A stretch of DNA of 64,000 nt, taken from contig JAMCPD010000011.1 in the NCBI GenBank assembly GCA_023379935.1, forward strand, positions 1 through 64,000. The letters run 5' to 3'. Shown here in pieces: positions 1 to 64,000 of this stretch. This DNA comes from Actinomycetota bacterium. Lineage in GTDB: Bacteria; Actinomycetota; Acidimicrobiia; Acidimicrobiales; JAMCPD01. The notes beneath the pieces were generated by a model that saw only the letters and a list, made by a program, of their open reading frames with translations, made no database searches and was not told the origin of the DNA. Both the position numbers and the translations under genes were made by a program. Position 1 is the stretch's first letter. Every line of letters starts with the position of its first letter.

Positions 1-141
1 GAGATAACCTTCTATCAAGCGTTAAAAGTAATCAACCACACCAACTCAGCCGTAATTGGAAATAAACGAAAGTCACACCTTATAGATCCTCTTTACACCA
101 AAGAATTCTCGGAAATCCTAGAATGTGCCAAAGAAACCTAA
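1..141 (+). CDS. C-terminal fragment of an unrecognised protein
   Basis: Frame 1 is open from the window edge to a TAA at 139-141 and encodes the last 46 residues of a protein (starting EITFYQALKV and ending ILECAKET). The segment is hydrophilic and soluble-looking, with no motif I recognise. The rest of the gene lies outside the window. It converges on metH, whose stop is about 85 bp away. Treating it as coding rests only on an open frame and plausible composition; it could be the tail of a regulator or of a transposase. Confidence 0.4.
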   Translation, partial: EITFYQALKVINHTNSAVIGNKRKSHLIDPLYTKEFSEILECAKET

Positions 142-224
142 AGTGGAGCCAAAAATCCATACCTATTTGCGGAAGACGGGAATTAGAAAGGATGCATGTT
201 CAAAGCATGGTTCGCCCATTGTGA

Positions 225-3200
225 TCAGGCAACGAAGTACTTAGCTTGCGGGTGATGACATATTATGGCCGTTGTGGTTTGTTCAGGAACAAGCTGGAAC
301 TGGTCTGATATGCTTACTCCTATACGATTAGCTTTGGTAAGTTCAACTACTTTTGCATTGTCCTCTAAGTTGGGGCAGGCGGGATATCCCCAAGAATAAC
401 GACCACCTCTGTACTGCTGTTTAAACAACCCGGTTAGGCTCGGGGCATCTTCATCGGCAAAACCCCATTCTGTACGTATACGAAAGTGCCAGTATTCTGC
501 CAGAGCTTCTGTCATTTCCACCCCAAGACCATGTAACAGCAGATAGTCTTGATACTTATTCTCCCTGAACAACGTTGCGGTTGTTTCAGATACGATACTG
601 CCCATACTTACTACGCTGAAACTAGCCCAGTCCTTTTCTATCTGTGCAGTAGCCGATAGCAGAGGACGAAAAAAGTCTGCTATACACAACCAAGGCGGTT
701 TATTCTGCCGCGGAAACTCAAAGCGCATCTGTTCTTTACTTCTTGATTCATCTGTCCAAATAATCAAGTCGTTACCTTCCCCGTTGACCGGGAAGTAACC
801 CCACACGACTTGTGGCACAAGGATGCCCTTTTGTTTTACCTTGTCCAGTTGTGCGGCCAGGACCGGTTGTATTCGTTGTTTGAATTCGCTGTCGGCTTCT
901 CCCTTTTCCGGTCTAAAACCCCATTGATGCCTGAAAAGAGCAGTCTGGTTTAGATACGAAGCTATATCATCCAAAGGTATGCCTTTAGCTATTTTAGTTC
1001 CCACAAAGGGTGGTGTAAATATCTCGTTATCAACTGCCACTTCGCTTGAACGCTGATCATATGGACGGTTGAACAAGTTTGTATCGCTGTTGTTTGCAGA
1101 CTTTCTGGGAGGCAGGCTTCTCCCCCCCGGTTTTTTACCAAACTCTGGATCGGATAACCCCTGACGTTTAAGTTCATACAACTTTTCCATAACATCAAGT
1201 CCTTCGAAGGCGTCGTGTCCATAGAACAGCTTACCTTTGTAGAGCTGTCTTAAATCACGTTCAACGTAGGTTCTGGTAAGTGCCGCACCGCCAAGGATAA
1301 CCGGTATATCTGATGCCCCTTGACGATTCATCTCTTCAAGGTTGTCTCTCATCACAAGTGTGGACTTGACCAAAAGCCCGCTCATTCCTATGACATTAGC
1401 GTCTGTTTCTTTTAAAACTCTAAGCATTTCCGATATTGGGACTTTAATTCCGAGGTTGTGTACCTTGAAACCGTTGTTGGTCAGTATTATGTCAACCAGG
1501 TTTTTCCCTATGTCGTGTACGTCACCCGATACTGTTGCCAGCACTATTGAGCCTTTATGGGTGCTTACAACCCCAGCGGGGCCGGATTGGATTGTTGTGG
1601 CTATATGCGGTTCCAGGTAGGCTACTGCCGCCTTCATTACCTCTGCTGAGCTAAGTACAAAAGGCAGTTGCATCTGTCCTGCACCAAACAGTTCGCCGAC
1701 TGTTTTCATGCCTTCCAACAGAATAGTATTGATAATCTGCAAAGGATCATAACCTTTTTGTATAGCTTCACTTAAATCCTCCTCAAGTCCTGTGGCTTTG
1801 CCATCCACTATGCGTTGTTTTAAGCGCTCGTCCAAGCTCAGCTCTTCAAGTTTTTTTGTGCTGTTTTTGGTGTTCAAGGCATCGGAGCTTTCGTATGCGC
1901 TCAGCAACTTTTGAAGTGGATCATAACCGGGACTGCGTTTGTCATATATAAGATCCAGGCAAATCTGTTTTATGGCGGAGTCTATCTTATACATGGGGAG
2001 TATTTGAGAGGCGTTTACAATAGCACCATCCAAGCCTGCCGTTACGCATTCATGTAAAAATACGGAGTTTAATACTTGGCGGCTGGCTGGAACAAGGCCA
2101 AAACTGATGTTTGATACTCCTAAAGCGGTATAGCACTGTTTTAGTTCATCCTTGATTAGTTTTATGGCATTTATGGTTTCCTCGCCATCCTTACGACCTT
2201 CTTCCATACCTGTGGATATAGGCATAACCAAGGGATCAAATATGAGATCACCCGGGTCCATGTGGTATTTTTCAGTTGCAATGTCGTATATCTTTAGTGC
2301 TACCTCAAGCTTTCTTTCAGCGGTTCTCGCTTGTCCTTTTTCATCAATACAGGTACATATTATCGATGCCCCATACTCTTTTGCCAGAGTGAAGAACTTG
2401 TCAGCTCGTGTACCCGAGGTATAGCCATCCTCCAAGTTCACTGAGTTTATTACAGACTTTCCGGCAAGTTTCGACAGTGCGGTTTCAACTACATCAGCTT
2501 CGGTTGAGTCGATGACAAAGGGCATACTCGAAGTGGTAGCTAAGGTGTCGAGCAGTTTGCTCATATTCGAAGCGCCGTTTTCGCCCGTATAGTCCACACA
2601 TACATCTATCATATGTGCGCCCTGTGAGACTTGATCCTTGGCTATTGCGGTACAGCTTTCCCAATCCCCCGCCAACATGGCATCCCGAAAGCGTTTTGAT
2701 CCATTGGCATTTGCTCTTTCACCGATAACTAAAAAGGAGGTTTCTTGCTTGTAAGGTACATGGTTGTAAAGAGAAGTTGCGCCGGGCTCAAAATTGAAAC
2801 TGCGCTTCGCCGGTTCGAGCCCGCTACACTGTTTAACAACTTGAGCTAGGTGTTCAACACGGGTTCCGCAGCATCCTCCGATGACGGACACCCCCAGTTT
2901 TGTAGCGAAATCGAACAAATAGTCTGCCAGTTCTTTGGGTGTCAGTCCATAGTACATCTTTTGATCACGTAACTCGGGAAGCCCTGCGTTTGGGAGGCAA
3001 GATACGGGTAGACGTGAATGTTCGCATAGGTAACGAAGAGGTTCAAGCATCTCAGCGGGTCCTGTAGCGCAGTTCATCCCTATTACGTCTATCCCCATTG
3101 CATCCAAGCTGTAGAGGGCCGCTGCTATTTCAGTACCTAACAACATGCGTCCTGTCAGCTCAACGGTCACCTGTGCCGTAAGAGGGACCTTACGGTTGGT

Positions 3201-3755
3201 TGTTGCCATAGCCCTACGACATCCCACTATTGCTGCCTTGGCGCTCAAGAGATCAAAGACGGTTTCTATTACGAGCAAGTCAACTCCACCTTCTAGGAGG
3301 CCAGTTGCTTGAAGTTCATATGCGTCACGTAACTCAGAAAAGCTTATTTGCCCCAAGGTTGGCAGCTTTGTGCCGGGGCCTATTGATCCTGCCACATATC
3401 TTAGATGATTGGTATTTGAGTATGAAGAGGCTACCTCGCGAGCTAGTTGTGCAGCTTTGAGATTTAGTTGGTAGTCCTTATCGGCTATCTGATACTCTTC
3501 CAGCACCACCTTGTTGGCACCAAAACTGTTTGTTTCTATGACGTCCACCCCCGCTTTTAAGAAAGCATCGTGTATATCAGCTACGACTTGAGGCTTTGTT
3601 TCCACAAGTATCTCATTGCAGCCTTGTGTCGCTTCGCCGCCGAAGTCATCCGGGGATAGATCCATTTCCTGAAGGTTGGTTCCCATTGCGCCGTCAAATA
3701 TGACTACTTTTTCAGATAAAGTCTGTAGATAGTTTTTTACTGAGTTATTTTGCAT
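225..3755 (-). CDS. metH: Cobalamin-dependent methionine synthase
   Basis: Cytosolic enzyme that moves a methyl group from methyl-tetrahydrofolate to homocysteine through methylcobalamin, the last step of methionine synthesis. At 1176 residues it has the full modular layout of the family: homocysteine domain (about 1-320) with zinc ligands Cys229 and Cys295/Cys296 (GGCCGT); pterin-binding domain (about 340-600, starting near VIGERANANGSKRF); cobalamin cap and B12-binding domain (about 640-880) with the axial-histidine motif GDVHDIG around His747; and the C-terminal AdoMet reactivation domain (about 930-1176, with RGGRYSWGYPACPN). Nothing is missing compared with the E. coli enzyme (about 1227 residues). 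It faces away from a cobalamin adenosyltransferase with only 14 bp between the two start codons. No cobalamin riboswitch fits in that space. Confidence 0.97.
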   Translation of the reverse strand: MQNNSVKNYLQTLSEKVVIFDGAMGTNLQEMDLSPDDFGGEATQGCNEILVETKPQVVADIHDAFLKAGVDVIETNSFGANKVVLEEYQIADKDYQLNLKAAQLAREVASSYSNTNHLRYVAGSIGPGTKLPTLGQISFSELRDAYELQATGLLEGGVDLLVIETVFDLLSAKAAIVGCRRAMATTNRKVPLTAQVTVELTGRMLLGTEIAAALYSLDAMGIDVIGMNCATGPAEMLEPLRYLCEHSRLPVSCLPNAGLPELRDQKMYYGLTPKELADYLFDFATKLGVSVIGGCCGTRVEHLAQVVKQCSGLEPAKRSFNFEPGATSLYNHVPYKQETSFLVIGERANANGSKRFRDAMLAGDWESCTAIAKDQVSQGAHMIDVCVDYTGENGASNMSKLLDTLATTSSMPFVIDSTEADVVETALSKLAGKSVINSVNLEDGYTSGTRADKFFTLAKEYGASIICTCIDEKGQARTAERKLEVALKIYDIATEKYHMDPGDLIFDPLVMPISTGMEEGRKDGEETINAIKLIKDELKQCYTALGVSNISFGLVPASRQVLNSVFLHECVTAGLDGAIVNASQILPMYKIDSAIKQICLDLIYDKRSPGYDPLQKLLSAYESSDALNTKNSTKKLEELSLDERLKQRIVDGKATGLEEDLSEAIQKGYDPLQIINTILLEGMKTVGELFGAGQMQLPFVLSSAEVMKAAVAYLEPHIATTIQSGPAGVVSTHKGSIVLATVSGDVHDIGKNLVDIILTNNGFKVHNLGIKVPISEMLRVLKETDANVIGMSGLLVKSTLVMRDNLEEMNRQGASDIPVILGGAALTRTYVERDLRQLYKGKLFYGHDAFEGLDVMEKLYELKRQGLSDPEFGKKPGGRSLPPRKSANNSDTNLFNRPYDQRSSEVAVDNEIFTPPFVGTKIAKGIPLDDIASYLNQTALFRHQWGFRPEKGEADSEFKQRIQPVLAAQLDKVKQKGILVPQVVWGYFPVNGEGNDLIIWTDESRSKEQMRFEFPRQNKPPWLCIADFFRPLLSATAQIEKDWASFSVVSMGSIVSETTATLFRENKYQDYLLLHGLGVEMTEALAEYWHFRIRTEWGFADEDAPSLTGLFKQQYRGGRYSWGYPACPNLEDNAKVVELTKANRIGVSISDQFQLVPEQTTTAIICHHPQAKYFVA

Positions 3756-3770
3756 TAAACTAACAGTCTA
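3756..3770. promoter_or_regulatory. Minimal divergent promoter region, metH / adenosyltransferase
   Basis: Only 14 bp separate the two divergent start codons. On the plus strand TAAACT (3756-3761) ends 8 nt before the adenosyltransferase ATG at 3770. On the minus strand TAGACT (complement of 3765-3770) ends 9 nt before the metH ATG. Both fit -10 boxes for leaderless or near-leaderless mRNAs, and neither gene has a Shine-Dalgarno sequence. The -35 regions would lie inside the opposite gene. This is inferred from spacing only. Confidence 0.4.
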
Positions 3771-4378
3771 TGCGAATTTATACGCGTAAAGGCGACGATG
3801 GAACTACAGGTTTGTTATATGGGGGGAGAGTGAAAAAGGATTCTTTGAGAGTTGCCTTGAATGGAGAGATTGATGAAGCACAAGCTGTTTTGGGAGTAGC
3901 GCTGGCTTTGTCGAAGGTTGACCCTGTGCTTGAAAGCGGGGTGCTTGAAATTCGGATACTTGGAGATGTTGGTGTGGAAAACCTACTACTTGATTTGGAA
4001 AAAGATTTGTGGACAGCTATGGCGGAGGTGGCCTGTTTACCTGAAAATCGTCATAAGTTGAAAACCGGAGCCTCACTCGTGGATCAGGGTATGGTTGATA
4101 AGCTGGAGAAATATATAGATATATTGGAGGAGTCGTTCCAGATGCCACAGGAGTTTGTTTTGCCGGGTGATAACAGGGTTTCGGCGGTATTGGATTTTGC
4201 TCGCACTGTTGTCAGAAGGGCGGAACGCTCCTGGGTTGGGTTATGTTCGGAAGATGTCACAGATTCGCTTGTTGGTGTCTATTTAAACCGTTTGTCGGAT
4301 TTGTTGTGGATGATGGCACGGTGGCGGGAATCATTGAGTTGTCAGTCATTGGGTCGGGAATCGCCCCAAGCGGAATAG
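3770..4378 (+). CDS. pduO: PduO-type ATP:cob(I)alamin adenosyltransferase
   Basis: Transfers the adenosyl group of ATP to cob(I)alamin to make coenzyme B12 (adenosylcobalamin). The N-terminal ATP-binding motif TRKGDDGTTGLLYGG, the following GEIDEAQAVLG, the central FVLPGDN, and the C-terminal helix with RTVVRRAERSW and YLNRLSDLLW are the PduO/MMAB hallmarks. Its 202 residues are normal for the family. The start has a TAAACT box 8 nt upstream and no ribosome binding site. It ends directly against the next gene (0 bp gap), so the two are probably one transcript. The methylmalonyl-CoA mutase large subunit at 7817 is a likely user of its product. Confidence 0.93.
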   Translation: MRIYTRKGDDGTTGLLYGGRVKKDSLRVALNGEIDEAQAVLGVALALSKVDPVLESGVLEIRILGDVGVENLLLDLEKDLWTAMAEVACLPENRHKLKTGASLVDQGMVDKLEKYIDILEESFQMPQEFVLPGDNRVSAVLDFARTVVRRAERSWVGLCSEDVTDSLVGVYLNRLSDLLWMMARWRESLSCQSLGRESPQAE

Positions 4379-4966
4379 GTGCTATTGAGAACTATGCATA
4401 TGACACGTAGTTTTTCTGATGCTCCCGTACCAAAGAAGCTGTTGGGCGAGGTACTTGAGTATGCAACCGGGGCACCCTCAGCAGGTTTTTCTCAAGGTTG
4501 GGCATTTGTGGTGTTGGATGATCAAAAAGAGATCGAACTGTTTTGGGAGATAACCAGTAGTGCAACTTGGCGGAAAGAAACTGTTCGCTATGTCGGCTTG
4601 AGCAAGGCCCCGGTTATAGTCCTGCCCTTAGCATCCCGCGAAGCCTATCTGAAGCGTTATGCCGAGCCAGACAAGCGGTTCTCTTCCGAGCACCCTTCTT
4701 CTTGGAATGTACCTTATTGGATAGTGGATACTTCTTTTGCAACAATGCTTATGTTGTTAAAGGCTGCCGAGTTGTCTTTGGGTGCACTTTTTTTCCGTAT
4801 ACACAAAAACACTGAAAAGCTGCTGAAACACCTTGGTGTACCAAGCGGGTATGAACCGATAGGGGCCGTAGCGCTCGGGTGGCCTGCTCAGCCCGGGCAA
4901 AAGCCACCACTTCGGGCAGAAAAAAAGCGACCCTTGGATGAGGTTGTTCATTTTGGCAGCTGGTAA
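4379..4966 (+). CDS. Nitroreductase family protein
   Basis: A 195-residue protein of the FMN-dependent nitroreductase fold. The N-terminal segment LLRTMHMTRSFSDAPVP matches the family's RxxRxF..PV opening, and APSAGFSQGWAFVVL matches the APSxxNxQPWxFVV flavin-binding strand, with Phe-Ser replacing the usual Asn. The C-terminal GAVALGWPAQPGQKPPLRAEKKRPLDEVVH is the typical end of the family. Substrate cannot be told from sequence; actinobacterial relatives include flavin and F420-linked reductases. It starts at a GTG immediately after the adenosyltransferase stop, so it is translationally coupled or read from the same mRNA. Confidence 0.85.
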   Translation: MLLRTMHMTRSFSDAPVPKKLLGEVLEYATGAPSAGFSQGWAFVVLDDQKEIELFWEITSSATWRKETVRYVGLSKAPVIVLPLASREAYLKRYAEPDKRFSSEHPSSWNVPYWIVDTSFATMLMLLKAAELSLGALFFRIHKNTEKLLKHLGVPSGYEPIGAVALGWPAQPGQKPPLRAEKKRPLDEVVHFGSW

Positions 4967-5095
4967 GCACGGCAAGGAACGGCTTGAGACCTCAGCACTG
5001 TAAGGTTTTATTTACCCGCGGATGGTTATAGAAAGGGAGTAAAAAATATTTTAAATTTTTTCGGGTGTGTAATATACAAAAGTTGATCAACATGG

Positions 5096-5101
5096 TAAAC
5101 T
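5096..5101 (+). promoter_or_regulatory. Candidate -10 box of a leaderless transcript
   Basis: TAAACT lies 7 nt before the ATG of the rhodanese-MoeB gene. That puts the expected transcription start at or next to the A of ATG. No ribosome binding site is present. No good -35 is visible at 16-18 bp. The flanking gap 4967-5108 is AT-rich and holds no other feature. Confidence 0.4.
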
Positions 5102-5108
5102 TTCTATT

Positions 5109-6290
5109 ATGACTACTTTCCGAGAAATGTTAAATGCTGCCAAATCACAGATCAGAGAGATATCTACTGAACAGTCTGAGGGTATGCTTTCAGATGCGCT
5201 GTTTTTAGATGTACGGGAGTCGGATGAATACGATCAGGGGACAGTCCCAGGTTCTATACATATATCACGCGGTTTTTTAGAGGTACAGATTGAGGGCAAG
5301 GTGCCAAACAAGTCCAAGCCCATTGTAGTTTATTGTGCCGCCGGTGTGCGATCGGCTTTGGCTGCAAAGGCACTGGGGGAGCTTGGATATACGGAGGTTT
5401 TTTCAATGGCAGGTGGTTTCAACAAGTGGAAGGACGAAGGCAGGGTTTGGATCACACCAAAGACATTGAACGAAGAACAGCGCAACCGCTATCACCGGCA
5501 TCTGCTTCTTCCTGAAGTCGGGGAAGAAGGGCAGGAACGTTTGTTGGAGTCTAAGGTTTTGGTACTTGGAGCCGGCGGACTCGGTTCACCGGTAGCTATG
5601 TATTTAGCTGCAGCAGGTGTTGGCACTTTGGGTGTGGTGGATATGGACATAGTGGATGCCTCCAATCTGCAACGTCAGATTCTGCATAACTTGGAAAGGG
5701 TGGGGGAGACCAAAGTGTCTTCTGCCGCCAAGACTATTTCGGCCATGAATCCGGACGTAAAGGTTGTTCCTTATGATGTGCGTTTGGGCGCGGATAATGT
5801 ACTTGAAATAATAGACGGTTATGATGTGATAGTTGACGGCACCGACAACTTCCCGACTAGGTACCTGTTGAACGATGCTTCGTTGATAAAGGGTATACCT
5901 ATTGTGCATGGTTCAATTTTCCGTTTTGAAGGGCAAGTTACAGTGTTCAAGCCTTATGATGGTCCATGTTATCGTTGCATGGTGCCTGAACCTCCACCAC
6001 CCGATATGGCTCCATCATGTGCGGAAGCTGGGGTTTTAGGTGTGCTATGTGGAATCATAGGCTCCCTTCAAGCTCTCGAAGCCATCAAGGTAGTGTTGGA
6101 TCTCGGCGATCCGTTGGTCGGACGTCTTGTGGCCTATGATGCATTGACGGAATCGTTCAGAACGTTTAAAGTTCATAGAGACCCAACCTGCCCGACTTGT
6201 GGAGCAGATGCGGGTGAGATTCTGATAGCCGAGTATGACGAGCTGTGCATGCCCCATGTCGCACCGCGTGAGCCTGTTCATGTGATATAG
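5109..6290 (+). CDS. Rhodanese-MoeB/ThiF fusion (MoeZ-like sulfur activation protein)
   Basis: An E1-like adenylyltransferase that activates the C-terminal glycine of small sulfur-carrier proteins (MoaD, ThiS or CysO type), joined to a sulfurtransferase domain. Residues about 15-115 are a rhodanese domain with active-site loop CAAGVRS (Cys76). Residues about 125-385 are a ThiF/MoeB domain with nucleotide-binding GAGGLGS (154-160), DMDIVDASNLQRQ, the DGTDNFPTRY motif, and the zinc-binding pairs CYRC (287-290) and CPTC (361-364). In mycobacterial MoeZ the rhodanese domain follows the E1 domain; here it precedes it. It probably serves molybdopterin, thiamine or cysteine synthesis. The lipoprotein gene follows after 7 bp and may share the transcript. 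Confidence 0.92.
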   Translation: MTTFREMLNAAKSQIREISTEQSEGMLSDALFLDVRESDEYDQGTVPGSIHISRGFLEVQIEGKVPNKSKPIVVYCAAGVRSALAAKALGELGYTEVFSMAGGFNKWKDEGRVWITPKTLNEEQRNRYHRHLLLPEVGEEGQERLLESKVLVLGAGGLGSPVAMYLAAAGVGTLGVVDMDIVDASNLQRQILHNLERVGETKVSSAAKTISAMNPDVKVVPYDVRLGADNVLEIIDGYDVIVDGTDNFPTRYLLNDASLIKGIPIVHGSIFRFEGQVTVFKPYDGPCYRCMVPEPPPPDMAPSCAEAGVLGVLCGIIGSLQALEAIKVVLDLGDPLVGRLVAYDALTESFRTFKVHRDPTCPTCGADAGEILIAEYDELCMPHVAPREPVHVI

Positions 6291-6297
6291 TTGTTCT

Positions 6298-7230
6298 GTG
6301 GGAAAATTTAGTTCTAAGAGACATATCACATTTCTGGGAGTACTGTTGTCATTTGGTATGCTTATACAGGCATGCGGTTCTGCTAGCGTAAGTAGTCTGA
6401 CGCGATTGGACAGTGTTTCAGCTGCCATGAAGGATGCCGGTGCTGCCCGATTTACCATAACCTTGCTTGCACATTTTTCCTCTGCTAGCGGACAGCCAAA
6501 GAGTGTGACTGCAGTTAGTGCCAGTGGGATATTCGATTTTGCTACCCAACAAGGATATGCTGACATAACAGGGGGTAAAACCGGTTCAGGTACGCCGCGG
6601 AGTTATTCTGCGGTATTTACCCCATCAGTTTATTACCTGGGGAATTTTCCGAATCCCTCGGGCCTGCCGTCAGGAACAAAGTGGATTGAGTTTCCTTTAT
6701 CTCATTTAAGCCTGTTACAAAAGTGTGCGCCTCAACTGTTTTATCAAGAAGGGGCACTAAATCCATACTGGTATGTTATACAACTGTCCTCATCAGTCGC
6801 TAAGATACTCTCTGATGCCAATGTAACCATCAGCGGCACCCCTGCTGAAAAACTATCTTTATTGACAAACCTCAACAAATTCAAAGGAACTACCGGTTCT
6901 GCTGAGGAAAAGTTTGAGTTGGCGACCGTAGGGGCCTCAACTTTTCCCACAGTTGTCTGGCTGGATTCTTCAAACCGCATACTGCGGTTTAACCAAATTT
7001 TATATGTTTCTCCTAAAAGTGTTACAGGCAGGGCTAAGGGGGGACCTAATGAAATGTTGCTTACTATGGATTTTTCCAATTTTGGGACAAAACTTAATTT
7101 GACGCCGCCAAATAGCGGGATACTGAACATTGAGAACTACTTGCGTCAACAAGCTTCCGCCTCCAAAGAGGAAACTTCGGGCAAGGAATCTCCGGCCGTT
7201 GAGGCTAATGAGTGTCCGGGACAAAGTTAG
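6298..7230 (+). CDS. Putative lipoprotein of unknown function
   Basis: 310 residues from a GTG start. The N-terminus KFSSKRHITFLGVLL-type signal peptide ends in a lipobox (LIQAC) with Cys26 as the lipidation site, so the protein should be anchored on the outside of the membrane. The mature part alternates beta strands and short helices and resembles the LppX/LprG/LolA-type lipid-carrier fold in general pattern (a repeated sequence of antiperiplasmic strands, AKxDIxGGKTGSG-like turns), but the similarity is too weak for me to assign. It sits 7 bp behind the rhodanese-MoeB gene and ends 6 bp before the convergent TlpA-like gene. Confidence 0.7.
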   Translation: MGKFSSKRHITFLGVLLSFGMLIQACGSASVSSLTRLDSVSAAMKDAGAARFTITLLAHFSSASGQPKSVTAVSASGIFDFATQQGYADITGGKTGSGTPRSYSAVFTPSVYYLGNFPNPSGLPSGTKWIEFPLSHLSLLQKCAPQLFYQEGALNPYWYVIQLSSSVAKILSDANVTISGTPAEKLSLLTNLNKFKGTTGSAEEKFELATVGASTFPTVVWLDSSNRILRFNQILYVSPKSVTGRAKGGPNEMLLTMDFSNFGTKLNLTPPNSGILNIENYLRQQASASKEETSGKESPAVEANECPGQS

Positions 7231-7236
7231 GAGCCG

Positions 7237-7848
7237 TCAACTGTGCGTCTCATGTCTCAACCATTGATATAACCGGATTGGAATCAGTTTGCCAACCATG
7301 ACATCTTTTATATAGCCTTTCGAGTTGACCAACACCGTGTCCGGGAGTCCCCAAAACCCATATTTTCTGTAAGCTATGCTTGCCTGTGGGTCAACCATTA
7401 CCAAGTATTTAACACCGCTTGTTTTCAACAGTTGTTTTGCATTGGATGGGGAGTCTTTTACATCTATTCCGATAAAGGTTACTTGTGAGCCGAATTTTTT
7501 CCAAGCTCGTTCCAACTGAGGGAGCTCTTCTCTACAGGGCGTACACCAGGATGCAAAGAAGTTAATTACTATGGGATGTCCCGTAAAGCTTGCCAGCTTG
7601 ATTACCCTTGAAGGGTTTTGAAGGCTGTGCAGACTAAAAGCAATCATTGGTTGGTTAAGGAGTGAGTTGGATTGTGGTGTTTTTGAATTGGAGGCAGTGG
7701 GTAGTGACAATGCCATTACTACTGCTACAATCAAAAAGATGGATGCGACCAGACCTAAAATAAACAGTATGAGGCGCCTTGTTGTGTATTCGCCGACCTT
7801 TTTGTAGTCTTGTGGTATGGAATCTTCCAGGTTTACTGATTCAGGCAT
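7237..7848 (-). CDS. Membrane-anchored TlpA/ResA-like thioredoxin
   Basis: A 203-residue thiol-disulfide oxidoreductase facing the outside of the cell. A single N-terminal transmembrane helix (about residues 26-48) precedes an AhpC-TSA/TlpA thioredoxin domain with active site WCTPC (Cys102, Cys105) after INFFASW, and the later motif [12 protein letters not shown] (here [14 protein letters not shown]). Family members reduce apocytochrome c or other exported proteins. No cytochrome maturation genes are nearby, so the substrate is unknown. The only good start puts its first 32 bp antisense to the start of the mutase gene. Either the two 5' ends truly overlap or translation starts further in. Confidence 0.85.
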
Positions 7849-9412
7849 AACTATAAGTTCAGTTTACGATAGCAACAGCCTTGATGGCTGGAGTCCAGAG
7901 AAAAAACTGGGTCAACCGGGTGAATATCCTTATACAAGAGGTGTATATCCTAATATGTATAGGGGCAAGTTGTGGACTATGCGCCAGTATGCCGGATTTG
8001 GGACTTCCAAAGCCACCAATGAACGTTTTAAGTTTCTACTTGATGCCGGCCAAACAGGGCTTTCATGCGCTTTTGATTTACCCACACAGATGGGGTATGA
8101 CTCTGATCATGAAAGAGCATTGGGTGAGGTTGGTAAAGTCGGTGTAGCTATTGATTCACTCGAAGATATGCGAACTTTGATGAAGGGAATACCGATGGAC
8201 AAAGTGACCACCTCTATGACCATAAACGCCACCGCTGCTGTTTTACTTCTCCTTTATCAGATTGTAGCTGAAGAGAACGGAGTGGATCTAACTCGTGTTG
8301 GTGGAACTATTCAAAATGATATATTGAAAGAGTATGTAGCACGGGGGACATATATTTATCCACCACGTCAGTCTATGCGTCTCGTAACCGACACGTTCTC
8401 TTACTGCGCAAAACATCTGCCCATGTGGAATACAATCTCAATTTCCGGTTACCACATCAGAGAAGCCGGATCAACGGCAGTTCAAGAGCTTGCTTTTACC
8501 CTTGCCAATGCCATTGAGTATGTTAATGCAGCAGTTGAAGCAGGTCTTGAAGTCGATTTTTTTGCACCAAGGCTCAGTTTTTTCTTCAATGCTCATAATA
8601 ACCTTTTTGAAGAGGTGGCTAAGTTTCGAGCGGCGAGACGTATGTGGGCACGTATTATGGTTGAGCGTTTCGCGGCCAAGGACCAACGCTCTTGCCTGCT
8701 GCGTTTTCATGCTCAAACCGGCGGGTCGACTTTGACTGCCCAACAACCGGAAAACAATATCGCACGAGTGACCCTTCAGGCGCTTGGGGCGGTTTTGGGG
8801 GGCACGCAAAGTCTGCATACCAACGGTTTTGACGAAGCCCTCAGCCTCCCAACTACTACCGCTGCGCGTATAGCGCTTAGAACTCAGCAAATAATTGCTT
8901 ATGAGTCTGGCGTCGTAGATACAGTTGATCCGTTGGGAGGTTCGTATTTTGTGGAAAAACTAACCGATGATCTTGAAGCTGCGGCCTGGGATTACCTGAA
9001 TCGCATCGACGAGATGGGAGGGGCCGTTGTAGCCATTGAAACAGGGTTTATGCAGCGAGAAATTGAACAAGCCGCTTATGCTACCGCAAGAGCTATTGAA
9101 GATAGTAAAAAAATAGTTGTGGGTCAAAATAACTTTTCAGGTGAGGAGCCTTTGGAACCATCTAAATATCCAAATCAACCGCAGGTGGACTTGTCGGCAG
9201 CCGAGTTGCAGTCAGAGCAGTTGAAGCAACTACGGAAACATCGTGATGGGCCGGCAGTTCAAGATGCTTTGGAAAACCTGCGCGAAACAGCACGAACATC
9301 CGGCAATCTGTTGTATCCGATGAAGAATGCTCTTTTTCGACTGGCAACCATAGGAGAGGTATCCGAAGTACTGAGAGAAGAGTTTGGCACTTATCACCCG
9401 ACAACATTTTGA
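7817..9412 (+). CDS. Methylmalonyl-CoA mutase large subunit (catalytic domain only)
   Basis: Catalytic TIM-barrel chain of an adenosylcobalamin-dependent acyl-CoA mutase, which interconverts methylmalonyl-CoA and succinyl-CoA or a related pair. The signatures [66 protein letters not shown] and [11 protein letters not shown] are all present. Its 531 residues lack the C-terminal B12-binding domain, so it must pair with a separate small B12-binding subunit, which is not in this window. The IREAG variant of the active-site helix is the one I associate with stand-alone archaeal-type large subunits, so the acyl substrate should be treated as open. The adenosyltransferase at 3770 could provide its cofactor. 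Confidence 0.9.
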
Positions 9413-9463
9413 TGTGTTGTAAGAGTTAGTCGTGATCCGATCCCGCCACCAAGGTGAACTGAT

Positions 9464-12124
9464 GTGAAGATGTCTAGAAAAATACCTGGGCTCGGAGTAC
9501 TTGGCGTTGTTGTCATATGCGCACTAGTTGGGTTGGTGGCAGTTTTTTTACTTAGTTGGCTTTCGACAAAGTTTGCTTCACCCTCATTGACTATACCAAC
9601 CGTTGGCTCAGATACCGCTCTTGTTAAAAATCCCGCCAACCTGGTCAATCCATTGATAGGAACCGGATCAACCACCCATATCACGAAGGGATCTTATTTT
9701 GCGCCCGGGACTCAGCATATAGATACCTTCCCCGGTGCATCTATGCCGTTTGGGATGATCCAGTGGAGTCCGGATACTCCCAGTCGTCCCGATGGCGGCG
9801 GTTACTACTACAAAGACTCATCCATTTTAGGTTTTTCTTTAACTCATGTTTCAGGTCCGGGTGCTCCCATGGGAGGTGACATACCGATTTTGCCTACTAC
9901 CGGGGCGCTGGACGGTGATCCCCAGTTTACGGAGATGGCGTTCAGTCAGAGACATGAAACCGCTAAACCCGGATACTATTCAGTCCAACTTGGCTGCAGT
10001 GCAACACCAAAGTTACCATCGGCTTTGAACTCACTTGGTTTTGAGCAAAAGTTGTTCTTGGAGTCCAAGTTTATTGCCAAGTATCGCTATGGTTGCAAGA
10101 AGGGTTCGGATCAACATGGAATAGATGTCCGCTTAAGTGTAACTAAAAGAACAGGCATAGGAGTGTTTGTTTATCCAAAGACTACCCGCGCCAACTTGTT
10201 GTTCAAGGTGAGCGACACCGAAGGGCTTTTGGGACAAGGTTCCGTAGGTGAAGTTTCTATAGTTGGTAGTCGTGAGATTGTCGGTTCCACGACAGCTTTG
10301 GTTATGGGAAAGCTGATGACCCCGTACACTCTTTATTTTGTTGCTGTTTTTGACCGTCCGTTTAGCAGCTTCGGGACTTGGCACCAAAACCATATTGTCG
10401 CTTATTCCACCTCAACCGGCGTCAACGCCCCGGCTTGCGGCGCATATTTAACCTTCAATACCACCGAAGACAGACAAGTAAAGATGAAGGTTGGAATATC
10501 ATATGTTAGCGAGGCTGATGCGGTGTCTAATTTAACATTTGAAGACCCGGGTTGGAGTTTTTCAAAAGTTGCCCGGGATGCCTGGAATACCTGGGATAAC
10601 CTGTTAAAGCGGGTGGATATTGCCGGTGGGACCCATAATGAGCAGGTTACCTTTTACACAGCTTTATACCATTCACTTTTGGACCCGACCACCTTTAGCG
10701 ATGTAAACGGTTCGTATATGGGGTTTGTCAATCCAAATGGCTTTTCCGCTAAGGTGGAACAAGCTTCCGGTTATACTCAATATACCAACTTTTCAGGATG
10801 GGATATATACCGGGATGAACTGCCGCTGCTGGCACTTATAGTTCCCAATGAGGCATCGGATATGATGCATTCCCTAGTTGAAGATGCAACACAAGGCGGA
10901 TGGTTGCCCAAATGGCCCAGCTTGAACTCCTATACGGGAGCAATGGGTGGTGATTCCGCATCTCCCATCATAGCTGATGCCTATGCTTTTGGAGCAAGAG
11001 ATTTTCCGTTGAATACAGCGTTGAGTTTTATGTTGAAAGGTGCCACCGTATCCACTCCTTCCTTCCCCGGGTTGCCTGCAATACCCACTGGCATGTTCAG
11101 CGCACCAAGGGTGCCCTATATCGAGCGTCCCGGTTTAAGTTACTATCAAAAACAAGGTTGGATACCTAATTTCCCACAAGGCTACAGAGGATATTTGATC
11201 GACGATTCAGCTTCTGTAACTTTAGAGTATGCCATAGATGATGCCAGTTTGGCTTTTTTTGCTAAAGACCTTGGTAGTATCGGCGTATACAAAAACTTTA
11301 TCACCCGGGCACAAAATTGGCATAATCTAATAAACTCGACTACTAAGTATATCCAACCGAGAGATGCAAACGGTTCCTTCCCAAAGGGAGCTGTATTCCA
11401 TCGATATTCAGCTTTATCATTGGGTTTTGGGTCTTTATTGGAAATTGGCCACAGCGGTCAAAGCGGCTTTCAAGAAGGGAATGTTTATCAGTATGAATGG
11501 GATGTTCCGTTCAATTTAGCCGGCTTAGTACATGCCATAGGGGGCGAAGGAGTTGCTTTTACGCGACTCGGAAAACTTTTTCAACACCTCAATGCAGGAC
11601 CATATATGCCTTACTACTGGGCAGGGAACGAACCTGACATAGGGGCACCGTGGGTTTACAATTTTATCGGGAAGCCTTATATGACTCAACAGATTGTTCA
11701 TCGTATTATGGCCAAAGAGTATTTCAATGCCCCAGGAGGCCTTCCCGGTAATGATGATTTGGGGGCAATGAGCTCTTGGTATGTATGGGCGGCAATGGGC
11801 TTGTATCCTGAAATACCCGGAGTGTCAGGCCTGGTAGTATCAAGCCCACTTTTTTCTCGCATCGTTGTGGATGTACCAACCGGGTACGACTTCAAGATAT
11901 TGGCGGCACATCAGGGCCCATACATACAGGCCGCATGGTTAGGCAAAACTCCATTTCCTGCCAGCTGGATTACTCTCGGGCAATTAACCAATCACACGCT
12001 GGCTTTTGATTTGGGCACCTCGGCGAATATCTCTTGGGGTTCCAAAAAGTCCGATTTGCCACCTTCTGTTGCTGCCGGTCTCACAGTCGGTTCTGTTGCT
12101 AAAGCATCTTCTGACTCCAGCTAA
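9464..12124 (+). CDS. Exported GH92 alpha-mannosidase
   Basis: An 886-residue exported glycosidase of family GH92 (calcium-dependent exo-acting alpha-mannosidases). A transmembrane segment or uncleaved signal sits at about residues 10-35. Family signatures follow: VNPLIGTGS, FPGASMPFGMIQWSPDT, GFSLTHVSGPG, the central FSGWDIYRDELPLLAL, GYRGYLIDDSASVTLEYAIDDASLAFFAKDLG, and the catalytic-domain end GNDDLGAMSSWYVWAAMGLYPEIPG. It probably trims mannose from glycans outside the cell, in line with the mannose-type nucleotide-sugar genes at 20-29 kb. The start could be GTG 9464 or ATG 9470. Confidence 0.9.
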   Translation: MKMSRKIPGLGVLGVVVICALVGLVAVFLLSWLSTKFASPSLTIPTVGSDTALVKNPANLVNPLIGTGSTTHITKGSYFAPGTQHIDTFPGASMPFGMIQWSPDTPSRPDGGGYYYKDSSILGFSLTHVSGPGAPMGGDIPILPTTGALDGDPQFTEMAFSQRHETAKPGYYSVQLGCSATPKLPSALNSLGFEQKLFLESKFIAKYRYGCKKGSDQHGIDVRLSVTKRTGIGVFVYPKTTRANLLFKVSDTEGLLGQGSVGEVSIVGSREIVGSTTALVMGKLMTPYTLYFVAVFDRPFSSFGTWHQNHIVAYSTSTGVNAPACGAYLTFNTTEDRQVKMKVGISYVSEADAVSNLTFEDPGWSFSKVARDAWNTWDNLLKRVDIAGGTHNEQVTFYTALYHSLLDPTTFSDVNGSYMGFVNPNGFSAKVEQASGYTQYTNFSGWDIYRDELPLLALIVPNEASDMMHSLVEDATQGGWLPKWPSLNSYTGAMGGDSASPIIADAYAFGARDFPLNTALSFMLKGATVSTPSFPGLPAIPTGMFSAPRVPYIERPGLSYYQKQGWIPNFPQGYRGYLIDDSASVTLEYAIDDASLAFFAKDLGSIGVYKNFITRAQNWHNLINSTTKYIQPRDANGSFPKGAVFHRYSALSLGFGSLLEIGHSGQSGFQEGNVYQYEWDVPFNLAGLVHAIGGEGVAFTRLGKLFQHLNAGPYMPYYWAGNEPDIGAPWVYNFIGKPYMTQQIVHRIMAKEYFNAPGGLPGNDDLGAMSSWYVWAAMGLYPEIPGVSGLVVSSPLFSRIVVDVPTGYDFKILAAHQGPYIQAAWLGKTPFPASWITLGQLTNHTLAFDLGTSANISWGSKKSDLPPSVAAGLTVGSVAKASSDSS

Positions 12125-12227
12125 ATATATATACCAGCCAACCTAACACTTTGCTCGGCCAAGAACGGTTGCAACCAGGGCCGTTAAAACTACTTACATT
12201 GCAAACTATACCGACTGAAATATGAGC

Positions 12228-12233
12228 TATACT
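12228..12233 (+). promoter_or_regulatory. Candidate -10 box of a leaderless transcript
   Basis: TATACT ends 8 nt before the GTG start of the solute-binding protein gene, with no ribosome binding site between. The expected transcription start falls at or just before the start codon. No clear -35 is seen at normal spacing. Confidence 0.45.
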
Positions 12234-12241
12234 AAATAACC

Positions 12242-13816
12242 GTGAAATCAGATACATTGCTCCAAGTAGTTAACCGCTATCGTTCGTTGGTATTGGCAAT
12301 AATAGTAGTGATCGTGGTGCTCATGTATGTACCGTCACTTTCCAAGAAGACAAGCTCAATAACGCCCAACAACACCCCTTTTACTCCGGCTACTCCGACT
12401 TATGGAGCCGGGGTAACTGTAAGTGGCGTACACTGCGGACCGGGTATTCGCCAAGTACCATGGTCTCATTATGCCCCAGGCTGCAAACCGGTTTGGCACG
12501 GATACAACGGAGGTGCGACATCACATGGTGTAACTGCTAAAACTATAACCCTCACCTACCGTATAGCCTCAACCGCTGAAGAAAAATCGTTGGAGTCGAT
12601 GATAGCTCCGGGTGTCGTTGGGACTAATAAAGGTGTTATCCGCACTATGCAAGCCTACATTAAGGTTTTTAACAAGGATTTCGAGCTTTACGGCCGTCAT
12701 GTAGTGCTAAAAGTATTCCGCGGGAAAGGAGACTTCTTGCAAGAAGACTTAGGCCAAGGGCAAGCTCAGGCTCAGGCGGACGCACAAACTGCTTACAGTC
12801 TTGGAGCGTTTGCGGACAGTTCGGTCTTGGGAGCAACACAGGAGTATATCCAGGCCCTGGCCGGAGATCATGTTATAGCAATAGGCGCTCAAGCTCTCTC
12901 ACAATCCTGGTTCGAACAGTTTGCCCCCTATGAATACTCCCCGTTTATAGACTGTAACAAGGGGGTCCAGGCGGCAGTTGACCTTATCAGCCGTTCATTA
13001 GCCGGCATGCCGGCCATATTTGCCGGGGAACCGGCTATGCGCAGCAAAAATAGGGTATTCGGTATCTTTTATCCACAATCGCCTCAAATTCAGCTCTGTG
13101 CACAACAAGCAGTATCAGAACTGCACAACCTCGGCATAAACGTTCCTGTTGTGGTGTCTTACTCTTTTGATATTACTTCCGCCCCCGCAATGTTGGCAAA
13201 CGGTATAGCCAAGATGAAGCAAGCCGGTGTCACAACAGTACTCTGTGCCTGTGATCCTTTTACGCCAATGTTGATTGCCCAAGCCGCAAACTCTCAACAA
13301 TACTATCCCGAATGGGTTACCATGGACTATGGTGATGCCTTCGGACGCTTCCCGGCTTTAAAGAAACAGTGGGCACATGCAATATCAGCGGGACTCCAGT
13401 CTCTGCCGGAAAAAGACCAGGAGGCATACCAAGTTTTCAAAATGGCCGATCCCAAGGGACGTATAACGCCGGAATATGGCTTTGTCTACCCGCCGTTGCT
13501 ACTCTTCTTTGATGCCCTGCAAGCAGCTGGCCCTGATTTGACGCCTCAGACTTTTGAACAGGGCTACTTTTCGTTGCCCAACTCTATCCCGAACGGCTCT
13601 TTGGGAGGATGGAGCTTTGGCAAAAACTCTTTTGATCCTCCATCAGACTTTAGGGCAATATGGTGGAACCCTAACGCAATCAGTGCGCAAGACGGTAAAA
13701 AAGGTGCCTGGATAAACTGTAATAACGGCACACCTTACTATATAGCCAACAAAGGTGCCGGTCTGCCAAAACATCAACAGCTTAACTGCTTTAACCGTCT
13801 AAGCACTGGAGGATAA
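12242..13816 (+). CDS. Type 1 periplasmic-binding-fold protein (branched-chain amino acid receptor-like)
   Basis: 524 residues from a GTG start. A transmembrane anchor at about residues 14-32 is followed by an extracellular domain that resembles the substrate-binding proteins of branched-chain amino acid or amide ABC transporters: SHGVTAKTITLTYRIAS near the first strand, QAQADAQTAYSLGAFADSS in the first lobe, and KNRVFGIFYPQSPQIQLC and PEWVTMDYGDAFGRFP in the second. No transporter permease or ATPase gene is adjacent, so it may be an orphan receptor, a sensor or a partner of an unlinked transporter. Ligand unknown. Confidence 0.75.
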   Translation: MKSDTLLQVVNRYRSLVLAIIVVIVVLMYVPSLSKKTSSITPNNTPFTPATPTYGAGVTVSGVHCGPGIRQVPWSHYAPGCKPVWHGYNGGATSHGVTAKTITLTYRIASTAEEKSLESMIAPGVVGTNKGVIRTMQAYIKVFNKDFELYGRHVVLKVFRGKGDFLQEDLGQGQAQAQADAQTAYSLGAFADSSVLGATQEYIQALAGDHVIAIGAQALSQSWFEQFAPYEYSPFIDCNKGVQAAVDLISRSLAGMPAIFAGEPAMRSKNRVFGIFYPQSPQIQLCAQQAVSELHNLGINVPVVVSYSFDITSAPAMLANGIAKMKQAGVTTVLCACDPFTPMLIAQAANSQQYYPEWVTMDYGDAFGRFPALKKQWAHAISAGLQSLPEKDQEAYQVFKMADPKGRITPEYGFVYPPLLLFFDALQAAGPDLTPQTFEQGYFSLPNSIPNGSLGGWSFGKNSFDPPSDFRAIWWNPNAISAQDGKKGAWINCNNGTPYYIANKGAGLPKHQQLNCFNRLSTGG

Positions 13817-13845
13817 GTCGTACCAAACTGTTTGCTGTATGGATT

Positions 13846-15087
13846 CTATACATATGGCCGTGTTCGTATGGCGACAAGTTCAACGAGATTGTTTGGTGTT
13901 ATATATCCCACCATGGTAAGCACCTCATATGGGTTATTGACCTCCGAGTTATCAGTTGGCGGATTGAGAGCTTTTCCTCCGTTAGCTTTTGTACTGTCGA
14001 TACCGGCTGGGGGTGTTTGATCTTCAGGTACGATGCCAACTGTTGCGTTAAGTTTAACGAATACAATTGTAGCACCGTTTACGTAAACGGTTACATTCAC
14101 TTTGCCATAGTAGTCCGCCAGCCTTGTTCCCAACAAAGTTTCCGGCATTTGAACGTTTGGAGCAATCTTTGACCACCAGGATTGATTCTGCATTCTCAAT
14201 GTATCAAGTACTGCCGACCATAGGTCAACCGCTCCAAGTTGCGCGTTTATCGGCAAAGGGCTTTGGGATATGAATGTGTCAGGGAGTCCTCCTATAGTAA
14301 GTGTTCCCATTGGGATTGAATTATGCGCCAAACCTAATCCCATGTTGCGAAGTGCTTGAGGCGCAGGGACATCGTAGGTTTTGGGATGGTTCCACCAGGA
14401 CTGCGGCAGTTGGGGAGAGGGGGCGGATGAAGATACAAAATGTGCAATCACAAAGTAGCGCTTGGATGTTACCCAAAGAGCATTTGTCGGCCAGCAGGTA
14501 TCGAGGATCAAGCCGCCACCGGTGATATATCCAAGATGAAATCCCTTTTTTACTATTTGGCTGCCTGTGACTACATAAGAAAATGTACAACCCGGCGTCT
14601 CATAGTAAACTGCATCACCGGGCTGGAGGTTGTCTATGTTTGTAAACCACGATACATCATGTGCGGACAGTACGGATGTTGTCCCAATTCCGGGCCAAGC
14701 AGAACTTCGGTCATGTCCAACGGCAACTGATAGAACAGAATCTGTAGTTCCCTGCTCCACCGGAGCTACTAAGCTGATAGCAGGTATTTTAAGTAGACCA
14801 ATGCCAGATGAAGGGTCCCCCGAAGCGCAGTCGGTGGCAGGAGTTGTGGTCAAGGTCGCCTGGGGTAGCGGTTGGTTCAACTCTTCGTTAGGCGGTGGAT
14901 TCCCGGATTTATCGATGGCGGCTTGGGCTTTGTGTATGAGCGCATCGCCAACCATCTGGGAACGATAACCCCACCATAGGGGGTAGGCAATGCCTAGCCC
15001 CCCAACAGTGAATATTACGATACCAAGTAGCCTCATCAAGTGGCGCAGCCTTATTGTTTTTGGTAAGGAACTTAGTTTTAGCCACAT
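13846..15087 (-). CDS. Sortase with C-terminal extension
   Basis: A membrane-anchored transpeptidase that should attach surface proteins to the cell wall. The N-terminal transmembrane helix (about residues 18-38) is followed by a linker and the sortase domain with the catalytic triad His143 (in SAHDVSW), Cys198 (in LDTCWPTN) and Arg210 (in TSKRYF). The VGHDRSSAWPGIG and GDAVYYETPG segments suit class D/E enzymes of actinobacteria. About 190 residues after the arginine form an unusual extra domain of unknown function. It lies 13 bp behind the surface protein gene on the same strand, and that protein is its likely substrate. Confidence 0.88.
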   Translation of the reverse strand: MWLKLSSLPKTIRLRHLMRLLGIVIFTVGGLGIAYPLWWGYRSQMVGDALIHKAQAAIDKSGNPPPNEELNQPLPQATLTTTPATDCASGDPSSGIGLLKIPAISLVAPVEQGTTDSVLSVAVGHDRSSAWPGIGTTSVLSAHDVSWFTNIDNLQPGDAVYYETPGCTFSYVVTGSQIVKKGFHLGYITGGGLILDTCWPTNALWVTSKRYFVIAHFVSSSAPSPQLPQSWWNHPKTYDVPAPQALRNMGLGLAHNSIPMGTLTIGGLPDTFISQSPLPINAQLGAVDLWSAVLDTLRMQNQSWWSKIAPNVQMPETLLGTRLADYYGKVNVTVYVNGATIVFVKLNATVGIVPEDQTPPAGIDSTKANGGKALNPPTDNSEVNNPYEVLTMVGYITPNNLVELVAIRTRPYV

Positions 15088-15100
15088 TGAGGCATATGTA

Positions 15101-16336
15101 TTACGGTGTTATTTTTGCTGCTTTGGACTTGCGCTCGGACAATATACCGGACAAGAACACAAATGCCGCTCCTATTGCCATTAACAACCCGGCTACGGTC
15201 CACCATATCCAACTTGCCCAAGGTTTTCCTGTGGTGGCAGTTGTTGAGCTTGCCACTTGACCGGCGGGGGTAACGGCAACCGGGACGGAACCAACCGTCA
15301 AGGTAGCACTAGCGGTGATATAACCGGGGTAAGTCGGATCTGTACTGTTGCCCGTATCGCCTAATCCGGCACCTTCTGCATTTTGTTCATACAGACTCAC
15401 TGTCACTGATTGTCCGGGCTTTAGTGTGGTCGGTACGGTAAAGTGACCTGACAGTTTTGGTGGTGTCAGTGTTCCGGTGAGTGCGGAAAGAGTAAACGAG
15501 TAAGACGCGGGAGAGACTGTTGCGTTAGTCGTAACCGGCTGACCGTTTACCAAAAGTATGAGTGCTGTGCTGGAATTCGGCACCGAATCTAAAGCATCCC
15601 CCCACCAATAGGAGCTAGCTCCCGGAGTATCACTTATATTGACAACTGATCCGGCAGCCTGAGTAGACGGTGACAGCGTAAGAGTTGGAGGTTGTGGCTT
15701 GGGGTTATTGGAGTAGCCCAACAAAGCAGTTCCGGCCAGGCCTGAATTGCTGCTAGACGCGTTGGTTGCGCTCCCTGAGGATTCCAACACTCCAACGGCA
15801 CAAGCCAACAGTCCGGCATTTACCTGAGCCTGCGTCGGCGGGCATACCGCATTCGGATCCCCGGGCACTTTGAATGCCGTTGATCCCGCTGCAAATGGGC
15901 TGGGTACTTGTAGAGTATGTGACCATGTGCCCGAAGAGCTTGCGGTGCTAAGGACCAAGTAAGGAGAGTTGCCATCTGCTTCTGCAATACCGGCTTTGAG
16001 GGCTGTAGTACCCGAGTAACTGCTAAGTGGCGGATTAAAAACACCTGTAAGAGGGCTTGATGTTGAAGCAGCAAGGGTGGCGCCGGCCGGCAGACCGCTA
16101 CAGCTTACAGATATATTAGATCCCGGTCCGACCCCGGTCAAAAACGCCGGCGACTGACTGCCATTGAAGGAGCAGTTGTTGTTTACCGTAGCTCCTGCAA
16201 CTGTAGCGCCGTTTGCGGTTTGGGCTGTCGCCAAAGCCACAGGGCCTAACACCAATGCCACCGCTGCCATAGAAGCTGCTATGCGTAGCGCTATACGTTT
16301 TGCGGGCAGTTTGATTGATCTGCTTACTTTTTTCAC
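15101..16336 (-). CDS. Secreted surface protein, likely sortase substrate
   Basis: 411 residues. A basic N-terminus and hydrophobic core ending AQTANGA form a Sec signal peptide of about 42 residues. The mature chain is rich in Ser, Thr, Gly and Ala, with beta-rich Ig-like stretches such as PPTLTLSPSTQAAGSVVNIS. The C-terminus has the tripartite cell-wall sorting layout: polar Thr/Ser stretch (SSTTATTGKP), hydrophobic helix (WTVAGLLMAIGAAFVFLSGI) and basic tail (SERKSKAAK). No LPXTG or LAXTG is present; TATTG is the nearest candidate. The GTG start has a strong AGGAGG 8 nt upstream. Transcription should start from the promoter at 16414-16442, and the sortase gene follows in the same operon. 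Confidence 0.75.
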   Translation of the reverse strand: MKKVSRSIKLPAKRIALRIAASMAAVALVLGPVALATAQTANGATVAGATVNNNCSFNGSQSPAFLTGVGPGSNISVSCSGLPAGATLAASTSSPLTGVFNPPLSSYSGTTALKAGIAEADGNSPYLVLSTASSSGTWSHTLQVPSPFAAGSTAFKVPGDPNAVCPPTQAQVNAGLLACAVGVLESSGSATNASSSNSGLAGTALLGYSNNPKPQPPTLTLSPSTQAAGSVVNISDTPGASSYWWGDALDSVPNSSTALILLVNGQPVTTNATVSPASYSFTLSALTGTLTPPKLSGHFTVPTTLKPGQSVTVSLYEQNAEGAGLGDTGNSTDPTYPGYITASATLTVGSVPVAVTPAGQVASSTTATTGKPWASWIWWTVAGLLMAIGAAFVFLSGILSERKSKAAKITP

Positions 16337-16413
16337 TTGTCAACCTCCTAATGTTGAATTGGTATCTTATCTACTCCTTAGTATCTTAATATTTCCTAAG
16401 AACTTTATCGACA

Positions 16414-16442
16414 AGTTTACTTAGTATGATTTCGTTTGTCAA
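16414..16442 (-). promoter_or_regulatory. Sigma-70-type promoter for the surface protein-sortase operon
   Basis: On the minus strand a perfect TTGACA (complement of 16437-16442) is followed by 17 bp and TAAACT (complement of 16414-16419). The expected start near 16407 gives a leader of about 70 nt containing an AGGAGG ribosome binding site. This is the best -35/-10 pair in the window. It indicates that TAAACT is used as a -10 by this organism. Confidence 0.7.
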
Positions 16443-16454
16443 TATTAAAATAAG

Positions 16455-16483
16455 TAGACTTTTTGCAAGTTTCTGGTTATGAT
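16455..16483 (+). promoter_or_regulatory. Promoter for the zinc-ribbon gene and uvrA
   Basis: TAGACT (16455-16460), 17 bp, then TATGAT (16478-16483). The predicted transcription start near 16490 is 3 nt before the ATG at 16493, so the mRNA is nearly leaderless. It lies back to back with the surface-protein promoter. Confidence 0.5.
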
Positions 16484-16492
16484 CTGTATGTG

Positions 16493-16696
16493 ATGAGCGA
16501 TACACAGTACCGTTGTACGAAGTGCGGAAATATAACCCGTTTTGATGTTGTTGTCACTCGCCGCACAAAGGAGTTTCATCACTACAACTTAGCTGGTGAA
16601 CTGGCTATTGAGGACGTAGAAGTGCTTTCTGTTGTAGTTGAAGAGGTGAGTTGTCGTTGGTGTGGTAACTCTTCTGGCGTGGAGGTTATCGAGTAA
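16493..16696 (+). CDS. Small zinc-ribbon protein
   Basis: 67 residues, starting [12 protein letters not shown]. Two CxxC pairs (CTKC near the start, CRWC near the end) frame a beta-rich core and probably bind one zinc ion as a zinc ribbon. The ATG at 16493 is chosen over an in-frame start 30 bp upstream because the predicted promoter lies between them. Function unknown; many such proteins bind nucleic acid or are small accessory subunits. Its last codons supply the ribosome binding site of uvrA (GGAGG at 16681-16685), so translation of the two genes is probably coupled. Confidence 0.75.
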
Positions 16697-19671
16697 CAAG
16701 TCATATTATTATTCGGGGAGCGAGAGAACATAATTTAAAGGATATCTCCTTGGATCTTCCCCGTGATCAGCTTATAGTTATAACCGGGATCTCCGGGTCG
16801 GGCAAGTCTTCACTGGCCTTTGATACCATCTATGCAGAAGGGCAACGCCGCTATGTAGAGTCCCTTTCGGCATATGCCCGCCAGTTTTTAGGACAGATGG
16901 ACAAACCTGATGTTGACTTTATCGAAGGACTTTCACCTGCTATATCTATAGATCAAAAGTCAGCTTCTCATAACCCCCGCTCTACGGTTGGAACTATAAC
17001 CGAAGTATACGATTACTTGAGACTGTTGTATGCCCGTGTCGGAACACCTTACTGTCCAAAGTGCGGTAATAAAATTACTCAACAAACCACTCAGCAGATA
17101 GTGGATCAAATCATGTCCTTACCCCAAGGGACCCGGTTTGAGTTGCTTGCCCCTGTCGTTACGGGACGAAAGGGAGTGTACGAAGGATTACTTACCGACC
17201 TGTCAAAACAGGGTTTTGTCAGGGCTTATGTAGATGGTGAGTTGATTGAACTGTCACAGTATTTGGCCCAAGAACACGAACATCTCGCCCGCTATGTACT
17301 TCATAACATAGAGGTAGTGGTTGATCGGTTGGTGATAAAGGAAGGCTTAGACAAACGACTCAGCGATTCAGTTGAAACTACTTTGAAGCTGGCCGGCGGC
17401 TTACTTGGCATACGGATAGTCCAAGGAGAGTTGCAGGCCGCTACACCCAAGACGGATATCCGGCTTGGTGATCAACCCGTAGCAGCCGGCCAACTGGTTA
17501 TGTTTAGCCAACATATGTCCTGTAACAGCTGCGGGACGAGTTTTACAGAGCTTGCCCCAAGAAGTTTCTCATTCAACTCACCTTACGGCGCTTGCGAAGC
17601 TTGCGACGGGCTCGGAACGAACTATGAGGTTGATCCCTCTCTGGTGGTTCCCGATCCGTCGTTAAGCATTAGCCAGGGGGCTATTGCCCCTTGGCGAAGC
17701 AGTACAAGCGAATACTTTTCACGCTTGGTAGCCGGGGTAGCTGAGTCTTACGGCTTTTCAACCTCCACTCCTTTTGGGAAGTTGAAAAGTTCTTTCAAAG
17801 ATATTTTACTATATGGGAGCGGATCGAAGAGAATACATGTAGTCTACCGCAATCGTTTTGGGAGACAGCGTTCCTGGAATCTGCCGTATGAAGGGGTTAT
17901 ACCTTGGCTGACCCGCCGCCGGTTGGATGTTGAATCAGACTTTTCCCGCCAGAGAATTGAAAGTTATATGAGAGAGGTCCCTTGCTCTTCTTGCAAGGGT
18001 GCCAGGCTGAATTCGCGGGCTTTGGCTGTCCGGATTGCCGGTATGAACATTTTCGAACTTTGTGAGATGCCTGTATCGCAGTCTTTTGAAGTTATGAAAA
18101 CTCTCGAGCTATCCGAGCGTGACAAGATAGTGGCAGCAAGGGTGCTGAAAGAGATCAACTCCAGGTTGCAGTTTTTATGTGACGTTGGTTTGGACTACCT
18201 TAGCTTAAGTCGCCGTTCCGCCACCTTGGCAGGAGGTGAAGCCCAACGTATTCGCTTAGCCAGCCAGATAGGAACTGGTTTAGCGGGAGTTTTATATGTA
18301 TTGGACGAACCGTCAATCGGACTTCACCAGAGGGACAATATTCGGCTGATAAACACCTTGCAACACTTAAAGTCTTTGGGTAATACGGTTATTGTGGTTG
18401 AGCATGATGCCGAAACTATACGGTGTGCCGATTGGATAGTGGATATGGGTCAAGGTGCCGGAGAGCACGGAGGGCGAGTTGTTTGCAACGGAACCCTTGA
18501 TGAACTGCTTAAATGCAAGGATTCTCTAACCGGACGCTACCTTACCGGCAAACTTTCCATCCCTGTGCCAAAATCCAGGCGTAAGATCAAAACGGCCTCC
18601 AAGACCGGAAAACCCGGTGCTAAGGCTGGAGGCGATTGGCTTGTACTTAGAGGTGGGCGTAAACACAACTTGAAAAACATCACCGTTGAGTTTCCGTTGG
18701 GATGCTTTATAGCTGTAACAGGTGTGTCAGGTTCCGGAAAGTCCACCCTTGTCAATGACGTACTTTACCGCATGTTGATGGATGAGGTATATGGCGTTGG
18801 CTCCAAAAATTTCATTTACGGCTCCAGGTCAACTGTGGCTGGGACAGATTCAATTTCCGAAGGAACAACACTTTCGGGTGCACATCTCATTGACAAGGTG
18901 ATAGACATAGACCAATCTCCCATAGGGCGCACTCCGCGCTCTAATCCAGCCACCTACACGGGTGTATTTGACCATATACGCAAACTGTTCAGCCTCACCA
19001 CTCAAGCTAAAATTCGCGGATATGGACCGGGCAGGTTTTCCTTTAATGTAAGAGGAGGTCGCTGTGAGGCTTGTGCCGGAGAAGGTAACATTAAGATCGA
19101 GATGAATTTCCTGCCCGATGTTTATGTTCCTTGTGAGAGTTGCAACGGTGCACGCTATAACCGGGATACGCTTGAAATTACCTTCAAGGGACTCAACATA
19201 TCCGGGGTGTTGAACCTTTCGTGTCAAAAAGCCCTGGGGTTCTTTTCCAACCAGCCGCCAATAGTAAGATGCTTGCAGACTATTGTCGATGTCGGGTTGG
19301 GTTATGTGAAGTTGGGGCAGCCTGCCCCTACGCTTTCGGGCGGTGAGGCCCAAAGGGTGAAGTTAGCATCCGAATTGTCTAAGCGAGCGACAGGACATAC
19401 ATTTTATATTTTGGATGAGCCGACTACAGGTTTGCACTTTGATGATGTTTCTAAGTTGCTCGGTGTCCTCTCCCGCTTGGTTGATCAAGGTAATACAGTT
19501 TTGGTTATAGAGCACAATCTGGATGTAATCAAGACTGCCGACTGGGTAATAGATTTAGGACCTGAAGGGGGACATCTGGGGGGCTACGTGGTGGGGAAAG
19601 GAGATCCCGAAACAATAGCGAAAAATCCAAAAAGTTACACCGGCAAGTTTCTAAAAAAAATATTAACCTAG
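16693..19671 (+). CDS. uvrA: Excinuclease ABC subunit A
   Basis: DNA damage-recognition ATPase of nucleotide excision repair, which works with UvrB and UvrC. Two ABC modules are present: Walker [10 protein letters not shown] near the N-terminus and GVSGSGKST in the second half, signature motifs [19 protein letters not shown] and [18 protein letters not shown], Walker [10 protein letters not shown] and LDEPTTGLH, and CxxC zinc-finger cysteines (CPKC, CNSC, CEAC, CSSC, CEAC, CESC). The conserved N-terminal strand [15 protein letters not shown] is encoded upstream of the first normal start codon (TTG 16750), so translation must begin earlier. GTA at 16693 sits 7 nt after GGAGG and overlaps the preceding TAA stop, exactly where a GTGA overlap would be expected. 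I take 16693 as the start (992 residues). Confidence 0.96.
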
Positions 19672-19753
19672 CCATATCAATTTGAGCCGAGCTGTGTTCA
19701 CAAGGATTAATACAAACCAACTGTTATGAATGTACCGTTACGTAATTTTCTGC

Positions 19754-19759
19754 TAAATT
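19754..19759 (+). promoter_or_regulatory. Candidate -10 box of a leaderless transcript
   Basis: TAAATT ends 7 nt before the GTG start at 19767, with no ribosome binding site. It would start the operon 19767-22680. No clear -35 is visible at normal spacing. Confidence 0.4.
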
Positions 19760-19766
19760 AAAAACT

Positions 19767-20630
19767 GTGGCAAAATCCCAAATAGGCAAAATAGTAGCTA
19801 AAGCGGCTGCAACCGGAGGCGGACGTACATCAAAGGGTCATACCCCGTTTAGTTGGTACGCTACCTTGGTTGTTATCGTGGTATTAGGTATAACAACGGT
19901 TGCTTACAGTCGCTATCAGTATCAACACCCGGCTCCGGCGAGCAAGCTCAGTAAGAGTGCTAATGCCAATGGGCCTACGACTAAAGACAGTTGGACTGCC
20001 GGATTTGTTTTTGACATATGCGGATCACTGCAGCCGAATCCCCCCACCGTGTCTGCTGCAGGCTCAATTCCGCGTGGATTTACTACAGACGGTGATGGTC
20101 TTATTCATATACAACCGCTTCTTTCAAGCCAGACAGGCAAAAATGCTACACTCGGGGCATTTGTATCTGAGTATCCTGATATGGTGCTCACTTCGGATAC
20201 ACTGCGTTATCCGGGAGGATACTTATGGAAAAATGGTGATAAATGCGGCGGTAAATCCACCAACAATAGTAAGCCTGGCAACGGTAAACCCGGGGTTGTA
20301 CAAGTGGAGCAGTGGAGCAGCCTTGCAAGCAGTGGCACCTTGGTTACCGGAAATCCGGGGTCGTTACCTCTTAAAAATGGACAGTTGATAACACTGGCTT
20401 TTCTCCCGGTAGGGGCTCATATACCAAAGCCTCCCGTAAGTGTCATAAGTGCCTTGTTGAATGCTCTTCACACGAAGCCTAAATCACCGACTACTCAATT
20501 ACCCCACAGCCCCGTCAGCCTACCCCCCGGTGTTCCTCCCCCCAGCCTACCCTCCGGTGCTGGCGGCAGTACTCATCTGGGGCCATCGACTAACTCCGGT
20601 AGTTTTAAAAGCTCACCGCCTACTGCATGA
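19767..20630 (+). CDS. Membrane-anchored protein with proline-rich tail, unknown function
   Basis: 287 residues from a GTG start. A short basic cytoplasmic segment leads to one transmembrane helix (about residues 30-50), then an outside domain of about 160 residues with two cysteines (FDICGSL and GDKCGGK) that could form a disulfide, then a tail of about 60 residues rich in Pro, Ser and Thr (SPVSLPPGVPPPSLPSG). The outside domain has no motif I recognise. Its stop overlaps the ATG of the nucleotidyltransferase gene by 4 bp, so it belongs to the sugar-nucleotide operon. Confidence 0.75.
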   Translation: MAKSQIGKIVAKAAATGGGRTSKGHTPFSWYATLVVIVVLGITTVAYSRYQYQHPAPASKLSKSANANGPTTKDSWTAGFVFDICGSLQPNPPTVSAAGSIPRGFTTDGDGLIHIQPLLSSQTGKNATLGAFVSEYPDMVLTSDTLRYPGGYLWKNGDKCGGKSTNNSKPGNGKPGVVQVEQWSSLASSGTLVTGNPGSLPLKNGQLITLAFLPVGAHIPKPPVSVISALLNALHTKPKSPTTQLPHSPVSLPPGVPPPSLPSGAGGSTHLGPSTNSGSFKSSPPTA

Positions 20631-21730
20631 AAGCTGTTGTTTTGGTAGGCGGGGAGGGTACGCGTCTTCGTCCTCTGACCTTGTCTGTCCCCAAACAGAT
20701 GCTTCCTATTGGTGGGATACCCATGATAGAAAAGGTCTTAACCCATCTGTCGAGTTGTGGTGTAACGGAGGCAACTCTGTCTTTAGGTTATAAGCCCGAC
20801 GCTTTTTTGAAGGCATATCCGACGGGTATCTGTGCGGGGATTCACCTATATTATGCGCTAGAGCCGGAGCCTTTGGATACTGCCGGCGCTATATCTTTTG
20901 CCGCCAAAGAGGCTGGGATAACAGATACGTTTGTAGTTGTAAATGGCGATATTTTGAGTAGTTTTGATATTTCCAGGCTTGTAGAGTTTCATCATAAGCA
21001 GAATGCCAAAGCCACTATACACTTAATACCGGTAGAAGATCCCAGCGCTTTTGGTGTAGTGAAATTAGAGATACTCTCTGAGGCGGGCGACATGATAGGG
21101 AGAAAAGAGACGACCGGAAGCGAACCAACCAACCATCAAGGTCAAAAATCGGTACAAAAATCCGGTAAGGTGATTGACTTTGTAGAAAAACCTCCGAAGG
21201 GTTCAGCGCCAAGCAATTTGATCAATGCCGGCACATACGTTCTCGAGCCCGAAGTATTGGAACATATACCTCTCGGGAAACGGGTATCAATAGAAAAGGA
21301 GGTATTTCCCCTTATGGCCAATGATGGGACCCTTTATGCGTTGGCAACTGATGATTATTGGATAGATGCCGGCACGCCAGCCACTTATATAAAAGCAAAC
21401 CTTGATTCAATGTCTGATCTGGCAATGTCTGATCTGGGGAGAAAAGCCCAGACAACTCAGATAGCCAAGTCGGCAAGAGTTTATAATTCAGTTTTAGGCA
21501 AAACAGTTATGGTAAACGAAAGAGCGGAGATAACCAACTCTGTCGTATTGGACGGGGTCATCGTGGGCAACGACAGTATAGTGGACAACTCAATTATAGG
21601 TTTTAATGCGGTTTTAGGGGCCGGTTCGAAGGTAATAAAGAATTCGGTAATCGGTTGTGGAGCTTTCGTGCCGCCCGGACATCACTTGGTTGCAGCGAGG
21701 TTTGCTGAGATGAACAAGGAAACAAAGTGA
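20627..21730 (+). CDS. Sugar-1-phosphate nucleotidyltransferase (mannose-1-phosphate guanylyltransferase-like)
   Basis: Makes an NDP-sugar from a sugar phosphate and NTP. The N-terminal Rossmann-like domain opens with the nucleotide-binding signature VLVGGEGTRLRPLT and PKQMLPIGG, followed by VVNGDILSSFDIS (metal-binding Asp), FVEKPPKG and NAGTYVLEPEVLE. The last roughly 110 residues contain hexapeptide-type repeats of a left-handed beta helix (NSVVLDGVIVGNDSIVDNSIIG). This layout suits actinobacterial GDP-mannose pyrophosphorylases, but glucose- or other specificities are possible. A 15-bp tandem duplication (21408-21437) gives SMSDLAMSDLG in the linker between the domains. It overlaps both neighbours by 4 bp, which indicates an operon. 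Confidence 0.87.
   Translation: MKAVVLVGGEGTRLRPLTLSVPKQMLPIGGIPMIEKVLTHLSSCGVTEATLSLGYKPDAFLKAYPTGICAGIHLYYALEPEPLDTAGAISFAAKEAGITDTFVVVNGDILSSFDISRLVEFHHKQNAKATIHLIPVEDPSAFGVVKLEILSEAGDMIGRKETTGSEPTNHQGQKSVQKSGKVIDFVEKPPKGSAPSNLINAGTYVLEPEVLEHIPLGKRVSIEKEVFPLMANDGTLYALATDDYWIDAGTPATYIKANLDSMSDLAMSDLGRKAQTTQIAKSARVYNSVLGKTVMVNERAEITNSVVLDGVIVGNDSIVDNSIIGFNAVLGAGSKVIKNSVIGCGAFVPPGHHLVAARFAEMNKETK
21408..21437 (+). repeat. 15-bp tandem duplication in the nucleotidyltransferase gene
   Basis: CAATGTCTGATCTGG occurs twice in a row without mismatch, adding MSDLA/MSDLG to the linker between the catalytic and beta-helix domains. The reading frame is kept. Confidence 0.9.
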
Positions 21731-22680
21731 GGGCGGTGGTTACGGGGGGAGCCGGATTCATAGGTTCCTCTCTGGTCGATCGTTTACTTGCAGAGGGGTG
21801 GAAAGTGGATGTGGTGGATGATTTGTCCACCGGCTCTCTTGCTAATTTGGCTGATGCCCGCACAATTGGGAGGCGTTCACTGAGCTTTCACAATTTAGAC
21901 ATCACCTTATCCCAATCAGAGGAGCTAATTAAAAAGATTAAGCCTGATGTCATATTCCATCTGGCGGCTCAATCCAGTGTAAGACCTTCACTGGACAATC
22001 CGGTTTATGATGCGCAGGTTAATATTTTGGGAACATTGAGGATCCTTGAGGGTGCACGGCTTGCCAAGGTGGAAAGGGTAGTTTATGCTGCCAGCGGAGG
22101 TACGTTATACGGTGAAGTTGCTTCATCAAAGTTGCCTTTGGATGAGTCTGCTCCCATTGCCCCAATGTCACCGTATGGGGTTTCCAAAAAGGTGGGGTTG
22201 GACTATCTTAGGCTGTACAGAGAGATCTATGGAATAGAGTTTTGTGCCTTAGCTCTTGCCAATGTTTATGGACCGCGCCAGAATCCACACGGAGAAGCAG
22301 GTGTAGTAGCTATTTTTGCCGAAAAGCTTTGTAAAAAACAGCAGTGTGTTATATATGGAGACGGTGAGCAAACACGTGATTTTGTTTACATAGATGACGT
22401 GGTTGACGCTTTTGTAAGAGCATCGGAACAAGGAGGAGGGCTGTTGTTGAATATAGGGACCGGGATAAGGGTGTCTATTAATGACCTATACCAGATAATG
22501 GCAAAAGCTTGTGGCTTAACACCTATCTTGGAGGCTATTCATCTGCCGCCTAAAGCAGGTGAACTCAGAGATAACTCTTTGGATCCCACTAGGGCTTTGG
22601 TCCACTTGGGTTGGAAGCAGTGGACTTCGTTGAAAGACGGAGTGGAAGAGGTCATAAAGTCAGCGAAACAAGTCGTCTGA
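21727..22680 (+). CDS. NAD-dependent sugar-nucleotide epimerase/dehydratase (UDP-glucose 4-epimerase-like)
   Basis: An extended short-chain dehydrogenase of 317 residues that acts on an NDP-sugar. It shows the NAD-binding motif TGGAGFIGS at the N-terminus, DDLSTGS, FHLAAQSSVRPSLDNP, the catalytic Ser/Tyr/Lys set (AASGGTLYG, then YGVSK), and the substrate loop ANVYGPRQNPHGEAGVVAIF with DGEQTRDFVYIDDVV. The pattern is that of GalE and related epimerases. It overlaps the nucleotidyltransferase gene by 4 bp (GTGA). Its last 21 bp overlap the end of cofE on the other strand. Confidence 0.9.
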   Translation: MRAVVTGGAGFIGSSLVDRLLAEGWKVDVVDDLSTGSLANLADARTIGRRSLSFHNLDITLSQSEELIKKIKPDVIFHLAAQSSVRPSLDNPVYDAQVNILGTLRILEGARLAKVERVVYAASGGTLYGEVASSKLPLDESAPIAPMSPYGVSKKVGLDYLRLYREIYGIEFCALALANVYGPRQNPHGEAGVVAIFAEKLCKKQQCVIYGDGEQTRDFVYIDDVVDAFVRASEQGGGLLLNIGTGIRVSINDLYQIMAKACGLTPILEAIHLPPKAGELRDNSLDPTRALVHLGWKQWTSLKDGVEEVIKSAKQVV

Positions 22681-23394
22681 ATACTTGCGGATAATTTCTT
22701 TTTTAACAGACGACTCTCTAAACCAGTCGGGGTTCACACCTCTTACGACAACCACGGGAATTTTATCTGCCTTACCCATAACAAGTTCTGCCGCAGAGGC
22801 AAGCTCATCTGCTATGCACACCTCGGTTGTTTTCAACTCATGCCCCATCGAATCCTCCTTTCCCCGCAAGTCCATTACCGCGGCTATGCCCGCACAACCG
22901 ATTGCCACGTCGCACAGCCCTCTTCTCCAAGCCCGCCCAAAAGTATCTGATACTATGACACCCACATCTAAAGACGTAATAGCTCGAAGGCGATCTCTTA
23001 TCTTGCGTGCGGCCTTGTCAGGATCCGGCGGCAATAACGTGACATAGCCGTCTTCTACATTTGAGCGGTCTACTCCGGCATTGGCACATACAAACCCATA
23101 TTTAGTCTCGCTTATAATAAGTCCCCTTCCATCTTTATCCATGCGTTTTCGCAGTATACGTACCGATTCAGACTCCACTACTTTGTAAAATGCATCAGGA
23201 TCGTTTGCGGAGATTGCTTGTATGTTCCCATCGGCTTTTGAGACGATTTTTTGGGTAACCACCACCACATCGTATGGTAACAGTTCAAAGTGTTGCGCTA
23301 TCAACTCGGCTATGGAGTCTCCTTCAAATACCTCTTTGATGTCGGTAACTGGGAGTATGTGGATCCCTTCTTGTTTCGAGTTCCTCCGGTTCAT
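22660..23394 (-). CDS. cofE: Coenzyme F420-0:L-glutamate ligase
   Basis: Adds glutamate residues to F420-0 to form mature coenzyme F420 (GTP-dependent, metal-dependent). The 244-residue protein matches the single-domain CofE/FbiB N-terminal family: PYDVVVVTQKIVSKADG, ETKYGFVCANAGVDRSNVEDG, LLPPDPDKAARKIRDRL and VIVSDTFGRAWRRGLCDVAIGCAG. It lacks the C-terminal FMN-binding nitroreductase domain of mycobacterial FbiB, so reduction of dehydro-F420-0 must be done elsewhere (the nitroreductase-family gene at 4379 is one remote candidate by fold only). Its start overlaps the cofD stop by 4 bp, so cofD and cofE form an operon. Confidence 0.93.
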   Translation of the reverse strand: MNRRNSKQEGIHILPVTDIKEVFEGDSIAELIAQHFELLPYDVVVVTQKIVSKADGNIQAISANDPDAFYKVVESESVRILRKRMDKDGRGLIISETKYGFVCANAGVDRSNVEDGYVTLLPPDPDKAARKIRDRLRAITSLDVGVIVSDTFGRAWRRGLCDVAIGCAGIAAVMDLRGKEDSMGHELKTTEVCIADELASAAELVMGKADKIPVVVVRGVNPDWFRESSVKKEIIRKYSDDLFR

Positions 23395-24332
23395 GATAGC
23401 AAAGCCTTCCCTAATTCAACCGCCAAATCAAGCGAACTCATAACTGTTTGTGTCACAATGCAACTCATCCCAAGTGATTCAATCAATGGAGCAAACCCAA
23501 CATCAGATGTGTCCACTACCATAGTCTTAACCCAATCCGCATAGAGCTTAGCCACCCCGAGTGCGGATGGTTCATGTCCCAGTTCCTTCATCATCCGATC
23601 TGCCGGCCCTTTTAACGCCATCCCATTTACAATTGGAGATATCGCCACCACTTTTTCCCGTTGTTGCATTAGGGTTTCGGAAATTTTATCAACTGCCAAG
23701 ATTGGGCCTATAGAGACTATCGGATTTGACGGGCATACAACTATTAAATCTGATTGAACAAGTGCTTTTATAACCCCGGGTGCGGGTGAGGCTTGGTGCA
23801 CTCCCGAAAAACGTACTTTCGCTATCGGCACTTGATGTTTTAGACGCACAAAATACTCTTGAAACGCAACTTCGGTTTTAGCGGTATCATTCATACCGCC
23901 AGTGTCAAGAGTTATCATTGTTCTGACTGGATCGTCACTCATGGGCAGCAAGCGTGTCTGTATTCCCCACGAACCGGTCAACTCTGCGGTAATGACAGAA
24001 AGAGTGGCACCTTCGGTCATTCGTTGGGTTCTGTATAAATGTGTCGCTAAGTCTTTGTCCCCCAGTTTAAACCAGGTTTCCCCCCTGTATTGCTCCAACG
24101 CTTGTGTAACCTCCCATGTTTCACCTGCTATTCCCCAACCCGTCTCAGAGTTTGCTACATTAGCTAATGTGTACATAATTGTGTCTAAATCAGGGCTTAT
24201 ATAAAGACCGTGCAGCATAAAGTCGTCTCCCACGTTTACGATTACAGTAATATCTTTAGGATCTGTTACATGAACCAACCCAGCCAGCAGTTTCCCGGCT
24301 CCGGTTCCTCCAGCCAAACAAGTAATCATCAT
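23391..24332 (-). CDS. cofD: 2-phospho-L-lactate (or dehydro) transferase for F420
   Basis: Joins the phospholactyl or phosphoenolpyruvyl moiety to the deazaflavin Fo to give (dehydro)F420-0. The 313-residue protein starts ITCLAGGTGAGKLLAGL, the CofD/FbiA substrate-binding loop, followed by VIVNVGDDFMLHGLYISPDLDTIMYTLAN and VCPSNPIVSIGPILAV, all family landmarks. Start is the first of two adjacent ATGs. A minus-strand TATCCT box ends 6-7 nt upstream with no ribosome binding site, consistent with a leaderless mRNA. cofC and the Fo synthase genes are not in this window. Confidence 0.95.
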   Translation of the reverse strand: MMITCLAGGTGAGKLLAGLVHVTDPKDITVIVNVGDDFMLHGLYISPDLDTIMYTLANVANSETGWGIAGETWEVTQALEQYRGETWFKLGDKDLATHLYRTQRMTEGATLSVITAELTGSWGIQTRLLPMSDDPVRTMITLDTGGMNDTAKTEVAFQEYFVRLKHQVPIAKVRFSGVHQASPAPGVIKALVQSDLIVVCPSNPIVSIGPILAVDKISETLMQQREKVVAISPIVNGMALKGPADRMMKELGHEPSALGVAKLYADWVKTMVVDTSDVGFAPLIESLGMSCIVTQTVMSSLDLAVELGKALLS

Positions 24333-24358
24333 GAGACAAGGATACCAGGTAATATCGG

Positions 24359-25591
24359 ATGATTAAAACTGCTTCCCGTGAGCTTTTGCCAAATCAAACG
24401 ATGTCAATCGCAATGGATGCCACTCCGTTGTTAGGCCAACGTACGGGGGTAGGGGATTTCTGTTTTGGTGCCTTGGCTTCCCTGTCTAAAATGCAGACTC
24501 TGCAGCTATGGGCGTACGCTGTCTCTTGGAGGCAGCGAGGCAACTTACGAGGAAATCTGCCCGGAGGAGTTGGTGCCATTGATATAATAGATTCTCCAAT
24601 GCCTGCCCGACCTTTACATATGGCATGGAAGCACTTTTCTTGGCCAGCTTTTGAGCAGTTATGCGGTAAAGTGGATGTTGTGCATGGAACTAATTATATA
24701 GTTCCTCCTACCCGTCATGCGGCGAGAGTGGTTACGGTTCATGATTTGACCGCCGTTAGGTTTCCCCATCTCTGTGCCCCTTCCAGTTTAGAGTTTCCCT
24801 CTTTTTTACGTCGTGCCATCAAACAAACCAAACATCACAAACAAGGGATTTGGATACATACTCCATCGGAGTTTATAGCACGTGAGGTTGTTGAACTGCT
24901 CGATGCGGATCCGGAAAGAGTGGTTGCGGTTCATCATGGAGTACCGATCAATGATTATGCAAACTTACCCGCATCCGCTTTATCCGAAACGCTCCCACTC
25001 CCTAAGGGCTGCGGTTCATACGTGCTTGGGCTTGGAACCATAGAACCAAGGAAGGATTTCCCCACTTTACTCAAAGCGATGGATATTCTTTTCAAAGATT
25101 ATCCGGAGGTATGTTTGGTTCTGGCGGGAGCAGATGGTTGGGGTGTTTCAGATTTTGTGGATGGGCTGGCTAAAATGCAACATCCTGATCGTGTAGTAAG
25201 GCTTGGTTATGTGGACGATTACCGTCGCCATCAACTGCTCAAAGGCGCCTTGATTCTTGCATACCCTTCTTTATATGAAGGATTTGGCTTCCCCCCACTT
25301 CAAGCTATGTCATTGGGGGTTCCCGTGGTTACTACTAATGCTGGGGCATTACCGGAGACTGTAGGGGATGGGGGGGTTATCGTAGAACCCCAACAGCCGG
25401 AATCGCTCGCTATTGCTATCTCCAAACTTTTGGCTGATGGTAAAGTCCGTGAGCAGTTCATAAAAGCCGGATTTGAAAGGGTAAAAGAGTTTACATGGGA
25501 TAAATGTGCACAAGGGTTGGTATCACTGTATGAGCGTGCCATAGATGAACGTTTCCCAAACAGAAAGAGCAGTCCGAGGAGAAGCAGTTGA
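24359..25591 (+). CDS. GT4-family glycosyltransferase
   Basis: A retaining GT-B glycosyltransferase of 410 residues. The N-terminal SIAMDATPLLGQRTGVGDFC is the usual opening of the family and suggests that the real start may be ATG 24401 rather than 24359. Other landmarks are VHGTNYIVPP, VTVHDLTAVRFP, VLGLGTIEPRKDFPTLLKA and the C-terminal EX7E-type donor site PSLYEGFGFPPLQAMSLGVPVV. Likely adds mannose or a related sugar from a GDP-sugar. It diverges from cofD over 26 bp and overlaps the next glycosyltransferase by 4 bp. Confidence 0.88.
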   Translation: MIKTASRELLPNQTMSIAMDATPLLGQRTGVGDFCFGALASLSKMQTLQLWAYAVSWRQRGNLRGNLPGGVGAIDIIDSPMPARPLHMAWKHFSWPAFEQLCGKVDVVHGTNYIVPPTRHAARVVTVHDLTAVRFPHLCAPSSLEFPSFLRRAIKQTKHHKQGIWIHTPSEFIAREVVELLDADPERVVAVHHGVPINDYANLPASALSETLPLPKGCGSYVLGLGTIEPRKDFPTLLKAMDILFKDYPEVCLVLAGADGWGVSDFVDGLAKMQHPDRVVRLGYVDDYRRHQLLKGALILAYPSLYEGFGFPPLQAMSLGVPVVTTNAGALPETVGDGGVIVEPQQPESLAIAISKLLADGKVREQFIKAGFERVKEFTWDKCAQGLVSLYERAIDERFPNRKSSPRRSS

Positions 25592-26748
25592 AGATAGTTC
25601 TTTATGCGCAACAGTTGGCACGCAACGTAAGGGGAGGGATAGGCACGTATGTAAACGGTTTAATCAAGGGTTTTTCTGAACTTGGACATGATGGGTTTGA
25701 AGTTGCTGTGCTGATTGGTTCGAATAAGACCAAGTTATTCGAAGGGGAGTCCAAGTCCGCCGGGTTAGCAGAGCTTCCCCTCGTCACCTCTCTCCCACTT
25801 GGACGTGTGGCAAGTTATCTTGTTGGTGCAAGCTTGTTTGGCATACCCAAAGGTTTTGATATAGCCCATGGCACATCTTTGGATGTTCCTATAGCTGTGG
25901 GTAAAATTAGGCGTATGACTGCTTTGTCAACTATGGTACACGACTTAGCATGGCGCGAAGTACCCGATACCTTTTCTCATACGGGTCGCCGTTTTCACGA
26001 ACTTGCGCTTAAGCGGGTGTTGAAACAGTCCAAACTCTTAATGGTTCCCTCCTCACAAACTGCTGATGCACTAATAAAAATTGGTGTTAGCCAAGATCGG
26101 ATAGAGGTTGTACAACATGGTTGTGATCATTTAGGAACGCCTGATATTGCCGGTACTAGAAAGTTGCTAAAACAACTTGGCATAAAAGAGGACAGTTCAT
26201 TTTTGTTGGCAGTAGGCACATTAGAACCGCGCAAAAATTTACCACGGTTGTTCGATGCTTACAGGTTGGCTTGTGAAAGGTTTGAAGGAGCCGGGTTGCC
26301 GTTGCTGGTAGCGGGTCCTGCCGGCTGGGGAAATATCATTCAAACCAAACAACCCAAAGGAGATATAATCTTTGCCGGCGAAGTATCTTCTGTTATACTG
26401 TCAGGGCTGTATAGTCTTGCAAAACTACTGGTGTATGTCCCACTTCTTGAAGGATTTGGTCTGCCTGTAACAGAAGCCATGGCAGCAGGGACTCCGGTAG
26501 TTTCAAGTCCGGTTCCGGCTGCTGTGGTTGCTCCTCGGCGGCAGGCCCTTAAACATACAGGTAGGCAGAGTACGCGATTGGTTGATCCGCTGGATGTAAG
26601 CTCAATAGCTCAGGGTTTAATTGATGTCGTTCTCAAACAGGATCTCCGAGATGAACTGATAGAGGCGGGATCTGAAAGAGTAAGAGGACTTACCTGGAAA
26701 GCAGCAGCTGAACACCACTTACATTTGTGGAAAGGCATGATTGAATGA
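25588..26748 (+). CDS. GT4-family glycosyltransferase
   Basis: 386 residues, GT-B fold. The acceptor domain starts MKIVLYAQQLARNVRGGIGTY; the donor domain carries LLAVGTLEPRKNLPRLFDAY and the EX7E site VPLLEGFGLPVTEAMAAGTPVV. It follows the previous glycosyltransferase with a 4-bp overlap and is followed by a 14-bp tandem repeat that leads to a third one. The three enzymes are related in sequence, so they probably arose by duplication and add successive sugars to one glycan. Confidence 0.88.
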   Translation: MKIVLYAQQLARNVRGGIGTYVNGLIKGFSELGHDGFEVAVLIGSNKTKLFEGESKSAGLAELPLVTSLPLGRVASYLVGASLFGIPKGFDIAHGTSLDVPIAVGKIRRMTALSTMVHDLAWREVPDTFSHTGRRFHELALKRVLKQSKLLMVPSSQTADALIKIGVSQDRIEVVQHGCDHLGTPDIAGTRKLLKQLGIKEDSSFLLAVGTLEPRKNLPRLFDAYRLACERFEGAGLPLLVAGPAGWGNIIQTKQPKGDIIFAGEVSSVILSGLYSLAKLLVYVPLLEGFGLPVTEAMAAGTPVVSSPVPAAVVAPRRQALKHTGRQSTRLVDPLDVSSIAQGLIDVVLKQDLRDELIEAGSERVRGLTWKAAAEHHLHLWKGMIE

Positions 26749-26788
26749 GACCGGATAAATGATACTGGGTAAATGAGACTGGGTAAAT
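26747..26788 (+). repeat. 14-bp tandem repeat at a gene junction
   Basis: Three copies in a row: GAGACCGGATAAAT, GATACTGGGTAAAT, GAGACTGGGTAAAT. They fill the whole gap between two glycosyltransferase genes. Each boundary recreates an ATGA, so stop and start signals are repeated in different frames (ATG at 26745, 26759, 26773 and 26787). Confidence 0.9.
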
Positions 26789-27998
26789 GAGGATTTCCAT
26801 AGATGCCACAGCGGTTCCTTTAAATCCGACAGGTGTGGGAAGATTTGTCATTGAGTTGGCGCATGCTTTGTCAAAATATCAGGATTTGTCAATCGACCTC
26901 TTGGTGCGTAAAAACGATTCTCAAGATTGGCAGATAGATGTGCCAACCGCTGCCGAAGAGAGTACCGCCGGTGTGCATATGCACTATCTTGCTCCCAAAA
27001 AAAGGCTTTTACGTTTGGGTTGGGAACAGGTTGGCTTACCGCGTTTGCTTAAATCTTTGAATACGGATGTACACCATAGTCCCCATTACACTGTTCCTTT
27101 ATTATCCAAATCTGCCATAGCGGTGACCGTGCATGATCTGATCTTTTTTGATTATCCTCAGTGGTATCAGACATCCAAAGTCTTATTGTTGCGTGCCGCT
27201 CTCTATGGCGCTGTTTACAAAGCGGATGCGGTAGTATGTGATTCTAAGTACACTGCAGACCGTTTATTGAAATTGTGTAGCAAGCAGGATGGAAGGGCAT
27301 ATGGTCTTGATCGTCTGTTGTCCGGACTTGAATCTAAACTTGAGTCCAGGCTTTACGTAGTACACTTGGGAGTTGACACATCAAGGTTTACCCCAATCGA
27401 ACCCTTTTTTGGCTACGATGATGCTCAGCTTAAAACACTGGGTGTCAAGCCCCCATATATTGCTTTTGTGGGTATGGTTGAACCACGAAAGGATGTGCCG
27501 ACCCTGGTAAAGGCTTTTGGAATGATCCAAAAACAGTTCAAAGATTTAACCCTGGTAATAGCCGGCCTTAAAGGATGGGGGAGTGCGGAAGAGGAGTTCC
27601 GACGGGCACTAAACAGTTTGTCGGAGCCTGACAGGGTGAAAAGACTTGGCTATATACCAAACGAAGCCGTTGTTAGCTTACTTCGCAAGGCATCCGCCGT
27701 TGTTTACCCATCACTGGCTGAAGGTTTTGGACTGCCGGCCTTAGAGGCGCTTAGTTGTGGTGCGCCATTAATTACTACGAGGGGCTCGGCTATGGAAGAG
27801 GTTGGGTTAGATGCAGCTCTTCTGGTGGACCCCGGCAATGTTCAACAGCTCAGCCAAGCCATAGAATCTGTTGTTGCCGATTCCTCAGATAAGCCGCTAT
27901 TATCAGAGCGCACAAAGCGCGGATTGGATATCGCGCAATCTCATAGTTGGGATGCGTGTGCCAGAGGGTATATGGAAATATACCGTAAACTGAGCTAA
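26787..27998 (+). CDS. GT4-family glycosyltransferase
   Basis: 403 residues, GT-B fold. Opening MRISIDATAVPLNPTGVGRFV, then HHSPHYTVPLL, VTVHDLIFFDYP, the donor-site hinge FVGMVEPRKDVPTLVKAFG and the EX7E site PSLAEGFGLPALEALSCGAPLI. This is the third of a run of similar enzymes and the one closest to the deoxysugar reductase gene that follows after 10 bp. The ATG at 26787 lies in the last unit of the 14-bp repeat; no ribosome binding site is visible apart from the repeated GGG. Confidence 0.88.
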   Translation: MRISIDATAVPLNPTGVGRFVIELAHALSKYQDLSIDLLVRKNDSQDWQIDVPTAAEESTAGVHMHYLAPKKRLLRLGWEQVGLPRLLKSLNTDVHHSPHYTVPLLSKSAIAVTVHDLIFFDYPQWYQTSKVLLLRAALYGAVYKADAVVCDSKYTADRLLKLCSKQDGRAYGLDRLLSGLESKLESRLYVVHLGVDTSRFTPIEPFFGYDDAQLKTLGVKPPYIAFVGMVEPRKDVPTLVKAFGMIQKQFKDLTLVIAGLKGWGSAEEEFRRALNSLSEPDRVKRLGYIPNEAVVSLLRKASAVVYPSLAEGFGLPALEALSCGAPLITTRGSAMEEVGLDAALLVDPGNVQQLSQAIESVVADSSDKPLLSERTKRGLDIAQSHSWDACARGYMEIYRKLS

Positions 27999-28008
27999 CC
28001 TGGCATAA

Positions 28009-28911
28009 ATGCGTGTTTTTGTAACCGGTGCAAATGGGTTTGTGGGTAAATGGCTTGTTGCACACCTAAAAGAGTGCCAAGATGAAGTTTTGACCGATAA
28101 TGTTCTAAGCGGTGATCAGGTAGATATAACAGATGCCAAGGCACTTTATCAAGCATTGGAAGTGACAAAACCGGAGATTGTCTATCATTTGGCTGCTTTC
28201 ACTCATGTCGGACACTCCTGGGATGAACCTGACAGGGTAATGCAGGTCAATATAGTGGGAACTCACAACCTTTTAGAAGCTGTAAGAAAGCTCAAGGATA
28301 TTCCCCGTGTACTGCTTGTAAGCTCTTCTGAGGTATATGGAGTACCGGCTGCCGGCAACCTTCCTTTGACAGAGGAAGCCCCTTTTGCTCCTGTTACTCC
28401 CTATGCAGCGTCTAAAGCGGCATCTGAAATGTTGGGGGTCGCCGCTTGGCTTGGACGAGGAGTTGAGGTTATAAGACTGAGGCCGTTCAACCATATAGGC
28501 CCAGGCCAAGATGTAAGTTTTGTTGTAGCGGGGTTGGCACAAAGGATTAAAGATGCGCGCGATAATGCTATTACCACTTTGTCGGTTGGCAACCTCTACC
28601 CAAGGCGTGACTTTACGGATGTGCGTGATGTTGTCAGGGCATATCGCATGCTTGGACAGAAGGGTAAGCCCGGCGATGTTTATAATGTTTGTTCCGGCAA
28701 GGATGTCTCAATTGAGCAGATAGTGATTGATTTAATGGATATTTCAGGGATAAGACTGTCTTTGATACCTGATCCCAAATTGCAACGCAATGTAGATATA
28801 CCTATAATATATGGAGATCCCACCAAACTAAAGTTAACCACAGATTGGGAACCGCAAATATCGTTACAATCAACATTGGAAGAGGTTATAAAAAACAATG
28901 GAAGCAACTAA
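28009..28911 (+). CDS. GDP-4-keto-6-deoxymannose reductase-like SDR
   Basis: 300-residue extended short-chain dehydrogenase. NAD(P)-binding [35 protein letters not shown], the YAASK catalytic pair, and [24 protein letters not shown] match the Rmd family that makes GDP-D-rhamnose from GDP-4-keto-6-deoxymannose. The dehydratase (gmd) that would feed it is not in the window, so the exact substrate is inferred. Linkage to three glycosyltransferases and a mannose-1-phosphate-type nucleotidyltransferase supports a role in deoxymannose-containing glycans. It overlaps ilvD by 14 bp. Confidence 0.87.
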
Positions 28912-30601
28912 GCCGCTCAACGTAAAAATACATAGCAAGGATGTAACTGAAGGCTTTGCCAAGGCTCCGGCCAGGGCAATGCTAAGAGCAATCGGCATGA
29001 CCGATAATGACTGGGATAAGCCCCAGGTGGCCGTAGCATCTTCTTGGAATGAAGTAACGCCGTGCAATCTACCGCTGGATCGTTTGGCAAAACGAGCCAA
29101 ACAAGGAGTATCCGATGCAGGGGGTTTCCCTTTTGAATTTACCACTATAGCTGTTTCTGACGGTATAGCTATGGGACACGAAGGGATGAGGGCGTCCTTG
29201 CCGTCAAGAGAAGTAATAGCAGACTCTATTGAGATTATGATGCAGGCCGAGCGTTTTGATGCAATGGTTACCTTAGCTGGTTGTGATAAGTCGCTCCCCG
29301 GAATGTTGATGGCGGCAGCCAGGATTAACCTTCCATCGGTTTTTTTGTATGGTGGAACTATTTTACCCGGTAAGGTAGCCGGTCAAGCAGTTGACATTGT
29401 CAGTGTTTTTGAAGCTGTCGGGTCTTATTCCGCTGGATTGATGAATGCACAGACTTTATCTGAGATTGAACGAAATGCCTGCCCGACCGAAGGATCTTGT
29501 GCTGGAATGTTTACGGCTAACACCATGGCATGTGTGGCGGAAGCCTTGGGTATGTCGCTTCCGGGTAGTTCATCGGCGCCTGCTGTGGACAAAAGGCGTG
29601 ATAATTTTGCATATGAATCTGGTGAAGCAGTGGTTAACCTGTTGAAGCTGGATATACGCCCCCGTCAGATAATGACGAGAAAGGCTTTCCTCAATGCCAT
29701 AGCTGTTGTGATGGCTTTGGGCGGTTCTACAAATGCGGTGCTGCACTTACTTGCAATAGCGCATGAAGCGGGGGTGGAGTTGGAACTGGATGATTTCAAT
29801 AGAATAGCTGCGGTGGTGCCCCATTTGGCGGACACCAAGCCACATGGACGGTTTCATTTTAGCGATATAGATGCTGTGGGTGGGCTGCCGGTAGTAATGG
29901 CCGAGTTGGCAGAAGCCGGTCTGATTGATGGTAACTGCATAACTGTAAGCGGTAAGAGCGTTGCCGAGAACTTGGATAAGTTGTCTCCAAAAAAACCTGA
30001 TGGGACAGTCATACATCCTCTTACTTCTCCCATCCATGCTACTGGGGGAATAGCAATATTGAAGGGTTCTTTGGCACCTAATGGTTCTGTCGTAAAAGTG
30101 GCAGGACTGAATGAAGATCAGGCTAGCTTTACAGGACCAGCCAGGGTATTTGATAGTGAAGATCAGGCATTGGAAGCTGTCTTGGCGGGAGCCATCAATT
30201 CTGGTGACGTTGTTGTAATTCGCTATGAAGGACCAAAAGGGGGACCCGGGATGAAAGAGATGTTGGCTATCACGGGGGCAATGACAGGGGTAGGGAGAGG
30301 TTCCGACTGTGCACTGATTACGGATGCCCGCTTTTCAGGGGGTACTCATGGATTGTGCATAGGACATGTTGCTCCCGAAGCTAAAGATGGAGGACCAATA
30401 GCCCTACTCCAAGACGGGGATATCATAGAGATAGATGTGACTGGAAAGCGTTTGGATGTAGCGGTTGATCCGTCTGAGTTAGAGCGTAGAAAAAGCCAAT
30501 GGAAAGCACCTCACCCGAGGTATTCAACCGGGGTGCTTGCCAAGTATGCTACGTTGGTTCAGGGTGCAGAAAAAGGTGCGGTTACCCTGGCCTCATTATA
30601 A
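28898..30601 (+). CDS. ilvD: Dihydroxy-acid dehydratase
   Basis: Iron-sulfur dehydratase that makes 2-keto acids for valine, isoleucine and pantothenate synthesis. 567 residues, normal for the family. Cluster ligands Cys56 (EVTPCN), Cys129 ([10 protein letters not shown]) and Cys201 ([13 protein letters not shown]) are present, as are [19 protein letters not shown] and the C-terminal [20 protein letters not shown]. It overlaps the deoxysugar reductase gene by 14 bp although it is unrelated in function. The stop codon lies inside the first unit of an 18-bp tandem repeat. Confidence 0.97.
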
Positions 30602-30659
30602 ACTGGGACCTCATTATAAACTGGGGCCTCATTATAAACTGGGGCCTTATTATAATTGG
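30591..30659 (+). repeat. 18-bp tandem repeat across the ilvD stop codon
   Basis: Units CCTCATTATAAACTGGGA (30591-30608), two units ending GGGG (30609-30626, 30627-30644) and a diverged partial unit CCTTATTATAATTGG (30645-30659). The first unit encodes the last residues of IlvD and its TAA stop. The rest fills the gap to the convergent fmdB-type gene. Confidence 0.92.
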
Positions 30660-30664
30660 CGTAG

Positions 30665-30949
30665 TTATGCTGGTTTAGTTGCGGTGGCAGCATCACCAGA
30701 GGATGTGCTATTGCCTGAAGACTTGACGGTATCTGCAGTTTTGACGGTATCTGCAGTTTTGACGGAACCCGAAGTGCGAGAGTCGGTTTTGTAAAAGCCG
30801 CTACCTTTGAAAACGACTCCTATATTACCAAATACTTTATGTAGTTTTCCGCCACAGTTAGGGCATACAGTCAGAGGATCTGCATTAAAAGACTGGACAA
30901 CCTCTATGTGTTGGTTACAAGATTTACAGGTATATTCGTAAGTTGGCAT
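30665..30949 (-). CDS. FmdB-family zinc-ribbon protein
   Basis: 94 residues. The N-terminal half is the FmdB putative regulatory domain: MPTYEYTCKSCNQHIEVVQSF, then CPNCGGKLHKVFGNIGVVFKGSGFYKTD, with two CxxC pairs binding zinc. The C-terminal half is a low-complexity Ser/Thr/Ala/Lys tail that includes two VKTADT units coded by an 18-bp repeat. The family is widespread and of unknown function, with an old annotation as regulator of amidase expression. It is transcribed divergently from the proline-rich protein gene. Confidence 0.88.
   Translation of the reverse strand: MPTYEYTCKSCNQHIEVVQSFNADPLTVCPNCGGKLHKVFGNIGVVFKGSGFYKTDSRTSGSVKTADTVKTADTVKSSGNSTSSGDAATATKPA
30723..30766 (-). repeat. 18-bp tandem repeat in the FmdB-type gene
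   Basis: TTGACGGTATCTGCAGTT occurs twice without mismatch (30723-30740, 30741-30758) and begins a third time (30759-30766). It encodes the repeated ADTVKT in the disordered tail. Confidence 0.9.
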
Positions 30950-31074
30950 AATCTACTTTTCAATAATACCATTGTTCATGGATCATTGCCAAGCGTTATC
31001 TATGTTATTTAATATCTCGAATAACATGATTAATATTTTAAGTTGCGCTAAAATAATGTATTGAGTTTATTATG

Positions 31075-31080
31075 TATACT
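31075..31080 (+). promoter_or_regulatory. Candidate -10 box before the proline-rich protein gene
   Basis: TATACT ends 13 nt before the ATG at 31094, which would leave a leader of about 6 nt. It argues against an in-frame TTG start at 31061, which lies upstream of the box. No -35 is obvious. Confidence 0.35.
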
Positions 31081-31093
31081 AAGGTTGTATAGT

Positions 31094-32038
31094 ATGTTAG
31101 AAATCAATATGTCGAATATGCCAGATAATATACCTCATGAGTATGGATCGCAGGAGTACATACCAGCCGAAGGTGCGCCGGGCAGTAAACAGCAGGGTGA
31201 AGAACTCACCGATGTGAATACTTCAGGAGCATCCTTTTCCGAGCCGTCTAATCCAAGCGAACTTATACGTTCTTTAGCTATTTCGACTGCAGAACTTTGG
31301 CAGGAAGTTTTGCAGCGGTTAGATCGCCTGGAAAGCAGTCAAAGCATCATGTCTGAGGGGCTCGAGGCAATAAAGTCTTCCGTATCTGCTCTCGGTTCAC
31401 TGGACGAACCTGCTAAGCTGCTTTCCGCTTCACCTGTTTCTCCCCCTATACCAGAACCTGCTCCGCCAGTTCTTGTTCCGCCAGTTCTTGCACCGCCACC
31501 GTCGCCTTTGGAACCGGAGTCATCAAAGCCGCCTTCTGAGGCGAAAGTTGAGGATGTTGTACGCTCTTATGGACTTTCTGAACAAGAGGTGGATGCTCTG
31601 CTTGCCAAGGAGTTTGGGCTTGGGGATGAACTGCCTGTTGGAGATGGGTTGACAACAGGTGGCCCCCCCGTTTCTAGTGATGAATTAGAAGCGCTTATTG
31701 CCAAAGAACTGGGTACACAACTAGTAGGATCTCCGCCGTCTCCCTCACCACCCTTATCCAGTTTCCAGCCACCGCCCCCACCTCCTAGTTTGCCACCGCC
31801 TGTTACTCCTCCTCCACCTCCTCCTCCTCCGGGTTTTGTTCCCAGCCCGAACTCGCCTCCACTGCCGCCTCATCATGGTGATACTTCAGATTTTGAATGG
31901 GAATTTTCTCAAGATTTGGCTTCCAACATGGAACAGAATCAGATGATGAATGAGGCAAAAGAACCACCACCGCCGCCGCCCACAAAGGTTACACAAGACT
32001 TTTTCACACGTGCGAAAAAAGGTTTTAAACTGAAGTAA
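31094..32038 (+). CDS. Acidic, proline-rich protein of unknown function
   Basis: About 314 residues from ATG 31094 (ATG 31109 is also possible). No signal peptide or membrane helix. An acidic start leads to a helical segment (IRSLAISTAELWQEVLQRLDRLESS) likely to form a coiled coil, then proline-rich linkers around two related helical modules: LSEQEVDALLAKEFGLGDEL and SSDELEALIAKELGTQLVG. The last third is strongly proline-rich (PPPPPPSLPPP-like) and ends with a short basic segment TRAKKGFKLK. The duplicated EVDALLAKEFG motif looks like a short protein-binding site. It faces the type IV pilus genes across a 370-bp gap; a scaffold or polar-localisation role is a guess. Confidence 0.65.
   Translation: MLEINMSNMPDNIPHEYGSQEYIPAEGAPGSKQQGEELTDVNTSGASFSEPSNPSELIRSLAISTAELWQEVLQRLDRLESSQSIMSEGLEAIKSSVSALGSLDEPAKLLSASPVSPPIPEPAPPVLVPPVLAPPPSPLEPESSKPPSEAKVEDVVRSYGLSEQEVDALLAKEFGLGDELPVGDGLTTGGPPVSSDELEALIAKELGTQLVGSPPSPSPPLSSFQPPPPPPSLPPPVTPPPPPPPPGFVPSPNSPPLPPHHGDTSDFEWEFSQDLASNMEQNQMMNEAKEPPPPPPTKVTQDFFTRAKKGFKLK
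31460..31489 (+). repeat. 15-bp tandem duplication in the proline-rich gene
   Basis: GCTCCGCCAGTTCTT and GTTCCGCCAGTTCTT in a row, coding PPVLVPPVLAPP; a third, diverged unit starts at 31490. Confidence 0.8.
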
Positions 32039-32411
32039 GTAGCTTAACCTAAGTCATACCTAAAAGTTGTGGATTGAGCCTCTTATATTAAGCAGCGACG
32101 ACTCCATCTTTTTTTAATCATAATATCTAATTGGTCTTAGTCACCTATGCATCGCCTTTTTATCAGTTTTCCGTTTACAAATCTGTTGCCTGCCGGTACG
32201 TGCTTTATGAGCTCAAAACGGCTGTAGATGAGTTCTGGAACTATACAAACACAACTCTACCTGACTAATAGATCGCCATGGGTATCTTTGGTCAATGAGA
32301 GGCCTACGCAAAAGGCAGGTAACAAGGAACGATTGCGGTCTTCAAATGAATGGTAAATTAGGAATAAAACCTGATCAAGAAATCAGTGTTTAACAAAGGT
32401 TTATAGCTGTT
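32039..32411. other. 373-bp gap between convergent genes
   Basis: The gap separates the proline-rich gene from pilO, which point towards each other. It contains a T-rich run at 32108-32115 but no convincing hairpin terminator, no tRNA and no intact gene. Its middle holds a decayed minus-strand reading frame (32137-32385), listed separately. Confidence 0.6.
32137..32385 (-). pseudogene. Possible gene remnant
   Basis: On the minus strand one frame is open for about 42 codons (32386 to 32260), hits a TAG at 32257-32259, and is open again for 39 codons to a TAA at 32137-32139. The two parts read like protein (FEDRNRSLLPAFCVGLSL before the stop; IVPELIYSRFELIKHVPAG after it). There is no suitable start codon. 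I do not recognise the family. Given its position directly downstream of pilO on the same strand, it could be the end of a lost pilus-operon gene, but chance open frame in AT-rich DNA is possible. Confidence 0.3.
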
Positions 32412-32993
32412 TTATGGGGTTGCCAATGACGGTTTCGCATACGTAAATGCGTCCATTGATATTGTTGCCGTTACGGAGCTTTTTAATCCGCTGCTTCCGC
32501 TGGGTGACAATGAGATATTTTGGATAACGAACAGCCGTGGTTGAACGTAAATGCTCCTAATATATGATTGAACGGCAACGTATGATCCTGTAACCGTAAC
32601 ATTTACAGATATCGTAGAAAATGGTTTACCGACACTTAGAGTAGGTGTAGCAATACTTTGGTTGACATAAGTTACACCGAACCTTGCTCCCAGGGCATCC
32701 AACTCTTTATAGGTGAATGCCATATATGCATGGGTTGGTATTGCTGCGCTATCCCTAGCAAGGGTTGCTTCATAAGTTGTGATATGTTGGGTCTCTCCTT
32801 TTTCTATACTTAAAGTAGATTGAAGTCCATTAACTTTAGTGGTAAGTGAGGACTCAGTTGTATTTAATGTAGAAAGTTTACTGTTTTGGCTAGTAAATAT
32901 AACCAGATACCATATAGCAGCTACTACTATTATTCCTAATATTAAAATTCCAACTATCGGTTTTCTCTTGATAATATTTATGTACTGGTCCAT
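32412..32993 (-). CDS. PilO-like type IV pilus assembly protein
   Basis: 193 residues. A short cytoplasmic N-terminus, one transmembrane helix (about residues 14-33), a coiled-coil stretch (NSKLSTLNTTESSLTTKVNGLQSTL) and an alpha/beta domain with FTYKELDALGARFGVTYVNQS and VTVTGSYVAVQSYIRSIYVQPRLFVIQNISL. This is the layout of PilO, an inner-membrane alignment protein of the type IV pilus machine, which forms heterodimers with PilN. Sequence similarity within the family is low, so the call leans on architecture and on the PilM-PilN gene 17 bp upstream. Confidence 0.8.
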   Translation of the reverse strand: MDQYINIIKRKPIVGILILGIIVVAAIWYLVIFTSQNSKLSTLNTTESSLTTKVNGLQSTLSIEKGETQHITTYEATLARDSAAIPTHAYMAFTYKELDALGARFGVTYVNQSIATPTLSVGKPFSTISVNVTVTGSYVAVQSYIRSIYVQPRLFVIQNISLSPSGSSGLKSSVTATISMDAFTYAKPSLATP

Positions 32994-33010
32994 GCTTTAT
33001 CTCCTATAAC

Positions 33011-34669
33011 TCATCCGTAATTCGTCAATCTGGGGCTCTTAGCCACACCTGTTATATCCAATGTAGAAGAAAAAGTTGTCGAACACGATGGGACTGAGAC
33101 ATTTGTAAACAATGGGTTGCCCTTTATGAGAATGCTACTCATAGTATCGATCCAATTAGGACAGCCTTTTACGTTGACTATTGATGCGCTTACAGACAGT
33201 GTGCCCAGTATGGTTTTTGGTGTTGGCGTAGTAGGTTTCGCGGTGACGCTGGTCAGCGAAGCAGCGGTCCCTGAGAAGGAGGTTAGCACGGTGCCTGGTG
33301 GCATATTAACAGAAACCTGCTTTATAACCAACGGCCAATTTATTTCAGTGTTTACTATAGGGAGTATGTTTCCACTCAACCTGCTTATTTCTGCTTTTAT
33401 CTGAACAACCTTTGAGTATCGCGCTATTTGGGCATTCAAAGTAGAAACCTGATTGTTGAGGCTGTTGACGTTACTCTGAGCAGTTGTTATCTGATACTCC
33501 CTGTAGCCACTAAGTCCAAGTAGTATTACAAGTATGATGACGACGAGAGCTATTACCCGTGTTAGTATTTGCTTGTCTTTCTGCCTAATCAATACTTCTT
33601 TAGGAATTAGATTAAACTTTTTTATGTTGGGATTTGGTTCAGGCAGCGCAAGTCCCAACGGAGTGGTCATTACAGGGTCTATCAAGGCGAGCTGATCGGG
33701 TGTCAAGGGAACTTTGGATAGGTCCAGATTCGACATAGGTGAGGTGATTTGAACCGGTATATCAAACTGTTCGGATATGGTGTTTACTAAGCCGTATAGA
33801 TGAGATCCGCCACCTGTTATGAGGATTCTTGATAACTGTGGGTTTTCACTTTTTGAAGTAAAATAGTTGATTGAACTGCGTATATCGCTTCCTAAATCCG
33901 ACAGAGTATCCTTGATGGCAGTTCTGGCTAAATTGACTTGAGGGTTTTCTTCAAAAAGATGCCTTTTGACATTTTCGGCATCAGCGGAAGGCAGATCCAA
34001 TGATGACGCTATAGTATCAGTAAAGGTATTTCCCCCTTTGCTGATTGTCCGCACAAAGAGCAGTATTCCTTGTTGGTGTATTACTACCACAGTAAGCCCC
34101 GCTCCAACAGAAATTATTGCTTCAGTCTGGGGTTGATTCGGGTTGGCTAAAGCACGTATCAAAGCTGATGATATCAGATCTATCCCAACCAGTTTTAATC
34201 CGGCGCTTTGAACAATGTCCACTATTGGAGTAATTAAATCGCTATGCGCTGCTGCTACCAGCACTTTCAACATCCGATTTCCATCAGGATCGGTAAACTC
34301 ACTTATTGCTTGGGCAGATAGCAAGGTTTTGTCCGGTGGGAATGGTATTACATCTGCAGCTTGAAACTGAACTGCATCATGTAACTCGGAGGTGGAGATG
34401 TATGGCATTTCCAGTTCTCGGGTAATTGCTCTAAGCCCACCTATTCCCACCACGACAGTTTTAGAGGAGAAGCCTCCTTCTGCCCAAAGGCGCTTTATTG
34501 CATTTTCAACAGATGTTCTGGCCACTATTTCGCCATCTAGTAGGCTACGAGTTGGCAATCCTACTTGTCCGAAAGCCACAAGCATGGGCCTGTTTCCCCC
34601 AGAGACGTCAATTTCAACTGCACGAACTGCGCTTGTACCGATATCAAGTCCTATTATGCGTTCTGCCAC
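33011..34669 (-). CDS. PilM-PilN fusion, type IV pilus assembly
   Basis: 552 residues joining two pilus proteins that are usually separate. Residues 1-350 are PilM, an actin-like ATPase: IIGLDIGTSAVRAVE phosphate loop, FQAADVIPFPPDK, ISVGAGLTVVVI second loop, and ITGGGSHLYGL adenosine motif. Residues 350-552 are PilN: the short N-terminal motif NLIPKEV that docks on PilM, a transmembrane helix at about 370-388, a coiled coil (393-425), and a ferredoxin-like domain with SVNMPPGTVLTSFSG. The family motif NLLP is here FNLIP. PilO follows directly. The pilB, pilC, pilT and pilin genes are not in this window. Confidence 0.88.
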   Translation of the reverse strand: MAERIIGLDIGTSAVRAVEIDVSGGNRPMLVAFGQVGLPTRSLLDGEIVARTSVENAIKRLWAEGGFSSKTVVVGIGGLRAITRELEMPYISTSELHDAVQFQAADVIPFPPDKTLLSAQAISEFTDPDGNRMLKVLVAAAHSDLITPIVDIVQSAGLKLVGIDLISSALIRALANPNQPQTEAIISVGAGLTVVVIHQQGILLFVRTISKGGNTFTDTIASSLDLPSADAENVKRHLFEENPQVNLARTAIKDTLSDLGSDIRSSINYFTSKSENPQLSRILITGGGSHLYGLVNTISEQFDIPVQITSPMSNLDLSKVPLTPDQLALIDPVMTTPLGLALPEPNPNIKKFNLIPKEVLIRQKDKQILTRVIALVVIILVILLGLSGYREYQITTAQSNVNSLNNQVSTLNAQIARYSKVVQIKAEISRLSGNILPIVNTEINWPLVIKQVSVNMPPGTVLTSFSGTAASLTSVTAKPTTPTPKTILGTLSVSASIVNVKGCPNWIDTMSSILIKGNPLFTNVSVPSCSTTFSSTLDITGVAKSPRLTNYG

Positions 34670-34753
34670 CTTTTATTCCTCGCTATTCCTTCCAGGATTG
34701 AGATTTATATACAATACCTTAAAACCTTCATGAACCGTAGTTGTTATTATCAA

Positions 34754-34775
34754 AATACCTTATCAATACCTTATC
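34754..34775. repeat. 11-bp tandem duplication, intergenic
   Basis: AATACCTTATC occurs twice in a row upstream of the PilM-PilN gene. Confidence 0.8.
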
Positions 34776-34791
34776 ATTAAACTAGGCCTGA

Positions 34792-34823
34792 CATGATTGT
34801 TAATAACCATGATTGTTAATAAC
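34792..34823. repeat. 16-bp tandem duplication, intergenic
   Basis: CATGATTGTTAATAAC occurs twice without mismatch, about 120 bp upstream of the PilM-PilN start. Each copy contains the palindrome GTTAATAAC-like core, so it could also serve as a pair of binding sites for a regulator. Confidence 0.8.
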
Positions 34824-34861
34824 ACAGCATACATAATAGATCTTTAGTGCACATACTACAC

Positions 34862-35485
34862 CTATAGGACTACCGTCTTAGTTATAACTAAAACTATAAA
34901 CACTACTACTACTATGAAAACCAAGAGTAACAGCAAAAGCAGTGAAGGACTGGACTGCTTGGCCTCGTGCGCTCCCTTTTGTTCTGCCGGTATGCTTTGT
35001 TCTGCCGGTATGCCCAGTTCCATAAGGCTTGTGCTCACGGACGATGACGACTCAAATGATGGCGAAACAGATGCCCCAAGCGGCGAGCCGGGCGGTGGCA
35101 GTAAGAACCCGGGCGGGGAGTCCGCCAAGAACTGTTTCTTAAAGAAAGACAGTGTTCTTATTAACTGTTTTTGTGGATATCCGGTACACAGGAAGTGGTG
35201 AGACTTATTTTGGGTGGAAAGTTCTATCGGCAAAGAGAGGTTTTTGGGTACGTTTTTCCCTATATGGGTTGGCGTCGGCGTTAGTGATTTTACCTCGTCC
35301 CATACGAAAAACCTAACAGGTTGGCCGGAACTTTTTTCGATGCGTATACCGCTTGCGTCGAATAAAAGCTTCAGACCGCCTATTTCTATAGGCCCATCTT
35401 CGGTTTGAGTTACAACTGATACCTGATTTAACTCAAGTTCCTTCCGTTTGATTGCACGCTTCAAAGTTCGCTTAGGGTTAACCAT
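34862..35485 (-). CDS. Tail-anchored membrane protein of unknown function
   Basis: 207 residues. A basic start (MVNPKRTLKRAIKRKE) is followed by a compact beta-rich domain of about 100 residues (IEIGGLKLLFDASGIRIEKSS and FFVWDEVKSLTPTP, reminiscent of PH-like or YcxB-like domains), a Pro/Ser/Gly linker that contains a duplicated IPAEQS, and a single C-terminal transmembrane helix (LLLLLLLVFIVVVVFIVLVI). With no signal peptide the domain should stay in the cytoplasm. It lies upstream of the pilus genes on the same strand but 190 bp away. Function unknown. Confidence 0.7.
   Translation of the reverse strand: MVNPKRTLKRAIKRKELELNQVSVVTQTEDGPIEIGGLKLLFDASGIRIEKSSGQPVRFFVWDEVKSLTPTPTHIGKNVPKNLSLPIELSTQNKSHHFLCTGYPQKQLIRTLSFFKKQFLADSPPGFLLPPPGSPLGASVSPSFESSSSVSTSLMELGIPAEQSIPAEQKGAHEAKQSSPSLLLLLLLVFIVVVVFIVLVITKTVVL
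34978..35013 (-). repeat. 18-bp tandem duplication in the tail-anchored gene
   Basis: TTTGTTCTGCCGGTATGC occurs twice without mismatch and codes for the repeated GIPAEQ/SIPAEQ in the linker. Confidence 0.9.
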
Positions 35486-35588
35486 ATATATCAGTTATAG
35501 CTTCTCCAGAAGAATGATGCAACAATATAAGTAAATAATATTGTTTTAAAAATTTAAAAGGTTCATTCGCTACTGACAACCAACCTTC

Positions 35589-37163
35589 TTAATTTTGTTG
35601 CAATGTAAGAAGAGCTACAGCTTCGCCCGGCAAGGTAAATGAGAACTGCGTTGACGGACCTTGTATAGTCCCCTGTTCAACTACCCCCCCGCCGGGGTTG
35701 TTGGCATCTACAATCTGTTCGGTCCATGAGTATGTACTATTTGACAGGTTGTTTATGTTTACATTTATAGTGTGGTCGTATGGAGTGGGGTCGGATGTTC
35801 CGTAGTTGTTGCTTGCGGACCAGGGTTTAAAGTTGTACATGTATATGGTAACCTTTCCGGTAGGGGATCCAGAACTTGATCCGGTGGATATAGGCCCGGC
35901 GGAGGCAATGGCACCAACCTGTCCGTACGATTCTTGTCCTGCTTGAGACGGATATATTGATATCGGTACTTGCCGGGTTGCCATTTGATTCCAGTAATCA
36001 AACGCAAAATATACGGGCTTTGGTTGAAAGTTTGAATAAAGCAGTCCCCAGTTGGGGCTTGTTCCGCCTCCATCTGCAACATCAAAAAAACACATGCGTC
36101 CGATACCTGAAGTTTGGGCACTGTTTAAAACGGCTGCCGCAAAAGCTGCGCCGTAAGGACCGCTTTGACGAGGGTCATATTCAGAGTCGACATTCCACTC
36201 ATCTATCCACAGCAGTGGGTGCAGTGTCGGGTAGTTGGCTAGTTCCTGAACAACTTGTTGTGCTTGTTGACCGTAAACTTGTGCTCTCAAATAAGGGCTG
36301 TACCACCAAGGTTGTTCTCCGGCCGACAAGGTTGGAACAGTAAATGGGCCAAACAGCGGAAAATCTGCATAAAAATGCCAAGAGAAAAAGTTAAGCGGGA
36401 GATTGTTCTGTGCCACATATGACAAAAAAGCATCCATCCATGTAGGGTTGAGCCAAGAGATAGCGGGTCCGCCGACCTCAATAGATACGCCGGCTTTATT
36501 GGCTGCTTGCTCCAGTACGGTACTGGTATCTGCGTATAGCTGTAAATATCCCGCTAGGTCGCCTTGGAAGAAGATACCGTCTGGTTCATTCCATATTTCA
36601 AATACCCTTACCCCTTCGGCGGTTATTTCATGCAAAGCCATTTGATAAACCAACGCATCCCACTTTGCCTTGTTTGAACCGATATCAGGTGGTTCATATG
36701 AAGTATTGTAAACAAACCCAGTTGTAGCCGGCGCCAAACATGATGGAGTGTAGTCAACTATAAGTTCAGGTGTCGCTCCTTCGGCCTTAATAGCTTGAAC
36801 CCTTGAGTCAAGCGAAGCGGGGTTCCAAACACCTGTCGTGCAGTTGTAGTCAGGTTGCCCGTTGTAGCTTCCGTCGAAAGAAACGTCTGTCCTAACCCAT
36901 CGCAGTCCCATTGTATTCATAGCACTAAGCGCTCCTGATGGGCCTGGACCATCTACGCCAATCAAATTTTTGTTGATTGGTGTCCCGGGTTGATCAGCTT
37001 GTACGGAAACGGTAACGGTGGAAGAAGGTGAAGCCATATCAGGAGGAGTACCAAAGATAGTGCAACTGCTGATAAGGAGTGCAACCGTTATAATGGTTAC
37101 GACTTGGGCAGTGGTTTTGGTGAATAAACTGTTTGGTATGTTTCTAATATTGAACTTCTTCAT
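35589..37163 (-). CDS. GH39-like glycoside hydrolase lipoprotein
   Basis: 524 residues. The signal peptide ends in a lipobox (LISSC) with Cys34 as the lipid site. The (beta/alpha)8 domain that follows carries the clan GH-A acid/base Glu193 in EIWNEPDG and the nucleophile candidate Glu322 in WIDEWNVD, with a C-terminal beta domain typical of GH39 (also found in GH5 and GH51). Substrates of this group include xylosides, arabinosides and iduronates; the specificity cannot be told here. The gene follows gntR by 28 bp on the same strand, so it may be read with that operon. A TTAATATTAA palindrome lies within the 28-bp gap. Confidence 0.82.
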   Translation of the reverse strand: MKKFNIRNIPNSLFTKTTAQVVTIITVALLISSCTIFGTPPDMASPSSTVTVSVQADQPGTPINKNLIGVDGPGPSGALSAMNTMGLRWVRTDVSFDGSYNGQPDYNCTTGVWNPASLDSRVQAIKAEGATPELIVDYTPSCLAPATTGFVYNTSYEPPDIGSNKAKWDALVYQMALHEITAEGVRVFEIWNEPDGIFFQGDLAGYLQLYADTSTVLEQAANKAGVSIEVGGPAISWLNPTWMDAFLSYVAQNNLPLNFFSWHFYADFPLFGPFTVPTLSAGEQPWWYSPYLRAQVYGQQAQQVVQELANYPTLHPLLWIDEWNVDSEYDPRQSGPYGAAFAAAVLNSAQTSGIGRMCFFDVADGGGTSPNWGLLYSNFQPKPVYFAFDYWNQMATRQVPISIYPSQAGQESYGQVGAIASAGPISTGSSSGSPTGKVTIYMYNFKPWSASNNYGTSDPTPYDHTINVNINNLSNSTYSWTEQIVDANNPGGGVVEQGTIQGPSTQFSFTLPGEAVALLTLQQN

Positions 37164-37191
37164 GTCAGTATATTTAATATTAACATATAAA

Positions 37192-37935
37192 TCAGGTAGG
37201 TATCTGCCATTTGGCGCGCGTAGATACAGTCGGCCACTCCACTACAAATTGATAACGATCACCTCGAACAATAGAACTTCGCCATTCAACCGTTCTTGTA
37301 CTGCTCTTGGTGATTCTTTCAAGAGAAAAAGCAGCCTCCTTTTGGGGAAGATGCAACAAGTCTCTATCGCGAAGAGTTGGATTAATCGGGCGAATTCTTT
37401 CTAAACCTTCCGTTATAATCGTGTCGCAATATTTTGCCAAGTGATCATATAGTGATCCGGATGTAAGGTCTATCTCCAATAAGGGAGCAGCCATATCTGC
37501 AGGCAGGTAGGATTTGTCCAGTGCCAACGGTTCGTTTCCGGCATATCGGAGCCGTTCTATATAAAGGCACTCATCGTTTGGATCAAGGCCTAGGCGCTCG
37601 CCGGCTATGTTTGCTTGACGGAGCTCCAATACGCGAACTTCACTTCGTTCTTTTACGCCTGTATCCAATATGGTGCATGCAAGGCTGTAAAATCCCGCGA
37701 GGGGCTGTTCTAAACGCGGATGTACCACAAAAGTCCCGCGTCCCTGGTGGCGTTGCAACAGTCCTTGTTCGGCAATTTTGCGAATAGATTCCCTTACGGT
37801 GTATCTGCTAACCCCATACTCTTGCACGATATCTTCTTCTGTTGGAAACTTATCCTCGAACTCCCCTTTTCCTATACGAACTTGCAAATCTGCCGCAAGC
37901 TGTGCCCATAGTGGGATCAGACTTGACCTGTTCAA
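37192..37935 (-). CDS. GntR-family regulator with UTRA ligand domain
   Basis: 247-residue transcription factor. Residues about 8-75 form the winged helix: LWAQLAADLQVRIGKGEFEDKFPTEEDIVQEYGVSRYTVRESIRKIAEQGLL, followed by the wing QRHQGRGTFVV. Residues about 95-240 form a UTRA (HutC-type) ligand-binding domain (RLRYAGNEPLALDKSYLP; LERITKSSTRTVEWRSSIVRGDRYQFVVEW). HutC-type regulators usually control the adjacent operon in response to a small molecule. It lies 10 bp behind the DUF1634 gene and so probably controls the TauE-like transporter operon and perhaps the GH39-like gene. Confidence 0.92.
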   Translation of the reverse strand: MNRSSLIPLWAQLAADLQVRIGKGEFEDKFPTEEDIVQEYGVSRYTVRESIRKIAEQGLLQRHQGRGTFVVHPRLEQPLAGFYSLACTILDTGVKERSEVRVLELRQANIAGERLGLDPNDECLYIERLRYAGNEPLALDKSYLPADMAAPLLEIDLTSGSLYDHLAKYCDTIITEGLERIRPINPTLRDRDLLHLPQKEAAFSLERITKSSTRTVEWRSSIVRGDRYQFVVEWPTVSTRAKWQIPT

Positions 37936-37945
37936 CCGCGTAACT

Positions 37946-38389
37946 TCAACCTCCAGCCTTGCCCAAAAAGAAGGATCCTACAAGCGCAATCAGCACAAAT
38001 GATGTAACTGCAACCATTGCCGGATCTTTCTCGTATACAAAAGCAAATACAGAAACCGCCACTCTCATGACGGGGGTTAAGATCAACAACGTAAGCCCAA
38101 GAACTATTATGCCCCTGCCTTGTCGGTTTGCGAGTGAATGGATTACTCCGGCAAAAGTGTCCGGGAAGGGGTAGTGGGCGTTGGTCAGGTTTTGATATGT
38201 GAAATGTGATAAATATTCGGGGTGATGTATAAAAGATACGGTTAGTCCGGCTGCAATAACTATTATGCTCAGTACTACCCCTATACGCAGCACCAAGCTG
38301 ATGATCAGTTCAACCTTTCTGACCTTTTCTATTTGGCGGAGATAACTGTCCGGTAAGGCTTTTGAACAGCTTGGAGTGGGTTTGCTCAA
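37946..38389 (-). CDS. DUF1634 membrane protein
   Basis: 147 residues with three transmembrane helices (about 30-52, 90-112 and 122-143). The pattern (ISLVLRIGVVLSIIVIAAGL, then GIIVLGLTLLILTPVMRVAVSVFAFVYEKDPAMVAVTSFVLIALV) is that of DUF1634, which is almost always found beside TauE/SafE-type permeases and is presumed to work with them. Its start overlaps the permease stop by 4 bp. Confidence 0.88.
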   Translation of the reverse strand: MSKPTPSCSKALPDSYLRQIEKVRKVELIISLVLRIGVVLSIIVIAAGLTVSFIHHPEYLSHFTYQNLTNAHYPFPDTFAGVIHSLANRQGRGIIVLGLTLLILTPVMRVAVSVFAFVYEKDPAMVAVTSFVLIALVGSFFLGKAGG

Positions 38390-39237
38390 AATGCGAACCC
38401 CCTTTGGAACATTTCAAACGCTATTACCAGCAGTACGACAACAAAAACGGTTCTTATTACTTTGCTTTTCATCTTGCCGAGTATAAGGGACCCTACAGTC
38501 GCCCCACAAAGAACTCCGATCGCCACCGGTGCTGCAATTATAGGATCAATCTGGCCCCTGGCGAAGTATACACCGGCACTGGCCGCTGCTGTTACTCCTA
38601 TCATAAAGTTACTGGTTGCGGTTGAGACCTTCATGGGAAGGTGCATGGCTAAGTCCATAGCGGGTACTTTTAAGGCACCTGACCCGATACCCAATAGCGC
38701 ACTTACCATTCCCGCAAGATACATAAGGACAAGTCCGAGTTTTGTCCCTGTTATTTTATAAGTTATTTCTCGTCCTTCTGCTTCGTCATAGTATGAACCG
38801 CCAAGCTTGAGGCGGTTGGCGATGCGATCATTGGATACGCTCAGCAAACGATCTTCATGACGTTTGATGTACATGGCAACACCGGAGTAGCAAAGTATCA
38901 GCCCAAAGAGAATAAACAGCACCTGTGGAGGTAGTATGGTTGTCAGAAATGCCCCCGAGATAGCCCCCGTGGTAGTAGCTATCTCTAAGAACATACCTGC
39001 GCGCAGGTTTGTCATACGCTCTCTCACATATGCAGCGGCAGCTCCGGACGAGGTTGCTATTACTGATACGATTGATGCGCCTATAGCTAAGCGAATATCT
39101 ACATGAAACACGAGGGTAAGTACCGGAACCACTATTACTCCGCCACCAAGACCTATAAGCGATCCGAGTATGCCCGCAGCTATGGATATCAAGAACATCA
39201 GTATTACGAAGTCAAGAGGGTTCATTATTTCCATCAT
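38386..39237 (-). CDS. TauE/SafE-family permease
   Basis: 283 residues with about eight transmembrane helices. The two homologous halves each contain the family's glycine-rich segment: GILGSLIGLGGGVIVVPVL near the N-terminus and GMVSALLGIGSGALKVPAM in the second half. The family exports sulfite, sulfoacetate or other organic anions. It is the first gene of an operon with DUF1634 and a GntR regulator. It is transcribed away from mraZ, and the 237-bp gap between them contains the mraZ control region. Confidence 0.9.
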   Translation of the reverse strand: MMEIMNPLDFVILMFLISIAAGILGSLIGLGGGVIVVPVLTLVFHVDIRLAIGASIVSVIATSSGAAAAYVRERMTNLRAGMFLEIATTTGAISGAFLTTILPPQVLFILFGLILCYSGVAMYIKRHEDRLLSVSNDRIANRLKLGGSYYDEAEGREITYKITGTKLGLVLMYLAGMVSALLGIGSGALKVPAMDLAMHLPMKVSTATSNFMIGVTAAASAGVYFARGQIDPIIAAPVAIGVLCGATVGSLILGKMKSKVIRTVFVVVLLVIAFEMFQRGFAF

Positions 39238-39337
39238 AACATTTGTCCGTACAACCGCACAATTTCATACAAGATTACAAGAGTATTTATTTTGGTGAAC
39301 TTTCCAATACTTTCGTCACTTATCGCAAAGATCCCAA

Positions 39338-39407
39338 AAAATGGAGAAATTATGATAAAAGTGTTGACTTGTGTATCAAAATGGAGTAAAGTGGTCTGAA
39401 GTGGCGC
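39338..39407 (+). promoter_or_regulatory. MraZ operator: in-phase 10-bp repeats
   Basis: Immediately before the mraZ -10 box, three adjacent 10-mers read AAAATGGAGT (39378-39387), AAAGTGGTCT (39388-39397) and GAAGTGGCGC (39398-39407). Further copies in the same 10-bp phase are AAAGTGTTGA (39358-39367) and AAAATGGAGA (39338-39347), with weaker units between. The pattern AAAGTGK-N3, or TGGnn with 5-nt spacers, is the known binding pattern of MraZ, the repressor coded by the first gene. This supports autoregulation of the cluster. Confidence 0.8.
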
Positions 39408-39408
39408 G

Positions 39409-39414
39409 TATAAT
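39409..39414 (+). promoter_or_regulatory. mraZ promoter -10 box
   Basis: A consensus TATAAT directly follows the last operator repeat. The expected start near 39421 gives a leader of about 54 nt with a G-rich ribosome binding region (GGGGAGGGCGG). No separate -35 is seen; the operator repeats occupy that place, so bound MraZ would block RNA polymerase. Confidence 0.65.
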
Positions 39415-39474
39415 ATACATAGATAAACTGAATAGGCAGATAAAGGTAGTGGGATATGGGGAGGGCGGATTCTG

Positions 39475-39903
39475 ATGGCAGCAAGATTTTTCGGCCGTTA
39501 TGAGCACACCATAGACCCCAAGGGACGCTTAATCTTGCCGTCAAAGTACAGGGTGCACTTTCCCGGTAAGGGATTTTTAGGGTTTTACAAAGATGAAGGG
39601 TGTGATGAAGGGTGCTTAATGTTATGGCCGGAAGAAGAGTTTAATCTGCAGATGAATCGCTGGCGGGAGCAGTTGGAACGCGGCGGTGCTCTCGAACGCA
39701 ATGATGTACGAAAGAGTGCTTCTTCCATATACGAGGTGGATATTGATTCTACGCATGGAAGGGTTAATATCCCTTCTCAACTCAGAAAGAGTGCAAAGTT
39801 GCTGGGGGATGGTCCTGTTTCGGTTATGGTGTCTGGGATAGTGGATCATTTAGAGCTGTGGAATCCCAGTTTATGGGTTGAAAAGGTGGGTGTTATGGAG
39901 TAA
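39475..39903 (+). CDS. mraZ: Transcriptional regulator MraZ
   Basis: 142 residues, AbrB-like double-domain DNA-binding protein that forms ring-shaped oligomers and controls the dcw cluster. Both half-domains are clear: FFGRYEHTIDPKGRLILPSKYR and SSIYEVDIDSTHGRVNIPSQLRKSA (DxxGRxxxP motif in each). A 12-bp tandem duplication (39592-39615) in the first half gives KDEGCDEGC, which puts two cysteines four apart. The gene is the first of the division and wall cluster. Confidence 0.96.
   Translation: MAARFFGRYEHTIDPKGRLILPSKYRVHFPGKGFLGFYKDEGCDEGCLMLWPEEEFNLQMNRWREQLERGGALERNDVRKSASSIYEVDIDSTHGRVNIPSQLRKSAKLLGDGPVSVMVSGIVDHLELWNPSLWVEKVGVME
39592..39615 (+). repeat. 12-bp tandem duplication in mraZ
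   Basis: GATGAAGGGTGT and GATGAAGGGTGC in a row, coding DEGCDEGC. It falls within a loop ahead of the LMLWPEEEF segment of the first AbrB-like half. Confidence 0.85.
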
Positions 39904-39971
39904 GTCCTTGCCGGAATATATATGCGCATGCACCCTTGGCATTATCCGGTTTTAAAGCCTCTTTGCTTTTG

Positions 39972-40109
39972 GCTCATGCGCTGCCCTTCGATTTTGGTGG
40001 AAACTGTATCTCTCATCCCATAACCTCCTTTTCCACCCCGGCGAGAAAGCCGGTTCCCTTACGATCGAAGGGCAGCGGATGAGCTGAAGAAGACTGCCAA
40101 GGAGGTTAT
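39972..40109 (+). ncRNA. Structured leader RNA between mraZ and rsmH (mraW-motif candidate)
   Basis: A long stem pairs 39972-39992 with 40064-40084 (20 of 21 positions). Inside are hairpin GGTGGAA/TTCCACC (39996-40002 with 40031-40037), whose 28-nt loop ends in ATAACCTCCTT (40020-40030), and hairpin CCGGC/GCCGG (40038-40042 with 40049-40053). Downstream of the stem AAGGAGGTTAT (40099-40109) is perfectly complementary to that loop end, forming an 11-bp pseudoknot. The pairing joins an anti-Shine-Dalgarno-like sequence to a perfect Shine-Dalgarno sequence. An RNA motif named mraW is known upstream of this gene in other actinobacteria; I cannot confirm that this is a member. It probably controls rsmH and the downstream operon. 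Confidence 0.75.
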
Positions 40110-40155
40110 AGCGCTAAGGACCCCAGAAAACCGGCGGAGAAATATTTAGAAAATA

Positions 40156-41139
40156 GTGACAATAGAGAAAAGAATGACAGCAGATAAAACAGAGACAGCC
40201 AACTTATATCACCAGCCAGTTATGGTTAAAGAGGTGGTATCTCTCTTGAATCCCGTGCCGAGAGGGACTGTAGTTGATGCAACCGTCGGCGGTGGCGGTC
40301 ACTCACTTGCGATACTTGAGTCGCGAGATGACATAAACATTTTAGGTCTGGACCATGATCCGGATGCTCTTTTAGCCGCAAGGAAAACACTAAGCAGGTT
40401 TGAGGGGCGGTTTCAACTTCTAGAGTCCAACTTTTCAAAGATCAAAGAACTTGGCCATCTCGGCTATCTATCCAAAATTAGTGGAATCTTGTTTGATCTA
40501 GGGGTAAGTGCCGCTCAACTGGCTTCTCCTGATCGCGGTTTTTCATATCACGTTGACGGCCCTTTGGATATGAGAATGAACCCTAAACAACAAAAGAGTG
40601 CCATGGATGTAGTGAACGCTTCGGACGAAAATATTCTTGCCGATTTAATTTCACTAAGCGGCGAAAGGCGTTTCGCGAGAAAAATTGCCAAGGCAATAGT
40701 GGCTTCACGACCACTCACAACCACTGCTGAGCTGGCAAGGGTTATAGCAATAGCGGTTCCGGTTGTAGGTCGGGGAAGAAGAAAAGCTCACCCGGCAAGA
40801 AAGGTATTCCAGGCTATAAGAATAGAGGTTAATGCTGAGCTTAAAGTATTACCGATGGCGTTGAAAGATGCCATCGATGTACTGATACCAGGCGGTAGAT
40901 GTCTAGTTATTTCTTATCATTCAGGTGAAGATCGCATTGTCAAACAGGAGTTCAAGAATGCCGTTTTAGGTTACTGCAGTTGCCCCACAGGTTTACCCTG
41001 CGTTTGTGGAGCTGTTGGTGAGGTTAGTTTACTCACTAAAAAGGCTTTGGTCCCGAGCTCTTTTGAGATAGAGAACAACCGCAAAGCCAGATCAGCCAAG
41101 TTGAGAGCTGTTGAGAAATTGGAGGTGATCTCAGGTTGA
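40156..41139 (+). CDS. rsmH: 16S rRNA (cytosine1402-N4)-methyltransferase
   Basis: AdoMet-dependent enzyme (older name MraW) that methylates N4 of C1402 in 16S rRNA. Landmarks: YHQPVMVKEVVSLL, AdoMet-binding VDATVGGGGHS, GLDHDPDAL, GILFDLGVSAAQLASPDRGFSYHVDGPLDMRM, and VFQAIRIEVNAEL. A GTG at 40156 and an ATG at 40174 are both possible starts; the ATG follows GAGAAAAGA, a weak ribosome site. It lies 253 bp after mraZ, separated by the structured leader RNA. It overlaps ftsL by 4 bp (TTGA). Confidence 0.96.
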   Translation: MTIEKRMTADKTETANLYHQPVMVKEVVSLLNPVPRGTVVDATVGGGGHSLAILESRDDINILGLDHDPDALLAARKTLSRFEGRFQLLESNFSKIKELGHLGYLSKISGILFDLGVSAAQLASPDRGFSYHVDGPLDMRMNPKQQKSAMDVVNASDENILADLISLSGERRFARKIAKAIVASRPLTTTAELARVIAIAVPVVGRGRRKAHPARKVFQAIRIEVNAELKVLPMALKDAIDVLIPGGRCLVISYHSGEDRIVKQEFKNAVLGYCSCPTGLPCVCGAVGEVSLLTKKALVPSSFEIENNRKARSAKLRAVEKLEVISG

Positions 41140-41591
41140 GGTCAGCACAGCCCAAGTCAGTTCCGACTCGGACAGTCAGCTCAAAGACATCCAATCCTAA
41201 AGTGGGGGCTGCTAAGCCGCCGCTTAGGGTTGTCGGTCCGCCTCCCAAGCAGCATGGCAAGCGGTATGGGCTGGTGATTAAACTACTTTTAAACACACGT
41301 ATCGTTATTGCTTTGTCATTTATGGTGCTGGTTGGGAGTTTGTTGATGGTAGTTGCGTCTCATGCCATACTGGCGGAAAAGCAGGTGACTTTAGATCAGA
41401 AGCGACTGGAGCTTTCCAAACTCCAATCAGTTAATCAAAATTTGAAGTTTCAAATATCACAGCTTCAATCCCCAACGCGTATTATAGCTGATGCTCAAGG
41501 TAAGTTTCATATGGTTATACCCAACTCCGTGGTTTATCTTATGACCAATTCGATAGGGAGTTCAACAGTTGGAATAAAGGAGGGAAAATGA
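41136..41591 (+). CDS. ftsL: FtsL-like division protein
   Basis: 151 residues from a TTG start. A basic, proline-rich cytoplasmic N-terminus of about 50 residues is followed by one transmembrane helix (about 53-77) and a periplasmic-side coiled coil (LAEKQVTLDQKRLELSKLQSVNQNLKFQISQL). The gene is recognised by this layout and by its place between rsmH and ftsI; FtsL sequences are poorly conserved. FtsL forms a complex with FtsQ and DivIC/FtsB that activates FtsW-FtsI. It overlaps both neighbours by 4 bp. Confidence 0.85.
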   Translation: MRSAQPKSVPTRTVSSKTSNPKVGAAKPPLRVVGPPPKQHGKRYGLVIKLLLNTRIVIALSFMVLVGSLLMVVASHAILAEKQVTLDQKRLELSKLQSVNQNLKFQISQLQSPTRIIADAQGKFHMVIPNSVVYLMTNSIGSSTVGIKEGK

Positions 41592-43396
41592 CCGCTCGTA
41601 CTTTTCCCGGGCGTATACCTAAACGAACTCTGCGAGGCAGTGCTCGTAAAAAGGCACGCAGCAGTTTTTTTGCTTCAAAACGGTTTATATTTACCTGGTT
41701 TATGCTGGCTGTAACATTTATATTTACGATTGGAAGGCTTACTTATATACAAGGAGTCGACTCTTCCCACTACGCTTCGTTAGCTGGTTTATCTCAAACA
41801 GTTAGTTTGCCTGCCCTCAGAGGAAGTATATATGGGCGCAACGGCGGGGTAATTGCCATGTCGGTTCCTGAGCCTGAGCTGATAGCAGATCCCTACAGAA
41901 TACATAACCCCGCTATGCAAGCAGCCATTCTTGCTCCGATTTTGGGTAGCACGGTTGCCAGCCTTGACTCAAAGCTAAGCGAACCGACAGGATTTGTTCC
42001 ATTGGCTTTTGGTCTTTCCGCTTCAGTCGTGAACAAGATAACAACCCTTATTGAACAAAGGGCTGTACATGGCCTTGTTATTGAAGAGCAGCAAAAGAGG
42101 GTATATCCTGCTTCCAACCTTGATTTAGCCATTATCGGTTCAACCAACATATACAATCAGGGAATAAGCGGGTTGGAGTATCAGTACAATAACGTTCTTT
42201 CAGGAAAAAACGGTGAAGCACAAGTTCAACAATCACCTTATGGACTGGAGTTGCCTGGTGGTTATAAGATTATCCGCCCCGCAGTGGCAGGTAGCTCCAT
42301 AATGCTTACTATAGATACACCCTTACAGTATATTGTACAGGACTACGTGTCTCAAGAGCTGGTTTTATCCAAGGCTAAGGCTGGGGTAGCTGTGGTTATG
42401 AATGTACACACCGGAGCTATCTTGGCAATGGTGAACATGGAGGCTGGAGGCAACAATACAGCAGTTGTAGATCCAACCAACTTAGCATTGCAGACTGTTT
42501 ATGAGCCGGGTTCTGTAATGAAAATTACCACCTTTTCCGCTGCCCTTATGAACCGGCTGATCACTCCGACAACCGTTTTTCGCGTCCCATGGAGTCTGAA
42601 CATAGATGGATCAATCTTCTCAGATGCCTGGTATCATCCCACGGAGAACATGACCGCTACTCATATACTGTCCCACTCATCAAACATAGGAACGATTACA
42701 ATAGCTAAACTGTTGGGTAAGGATAGGGTAGCCCAGTGGCTTAGTGCTTATGGTTTTGGGCAACCTACGGGATTGAACTTTCCTTCAGAGTCATCAGGTT
42801 TTTTCCCCTCACCTTCAAACTGGTCACCTACCGCAATCGGCTCTATGCCCATTGGTCAGGATGAGGCGGTTACTGTGCAGCAAGTAGTCGATGCCTTTGC
42901 CGCGCTTTCAAATGGCGGTGTTTTTGTCCATCCCCGTCTGGTCAGAGCAATCATAGGCCCAAACGGTCATGTGCATCGTCTCTCCCCACTTCCTTCCCGA
43001 CGTCTGGTGTCGCCTACCGTTGCAACTGAACTTATGCAAATGTTCGAGCATGTTGTGTTTGACGGGACAGGTGTTGGGGCGGCAGTAGCAGGTTATTTGG
43101 TGGGTGGGAAAACAGGTACATCTCAACAGCCTTGGGCCAACAAGCCCGGTTATCAACCCGGCAACTTTGACGCCACGTTTGTGGGTTTTGCTCCAGCCCA
43201 GGCGCCTCAGTTAGCCGCTGTTGTGATGTTTGAACATCCAACCCCCATATACGGAGGTTCTGTTTCCGCCCCTGTTTTTGCCAAAATTATGAGTTATGCT
43301 CTAAAACTGTATAATATTCCGCCACCGCCGATACCTGCCGGAACTTATATTCCCACAACGCCCAATCTACCTGTTTCGGTTATGGCATCGCACTGA
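41588..43396 (+). CDS. ftsI: Septal peptidoglycan transpeptidase (PBP3)
   Basis: Class B penicillin-binding protein that cross-links septal peptidoglycan. 602 residues: a basic start, one transmembrane helix (about 35-55), a pedestal domain (RGSIYGRNGGVIAMS) and a transpeptidase domain with the active-site serine in the SxxK motif EPGSVMKI, the SxN motif SHSSNIG and the KTG motif GGKTGTSQ. No PASTA repeats follow. It overlaps ftsL by 4 bp and acts with FtsW, encoded further down. Confidence 0.96.
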   Translation: MTARTFPGRIPKRTLRGSARKKARSSFFASKRFIFTWFMLAVTFIFTIGRLTYIQGVDSSHYASLAGLSQTVSLPALRGSIYGRNGGVIAMSVPEPELIADPYRIHNPAMQAAILAPILGSTVASLDSKLSEPTGFVPLAFGLSASVVNKITTLIEQRAVHGLVIEEQQKRVYPASNLDLAIIGSTNIYNQGISGLEYQYNNVLSGKNGEAQVQQSPYGLELPGGYKIIRPAVAGSSIMLTIDTPLQYIVQDYVSQELVLSKAKAGVAVVMNVHTGAILAMVNMEAGGNNTAVVDPTNLALQTVYEPGSVMKITTFSAALMNRLITPTTVFRVPWSLNIDGSIFSDAWYHPTENMTATHILSHSSNIGTITIAKLLGKDRVAQWLSAYGFGQPTGLNFPSESSGFFPSPSNWSPTAIGSMPIGQDEAVTVQQVVDAFAALSNGGVFVHPRLVRAIIGPNGHVHRLSPLPSRRLVSPTVATELMQMFEHVVFDGTGVGAAVAGYLVGGKTGTSQQPWANKPGYQPGNFDATFVGFAPAQAPQLAAVVMFEHPTPIYGGSVSAPVFAKIMSYALKLYNIPPPPIPAGTYIPTTPNLPVSVMASH

Positions 43397-43408
43397 GCGG
43401 AGTAGAAG

Positions 43409-44878
43409 ATGAAGTTGGAGATGATTTTCAATGAACTTCAAAAATTGGATAACCAATCGTCGGATAACCAACCGGGACACCTCCGATCCGTGGGTGATTT
43501 GAAAGCTGTCGAGGTAAAAGGCATCGCGTTCGATTCGCGCCTTGTAACCCCGGGAGATTTATTTTGTTGTATAGCAGGTGAGAAGGCAGATGGACACGAT
43601 TTTGCCTTTGATGCGGAGTCAAAAGGCGCGCTCGGGCTTTTGTGTGAAAAACCCTTACCAAATCTTTCACTGCCTCAAATAGTGGTTGGAATCGGTAGGG
43701 CACGACGATCAATGGCAAAAGCAGCCGGAATATTTTTTGCCAATCCGCATTTAGGGTTTGTAACCGCCGGTGTAACAGGGACTAATGGGAAGACAACTGT
43801 TACTCATATACTGGGGTCTATCTTTGATTTAAATGGTTGGCCAAGCCTTGTTATAGGAACATTGGGACAAAGCAGAACTACGCCTGAAGCACCGCTGCTT
43901 TGTAAAGCGCTTATTCGTGCGCATGAGCAGGGTAAGTCGGCAGTTGCAATGGAAGTCTCATCTCACGGATTGGCGCAGTATCGGGTTGACTGCATGAGGT
44001 TCAATGTGGCCGTATTCACCAACTTGAGCCACGATCATCTCGACTATCATAAGGATATGGACTCCTACTTCTTGGCCAAAGCAAGGTTGTTTAGCACAGA
44101 ACTTTCAGACTGTGGGGTGGTAAATACGGATGATATGTGGGGTAAGCGCTTGATGGAAGTGTCACAAATTCCATTACGGTCTTTTTCAAATAAAGAGGCT
44201 ACTGAGTTGGAGGTGTTAGATTCGCGAATAAGTTTTATATGGAGGGGCAGAAAAGTTACCTTTAATTCAGGAGCTATGTTTAACGTATCCAATGTACTGG
44301 CTGCAGCCAATGCAGCCTTGGAACTTGGAATAAATGAAGACATAATTGTAGAAGGAGTTGCCAAAACACCCCCTGTTGAGGGACGGTTTCAGTTTGTCTT
44401 CCATGGTCCTCCGTTTTCAGTTGTTGTTGATTATGCCCATACGCCAGATGCTTTGCGTTCCGCTATTCATGCCTGTCGACAAGTTTTAAAAACAACCAAA
44501 GGAGGAAGAGTCCTGGTGGTTTTTGGTTGCGGGGGAACACGGGATGCGACAAAACGACCCGAAATGGGAGCAGTTGCGTCTGAGCTTGCCGATGTGGTGG
44601 TTATAACCTCCGACAACCCGCGTTATGAAAACCCTGAGGCAATTGTCAAAAGTATTGAAAGCGGCATAGTCCCAGGGTCCGAAGTACTGAGCATAGTTGA
44701 CAGAGCTGAAGCAATTTATAAGGTATGCTCAATGGCCAAGACGGGCGATATAGTGCTTGTCGCAGGCAAGGGGCACGAAACTACTCAGCAGATAGGCGAT
44801 GAGTTTATTGATTTCAGCGATACCGAGGTTGTAAAGTCGGCAGTAGAGAAGTTAACGGGATCCGGAGCCTCGACATGA
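43409..44878 (+). CDS. murE: UDP-MurNAc-tripeptide ligase
   Basis: Adds the third amino acid to UDP-MurNAc-L-Ala-D-Glu; meso-diaminopimelate would be usual in actinobacteria. 489 residues with FDSRLVTPGDLFCCIAG at the N-terminus, ATP loop TGTNGKTTVTHIL, VFTNLSHDHLDYHKD, and the C-terminal CGGTRDATKRPEMG and TSDNPRYENPEAI (DNPR is the motif that binds diaminopimelate). The N-terminal DNQSSDNQP comes from an imperfect 15-bp duplication at 43445-43474. The next gene is mraY; murF, which normally stands between them, is missing. Confidence 0.96.
   Translation: MKLEMIFNELQKLDNQSSDNQPGHLRSVGDLKAVEVKGIAFDSRLVTPGDLFCCIAGEKADGHDFAFDAESKGALGLLCEKPLPNLSLPQIVVGIGRARRSMAKAAGIFFANPHLGFVTAGVTGTNGKTTVTHILGSIFDLNGWPSLVIGTLGQSRTTPEAPLLCKALIRAHEQGKSAVAMEVSSHGLAQYRVDCMRFNVAVFTNLSHDHLDYHKDMDSYFLAKARLFSTELSDCGVVNTDDMWGKRLMEVSQIPLRSFSNKEATELEVLDSRISFIWRGRKVTFNSGAMFNVSNVLAAANAALELGINEDIIVEGVAKTPPVEGRFQFVFHGPPFSVVVDYAHTPDALRSAIHACRQVLKTTKGGRVLVVFGCGGTRDATKRPEMGAVASELADVVVITSDNPRYENPEAIVKSIESGIVPGSEVLSIVDRAEAIYKVCSMAKTGDIVLVAGKGHETTQQIGDEFIDFSDTEVVKSAVEKLTGSGAST
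43445..43474 (+). repeat. 15-bp tandem duplication in murE
   Basis: TTGGATAACCAATCG and TCGGATAACCAACCG (two mismatches), coding LDNQSSDNQP in the N-terminal variable part of MurE. Confidence 0.7.
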
Positions 44879-45909
44879 TTGGATTGATGGCAGCGGGCGG
44901 AGCGGCACTTTTGGTTGCTGCCTTTTGTACTCCAATGTTGATTAGATGGCTATCCCATCGTCATATACGCCAAAACATAAGGGAGCTTGGACCCCAAAGC
45001 CACTTTATCAAGGAAGGTACCCCAACTATGGGTGGATTGGCGATTGTAGCCAGTATGATCTTGGGTTATGTGATGGGACATGTGGGATCCGGATTGCATT
45101 TTACCAAGGCCGGTATCTTGGCCGTTGCCGTTGTATGTGGATTTGGTTTGATTGGTTTTATTGATGATTGGCTTAAAGTGCGGCATCGTCACAATCTCGG
45201 TTTGAACAAACGCGCAAAGTTTACGAGTCAAGTCTTGATTGCCTTGGCTTTTGGTATGCTTGCCCTACATTGGGCTAAAACCGACACCTACCTCTCTTTT
45301 ACCCGCTGGAGTTCACCCGGTGTAAATTTGGGATCCACCTTATGGGTTGTATGGGTAGCTGTCATCATTATAGCTACAGCTAATGCAGTTAATCTTACGG
45401 ATGGCTTAGACGGACTGGCTTCAGGATCCGCCACTTTCGCCTTTTCCTGTCTGGCCATAATCGGTTACTGGCAGTTTAGGCATTTTTCAATATACAATGT
45501 CAGATCCGCATTGGATCTGGCTGTTTTGTCGGTAGCGTTTGCCGGAGCTTGCTTAGGTTTTTTGTGGTGGAATGCCAAACCGGCAAAGCTGTTTATGGGT
45601 GATACCGGATCTCTTGCCATCGGTGCCGGACTGGGAGCTTTAAGCATAGAACTGAATTTGCAGCTTTTACTTTTAATCATAGGAGGTTTGTTTGTAGTGG
45701 TAACGTTGTCGGTTATCATCCAAGTGGTAAGCTTTCATCTGTTTCACAAAAGAGTATTCAAAATGGCTCCGCTTCATCATCACTTTGAGTTGGCAGGGTG
45801 GCAGGAAACTACTGTGATAGTTAGATTTTGGATTTTAGCCGGACTCTGTGCCGCTTTTGGGTTGGCGGTATTTTATGCCGATTTTTTGTCTGTGAGCCCT
45901 CCAAAATGA
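44875..45909 (+). CDS. mraY: Phospho-MurNAc-pentapeptide translocase
   Basis: Integral membrane enzyme that makes lipid I from UDP-MurNAc-pentapeptide and undecaprenyl phosphate. 344 residues with ten predicted membrane helices. The conserved cytoplasmic loops are present: EGTPTMGGLAIV, FIDDWLKVRHRHNLGLNKRAKF, NAVNLTDGLDGLASG, FMGDTGSLAIG, and HHHFELAGWQE. It overlaps murE and murD by 4 bp each. Confidence 0.97.
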   Translation: MIGLMAAGGAALLVAAFCTPMLIRWLSHRHIRQNIRELGPQSHFIKEGTPTMGGLAIVASMILGYVMGHVGSGLHFTKAGILAVAVVCGFGLIGFIDDWLKVRHRHNLGLNKRAKFTSQVLIALAFGMLALHWAKTDTYLSFTRWSSPGVNLGSTLWVVWVAVIIIATANAVNLTDGLDGLASGSATFAFSCLAIIGYWQFRHFSIYNVRSALDLAVLSVAFAGACLGFLWWNAKPAKLFMGDTGSLAIGAGLGALSIELNLQLLLLIIGGLFVVVTLSVIIQVVSFHLFHKRVFKMAPLHHHFELAGWQETTVIVRFWILAGLCAAFGLAVFYADFLSVSPPK

Positions 45910-47405
45910 GTCTTAACAAAATTAAGCTGACCCGAGAATCATTTACACTCGGACTTAATCGGCTAAAGGTTCAAAGTTTGCATAGAGTCATGGTAATAGG
46001 AATGGCTGTTTCCGGTCAAGCAGTATCCAACTTTTTGATCGATAACGATGTAGATGTCGTAGCGGTTGATGACTGTTCGTCAGACAACTCTTTGCCTACA
46101 AAGCTAAGAACTTTCTGTTCCGAACTCGGCATAGAAATGGTTGAAACACCTGACTTCCGCTTGTTGAAAAAGCTTCTGGACGATGTTGACCTGGTTGTAT
46201 TAAGTCCGGGTGTTCCTCCGACTCACCCGGTGTTTTCACTGAGATCACAACTGCATATTGTAAGTGAGTTGGAGTTGGCATGGGCATTTTGTGATGTTCC
46301 CATAGTTGCGGTTACCGGAACCAACGGTAAAACTACCGTGTGTACACTTTTAACGGAGATCCTATGCTCATCGGGTATCAATGCACAAGCTGTCGGCAAT
46401 ATAGGTATTCCACTGATTTCAGCAGTACACCATTCGGCTCCTTTATCAACAGGTAAGTCGGCAGATGTTTTTGTGGTGGAAGCCTCCTCGTTTCAGCTTG
46501 CTTTCACTTTTTCATTTCATCCAAAAGTTGCCATATGGTTAAATGTTTCTCCCAACCACTTAGATTGGCATCCGAGCATGGAGGACTATATACGTTCAAA
46601 ATCCAAGATTTGGGCGAATTTAGACTCTGATGATACTGCAATAGCGGGATATGACGATCCCGTAGTGATGCAAAAGGTAATGGAGGCAAAAGAGGCCACC
46701 GGGGTGAATGTTGTGACTTTCGGTTTGCGTGATGGGGATTGGTGCATAAAAGACGGCTGGGTTATCTCCGATACCGGGGAGAAGGTACTTTTACAAAGTG
46801 AACTTTATGCAAATAGCCTAACCACATCCCTGAACAGCTTGGCTGGGTGTGCCGGTGCATACTCAATTGTCAGAGCTCTCAATACCGGGGATGCAGGTGG
46901 TGCGAGTGTGATCCGACGGGATATGGTGGGGATCAGAAAAAGTTGCGCCCAAGTACTGAAAAGCTTTAAAGGGTTACCGCACAGAATGGAGTTTGTAAAA
47001 GAGCACATGGGTGTTGGATACTTCAACGACTCTAAGGCCACTACCCCTGTTGCGGTATTGTCTGCTTTAGCACAGTTTCCGCCAAAATCAGTTATCTTGA
47101 TTGCAGGCGGACGCAGTAAGGGACTTGATCTGTCTGTTTTGCGCAAGGAGAGCGGTAAGCTAAAAGCAGTTGTTGGGATTGGGGAGGCGTCTGTCCAGAT
47201 CCAACGGGTTTTTGACGGATGTTGTCATATAGAACAAGCCCACAATATGCTTCAAGCTGTTGAGTTGGCCAGTTCGTTAGCTTCTTCATCTGATGTAGTG
47301 CTTCTGTCACCGGGTTGTTCCTCTTTCGATTGGTACAGTTCTTATATAGCCAGGGGTGAAGAGTTTAAGCGTTGTGTATATTCGATCATAGGAGGAGACA
47401 GATGA
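45906..47405 (+). CDS. murD: UDP-MurNAc-L-alanine:D-glutamate ligase
   Basis: Adds D-glutamate to UDP-MurNAc-L-Ala. 499 residues from ATG 45906, which overlaps the mraY stop as ATGA; a longer reading frame extends into mraY but is not needed. Landmarks: VLSPGVPPTHPVF, ATP loop VTGTNGKTTVCTLL, NVSPNHLDWHPSMEDY, FNDSKATTPVAVLSAL and LLSPGCSSFDWYSSYIARGEEF. It overlaps ftsW by 4 bp. Confidence 0.96.
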   Translation: MSLNKIKLTRESFTLGLNRLKVQSLHRVMVIGMAVSGQAVSNFLIDNDVDVVAVDDCSSDNSLPTKLRTFCSELGIEMVETPDFRLLKKLLDDVDLVVLSPGVPPTHPVFSLRSQLHIVSELELAWAFCDVPIVAVTGTNGKTTVCTLLTEILCSSGINAQAVGNIGIPLISAVHHSAPLSTGKSADVFVVEASSFQLAFTFSFHPKVAIWLNVSPNHLDWHPSMEDYIRSKSKIWANLDSDDTAIAGYDDPVVMQKVMEAKEATGVNVVTFGLRDGDWCIKDGWVISDTGEKVLLQSELYANSLTTSLNSLAGCAGAYSIVRALNTGDAGGASVIRRDMVGIRKSCAQVLKSFKGLPHRMEFVKEHMGVGYFNDSKATTPVAVLSALAQFPPKSVILIAGGRSKGLDLSVLRKESGKLKAVVGIGEASVQIQRVFDGCCHIEQAHNMLQAVELASSLASSSDVVLLSPGCSSFDWYSSYIARGEEFKRCVYSIIGGDR

Positions 47406-48520
47406 TCCAAACCAAATCTCTAAAGATAACTTTGTTGGTGGTGGTTACTTCTTTGGTAGGGATAGGCCTTGTCATGGTTCTTTCCGCCTCTTCTGTAGCT
47501 TCCATATCTCTCTATGGTAATCCCTGGCATCTGTTTTTTCGCCAAATTGCCTGGATTTGCTTGGGTGTTTCCGCCATGACCGCATTGGCTTTTTTTGATT
47601 ACCATCATTTAAAGCGACTTAGATCTGTTCTTGTAGCGCTCACCACCGCGGGGTTGGTGTTGGTGTTGGTCCCCGGCATAGGGGTGTTTCAAGGCGGATC
47701 TAGGCGTTGGATAGGATTTGGTCCGGCAACCCTTCAGCCTTCTGAAGTTGCCAAGTTTGTACTGGTGATCTTTTGTGCAGACTTGATCGCATCGCGCTTT
47801 CATACAAAACGTCCGTTGCAAGAGGTGCTGTTGCCGATTGGGCTTGTTTCGGGCGTGATGATAATGCTTGTTCTGATAGAACCTGATATGGGTACTGCGT
47901 TGTTGATGGGGGCTATAGTAATGGGGCTGTTATTCATGTCGCAAGTCCAACTTAAACATATTGCAGCCTTGATTGTTGTGGCAATAACCTTCCTTTTTGT
48001 TTACGCCATGTCTGCTTCTTATCGTAGAGCAAGACTGTTGTCGTTTCTCCATCCTGCGCAGAATACCTCCGCCAGTGGATATCAGATGTTCCACTCTTTG
48101 ATTACTTTAAGTACCGGGCATATCTTTGGCGTCGGCTCCGGTGTTACAACTGCCACATGGGGACTGCTACCAAACTCTTATACAGACTTTATATTTGCTG
48201 TGATAGGCCAAGAGTGGGGCTTGATGGGTGCTCTTCTGGTCATAGCTTTATTTGTTGTATTCACCTATATCGGGCTGGCGATAGCAAGACGCGCTCCGGA
48301 TCGTTTTGGTGCACTTCTTGGGTGGGGAATTACATGGTGGATAGCGCTTCAAGCGCTTTTGAATATATCGGCTGTTATCGGGATAGTGCCGGTAACAGGT
48401 GTTCCGTTACCGTTTATATCTTTTGGCGGGTCTTCACTGGTCATGATTATGGCCGGATGCGGTATACTTTTCAATGTGCTCTCTCAAATTGGCGCGAAGA
48501 AACTTGTTCTCAAAAAGTGA
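47402..48520 (+). CDS. ftsW: Septal peptidoglycan polymerase FtsW
   Basis: SEDS-family glycosyltransferase that polymerises lipid II at the septum with FtsI. About 372 residues and ten membrane helices from ATG 47402, which has GGAGGA 8 nt upstream and overlaps the murD stop. Signature segments: GSRRWIGFGPATLQPSEVAKFVLVIF, IEPDMGTALLMG, GVTTATWGLLPNSYTDFIFAVIGQEWG, and PVTGVPLPFISFGGSSLV. Confidence 0.96.
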   Translation: MIQTKSLKITLLVVVTSLVGIGLVMVLSASSVASISLYGNPWHLFFRQIAWICLGVSAMTALAFFDYHHLKRLRSVLVALTTAGLVLVLVPGIGVFQGGSRRWIGFGPATLQPSEVAKFVLVIFCADLIASRFHTKRPLQEVLLPIGLVSGVMIMLVLIEPDMGTALLMGAIVMGLLFMSQVQLKHIAALIVVAITFLFVYAMSASYRRARLLSFLHPAQNTSASGYQMFHSLITLSTGHIFGVGSGVTTATWGLLPNSYTDFIFAVIGQEWGLMGALLVIALFVVFTYIGLAIARRAPDRFGALLGWGITWWIALQALLNISAVIGIVPVTGVPLPFISFGGSSLVMIMAGCGILFNVLSQIGAKKLVLKK

Positions 48521-49673
48521 ATCTGATACACCCGGCCGAACAGCTGTATTTGCTGTTATAGCCGGTGGTGGCACAGCCGGCCATGTAATGCCTGCCATAG
48601 CCGTAGCGGAAGCGTTAGTCGAGGCAGGTCACCCGCGATCTTCGCTTATATTCATGGGCGTCAAAAGAGGTATGGAAGCAGAGATTGTGCCTAAAGCCGG
48701 TTTTCGAGTTATCTTGACGGCTGGGCGCGGATTGGTGACAAGTTCAGCTTTTTCTAAACTGCTGCGAGGATTGGTCTTAGCTGTTTCTACCCTTAGAGCG
48801 TTTATTACACTTGGGTGCAACAAGCCGAAAGTAGCTGTTTCTACAGGTGGATACGCCTGTATACCTGGTTCGGTGGCAGCATTGCTGTGGCGCATTCCTC
48901 TGGTAGTCGTGAATGTTGATACAACACCGGGGATGGCTAACAAGATTTTAACGCGTTTTGCCACATGCTCTGCGGTGACTTTCCCGGATACCCCACTGCC
49001 AAGAGCCGTTCTCACCGGGACACCACTTCGCAAATCAATAACCTCGTGTGTTCGCTCTTCTCAAACCACACAAGCGGCTAGACTGGAGTTGGGCTTGCCC
49101 TTGGATCGCAGTGTAGTTGCAGTGCTGGGGGGGTCACTTGGAGCAAGGCGGATCAATGAAGCGATTTTCGACATGGTTGGTTTTTGTGCCGAAAGGACTA
49201 ACCTTGCTGTTTATCATGTCATGGGGCAAAGAGATTGGGTGTATTTTAAAGACTTACTGCCTCAGTTTTCCGGGTTGTCTCAGTCTTTTGGATCAGCTAT
49301 TTTTTATAAAGCAGTCCCATATGAAGAACGCATGCCAGAGTTGTTGATGTCTTGTGATTTAATTATTGGTAGAGCGGGAGCCTCTTTTATAGCAGAGATA
49401 ATGGCTTGTGGCGTTCCAAGTATACTGGTCCCACTGCCTTCATCCCCCGGAGGACATCAAAGCAATAATGCCTATTTTCTGGCAGACCATGGGGGTGCGA
49501 TTGTGCTGGAGGACGGTTTGTGTACAGGTAAAAATCTTGCCAAGCTGCTGATGGATCTGCTCAATCATCCAGATCGGTTAAGAAAGATGTCTCAATCTGT
49601 TGCCTCGTTGGGGCAAAAAGATGCTGCAAATAAAGTTGTGAATTTAGTTGAACGAGCGGCTAATCAATATTGA
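48474..49673 (+). CDS. murG: Lipid II synthase MurG
   Basis: Membrane-associated GT28 enzyme that adds GlcNAc to lipid I. Landmarks: AVIAGGGTAGHVMPAIAVAEAL, STGGYACIPGSVAALL, VLGGSLGARRINEAIF, GRAGASFIAEIMACGVPSILVPLPSSPGGHQSNNA. The start is uncertain: the open frame allows ATG 48474 (47 bp inside ftsW), TTG 48489 or TTG 48504, all within ftsW; a GTG that overlaps the ftsW stop (48517) is in the wrong frame. The family core starts near residue 26 of the longest version. Confidence 0.95.
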   Translation: MCSLKLARRNLFSKSESDTPGRTAVFAVIAGGGTAGHVMPAIAVAEALVEAGHPRSSLIFMGVKRGMEAEIVPKAGFRVILTAGRGLVTSSAFSKLLRGLVLAVSTLRAFITLGCNKPKVAVSTGGYACIPGSVAALLWRIPLVVVNVDTTPGMANKILTRFATCSAVTFPDTPLPRAVLTGTPLRKSITSCVRSSQTTQAARLELGLPLDRSVVAVLGGSLGARRINEAIFDMVGFCAERTNLAVYHVMGQRDWVYFKDLLPQFSGLSQSFGSAIFYKAVPYEERMPELLMSCDLIIGRAGASFIAEIMACGVPSILVPLPSSPGGHQSNNAYFLADHGGAIVLEDGLCTGKNLAKLLMDLLNHPDRLRKMSQSVASLGQKDAANKVVNLVERAANQY

Positions 49674-49759
49674 TCAGCCGGCAAAGTACCTCTCCGACAT
49701 AGATGCTAAGTCGGCAAAGTATTGATATTATGATATAGGCAACATCAACAGATGGTGTC

Positions 49760-49783
49760 AAAACAGTTGCTAAAACAGTTATC
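49760..49783 (+). repeat. 12-bp imperfect tandem duplication before murC
   Basis: AAAACAGTTGCT and AAAACAGTTATC in a row in the 121-bp gap between murG and murC. The gap also carries a repeated CGGCAAAGTA (49680 and 49713 regions). No clear promoter seen. Confidence 0.5.
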
Positions 49784-49794
49784 TAAGAGGTTGT

Positions 49795-51297
49795 ATGTCC
49801 ACAGATCTTGATTTATCTAAATCAAAGCGAGTTCACATTGTCGGAATAGGGGGGGCCGGAATGAGCGCTATTGCGGTAGTGCTGGCTTCTATGGGCCATA
49901 CAGTAAGCGGGAGTGATTTAAAGTATTCCGATAGGGTTGAAAAACGGCTCAACTCTGCTGGCATAAAGGTATATTTGGGGCATGATCCGACATATGTGAC
50001 AGATGCCGAAGTATTGGCAGTTTCTACTGCGATACCCAGTGACAATCCGGAAGTTGATCAAGCCCGGGCAAGAGGTATACCGGTTTTGTGCAGAGCTGAT
50101 ATTCTAAAAGCCATTTGTGCTCTCAAAAAAACAGTTGCTGTGGCAGGGACACATGGCAAAACAACAACCAGCTTTATGCTTGCCCTCATTTTATTGGAGG
50201 CAGGATGGCATCCTTCTTATATCATAGGCGGCCAGCTTAAAAGAGGTGATCAAGAAGAACAAAAAGTGCAGAAAGATACAGGCGACGTTATACCTGCCGC
50301 CTCTTGGGACACAGGAGAGTGGTTGGTGGTGGAGGCTGATGAAAGTGACGGAACTTTTTTAAAGTTGAATCCCACCACATGCCTGGTTACTAATATAGAA
50401 GCTGATCATCTTGACTATTGGCACTCGCCGGATCACCTAAAGGAGGGATTTTACAGCTTTTTCTCTAAAGTGTCTGGAACTAAAGTTATCGGTATTACAG
50501 CTGTTGACCCCGAAATCGCTGACCGCAAGCTTTCTAGCGGATTTTTTGGGCGAAACGATGTCTTGACCTATGGTCTCACTCCCGACTGCGATTATCAGGC
50601 GGTGGAAATCGAAAACAGCATAAATGGATCGGTTTTTTCTGTAGTTGCAAATATGACTGATAGCAGAGGTCACAGCCAAGTTGTTGACAATGCCAATCCG
50701 AAAAAATCACCCTCCACTAAGTCGTTGATGTCCTTCGAGCTTTTCGTGCCGGGAATGCATAATGTCTGTAATGCGCTTGGTGCGCTTAGCCTCGCTATCG
50801 CGTTGGGGGTGGATTTTCAGGCAATAAAACGGGGTTTGCAGCGTTTTTTAGGTGTTGCACGCAGGTTTGAATTTCGCGGATCTTTTCAAGGGATAACTTT
50901 TATTGATGATTATGCTCACCTTCCGTCAGAGGTCACAGCCGCACTTGCTACAGCTAAGCTGGGGAACTGGAAAAGGATTGTATGCGTGTTTCAACCGCAT
51001 CGTTATTCACGCACAGAGAGGTTGCGGGGTGATTTTGCAGATGCGTTTCGAGATGCGGATCTTTTGGTGTTAACCGATATATATTCTGCAGGTGAACAAG
51101 CTAAAACTGATATTAGCGGAAAGTTGATATTAGATGCCGTGCTGGGATTTAATCCTTTGCATAATGTGGCCTGGCTACCCACCCGCGACGAACTTATTGC
51201 ATATCTTAAGCACAAGTTAAAGCCCGGTGATTTGTGCTTGACGCTCGGAGCCGGTGACATTACTTTGTTGCCTGATCAAGTGATCTCAGTTGGATAG
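49795..51297 (+). CDS. murC: UDP-MurNAc:L-alanine ligase
   Basis: Adds the first amino acid, L-alanine, to UDP-MurNAc. 500 residues: VHIVGIGGAGMSAIA at the N-terminus, AVAGTHGKTTTSFMLALIL ATP loop, EADESDGTFL, NIEADHLDYW, GVARRFEFRG, DDYAHLPSEVTAAL, and FQPHRYSRTERL. It has AAGAGG as a ribosome binding site and overlaps murB by 8 bp. Confidence 0.96.
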   Translation: MSTDLDLSKSKRVHIVGIGGAGMSAIAVVLASMGHTVSGSDLKYSDRVEKRLNSAGIKVYLGHDPTYVTDAEVLAVSTAIPSDNPEVDQARARGIPVLCRADILKAICALKKTVAVAGTHGKTTTSFMLALILLEAGWHPSYIIGGQLKRGDQEEQKVQKDTGDVIPAASWDTGEWLVVEADESDGTFLKLNPTTCLVTNIEADHLDYWHSPDHLKEGFYSFFSKVSGTKVIGITAVDPEIADRKLSSGFFGRNDVLTYGLTPDCDYQAVEIENSINGSVFSVVANMTDSRGHSQVVDNANPKKSPSTKSLMSFELFVPGMHNVCNALGALSLAIALGVDFQAIKRGLQRFLGVARRFEFRGSFQGITFIDDYAHLPSEVTAALATAKLGNWKRIVCVFQPHRYSRTERLRGDFADAFRDADLLVLTDIYSAGEQAKTDISGKLILDAVLGFNPLHNVAWLPTRDELIAYLKHKLKPGDLCLTLGAGDITLLPDQVISVG

Positions 51298-51317
51298 AGC
51301 TAAGTTGGATAAGGGTA
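51288..51317 (+). repeat. 15-bp imperfect tandem duplication at the murC-murB junction
   Basis: AGTTGGATAGAGCTA then AGTTGGATAAGGGTA (12 of 15 match). It spans the murC stop codon and gives murB two possible TTG starts 15 bp apart in the same frame. Confidence 0.6.
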
Positions 51318-52264
51318 AATTTGAGGCACAGATTAACAACATTGTTCAACTGTTGGGCCCTAAAGTTCAAAGGATGCATCCCCTTGGAACGCTTACCACT
51401 TATAGGGTTGGCGGTCCTGCGTGGTTGTTTTATGAGATAGAGACAGAGGAGGATTTAAAAAAAGTTCATGAGGTTTTCATTCGGGCGGATCTTCCTTTAC
51501 TGATTTTGGGCATGGGGTCGAATCTGTTAGTCGCGGATTCAGGTTTTTGTGGGTTGGTTGTAACGCTGTCATCTGGTTTTTCCAGTATCAATATTTCAGA
51601 CAATAAGGTATTTGCGGGATCTGCCTTGCCGTTACCCGTGCTTGGACGCAACTTAGCCAAGCACTCCTTGTCGGGCATGGAATGGGCGGTAGGGGTTCCG
51701 GGATCTGTCGGAGGCGCTATCTATATGAATGCGGGTGGGCATGGATCTTGTATTAGGGATTGGATTAAACAAGCGGGAGTATGGGATTTGACAACGGGTG
51801 AGGATGGTGTGTTAGACGTAGCCCAATTGGGGTACTCTTATCGTCACTCTTCGCTTGCCGAGCATCAAGTTGTCTTGTGGGGTGAGTTTCAACTTGAACC
51901 GGGTGATTCTCGGGCTTCTCAACGTGAAATTGCCGAGATAGTACGCTGGCGTCGTGAAAATCAACCCGGTGGTCACAATGCCGGCTCGGTGTTCAAGAAT
52001 CCACCCTTTTCTTCTGCAGGCCGGTTGATACAAGAAGCCGGTCTAAAAGGCCATAGGATAGGTTCTGCTTGGGTATCTCCTAAACATGCCAACTTTTTTC
52101 AAGTAGATGCGAAAGGAAGCGCCGATGATGTAAGAGCTTTGATTGATTATGTAAGAAATGAGGTGGAAAAGCGGTTGGGAGTATTACTTGAGCTTGAAAT
52201 CAAAACCGTCGGTTTTGGGTATCCGAGCGGTGGCAGTGTTAATGGTTTAAAATTGAACTGTTGA
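51290..52264 (+). CDS. murB: UDP-N-acetylenolpyruvoylglucosamine reductase
   Basis: FAD-dependent enzyme that completes UDP-MurNAc. 324 residues from TTG 51290. Landmarks: TTYRVGGPAWLFYE, LGMGSNLLVADSGF, MEWAVGVPGSVGGAIYMNAGGHG, YRHSSLAEHQVVLW, the catalytic serine region GSVFKNPPFSSAGRLIQEAGLKG and SPKHANFFQ. It is of the type I form with its complete loop. The first codons are an imperfect 15-bp duplication that also forms the end of murC (51288-51317). Confidence 0.95.
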   Translation: MDRAKLDKGKFEAQINNIVQLLGPKVQRMHPLGTLTTYRVGGPAWLFYEIETEEDLKKVHEVFIRADLPLLILGMGSNLLVADSGFCGLVVTLSSGFSSINISDNKVFAGSALPLPVLGRNLAKHSLSGMEWAVGVPGSVGGAIYMNAGGHGSCIRDWIKQAGVWDLTTGEDGVLDVAQLGYSYRHSSLAEHQVVLWGEFQLEPGDSRASQREIAEIVRWRRENQPGGHNAGSVFKNPPFSSAGRLIQEAGLKGHRIGSAWVSPKHANFFQVDAKGSADDVRALIDYVRNEVEKRLGVLLELEIKTVGFGYPSGGSVNGLKLNC

Positions 52265-53133
52265 CTAAGACTAAATTGAATACCGCCAAGAAAACAGTTG
52301 ATCCGCGTATTGCAAGGCGACGCATGTCTGTTAGAAGGCACTCTAGGCGGCATAAACACCGCTTACTCGTTGCGTTGCTTATTTTATTTGTGATGGCCCT
52401 AATGGCGGTGGTTTTACTCTTTTCTCCGATGCTGTCACTGAAGAATATCCGGGTTATACGGGTTGTCTCGAAATCTGTCGCTGTTTCAACTGAGGTCCCT
52501 GTCTCAACTGCGGTGATAAAAGCTGAAAGTGGGCTGGTTCTCGGGTTTCCTATGATCGACATTAATTCTGCCGAAGTATCAACCAGGTTGGAAAAGCTGC
52601 CTTGGATCAAAAATGCTGTGGTGGAAAAAGTATGGCCGAATACCGTAAAAATACTCATCACATTAGCCCAACCTGTGGTGCAGATTGATACTCAAACAGG
52701 TTGGATGCTTGTTTCAAACTCTGCTAAGGTGCTGATGCGCCAACCAGTTGCGTTTTCGCATGTTGTGCGGTTGCTTCACTCTACAGCCAATACGACCGGC
52801 ACAGCTCTGAGCGTGGACTTTCCAAACTATAGCCCCGGTGATTATCTGCCCGCGTCGTATACTCAGGCCTTATTGGCTGCCTCGGCAGTACCCGACAGCT
52901 TAATTTCCGATGTACAATGGATAAAACCATCCGGAGGCGGTGTGCTGCTCAGCCTCAAGGAAGGACCTACCGTTGTTTGGCTTGGTGCCGGCACAGACCT
53001 AAAAACTAAGTTTAATGACCTTACCACTTTGTTGGAGCATTTGAACCTTGCGGGAGAGGGATGGGTGGACTTATCTGTACCGCAAGACCTTGCCGTGGGG
53101 AAAGGTCCTTTGCCGGCTTACTTGACTGACTGA
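52261..53133 (+). CDS. ftsQ: Division protein FtsQ
   Basis: 290 residues from TTG 52261, which overlaps the murB stop (TTGA). A basic cytoplasmic start rich in Arg and His (RIARRRMSVRRHSRRHKHR) is followed by a transmembrane helix (about 34-56), a POTRA domain (LKNIRVIRVV to LEKLPWIKNAVVEKVWPNTVKILI) and the FtsQ beta domain (QPVVQIDTQTGWMLVSNSAKVLMRQP). It anchors FtsL and its partner at the septum. It is the last gene of the forward run before the oppositely oriented ABC genes. Confidence 0.93.
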   Translation: MTKTKLNTAKKTVDPRIARRRMSVRRHSRRHKHRLLVALLILFVMALMAVVLLFSPMLSLKNIRVIRVVSKSVAVSTEVPVSTAVIKAESGLVLGFPMIDINSAEVSTRLEKLPWIKNAVVEKVWPNTVKILITLAQPVVQIDTQTGWMLVSNSAKVLMRQPVAFSHVVRLLHSTANTTGTALSVDFPNYSPGDYLPASYTQALLAASAVPDSLISDVQWIKPSGGGVLLSLKEGPTVVWLGAGTDLKTKFNDLTTLLEHLNLAGEGWVDLSVPQDLAVGKGPLPAYLTD

Positions 53134-53138
53134 AAACT

Positions 53139-53160
53139 TTTTGATCAGTGTCGATCAAAA
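53139..53160. terminator. Possible bidirectional terminator after ftsQ
   Basis: TTTTGATC (53139-53146), loop AGTGTC, GATCAAAA (53153-53160): an 8-bp perfect hairpin between the convergent ftsQ and ABC permease genes. The stem is AT-rich and the T-run is part of it, so activity as a terminator is uncertain. Confidence 0.4.
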
Positions 53161-53186
53161 GCCTTCTCGGTTAAGGATATTTTTGA

Positions 53187-54050
53187 CTAAACATCTCTCT
53201 TTATGGTTACCTTAGTTCCGATAATGGCAAAGACGACTCCATAGAGAGCAAATACCACTCCGCCCTGCCATCTTGTCAGTAAAGTTATGCCGGGTATGGA
53301 GTTGGACAAACCAATTAGTGCTGTAACAGAAGCCACGGGAAGCCATCTGCCTATTTCGGGAAGAAAGACAATAATCATCTTCTCAACTATCATTGTCCAT
53401 GCCAAGGCTACAATGAGAGCGGCCACCTGGTTGCGGATCAAACTACCTAAGCTTACCGCTATCATTCCGTAAAGCCCGGTGGCAAGAGGAATGCATATAA
53501 GTGTTATAGTTACGTTGGAGTTGAAGATATTGGGTCGGACTGCCATAGCATGCAACCAAGGCAACGCCATGGATATCACTATCAACAGATCAATGATGCC
53601 GAATATCACTCCCATGACAAAAAAACAGACCATTTTTGCAACTACCACCTGAGACCTTTTAGGAGTGATCAAAAAGGTTGAAACGGCGGTATTGTGCCTG
53701 TACTCACCGGCCATACCCAATATTCCAAGCGCTAAAACACATATTACTCCGGCGGTTGCTGATGAGAGTATTAAGTCCATGGCGGTGGGACTTCCAAGAT
53801 TTATCCCGTGAATCAAAACACTGTTGTCGCTTATAACCTTGTTCATGTGGTAGAGTATGGCTGTGGCGGCCAGTGCCGTAATTACAATGCTGCCCACCAG
53901 TAGTCCATATGTCATTCGGGCAGTTTTCACCTTGGTGAACTCGGCAACTACCAGCCGTATAGCAACCGGTCGATTTTTTACCTCTTCGGTTACCGGTTGT
54001 TCAGCCGATGTCTGGTTGATTTTAAGTTCAGTTTTCATTGTGGCCACCAT
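53187..54050 (-). CDS. ABC-2-type permease
   Basis: 287 residues with six membrane helices. The first loop contains EYRHNTAVSTFLITPKRSQVVVAKMVCFF, the typical signature of the ABC-2 permeases that export drugs, bacteriocins or lipids (EfrB- or BcrB-like group). The N-terminal cytoplasmic segment is unusually long (about 35 residues). It overlaps the ATPase gene by 23 bp on the same strand, and the two form one exporter. Confidence 0.88.
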   Translation of the reverse strand: MVATMKTELKINQTSAEQPVTEEVKNRPVAIRLVVAEFTKVKTARMTYGLLVGSIVITALAATAILYHMNKVISDNSVLIHGINLGSPTAMDLILSSATAGVICVLALGILGMAGEYRHNTAVSTFLITPKRSQVVVAKMVCFFVMGVIFGIIDLLIVISMALPWLHAMAVRPNIFNSNVTITLICIPLATGLYGMIAVSLGSLIRNQVAALIVALAWTMIVEKMIIVFLPEIGRWLPVASVTALIGLSNSIPGITLLTRWQGGVVFALYGVVFAIIGTKVTIKRDV

Positions 54051-55047
54051 TTACAGTGGTGTCATTACCGTTTGCGGTTAACTGGAGGAACACATCTTCT
54101 AGGGTAGCTTTCTGGGGTGTCATTTCGTAGATGACTATCTCGCTTTTGGCTATGGCTTCCCCGACTTGTTTTTGAGTTGCGTCTTTGACAATTATGGAGG
54201 CGACCACAGCAGCGTCTTGTGTTTGAAAATCTGTAACATAACAAGAGTTGATTTTCAGGCTTGCTAGCATTTGCATAAGCCTTTCAGGTTGCGGAGTCTT
54301 CAGCAGTATTGTTGATGTTGAGGTATTGGTGAACTCATTTACTGGACCTTTCCCAACCAGTTTACCGGCGGCAATGATTATTGCCTCATCCGCCAAGATG
54401 TCCACCTCGGCAAGCAGATGACTTGAGATAAAGACCGTTTTGTTATCACCGGCAAAGTCACGCAGAAACTGCCGCAACCAGTGTATACCTTCCGGATCAA
54501 GTCCGTTAGCCGGTTCGTCTAGGATTAAGATTGACGGGTTGCCCAAAAGTGCACAGGCGAGGCTCAGTCTCTGTCGCATACCGAGTGAAAATCCTCCCAC
54601 TCGCCTTTTAATAGCTTGGCTCAGTCCCACAATATTCGCTACTTCATAGATACGTTTTATAGGTATTCCGGCAGAGATTGCCAATACTTTTAGATGGTTT
54701 TCAGCGGAACGTCCGGGATAAAAGTTGGAGGTTTCCAAAACAGCGCCGATCTTATGAGAAGGATTACGTATTTGCTCATATGGTTTTGTCAATATGCTCA
54801 CACTGCCGGAAGTTGGGCTGGAAAGACCAAGTACTATGCGCAACGTTGTAGTTTTACCGGCACCGTTTGGGCCCAAAAATGCCGTTATTTTCCCCGGAAA
54901 TACTTCAAAACTTAAACTGTCTACGGCCAGTACCGTACCGAAGCGTTTTGTAAGGTTGTGGACGAGGATGGACGGAGCAGCCAGTTGGTCCGAAGCGTAG
55001 TTTGAGACTGCATTTGCGGTGTTAACATAGTTTGCAGATGACTCCAT
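54028..55047 (-). CDS. ABC transporter ATPase
   Basis: 339 residues with Walker A GPNGAGKTT, Q-loop VLETSNFYPG, signature GFSLGMRQRLSLA, Walker B ILILDEPANGLDPEG, and switch histidine ISSHLL. This is the DRA/CcmA-like subfamily that energises ABC-2 permeases for drug or antimicrobial peptide export. A C-terminal extension of about 90 residues is usual. A minus-strand TATACT lies 11-12 nt before the ATG. The exporter is inserted in opposite orientation between ftsQ and ftsZ, and nothing links it to division. Confidence 0.93.
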   Translation of the reverse strand: MESSANYVNTANAVSNYASDQLAAPSILVHNLTKRFGTVLAVDSLSFEVFPGKITAFLGPNGAGKTTTLRIVLGLSSPTSGSVSILTKPYEQIRNPSHKIGAVLETSNFYPGRSAENHLKVLAISAGIPIKRIYEVANIVGLSQAIKRRVGGFSLGMRQRLSLACALLGNPSILILDEPANGLDPEGIHWLRQFLRDFAGDNKTVFISSHLLAEVDILADEAIIIAAGKLVGKGPVNEFTNTSTSTILLKTPQPERLMQMLASLKINSCYVTDFQTQDAAVVASIIVKDATQKQVGEAIAKSEIVIYEMTPQKATLEDVFLQLTANGNDTTVNGGHNEN

Positions 55048-55239
55048 ATTAATTATATAGTATATTAACTGGTTGAGTAAAAATAGTTATTCAAGTACAA
55101 ATTAGGGACAAAAGTAGCTTAACTGTAGGTTAACAATAGGTAAACTACCCCTCCTAACTGGTGGTTTGACCGTCAATTTTCATTGTTCTAGGGTGTATTG
55201 ATTAAGCGATTGATAGTTGGTGTAAAAAAATTAAACGGG

Positions 55240-55269
55240 GTGACAGTGTTATCTTGTGTAATTTATAAT
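55240..55269 (+). promoter_or_regulatory. ftsZ promoter
   Basis: GTGACA (55240-55245), 18 bp, then TATAAT (55264-55269). The expected start near 55276 gives a leader of about 35 nt with GGAG about 10 nt before the ATG. The leader contains CTAG twice, flanking 9 nt (CTAGcgtaagcaaCTAG). ftsZ therefore has its own promoter, separate from the mraZ-ftsQ operon. Confidence 0.65.
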
Positions 55270-55311
55270 GTAGTTTCTAGCGTAAGCAACTAGAGTTGGA
55301 GATATTGAATT

Positions 55312-56562
55312 ATGGGAATACCTTTTGAATCCTTTGGCATATCAGGACCACTTAGAAGTGCAGGCGGCAGTTCGGGATCTTCTGGATCAGCATCCACTAC
55401 TGGAGTACCTACTACTGGAGCACCTACTACTGGAGCGGGTCCTGTAAATTTAAATGCTCGTACTGAATCTTCTCGCGAGTATCTGTCCAATAACTACTTG
55501 GCAGTCATAAAGGTAATTGGTGTAGGTGGTGGCGGGGTTAATGCAGTTGATCGTATGATAGATGAGGGGCTAAAGGGGGTGGAGTTTATAGCGGTAAACA
55601 CTGATGCCCAGACCCTGCTTATGAGTGATGCTGATGTAAAACTGGATATAGGGCGTCAGCTGACCAAGGGGTTGGGGGCTGGCAGCGATCCCGAAGTCGG
55701 TCGCCAAGCCGCGGATGACCATTTAAACGATATTGAAGATGTTCTGAAAGGAGCTGATTTGGTTTTTATTACTGCCGGTGAAGGTGGCGGAACCGGTACG
55801 GGGGCTGCCCCTGTGATAGCGGAGGTTGCCAAAGGGCTTGGTATTTTGACTATAGGAGTTGTTACAAGACCATTTTCTTTTGAGGGACGTAGACGTGCCA
55901 TCCAAGCTGATCAAGGAGTTCAGCATTTGAGGGAAAAGTTAGATGCATTAATTATAATTCCCAACGATCGTCTGCTTTCTATTTGTAATGATAAGACGAC
56001 AATGATGGGTGCTTTTAAAATTGCCGATGAGGTTTTACTCCAAGGAGTGCAAGGCATAACAGATCTTATTACACTGCCTGGTGTTATAAACCTAGACTTT
56101 GCGGATGTAAGGACTATCTTAAGCAATGCCGGCACTGCAATTATGGGGGTGGGAACTGCTGCGGGAGACGGAAGGGCAATCAATGCCGCCAGAGCTGCCA
56201 TCACCAGCCCGTTGCTTGAGACATCTTTAGAAGGTGCCAGAGGAATACTACTCAATATTGCGGGAAGCAGAGATCTTGGTATGACTGAAGTTAATGAAGC
56301 GGCTGAGATAATTCGCTCCGGCGCACATCCAGAAGTTAATATCATCTTAGGCACTGCCATAGATGAGACGATGGGAGAACAGGTAAAGGTAACGGTTATT
56401 GCCACCGGCTTCGAACGTTGGGAAGATCATAGGATACCTGTTCGACATGTCGACCTCGGCCTGTCTTCCTCGGACGCTAAGAACCCTTTGGATTCAGATA
56501 CCCTAACGGAGGATGAGGACTTGGGTGATGATGAATTCGACGTACCGTCGTTTTTGAAGTGA
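55312..56562 (+). CDS. ftsZ: Cell division GTPase FtsZ
   Basis: Tubulin-like protein that assembles the division ring. 416 residues. The core (about 63-375) has [16 protein letters not shown], the GTP-binding G-box GGGTGTG (158-164), and the T7 loop with [11 protein letters not shown]. The C-terminal peptide [10 protein letters not shown] is the binding site for SepF and other partners. Unusual: an N-terminal extension of about 60 residues, rich in Gly, Ser and Thr, with three TTG[VA]P-type repeats coded by 15-bp units at 55396-55440. Most FtsZ proteins have only 10-30 residues before the core. Confidence 0.97.
55396..55440 (+). repeat. 15-bp tandem repeat in the ftsZ N-terminal extension
   Basis: ACTACTGGAGTACCT, ACTACTGGAGCACCT, ACTACTGGAGCGGGT, coding [15 protein letters not shown]. 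Copies differ only at wobble or last positions. Confidence 0.92.
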
Positions 56563-56575
56563 AAGAGCTTTAAGC

Positions 56576-57289
56576 TTGCAAGAAACGATAACTTCAGCCG
56601 GGATATATAAGTCTGGGACATATACGTTTGACAGATGCCAAAGTGGTATAAAACCGATTAGATGTGTCTGGACAACTAGGATATATGGCGATATGCAACC
56701 CGGCGCGGACGGTATTGAAAAGCGGCGTAAGAATATTGTTGACAAAACTTGGAACTGGGTGAATCAAGTACACGGCAACCATGTTGTCCTGGTAAATAGT
56801 AGTGCTCAATCACGGGGTGAAACAGGAGATGCCCTCGTCAGTGATGACCCGGGTAGCTGCCTGTCCGTATTGGTTGCCGATTGCGTCCCCTTGGGGCTTG
56901 GCAGCAAAGAAGGTATTTTTGCAGCTGTTCATGCAGGTTGGCGAGGTGTGGTTTCCGGTATTATTCAAAAAACAGCTGATGTTATGAGACAACTGGGTGC
57001 TTCAGAAATTGCTGCTTTTTTAGGTCCGGCAATCCATAGTGAGTGTTATGAGTTCGGATCACCTTACATAAACCGGATGGTCGCTGTTTTTGGACAGGAG
57101 GTCTTGGTGAGTACTCGCTGGGGTACTGTTGGTTTGGATTTACCGTTAGTAGTAAAAACTGCGCTTGGTAGAGCGGATATTGAGCTGTTGGCACAGTCTT
57201 TTCATTGTACAGCTTGTTCGGGTGAGTATTTTTCTCATAGGGCTGGCGGGGACAAACAACGTCAAGCTTTTGTGGTGTGGCGTACATGA
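56576..57289 (+). CDS. pgeF: PgeF/YfiH-family multicopper-like (laccase-domain) protein
   Basis: 237 residues from a TTG start. Landmarks of the family: WVNQVHGNHVVLV, TGDALVSDDPGSCLSVLVADCVPL, FAAVHAGWRGVVSGI, and the C-terminal CTACSGEYFSHRAGGDKQRQAFVVW. The conserved HGNH, Cys and HAGWRG residues bind a metal. Members edit peptidoglycan precursors (PgeF in E. coli) or act on purine nucleosides (LACC1-like). Its position directly after ftsZ is conserved in many bacteria and favours a wall-quality role. Confidence 0.92.
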   Translation: MQETITSAGIYKSGTYTFDRCQSGIKPIRCVWTTRIYGDMQPGADGIEKRRKNIVDKTWNWVNQVHGNHVVLVNSSAQSRGETGDALVSDDPGSCLSVLVADCVPLGLGSKEGIFAAVHAGWRGVVSGIIQKTADVMRQLGASEIAAFLGPAIHSECYEFGSPYINRMVAVFGQEVLVSTRWGTVGLDLPLVVKTALGRADIELLAQSFHCTACSGEYFSHRAGGDKQRQAFVVWRT

Positions 57290-57999
57290 CTGAAGAAGCA
57301 ACAAAACAAGAGATATCAAAAAGGTTGGAAGTTATACGTTCTAGAATACAGAAAACCGGAGTTGATCCCGATAAGGTGAAGTTGATTGCCGTTACAAAAG
57401 GATGGGGAGCTGAAGTGGTAAGCGCCGCTTTAGAAGCGGGGCTGAGTGATTTTGGTGAAAACTACGCTAAGGAGTTGCTTCAAAAAGCCACCTTGGAGTA
57501 CCCCCGTTCACCTTCTTGGCATTTTATCGGTATTATCAGGCGTAATAAGGTTAAAGCTCTGGGCCGTTATGTAAAGATGTGGCATAGTGTTTCTCGTATT
57601 GATGAAGGCAGGTGGATCGCCGGGGTTGCTCCGGGGTCAGATGTTTTGGTTCAACCAAATAGCGTTGCTCTCTCATCTGAAGTGCCTCAAGGTTCTGCAT
57701 CACCTCGCAATGGTTGTGCCTTTTCTGAAGTACCGCAACTGGTTGAAAGTTTAAAGAAAATGGGCCTGTCAGTTCTGGGGCTAATGGTGGTAGCCCCAAC
57801 TGCTTCATCAGAAACTTCCGCGAGAGATATCAAACTTTCTTTTTCAAAGGTTGCAAAATTGGCTGGTGAACTTGGGTTAAAAGAGTTGTCGATGGGTATG
57901 ACCGATGATTTGGAACAAGCTGTAGAAGTTGGGGCTACTATGATTAGGGTAGGTAGGGGATTATTTGGTGAAAGAACTACTACTGTTGGTAATTACTGA
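57286..57999 (+). CDS. YggS/PLPBP-family pyridoxal phosphate homeostasis protein
   Basis: About 237 residues from ATG 57286, which overlaps the pgeF stop as ATGA. Landmarks: KLIAVTKGWGAE (the lysine binds pyridoxal phosphate), DFGENYAKELLQKA, WHFIGIIRRNKVKAL, LMVVAP and ELSMGMTDDLEQAVEVGATMIRVGRGLFGER. The family keeps pyridoxal phosphate and amino acid pools balanced and has no known enzyme activity. The usual GL..NK is GIIRRNK here. It sits in the standard ftsZ-pgeF-yggS-sepF order. Confidence 0.92.
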   Translation: MTEEATKQEISKRLEVIRSRIQKTGVDPDKVKLIAVTKGWGAEVVSAALEAGLSDFGENYAKELLQKATLEYPRSPSWHFIGIIRRNKVKALGRYVKMWHSVSRIDEGRWIAGVAPGSDVLVQPNSVALSSEVPQGSASPRNGCAFSEVPQLVESLKKMGLSVLGLMVVAPTASSETSARDIKLSFSKVAKLAGELGLKELSMGMTDDLEQAVEVGATMIRVGRGLFGERTTTVGNY

Positions 58000-58023
58000 T
58001 AACATTAAACTTATACCCGAGAA

Positions 58024-58041
58024 TTTATATTAAAATATAAA
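58024..58041. promoter_or_regulatory. AT-rich inverted repeat upstream of sepF
   Basis: TTTATATT and AATATAAA separated by AA form a perfect 18-bp palindromic element in the 112-bp gap before sepF. It could be an operator, part of a promoter or a weak terminator of yggS. No further evidence. Confidence 0.35.
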
Positions 58042-58111
58042 CCGGTTGAAATAAGAAGTGGTTGAGTTGAATAGTTTAGGCTATGTAGGTGAGTTGTAAA
58101 GGAGGATTGCT

Positions 58112-58747
58112 GTGGCATCTGCGTTTGTGGAGCGTGCGATGGTCTATCTGGGACTGAAAGAACCTGAAGAGTTTTTTGATGACTCTGAGGACAACTATAA
58201 CGGATCATATGCTTATCCCGATGGGGACAGTGACGATCAAGGTGATTACATTGAGGATGAGTATGACTCAAAGGATGAGTATGACCAAAAGGGAGGCAAG
58301 AGTCCGATTGTAAAGCTCTTGCCGAATAATCACGATAGCCATACGAACAGATCTGAGACCGGAAGATCTGAGACCGGAAGAACTGAGACCGGAAGAACTG
58401 AGACCGGAAGACCTCATGTAGATGCTCGCCCCCGTTCAGCAACGAGTAGTTCTTCAAAAATACCGGAACTACATTTGATGATTCCATCCCGTTTTGCTGA
58501 CAGCCAAGAACTATGTGATCGTATAAAAAACGGGCAGCCTGTTATAGTAAATCTTCAGGTGGTCGATGTGTCGTTAGAACGACGGATAATAGATTTTTCC
58601 AGCGGAGTTGCCTATGCTCTTGGAGGTGCGATGAAAAAAGTAACGGATCATGTATTTGTGATTACTCCTCCCGGAACTGTAGTGTCGGAAGAAGAGCACA
58701 GCAGATTTACCAATAAAGGGGCAGAACACAACTATGATGAAGGGTAG
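58112..58747 (+). CDS. sepF: Division protein SepF
   Basis: 211 residues from GTG 58112 with AAAGGAGG as ribosome binding site. The N-terminal amphipathic helix (MASAFVERAMVYLGL) targets the membrane. The C-terminal domain (about 105-195: PELHLMIPSRFADSQELCDRIKNGQPVIVNLQVVDVSLERRIIDFSSGVAYALGGAMKKV) is the SepF fold that binds the FtsZ tail. In between lies an acidic linker with a run of R[ST]ETG repeats from four 15-bp units. SepF replaces FtsA as FtsZ membrane anchor in actinobacteria, and no ftsA is present here. Confidence 0.95.
   Translation: MASAFVERAMVYLGLKEPEEFFDDSEDNYNGSYAYPDGDSDDQGDYIEDEYDSKDEYDQKGGKSPIVKLLPNNHDSHTNRSETGRSETGRTETGRTETGRPHVDARPRSATSSSSKIPELHLMIPSRFADSQELCDRIKNGQPVIVNLQVVDVSLERRIIDFSSGVAYALGGAMKKVTDHVFVITPPGTVVSEEEHSRFTNKGAEHNYDEG
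58349..58408 (+). repeat. 15-bp tandem repeat in sepF
   Basis: Two units AGATCTGAGACCGGA and two units AGAACTGAGACCGGA in a row, coding RSETG twice and RTETG twice in the linker between the membrane helix and the FtsZ-binding domain. Confidence 0.95.
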
Positions 58748-58761
58748 ATGCAGGTCAACTT

Positions 58762-59019
58762 ATGATCCTTTTGTCCATCGTACGCCTGCTCCTGCAAGTT
58801 TATGTCATTGTTCTGTTTGGGCGTGCGATTTTAAGTTGGTTTCCGGTTCATCCGGATTCCCCCTTATTCCCATTGACAAAAGTACTGTTTGACCTGACTG
58901 AACCTGTGCTTAGGCCTGTTCGGAAGATACTGCCCCCAGTTCAATTGGGCGGGGTTGGCTTGGATCTCTCTTTTTTAGTGGTACTTCTTGTCGCTGAGTT
59001 TCTTATAGTAGCGCTGTGA
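58762..59019 (+). CDS. YggT-family membrane protein
   Basis: 85 residues, two transmembrane helices and a central loop with GRAILSWFPVHPDSP and LTEPVLRPVRKILPP, the YggT signature. It regularly follows sepF in Gram-positive bacteria and cyanobacteria and is thought to help chromosome or division-protein placement. In actinobacteria divIVA normally follows; here a glycosyltransferase gene does. Confidence 0.92.
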   Translation: MILLSIVRLLLQVYVIVLFGRAILSWFPVHPDSPLFPLTKVLFDLTEPVLRPVRKILPPVQLGGVGLDLSFLVVLLVAEFLIVAL

Positions 59020-59036
59020 TATATTAATTATTCACC

Positions 59037-60524
59037 GTGCCTGGTTCTGCTTCTTCACTTTCTGTTTTGATCATGGCTCATTCAATGCCGCCTTATGAGT
59101 TTTCAGGCGTTCCATTAGTTGCGCATACTTATGCCAAAGGACTGATAAATCGAGGGTTTAGGGTAGGTGTTGTTTACCCAAGGCTAGATGATCCCACTTG
59201 GAAAAAGTTTACCATACAGTCTATCCCAGGAGAAGGATTCATACGCTACGAAGTCCCGTTTACCATCGCTCCAAAGCTTTGGCCGTTGCCCTTCGGTCCT
59301 CTGTCTCTTGCAGAAGGAGGTGATGAAGATGTTTCATCCAGTTTTTTCGGAATGGAACATCGTGGTGAGAACTGGTCAATAGGCGATGCCTCAACTAAAC
59401 AGGAGATACTGTCAAAGAGAGACGGACTGTTTGTCTCTGTATTGGAGCAGTTTTCTCCTGATATACTTCACGTAATAGACAATGTATATCTACCGGTTGA
59501 GTGGCCTCAAGTGGCCAAGGAACAAGGGGTAAAAATTTTGCGGCATGTTTGTGGGGCAGAAGACATATGTGCCTTTATAGTTCCGTTTGATGAAAAAATA
59601 TCTGAGGTATGCTCTAACCCGGGACCAAACTGTTGCAAAAAACGCTATCGTGAGATTCTATTAGAATCGCCTCCACTGTCTGAACCGCCTCTTGCCTCAG
59701 ATGAACGCAGTTTGAGGTTAGCCAGCGACATTGCCGATAATGCCTTTGATGCCTTACTCCGCAAGCGAACTCAGGCTGCTGGACTGTTTGATAACGTATA
59801 TAACTCTGTCATATTTCCGACTAAGGGATTTTATGACTATTTCTGTTCCGCCCTGCCAATCAAGCATGTTAACATTAAAGTAGTACCCCATGGGATAAGT
59901 TATATCAAAAATCAGAATAATGCCTCGGCGCTGCATGAGGAACCAGAAGTTGAGTTGCCGAAAGAATTGCCACAGCTTGATAGTCCAAACGATGAAAGGG
60001 TCAATCTTGTTTTTATGGGTTTTTTAGAGCCCCGGAAAGGGATAGGACTACTCGAGGATGCCTTCTTGAATCCCGCCCTTAAAGATCGCAAAGATTATTG
60101 GTTGCATATTTTTGCCCCCGGTGACCTGTCATTATTGGGAGTATTAATGACAGCTAACCAAAATGTAATATATCACGGTGCATATGAACCAACCCAGCTG
60201 CCGGAAATATTGGCCAAGATGAATGTCGGGCTTTCCGTATCGTTGTTTGAAACCTTTCACCGGGTGACGAGAGAGTATCTGCTTTTTGGACTGCCGGTTG
60301 TGGCGAGTAATATGTTTTGGGCTACTGATGTGGTCGTAGATCATGTGAACGGGATGGTATTTACACCCGGTGATGTGGGTGGATTGATAAAGACGATCAC
60401 AACCTTGCTTGATGACCCGAAGTTGTTGCACAAGTTGAGCGAAGGAGCCAAATCCACAAAAATATTCAGTGTGGATCAGGAACTGGATAAGATAGTAGAT
60501 ATATATCAGGAGATATGCAGTTGA
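59037..60524 (+). CDS. GT4-family glycosyltransferase
   Basis: 495 residues from GTG 59037, no ribosome binding site. GT-B fold: N-terminal SVLIMAHSMPPYEFSGVPLVAHTYAKGL, donor domain with LVFMGFLEPRKGIGLLEDAF and the EX7E-like SLFETFHRVTREYLLFGLPVV. A Cys-rich insertion (CGAEDICAF to GPNCCKK) near the middle is unusual. It starts a second glycan cluster and overlaps the next gene by 10 bp. Confidence 0.87.
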   Translation: MPGSASSLSVLIMAHSMPPYEFSGVPLVAHTYAKGLINRGFRVGVVYPRLDDPTWKKFTIQSIPGEGFIRYEVPFTIAPKLWPLPFGPLSLAEGGDEDVSSSFFGMEHRGENWSIGDASTKQEILSKRDGLFVSVLEQFSPDILHVIDNVYLPVEWPQVAKEQGVKILRHVCGAEDICAFIVPFDEKISEVCSNPGPNCCKKRYREILLESPPLSEPPLASDERSLRLASDIADNAFDALLRKRTQAAGLFDNVYNSVIFPTKGFYDYFCSALPIKHVNIKVVPHGISYIKNQNNASALHEEPEVELPKELPQLDSPNDERVNLVFMGFLEPRKGIGLLEDAFLNPALKDRKDYWLHIFAPGDLSLLGVLMTANQNVIYHGAYEPTQLPEILAKMNVGLSVSLFETFHRVTREYLLFGLPVVASNMFWATDVVVDHVNGMVFTPGDVGGLIKTITTLLDDPKLLHKLSEGAKSTKIFSVDQELDKIVDIYQEICS

Positions 60525-61450
60525 CGACAGACATAGATTTCAACCAGAGAAACAGTCCAAGTCTTAATTCAGTTGCCATACAGGTTGTCTTATTCAACAA
60601 CTCCTATGAATCTGTAGAAAAGCTTCTCAGGGCTGTTTCTGTTTGTATACAAAATGTTGTCGATGCTGGAATAACAGTCCAGGTTTTTTTTGGTGACTGC
60701 TCAGCTTTGCCGGTGTTGTCCGATAATACTTTGGAAAGTCAAAAAGCCATCCTTATCCGATCAGGAGCCGATAGAGTTGTTTATGAAGTTTTCGATTCCA
60801 ATCTGGGTCACGGTGGAGGACATAACCGGCTTGCCAAACTTCAGGCTACTTCAACTATTGTGATTATGAATCCCGATGTTTATCCGGCACCCAAGTCGCT
60901 CAACTATTTGTTAGAGGCTTTTTACGATCCAGCGGTAGGTATAGCTGAGGCGCGCCAGATACCGTTGGAGCATCCGAAAGATTTCGACATTATGGATGGA
61001 ACAACCAGTTGGGCCACAGGAACATTTATGGCAGTGCGAAGAGAGGCATTTGATTTAGTCAAAGGATTTGACAGTGATAACTTCTTCCTGCACTGTGATG
61101 ATGTTGATTTTTCGTGGAGAGTACGTTTGGCTGGATATAAAATCATCCATGTGCCGAAAGCGGTCATATTCCATGACAAGCATCCCGCTTGGCATAAGGG
61201 ACCAAAGGCCACGGCGGTAGAGATTCGCCAAGGCCTTGCGGGACGGCTAATGCTTGCTTGGAAGATGGGACGCACCGACATAGTAGAACAGACTTTGGCG
61301 GATATAAATGCCAATCCGGATGCCGGTATAAAAAAGGTAGCGGCACAGTTCATAAGAAAGCGGGACTTGGGTGAACTGCCATTGCCGATACCCAATGCAA
61401 ATACTGTTGCTGAATTTGTAGATGGTAACTATGGTCCGCATAGGTTTTGA
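60515..61450 (+). CDS. GT2-family glycosyltransferase (rhamnosyltransferase-like)
   Basis: 311 residues, inverting GT-A fold. VVLFNNSYESVEKLL, the donor-site NLGHGGGHNRLAKLQATSTIVIMNPDVYP (with DxD replaced by NPD, usual in rhamnosyltransferases), GTFMAVRREAFDLVKGFD, and FFLHCDDVDFSWRVRLAGYKIIHVPKAVIFHD. Probably transfers a deoxysugar such as rhamnose onto a surface glycan. It overlaps the preceding gene and lies 29 bp before the methyltransferase-glycosyltransferase fusion. Confidence 0.88.
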   Translation: MQLTTDIDFNQRNSPSLNSVAIQVVLFNNSYESVEKLLRAVSVCIQNVVDAGITVQVFFGDCSALPVLSDNTLESQKAILIRSGADRVVYEVFDSNLGHGGGHNRLAKLQATSTIVIMNPDVYPAPKSLNYLLEAFYDPAVGIAEARQIPLEHPKDFDIMDGTTSWATGTFMAVRREAFDLVKGFDSDNFFLHCDDVDFSWRVRLAGYKIIHVPKAVIFHDKHPAWHKGPKATAVEIRQGLAGRLMLAWKMGRTDIVEQTLADINANPDAGIKKVAAQFIRKRDLGELPLPIPNANTVAEFVDGNYGPHRF

Positions 61451-61479
61451 AATACAGCCGAAGTTGAGAGGAAGTAGCA

Positions 61480-63300
61480 GTGCCCATTCAACACAATGAA
61501 TATCGATTTGAGTTTTCAAAAGACAGCGTTTATGACAGAGCATTGCGGTTGGTCGGACGTCTTTCATCCCCCCCGGGACTGCTTATTGATATAGGGTGCG
61601 GTTATGGACCCATAGCGGAGCCCGCATCTGATCTTGGTTTTCAATATATCGGACTTGACCTGGATACCCAATCGTTAGAAGATCTGAAACGCCGCGGTTT
61701 TGAAACACATCAAGTTGATTTGGACGATACCGCCGGGCTTTCTGACCTTCTCTCAGATCTTGTGCACCAAGTAAGAGTATCTGGAATATTGATGTTGGAT
61801 ATTGTAGAACACCTCGTAAATCCTGAAGGTTTTTTAAAGGCTTTATCCGAAACTGTTGGGTTGGCGACCACCAACGCCGGTAACCCTATTTTTGTGGTTA
61901 GTATGCCAAATGTCGCCAATTTTGAGCTGGGCGCCAAACTGCTTTCCGGCAGGTGGGACATTACTTCAACAGGTTTATTGGATCGTACCCATTTGAGTTT
62001 CTTCACAGATAGGCGACTGTCTTCGCTTATGAGGAAACTAGCCTTGGTGGAGGTGGCAAGAGACGATGTCATAGCCTTGCCGACTCCCGATCAACATTTT
62101 CCCGTAGATCATCCCGCAATAAATCCCGATACCACCTTAGGCGAATACCTTTTGTGGTTTAGAAACAGTTGCGATGTTTTTGGTTCAACCTACCAGTTTG
62201 TTCGCGCGTATGCCCATCTGTCAACCGGGATAAACCTTACCGATACCCCAAACAGAAATGTTGCAGATAGGGAACCTTTTCTCACTGCGATGGTCTATGT
62301 TGAGGGTCCCGAGTTAGACAACTTGACAGAGTTGCTTTTGTGTTTAGCCGCACAGGATATCTCTGATAGTGAATTTGACATCTTGTTGCTGACAAACTCC
62401 TTTGCTGCCCAGCTTATAGAAGATATAAAACTCTTACTGGACAGTTTTGGCAGCCACTTTGCGAATCGTGTAAAACTACTTACCGTTCCGTCTGATTCTG
62501 TCCAAAATGCTTACAACAGCGCCTTAGCAACCGTTACGTCCAGGTATGTGGCATTTTTAAGCGAATATGATCTTTTATGTTCCGACTGGGCAGTACGTTT
62601 TTTAGAGGCAACAGGCCCGGGGGCGGGTAAGGTTATTCTTACAAAAGGATGCGAGCGGTTCATATCAAAGCCCTCTGATGTGCAGGCCTTCTCGCCCTAT
62701 ACCGATGCCATTAAGGCTCCCTACATAACCATGAGTGGGTTGAATTGGTCAAACGGGTTAAAGCCGTTCGACCTGATTTTGGAGCTTTCAAATCCGGGAT
62801 CTGTTCCACTTGCTGCAGTTGGGTTTCCCTATACGCTGTTTTGTGATTTAAATTTGCGGTTTGATGAATCTTTAGTATTCAGTATTGAAAAAGGAGGAGG
62901 ATGGGATGTATTTATAAAGGCCGTATTGATCTGCGGTGTGTATGAGTGTGAGTATATCACTGCTATACATCAACGCAGATTAACATCTCCAGTATCCACC
63001 GATACCGTCTCAAACAGTGCAAAAATTGATAAACGTATGCATGAATTGACATTAACCAAATTGGATATGTATCCGCTGCTGCTCCCGGTGGGCAGTGCAA
63101 CTGTGTTGTCTGCAACTGTACTTCCTACGACCGGCTTGATGCCAACCGTTTCCGAGGTTGATTCTTTGCGTGTAGCTTTGAATGATCAAAAGAGACAGTA
63201 TCAAGAGATACTCAACTCCAGCTCTTGGAAGATAACCGGTCCTCTTAGATGGGTTGGCGGGTTACTGCGTAGGCTGAGATCGGTATGGGCAGTTAAGTGA
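61480..63300 (+). CDS. Methyltransferase fused to a GT2-like domain
   Basis: 606 residues. Residues about 15-240 are a class I AdoMet methyltransferase: LLIDIGCGYGPIAEPASDLGF (motif I), IGLDLDT, LMLDIVEHLVNPEGFLKAL, VSMPNVANFELGAKLLSGRWD, TGLLDRTHLSFFTDRRLSSLM. Residues about 265-490 resemble the GT-A nucleotide-binding half of GT2 enzymes (FLTAMVYVEGPELDNLTELLLCL and YNSALATVTSRYVAFLSEYDLL) with a degenerate DxD (EYD). The C-terminus NSSSWKITGPLRWVGGLLRRLR is the amphipathic tail of polysaccharide GT2 proteins. It may methylate or modify chain ends during surface polysaccharide synthesis. A 15-bp duplication (63094-63123) gives SATVLSATVL. Confidence 0.82.
   Translation: MPIQHNEYRFEFSKDSVYDRALRLVGRLSSPPGLLIDIGCGYGPIAEPASDLGFQYIGLDLDTQSLEDLKRRGFETHQVDLDDTAGLSDLLSDLVHQVRVSGILMLDIVEHLVNPEGFLKALSETVGLATTNAGNPIFVVSMPNVANFELGAKLLSGRWDITSTGLLDRTHLSFFTDRRLSSLMRKLALVEVARDDVIALPTPDQHFPVDHPAINPDTTLGEYLLWFRNSCDVFGSTYQFVRAYAHLSTGINLTDTPNRNVADREPFLTAMVYVEGPELDNLTELLLCLAAQDISDSEFDILLLTNSFAAQLIEDIKLLLDSFGSHFANRVKLLTVPSDSVQNAYNSALATVTSRYVAFLSEYDLLCSDWAVRFLEATGPGAGKVILTKGCERFISKPSDVQAFSPYTDAIKAPYITMSGLNWSNGLKPFDLILELSNPGSVPLAAVGFPYTLFCDLNLRFDESLVFSIEKGGGWDVFIKAVLICGVYECEYITAIHQRRLTSPVSTDTVSNSAKIDKRMHELTLTKLDMYPLLLPVGSATVLSATVLPTTGLMPTVSEVDSLRVALNDQKRQYQEILNSSSWKITGPLRWVGGLLRRLRSVWAVK
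63094..63123 (+). repeat. 15-bp tandem duplication in the methyltransferase-GT gene
   Basis: AGTGCAACTGTGTTG and TCTGCAACTGTACTT in a row, coding SATVL twice in the linker before the C-terminal helices. Confidence 0.75.
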
Positions 63301-64000
63301 CTTTGCGGCAAGAACAACAGCTTTTAACCGATTCTCTCGGGAATGCCGTTGCTATGATAGAGCTTTTATTAGCCGATTATTTAGCCCACTCTGTAAGTAA
63401 TCAAGCTTTACCTGATCGACACAGTACAAAACTAACTCCTCAAGCTGATTGGAGCGGTTATGCAGATTGGTTTCAAACAACACACGTGAGGCAGGTTTTA
63501 GCTTCCCTAGCCGATAACAATCCGCCCGATATAGCCGTAAATCCTCTCTTTAGCATACTGTTGCCGGTTTATAAACCGCCGCTTGATTTCTTGGGGCGCT
63601 GTATCGATACAGTAAGAAGTCAGTCATATACGAACTGGGAGCTTTGTATATGCGATGATGCCTCAAATGATCCTATGGTCGATAAGCTGCTTAGAAAGGC
63701 TGTCAAAAAAGATAAGCGCATAAAGCTGGCCAAACACCAGAGCAATATGGGGATTTCAGCCGCAACCAATACGGCTTTGTCAATGGCGAAAGGTGATTTT
63801 GTCGCGTTTTTGGACCATGATGACGAACTCACCGACTATGCCTTGGCAAGCGTGGTTAAAGCCATCCAAACGTATCCAGAACTTGACATTGTCTATTCAG
63901 ATGAGGACAAGATCGATGAAACCGGCAAGTTGTTCGGACCTTTTTTCAAGCCTGACTGGTCGCCGGATCTGTTGCTTACATGTGCTTACACCTGTCATTT
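63297..64000 (+). CDS. GT2-family glycosyltransferase, 5' part
   Basis: Starts at GTG 63297, overlapping the stop of the fusion gene (GTGA), and runs past the window end (234 complete codons seen). After about 80 residues of leader region it shows the GT2 domain: SILLPVYKPPLDFLGRC, SQSYTNWELCICDDASND, HQSNMGISAATNTAL, KGDFVAFLDHDDELTDYALASV (DxD-type HDDEL), and VYSDEDKIDETGKLFGPFFKPDWSPD. This pattern is typical of the large multi-domain GT2 proteins of O-antigen and rhamnan synthesis. It is the fourth gene of this glycan cluster. Confidence 0.88.
   Translation, partial: MTLRQEQQLLTDSLGNAVAMIELLLADYLAHSVSNQALPDRHSTKLTPQADWSGYADWFQTTHVRQVLASLADNNPPDIAVNPLFSILLPVYKPPLDFLGRCIDTVRSQSYTNWELCICDDASNDPMVDKLLRKAVKKDKRIKLAKHQSNMGISAATNTALSMAKGDFVAFLDHDDELTDYALASVVKAIQTYPELDIVYSDEDKIDETGKLFGPFFKPDWSPDLLLTCAYTCH

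What the first reader, a model, noticed from the sequence alone, without database searches (positions are those of the whole stretch)
39972..40109. Pseudoknotted leader RNA that joins an anti-Shine-Dalgarno loop to a Shine-Dalgarno sequence, between mraZ and rsmH
The gap has a 20-bp stem (39972-39992 with 40064-40084), two inner hairpins, and an 11-nt loop segment ATAACCTCCTT (40020-40030) that is perfectly complementary to AAGGAGGTTAT (40099-40109) outside the stem. The loop copies the 16S rRNA 3' end motif CCTCCTT and the partner is a perfect ribosome-binding sequence. Yet no start codon follows it at usable distance, so the pair seems to serve structure, ribosome or 30S capture, or attenuation. 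The downstream gene, RsmH, methylates 16S rRNA near the P site, so an autogenous loop sensing 30S subunits or rRNA state is conceivable. Known: an mraW RNA motif exists in actinobacteria upstream of this gene.
Basis: partly seen in the sequence, partly recalled or inferred. Interest (0 to 1): 0.85.

Follow-up and report, generated by a model that had tools for sequence, protein, structure and literature searches.

The report
Conserved RNA leader before rsmH
The RNA in front of this ribosome-modifying gene is a divergent copy of a previously uncatalogued, widely conserved folded RNA, which in most related bacteria hides the gene's start signal and displays what looks like a copy of the enzyme's own target site on the ribosome.

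Summary
The stem, the inner hairpins and the 11-nt loop/SD complement are really there (39972-40109), and the mraZ-rsmH setting is right. The key claim, an anti-SD/SD pseudoknot, is not supported. None of 76 related leaders has an equivalent pairing, nested folds pair the same SD, and no close relative exists in which to test it.

The surrounding structure proved more interesting. A covariance model built without the window finds it independently (50.9 bits, E 7e-8). It belongs to a structured leader RNA found before rsmH in at least 261 of 397 genomes of the order and in other orders of the class (apparently Acidimicrobiia). All 41 modelled pairs covary. It is not in Rfam 15 and does not match mraW RNA (RF01746).

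In 43 of 77 sampled leaders the rsmH start codon lies in the 3' arm of the stem. The hairpin-1 loop is strongly conserved as ACUCCGCCCG, even in AT-rich genomes. It matches 16S 1396-1405, which contains RsmH's target C1402, at 9 of 10 positions.

Best reading: a translational leader with feedback by RsmH through target-site mimicry. The leader is well supported; the feedback is inferred. The window copy is derived: its 3'-arm AUG opens a two-codon ORF and its loop has lost CCGCCC.

The parts
39972..40085 (+). Structured leader RNA, divergent member of an uncatalogued rsmH-leader family: outer stem plus two inner hairpins
   Evidence: Independent hit of models R1 (50.9 bits, E 7e-8) and R2 (54.7 bits, E 3.3e-8), both built without the window; same gene position in relatives
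39972..39992 (+). 5' arm of outer stem
   Evidence: Sequence; all outer-stem pairs covary in 70 leaders
40064..40084 (+). 3' arm of outer stem; holds SD-like AAGGG (40069-40073) and AUG 40079-40081, the position of the rsmH start in most relatives
39997..40037 (+). Hairpin 1: GGTGGAAA / TTTTCCACC around a long pyrimidine-rich loop; the equivalent loop in relatives carries CUCCGCCCG
40020..40030 (+). Anti-SD-like loop segment ATAACCTCCTT, particular to this genome; conserved CCGCCC absent
40038..40053 (+). Hairpin 2: CCGGC-GAGAAA-GCCGG; the loop matches the family's GAGAMAU loop
40079..40087 (+). Minimal ORF AUG AGC UGA starting in the 3' arm, where most relatives start rsmH
40099..40109 (+). 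SD-like AAGGAGGTTAT without a start codon at usable distance; paired in nested folds with 39958-39964 or 39931-39937; possibly a relic SD
40156..41139 (+). rsmH (mraW) ORF; GTG 40156 or ATG 40176 as start
   Evidence: PF01795 E 1.5e-99
39475..39903 (+). mraZ
   Evidence: PF02381 E 1.4e-17

Best explanation
39972-40085 is a divergent member of a conserved structured leader RNA of rsmH (shown). In the ancestral form a stem of about 20 bp holds the SD-like GRGGGG and the start codon of rsmH, or of a short ORF whose stop overlaps the rsmH start, in its 3' arm, so translation of rsmH is held down unless the stem opens (arrangement shown, effect inferred). The stem carries a hairpin whose loop displays ACUCCGCCCG, a near copy of 16S rRNA 1396-1405 around C1402, the base that RsmH methylates (resemblance shown). 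Most likely RsmH that is not occupied by 30S substrate binds this loop and keeps its own mRNA closed, a feedback by target-site mimicry (inferred). My estimates: family membership 0.95; translational control 0.75; RsmH feedback through the loop 0.4. The window copy is derived: rsmH starts 71-91 nt beyond the stem, the 3'-arm AUG reads AUG AGC UGA, and the loop has lost CCGCCC, so the feedback may be weakened or replaced there.
For: Independent CM hits of the window. 41 of 41 pairs with changes on both sides in 69 distinct leaders, 0 of 500 shuffles on every measure; the same direction on a plain MAFFT alignment of 20 (24 of 41 pairs, 0 of 500). Present in 261 of 397 order genomes; also in other orders of the class; always upstream of rsmH in the 77 leaders read. 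NTG start of rsmH inside the 3' arm in 43 of 77. In 6 further genomes the 3'-arm AUG opens a 6-19 codon ORF whose stop overlaps or abuts the rsmH start. CCGCCC in 62 of 76 leaders against 8.5 expected, and in 7 of 8 genomes below 56% GC against 0.33 expected. The loop consensus matches 16S 1396-1405 at 9 of 10 positions, the best of all decamers in the genome's own 16S; 33 of 20,000 shuffles do as well. Precedent: sgm and kgmB, which methylate G1405 in the same 16S segment, are negatively autoregulated at translation (PMC2791848).
Against: The stem looks too stable to need a protein to close it, so what opens it is unknown. The 9/10 match was noticed after the fact and rests on one short motif. 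The G1405-equivalent is A in 24% of leaders, and 14 of 76 lack exact CCGCCC. RsmH is known to act on assembled 30S, not free RNA (own knowledge). In the window the rsmH start is outside the stem and CCGCCC is absent.
Confidence: 0.5

Rival explanations
1. One reading: an anti-SD loop pseudoknotted to an SD outside the stem, sensing 30S subunits or sequestering the SD.
For: 11-nt perfect complement, 26 of 50,000 shuffles; the loop shares ACCUCCUUU with the 16S 3' end of this genome.
Against: No equivalent in 76 relatives; nested pairing of the same SD with probability about 0.97 in the tested segments; the energy gain is below usual pseudoknot penalties; the match to the 16S 3' end is weak (182 of 5,000 shuffles); no start codon for the SD.
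Confidence: 0.08
2. A fixed translational throttle or RNase III processing site: the long stem lowers rsmH translation or lets the mraZ-rsmH transcript be cut, and the loop binds some protein other than RsmH, or nothing.
For: Very long, stable, covarying stem with SD and AUG inside; no ligand is needed to hold it closed.
Against: The strong loop conservation, also in AT-rich genomes, asks for a specific partner.
Confidence: 0.3
3. Ligand- or antibiotic-responsive leader or attenuator with a leader peptide starting in the 5' arm (AUG 39976, MRCPSILVETVSLIP*).
For: The window and many relatives have AUG in the 5' arm, and in some the frame is open into rsmH.
Against: The 5'-arm AUG is missing in L005, L008, L018, L023, L026, L027 and L032, and the frame is closed in others; no terminator-like site in the gap.
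Confidence: 0.05
4. About the SD-like site only, compatible with the main reading: 40099-40105 is a relic ribosome-binding site of a former downstream rsmH start, and its match to the loop is coincidence.
For: A related family (L089, L090, L095) has AGGAGG/AAGGAGGTGAA directly before a downstream rsmH ATG.
Against: No relative close enough to show the step; 11 nt is long for coincidence.
Confidence: 0.5

Closest known systems
mraW RNA motif (Rfam RF01746; Weinberg et al. 2010, PMC2864571)
   Same: Structured RNA in the mraZ-rsmH gap of actinobacteria; long stem with a C/U-rich terminal loop
   Different: Single hairpin with loop ACUUCCCC; in Terrabacter L038 the rsmH match begins about 190 nt beyond it; no significant cross-hits in either direction; RF01746 hits in 150 phylum genomes all lay outside the window's class, R1 hits in 297 all inside it
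Translational autoregulation of the 16S G1405 methylases sgm and kgmB (PMC2791848; Kojic 1996 and Vajic 2004 cited there)
   Same: 16S rRNA methyltransferase acting on the same rRNA segment, negatively autoregulated at translation; a CCGCCC motif in those leaders is recalled from memory and not checked here
   Different: Antibiotic-resistance genes of producers; here a housekeeping gene with a large conserved branched leader
Ribosomal-protein leader RNAs that mimic rRNA sites (general kind, own knowledge)
   Same: Leader mimics the rRNA site of the gene's product and controls translation
   Different: Product is an enzyme, not a ribosomal protein; binding not shown

Membership tests
rsmH-leader family defined here (models R1, R2) | Significant hit to a model built without the window | tested here: met
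   50.9 bits, E 7e-8; 54.7 bits, E 3.3e-8; the reverse strand of the same palindromic stem scores only 33.9 and 35.6
rsmH-leader family defined here (models R1, R2) | Located between mraZ and rsmH | tested here: met
rsmH-leader family defined here (models R1, R2) | CUCCGCCC in the hairpin-1 loop (typical, not defining: exact CCGCCC is absent in 14 of 76 other members) | tested here: not met
   The window loop has ACCUCCUUU instead
rsmH-leader family defined here (models R1, R2) | rsmH start codon in the 3' arm (typical, not defining: 43 of 77 leaders) | tested here: not met
   AUG 40079 opens AUG AGC UGA
mraW RNA (RF01746) | Rfam model match above gathering score | tested here: not met
   No hit in the window at gathering, none listed at E up to 10
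mraW RNA (RF01746) | Single long hairpin with ACUUCCCC loop | tested here: not met
   The window has a branched structure and a different loop
   0 of 76 relatives at p<=0.05
Autogenous rRNA-mimic leader | Loop copies the product's rRNA target | tested here: inconclusive
   Family consensus matches 16S 1396-1405 at 9 of 10, a post hoc test; the window itself does not
Autogenous rRNA-mimic leader | Product binds the leader and represses translation | not testable with these tools
   Needs a binding assay and reporters

The most novel reading that the evidence does not exclude
A housekeeping rRNA methyltransferase carries, across a whole bacterial class, a structured leader that displays a copy of its own rRNA target site, is bound and possibly N4-methylated there by RsmH, and so couples RsmH output to the supply of unmethylated 30S subunits.
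Probability: 0.35. Interest if true: 0.85.

Novelty: new variant of a known kind. Interest (0 to 1): 0.6.

Why it matters
It adds a widespread, strongly covarying RNA family that Rfam lacks, at the head of the division and cell-wall cluster. It also makes a concrete question testable: whether RsmH senses its own substrate supply through a mimic of the C1402 site. If so, 16S decoding-site modification would be feedback-controlled by RNA mimicry in a housekeeping setting, so far known (to my knowledge) from antibiotic-producer methylases.

Tried and rejected
Rfam at gathering and at relaxed E-value: nothing relevant. DNA similarity of the leader in 397 order genomes: only itself. Closer relatives: none in the family; best RsmH identity 56% in the order sample and 55% in 395 class genomes, so covariation inside the window's own lineage cannot be tested. 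A first pass over loci did not flip minus-strand loci and was redone. Leader-peptide reading rejected (5'-arm AUG not conserved). Intrinsic terminator rejected. Kissing of the hairpin-1 CUCC with hairpin-2 GGAG considered: too little variation to test. The original sgm paper is not held.

Full report
What is in the window. Sequence reading confirms a 20-bp stem (39972-39992 with 40064-40084, one G-G mismatch), two inner hairpins, the loop segment ATAACCTCCTT (40020-40030) and its exact complement AAGGAGGTTAT (40099-40109). mraZ ends at 39903 and rsmH begins at GTG 40156 or ATG 40176; both genes are confirmed by Pfam. The region folds much better than shuffles (z -5.55).

A conserved RNA. In about 25 relatives the mraZ-rsmH gap is mostly 90-370 nt, and its folds show the same architecture; in other phyla the gap is mostly 0-30 nt. 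Twenty leaders without the window were aligned and modelled. 24 of 41 pairs covary, against 10.6 expected, and no shuffle reaches any of the five measures. This model finds the window at 39972-40085 with 50.9 bits, E 7e-8. A broader model of 59 leaders, again without the window, gives 54.7 bits. On 69 distinct leaders, window included, all 41 pairs have changes on both sides, with 448 such cells against 109 in shuffles; that alignment is fitted to the model and so leans towards it, but the one is not.

Distribution. The model hits 261 of 397 genomes of the order under strict filters. In a 297-genome phylum sample it hits only members of the same class. The broader model reaches further families of the class; several of those have a simpler form without hairpin 2 but keep CUCCGCCCG. 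Rfam's mraW RNA hits other lineages of the phylum and no genome of this class in a 150-genome sample. The two models do not significantly recognise each other's sequences.

Start codon in the stem. In 43 of 77 leaders the rsmH frame starts with NTG inside the 3' arm, directly after a GRGGGG SD-like run that pairs with the 5' arm. Of 18 other relatives whose 3'-arm AUG opens a different frame, six have a 6-19 codon ORF whose stop overlaps or abuts the rsmH start (ATGA, GTGA, TGATG). Where rsmH starts further downstream the arm AUG is often lost. This argues that the arm AUG is a real, occluded initiation site. In the window it reads AUG AGC UGA, so the arrangement is derived.

The loop. In 76 relatives the hairpin-1 loop is C-U-C-C-G-C-C-C at 88-97% per position. 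CCGCCC is exact in 62 against 8.5 expected, including 7 of 8 genomes with local GC below 56%. Compared with every decamer of the window genome's own 16S rRNA, the best match of the loop consensus is ACUCCGCCCG to ACACCGCCCG, 9 of 10, at E. coli positions 1396-1405 by standard numbering, which contains C1402, the base RsmH methylates. Shuffles reach this in 33 of 20,000 cases. The test was chosen after seeing the motif, so it is suggestive only. A functional precedent exists: the methylases Sgm and KgmB act on G1405 in the same segment and are negatively autoregulated at translation (PMC2791848). That their leaders contain CCGCCC is my recollection and was not checked.

The pseudoknot. For this one leader the 11-nt complement is unusual (26 of 50,000 shuffles). 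None of the 76 relatives has a comparable loop-to-downstream complement; mean lengths equal shuffled means. In nested folds 40099-40105 is almost fully paired, with 39958-39964 or 39931-39937 depending on the segment folded, and the pseudoknot gains 3.6-5.3 kcal/mol before any penalty. The SD-like site may be a relic: a related family has AGGAGG directly before a downstream rsmH start. With no relative above 56% RsmH identity, direct covariation of the pseudoknot cannot be tested.

Verdict. The finding led to a real, widely conserved and apparently uncatalogued leader RNA of rsmH, of which the window holds a derived copy. Translational control is well supported by anatomy; RsmH feedback by target-site mimicry is the best single mechanism but is inferred. 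The anti-SD/SD pseudoknot that gave the finding its title is probably a local feature or coincidence.

Noticed in passing
39382-39404 +: Three TGG direct repeats with 10-bp period (TGGAGTAAAGTGGTCTGAAGTGG) upstream of mraZ, like the MraZ-binding box of other bacteria (own knowledge); the bare pattern occurs twice in the window and is not rare by chance.
   Followed up: partly
L139, 3' end of 16S rRNA: The 16S 3' end ACCTCCTTTCTAAGGAG carries its own complement of the anti-SD a few bases downstream, so the precursor could pair anti-SD with AAGGAG.
   Followed up: no
L148, L149, L151, L152, L154: Families elsewhere in the class have a shorter leader without hairpin 2 that keeps the CUCCGCCCG loop.
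   Followed up: partly
L022, L004, L024, L077, L104, L128: Short ORFs starting in the leader stem whose stop overlaps or abuts the rsmH start.
   Followed up: yes
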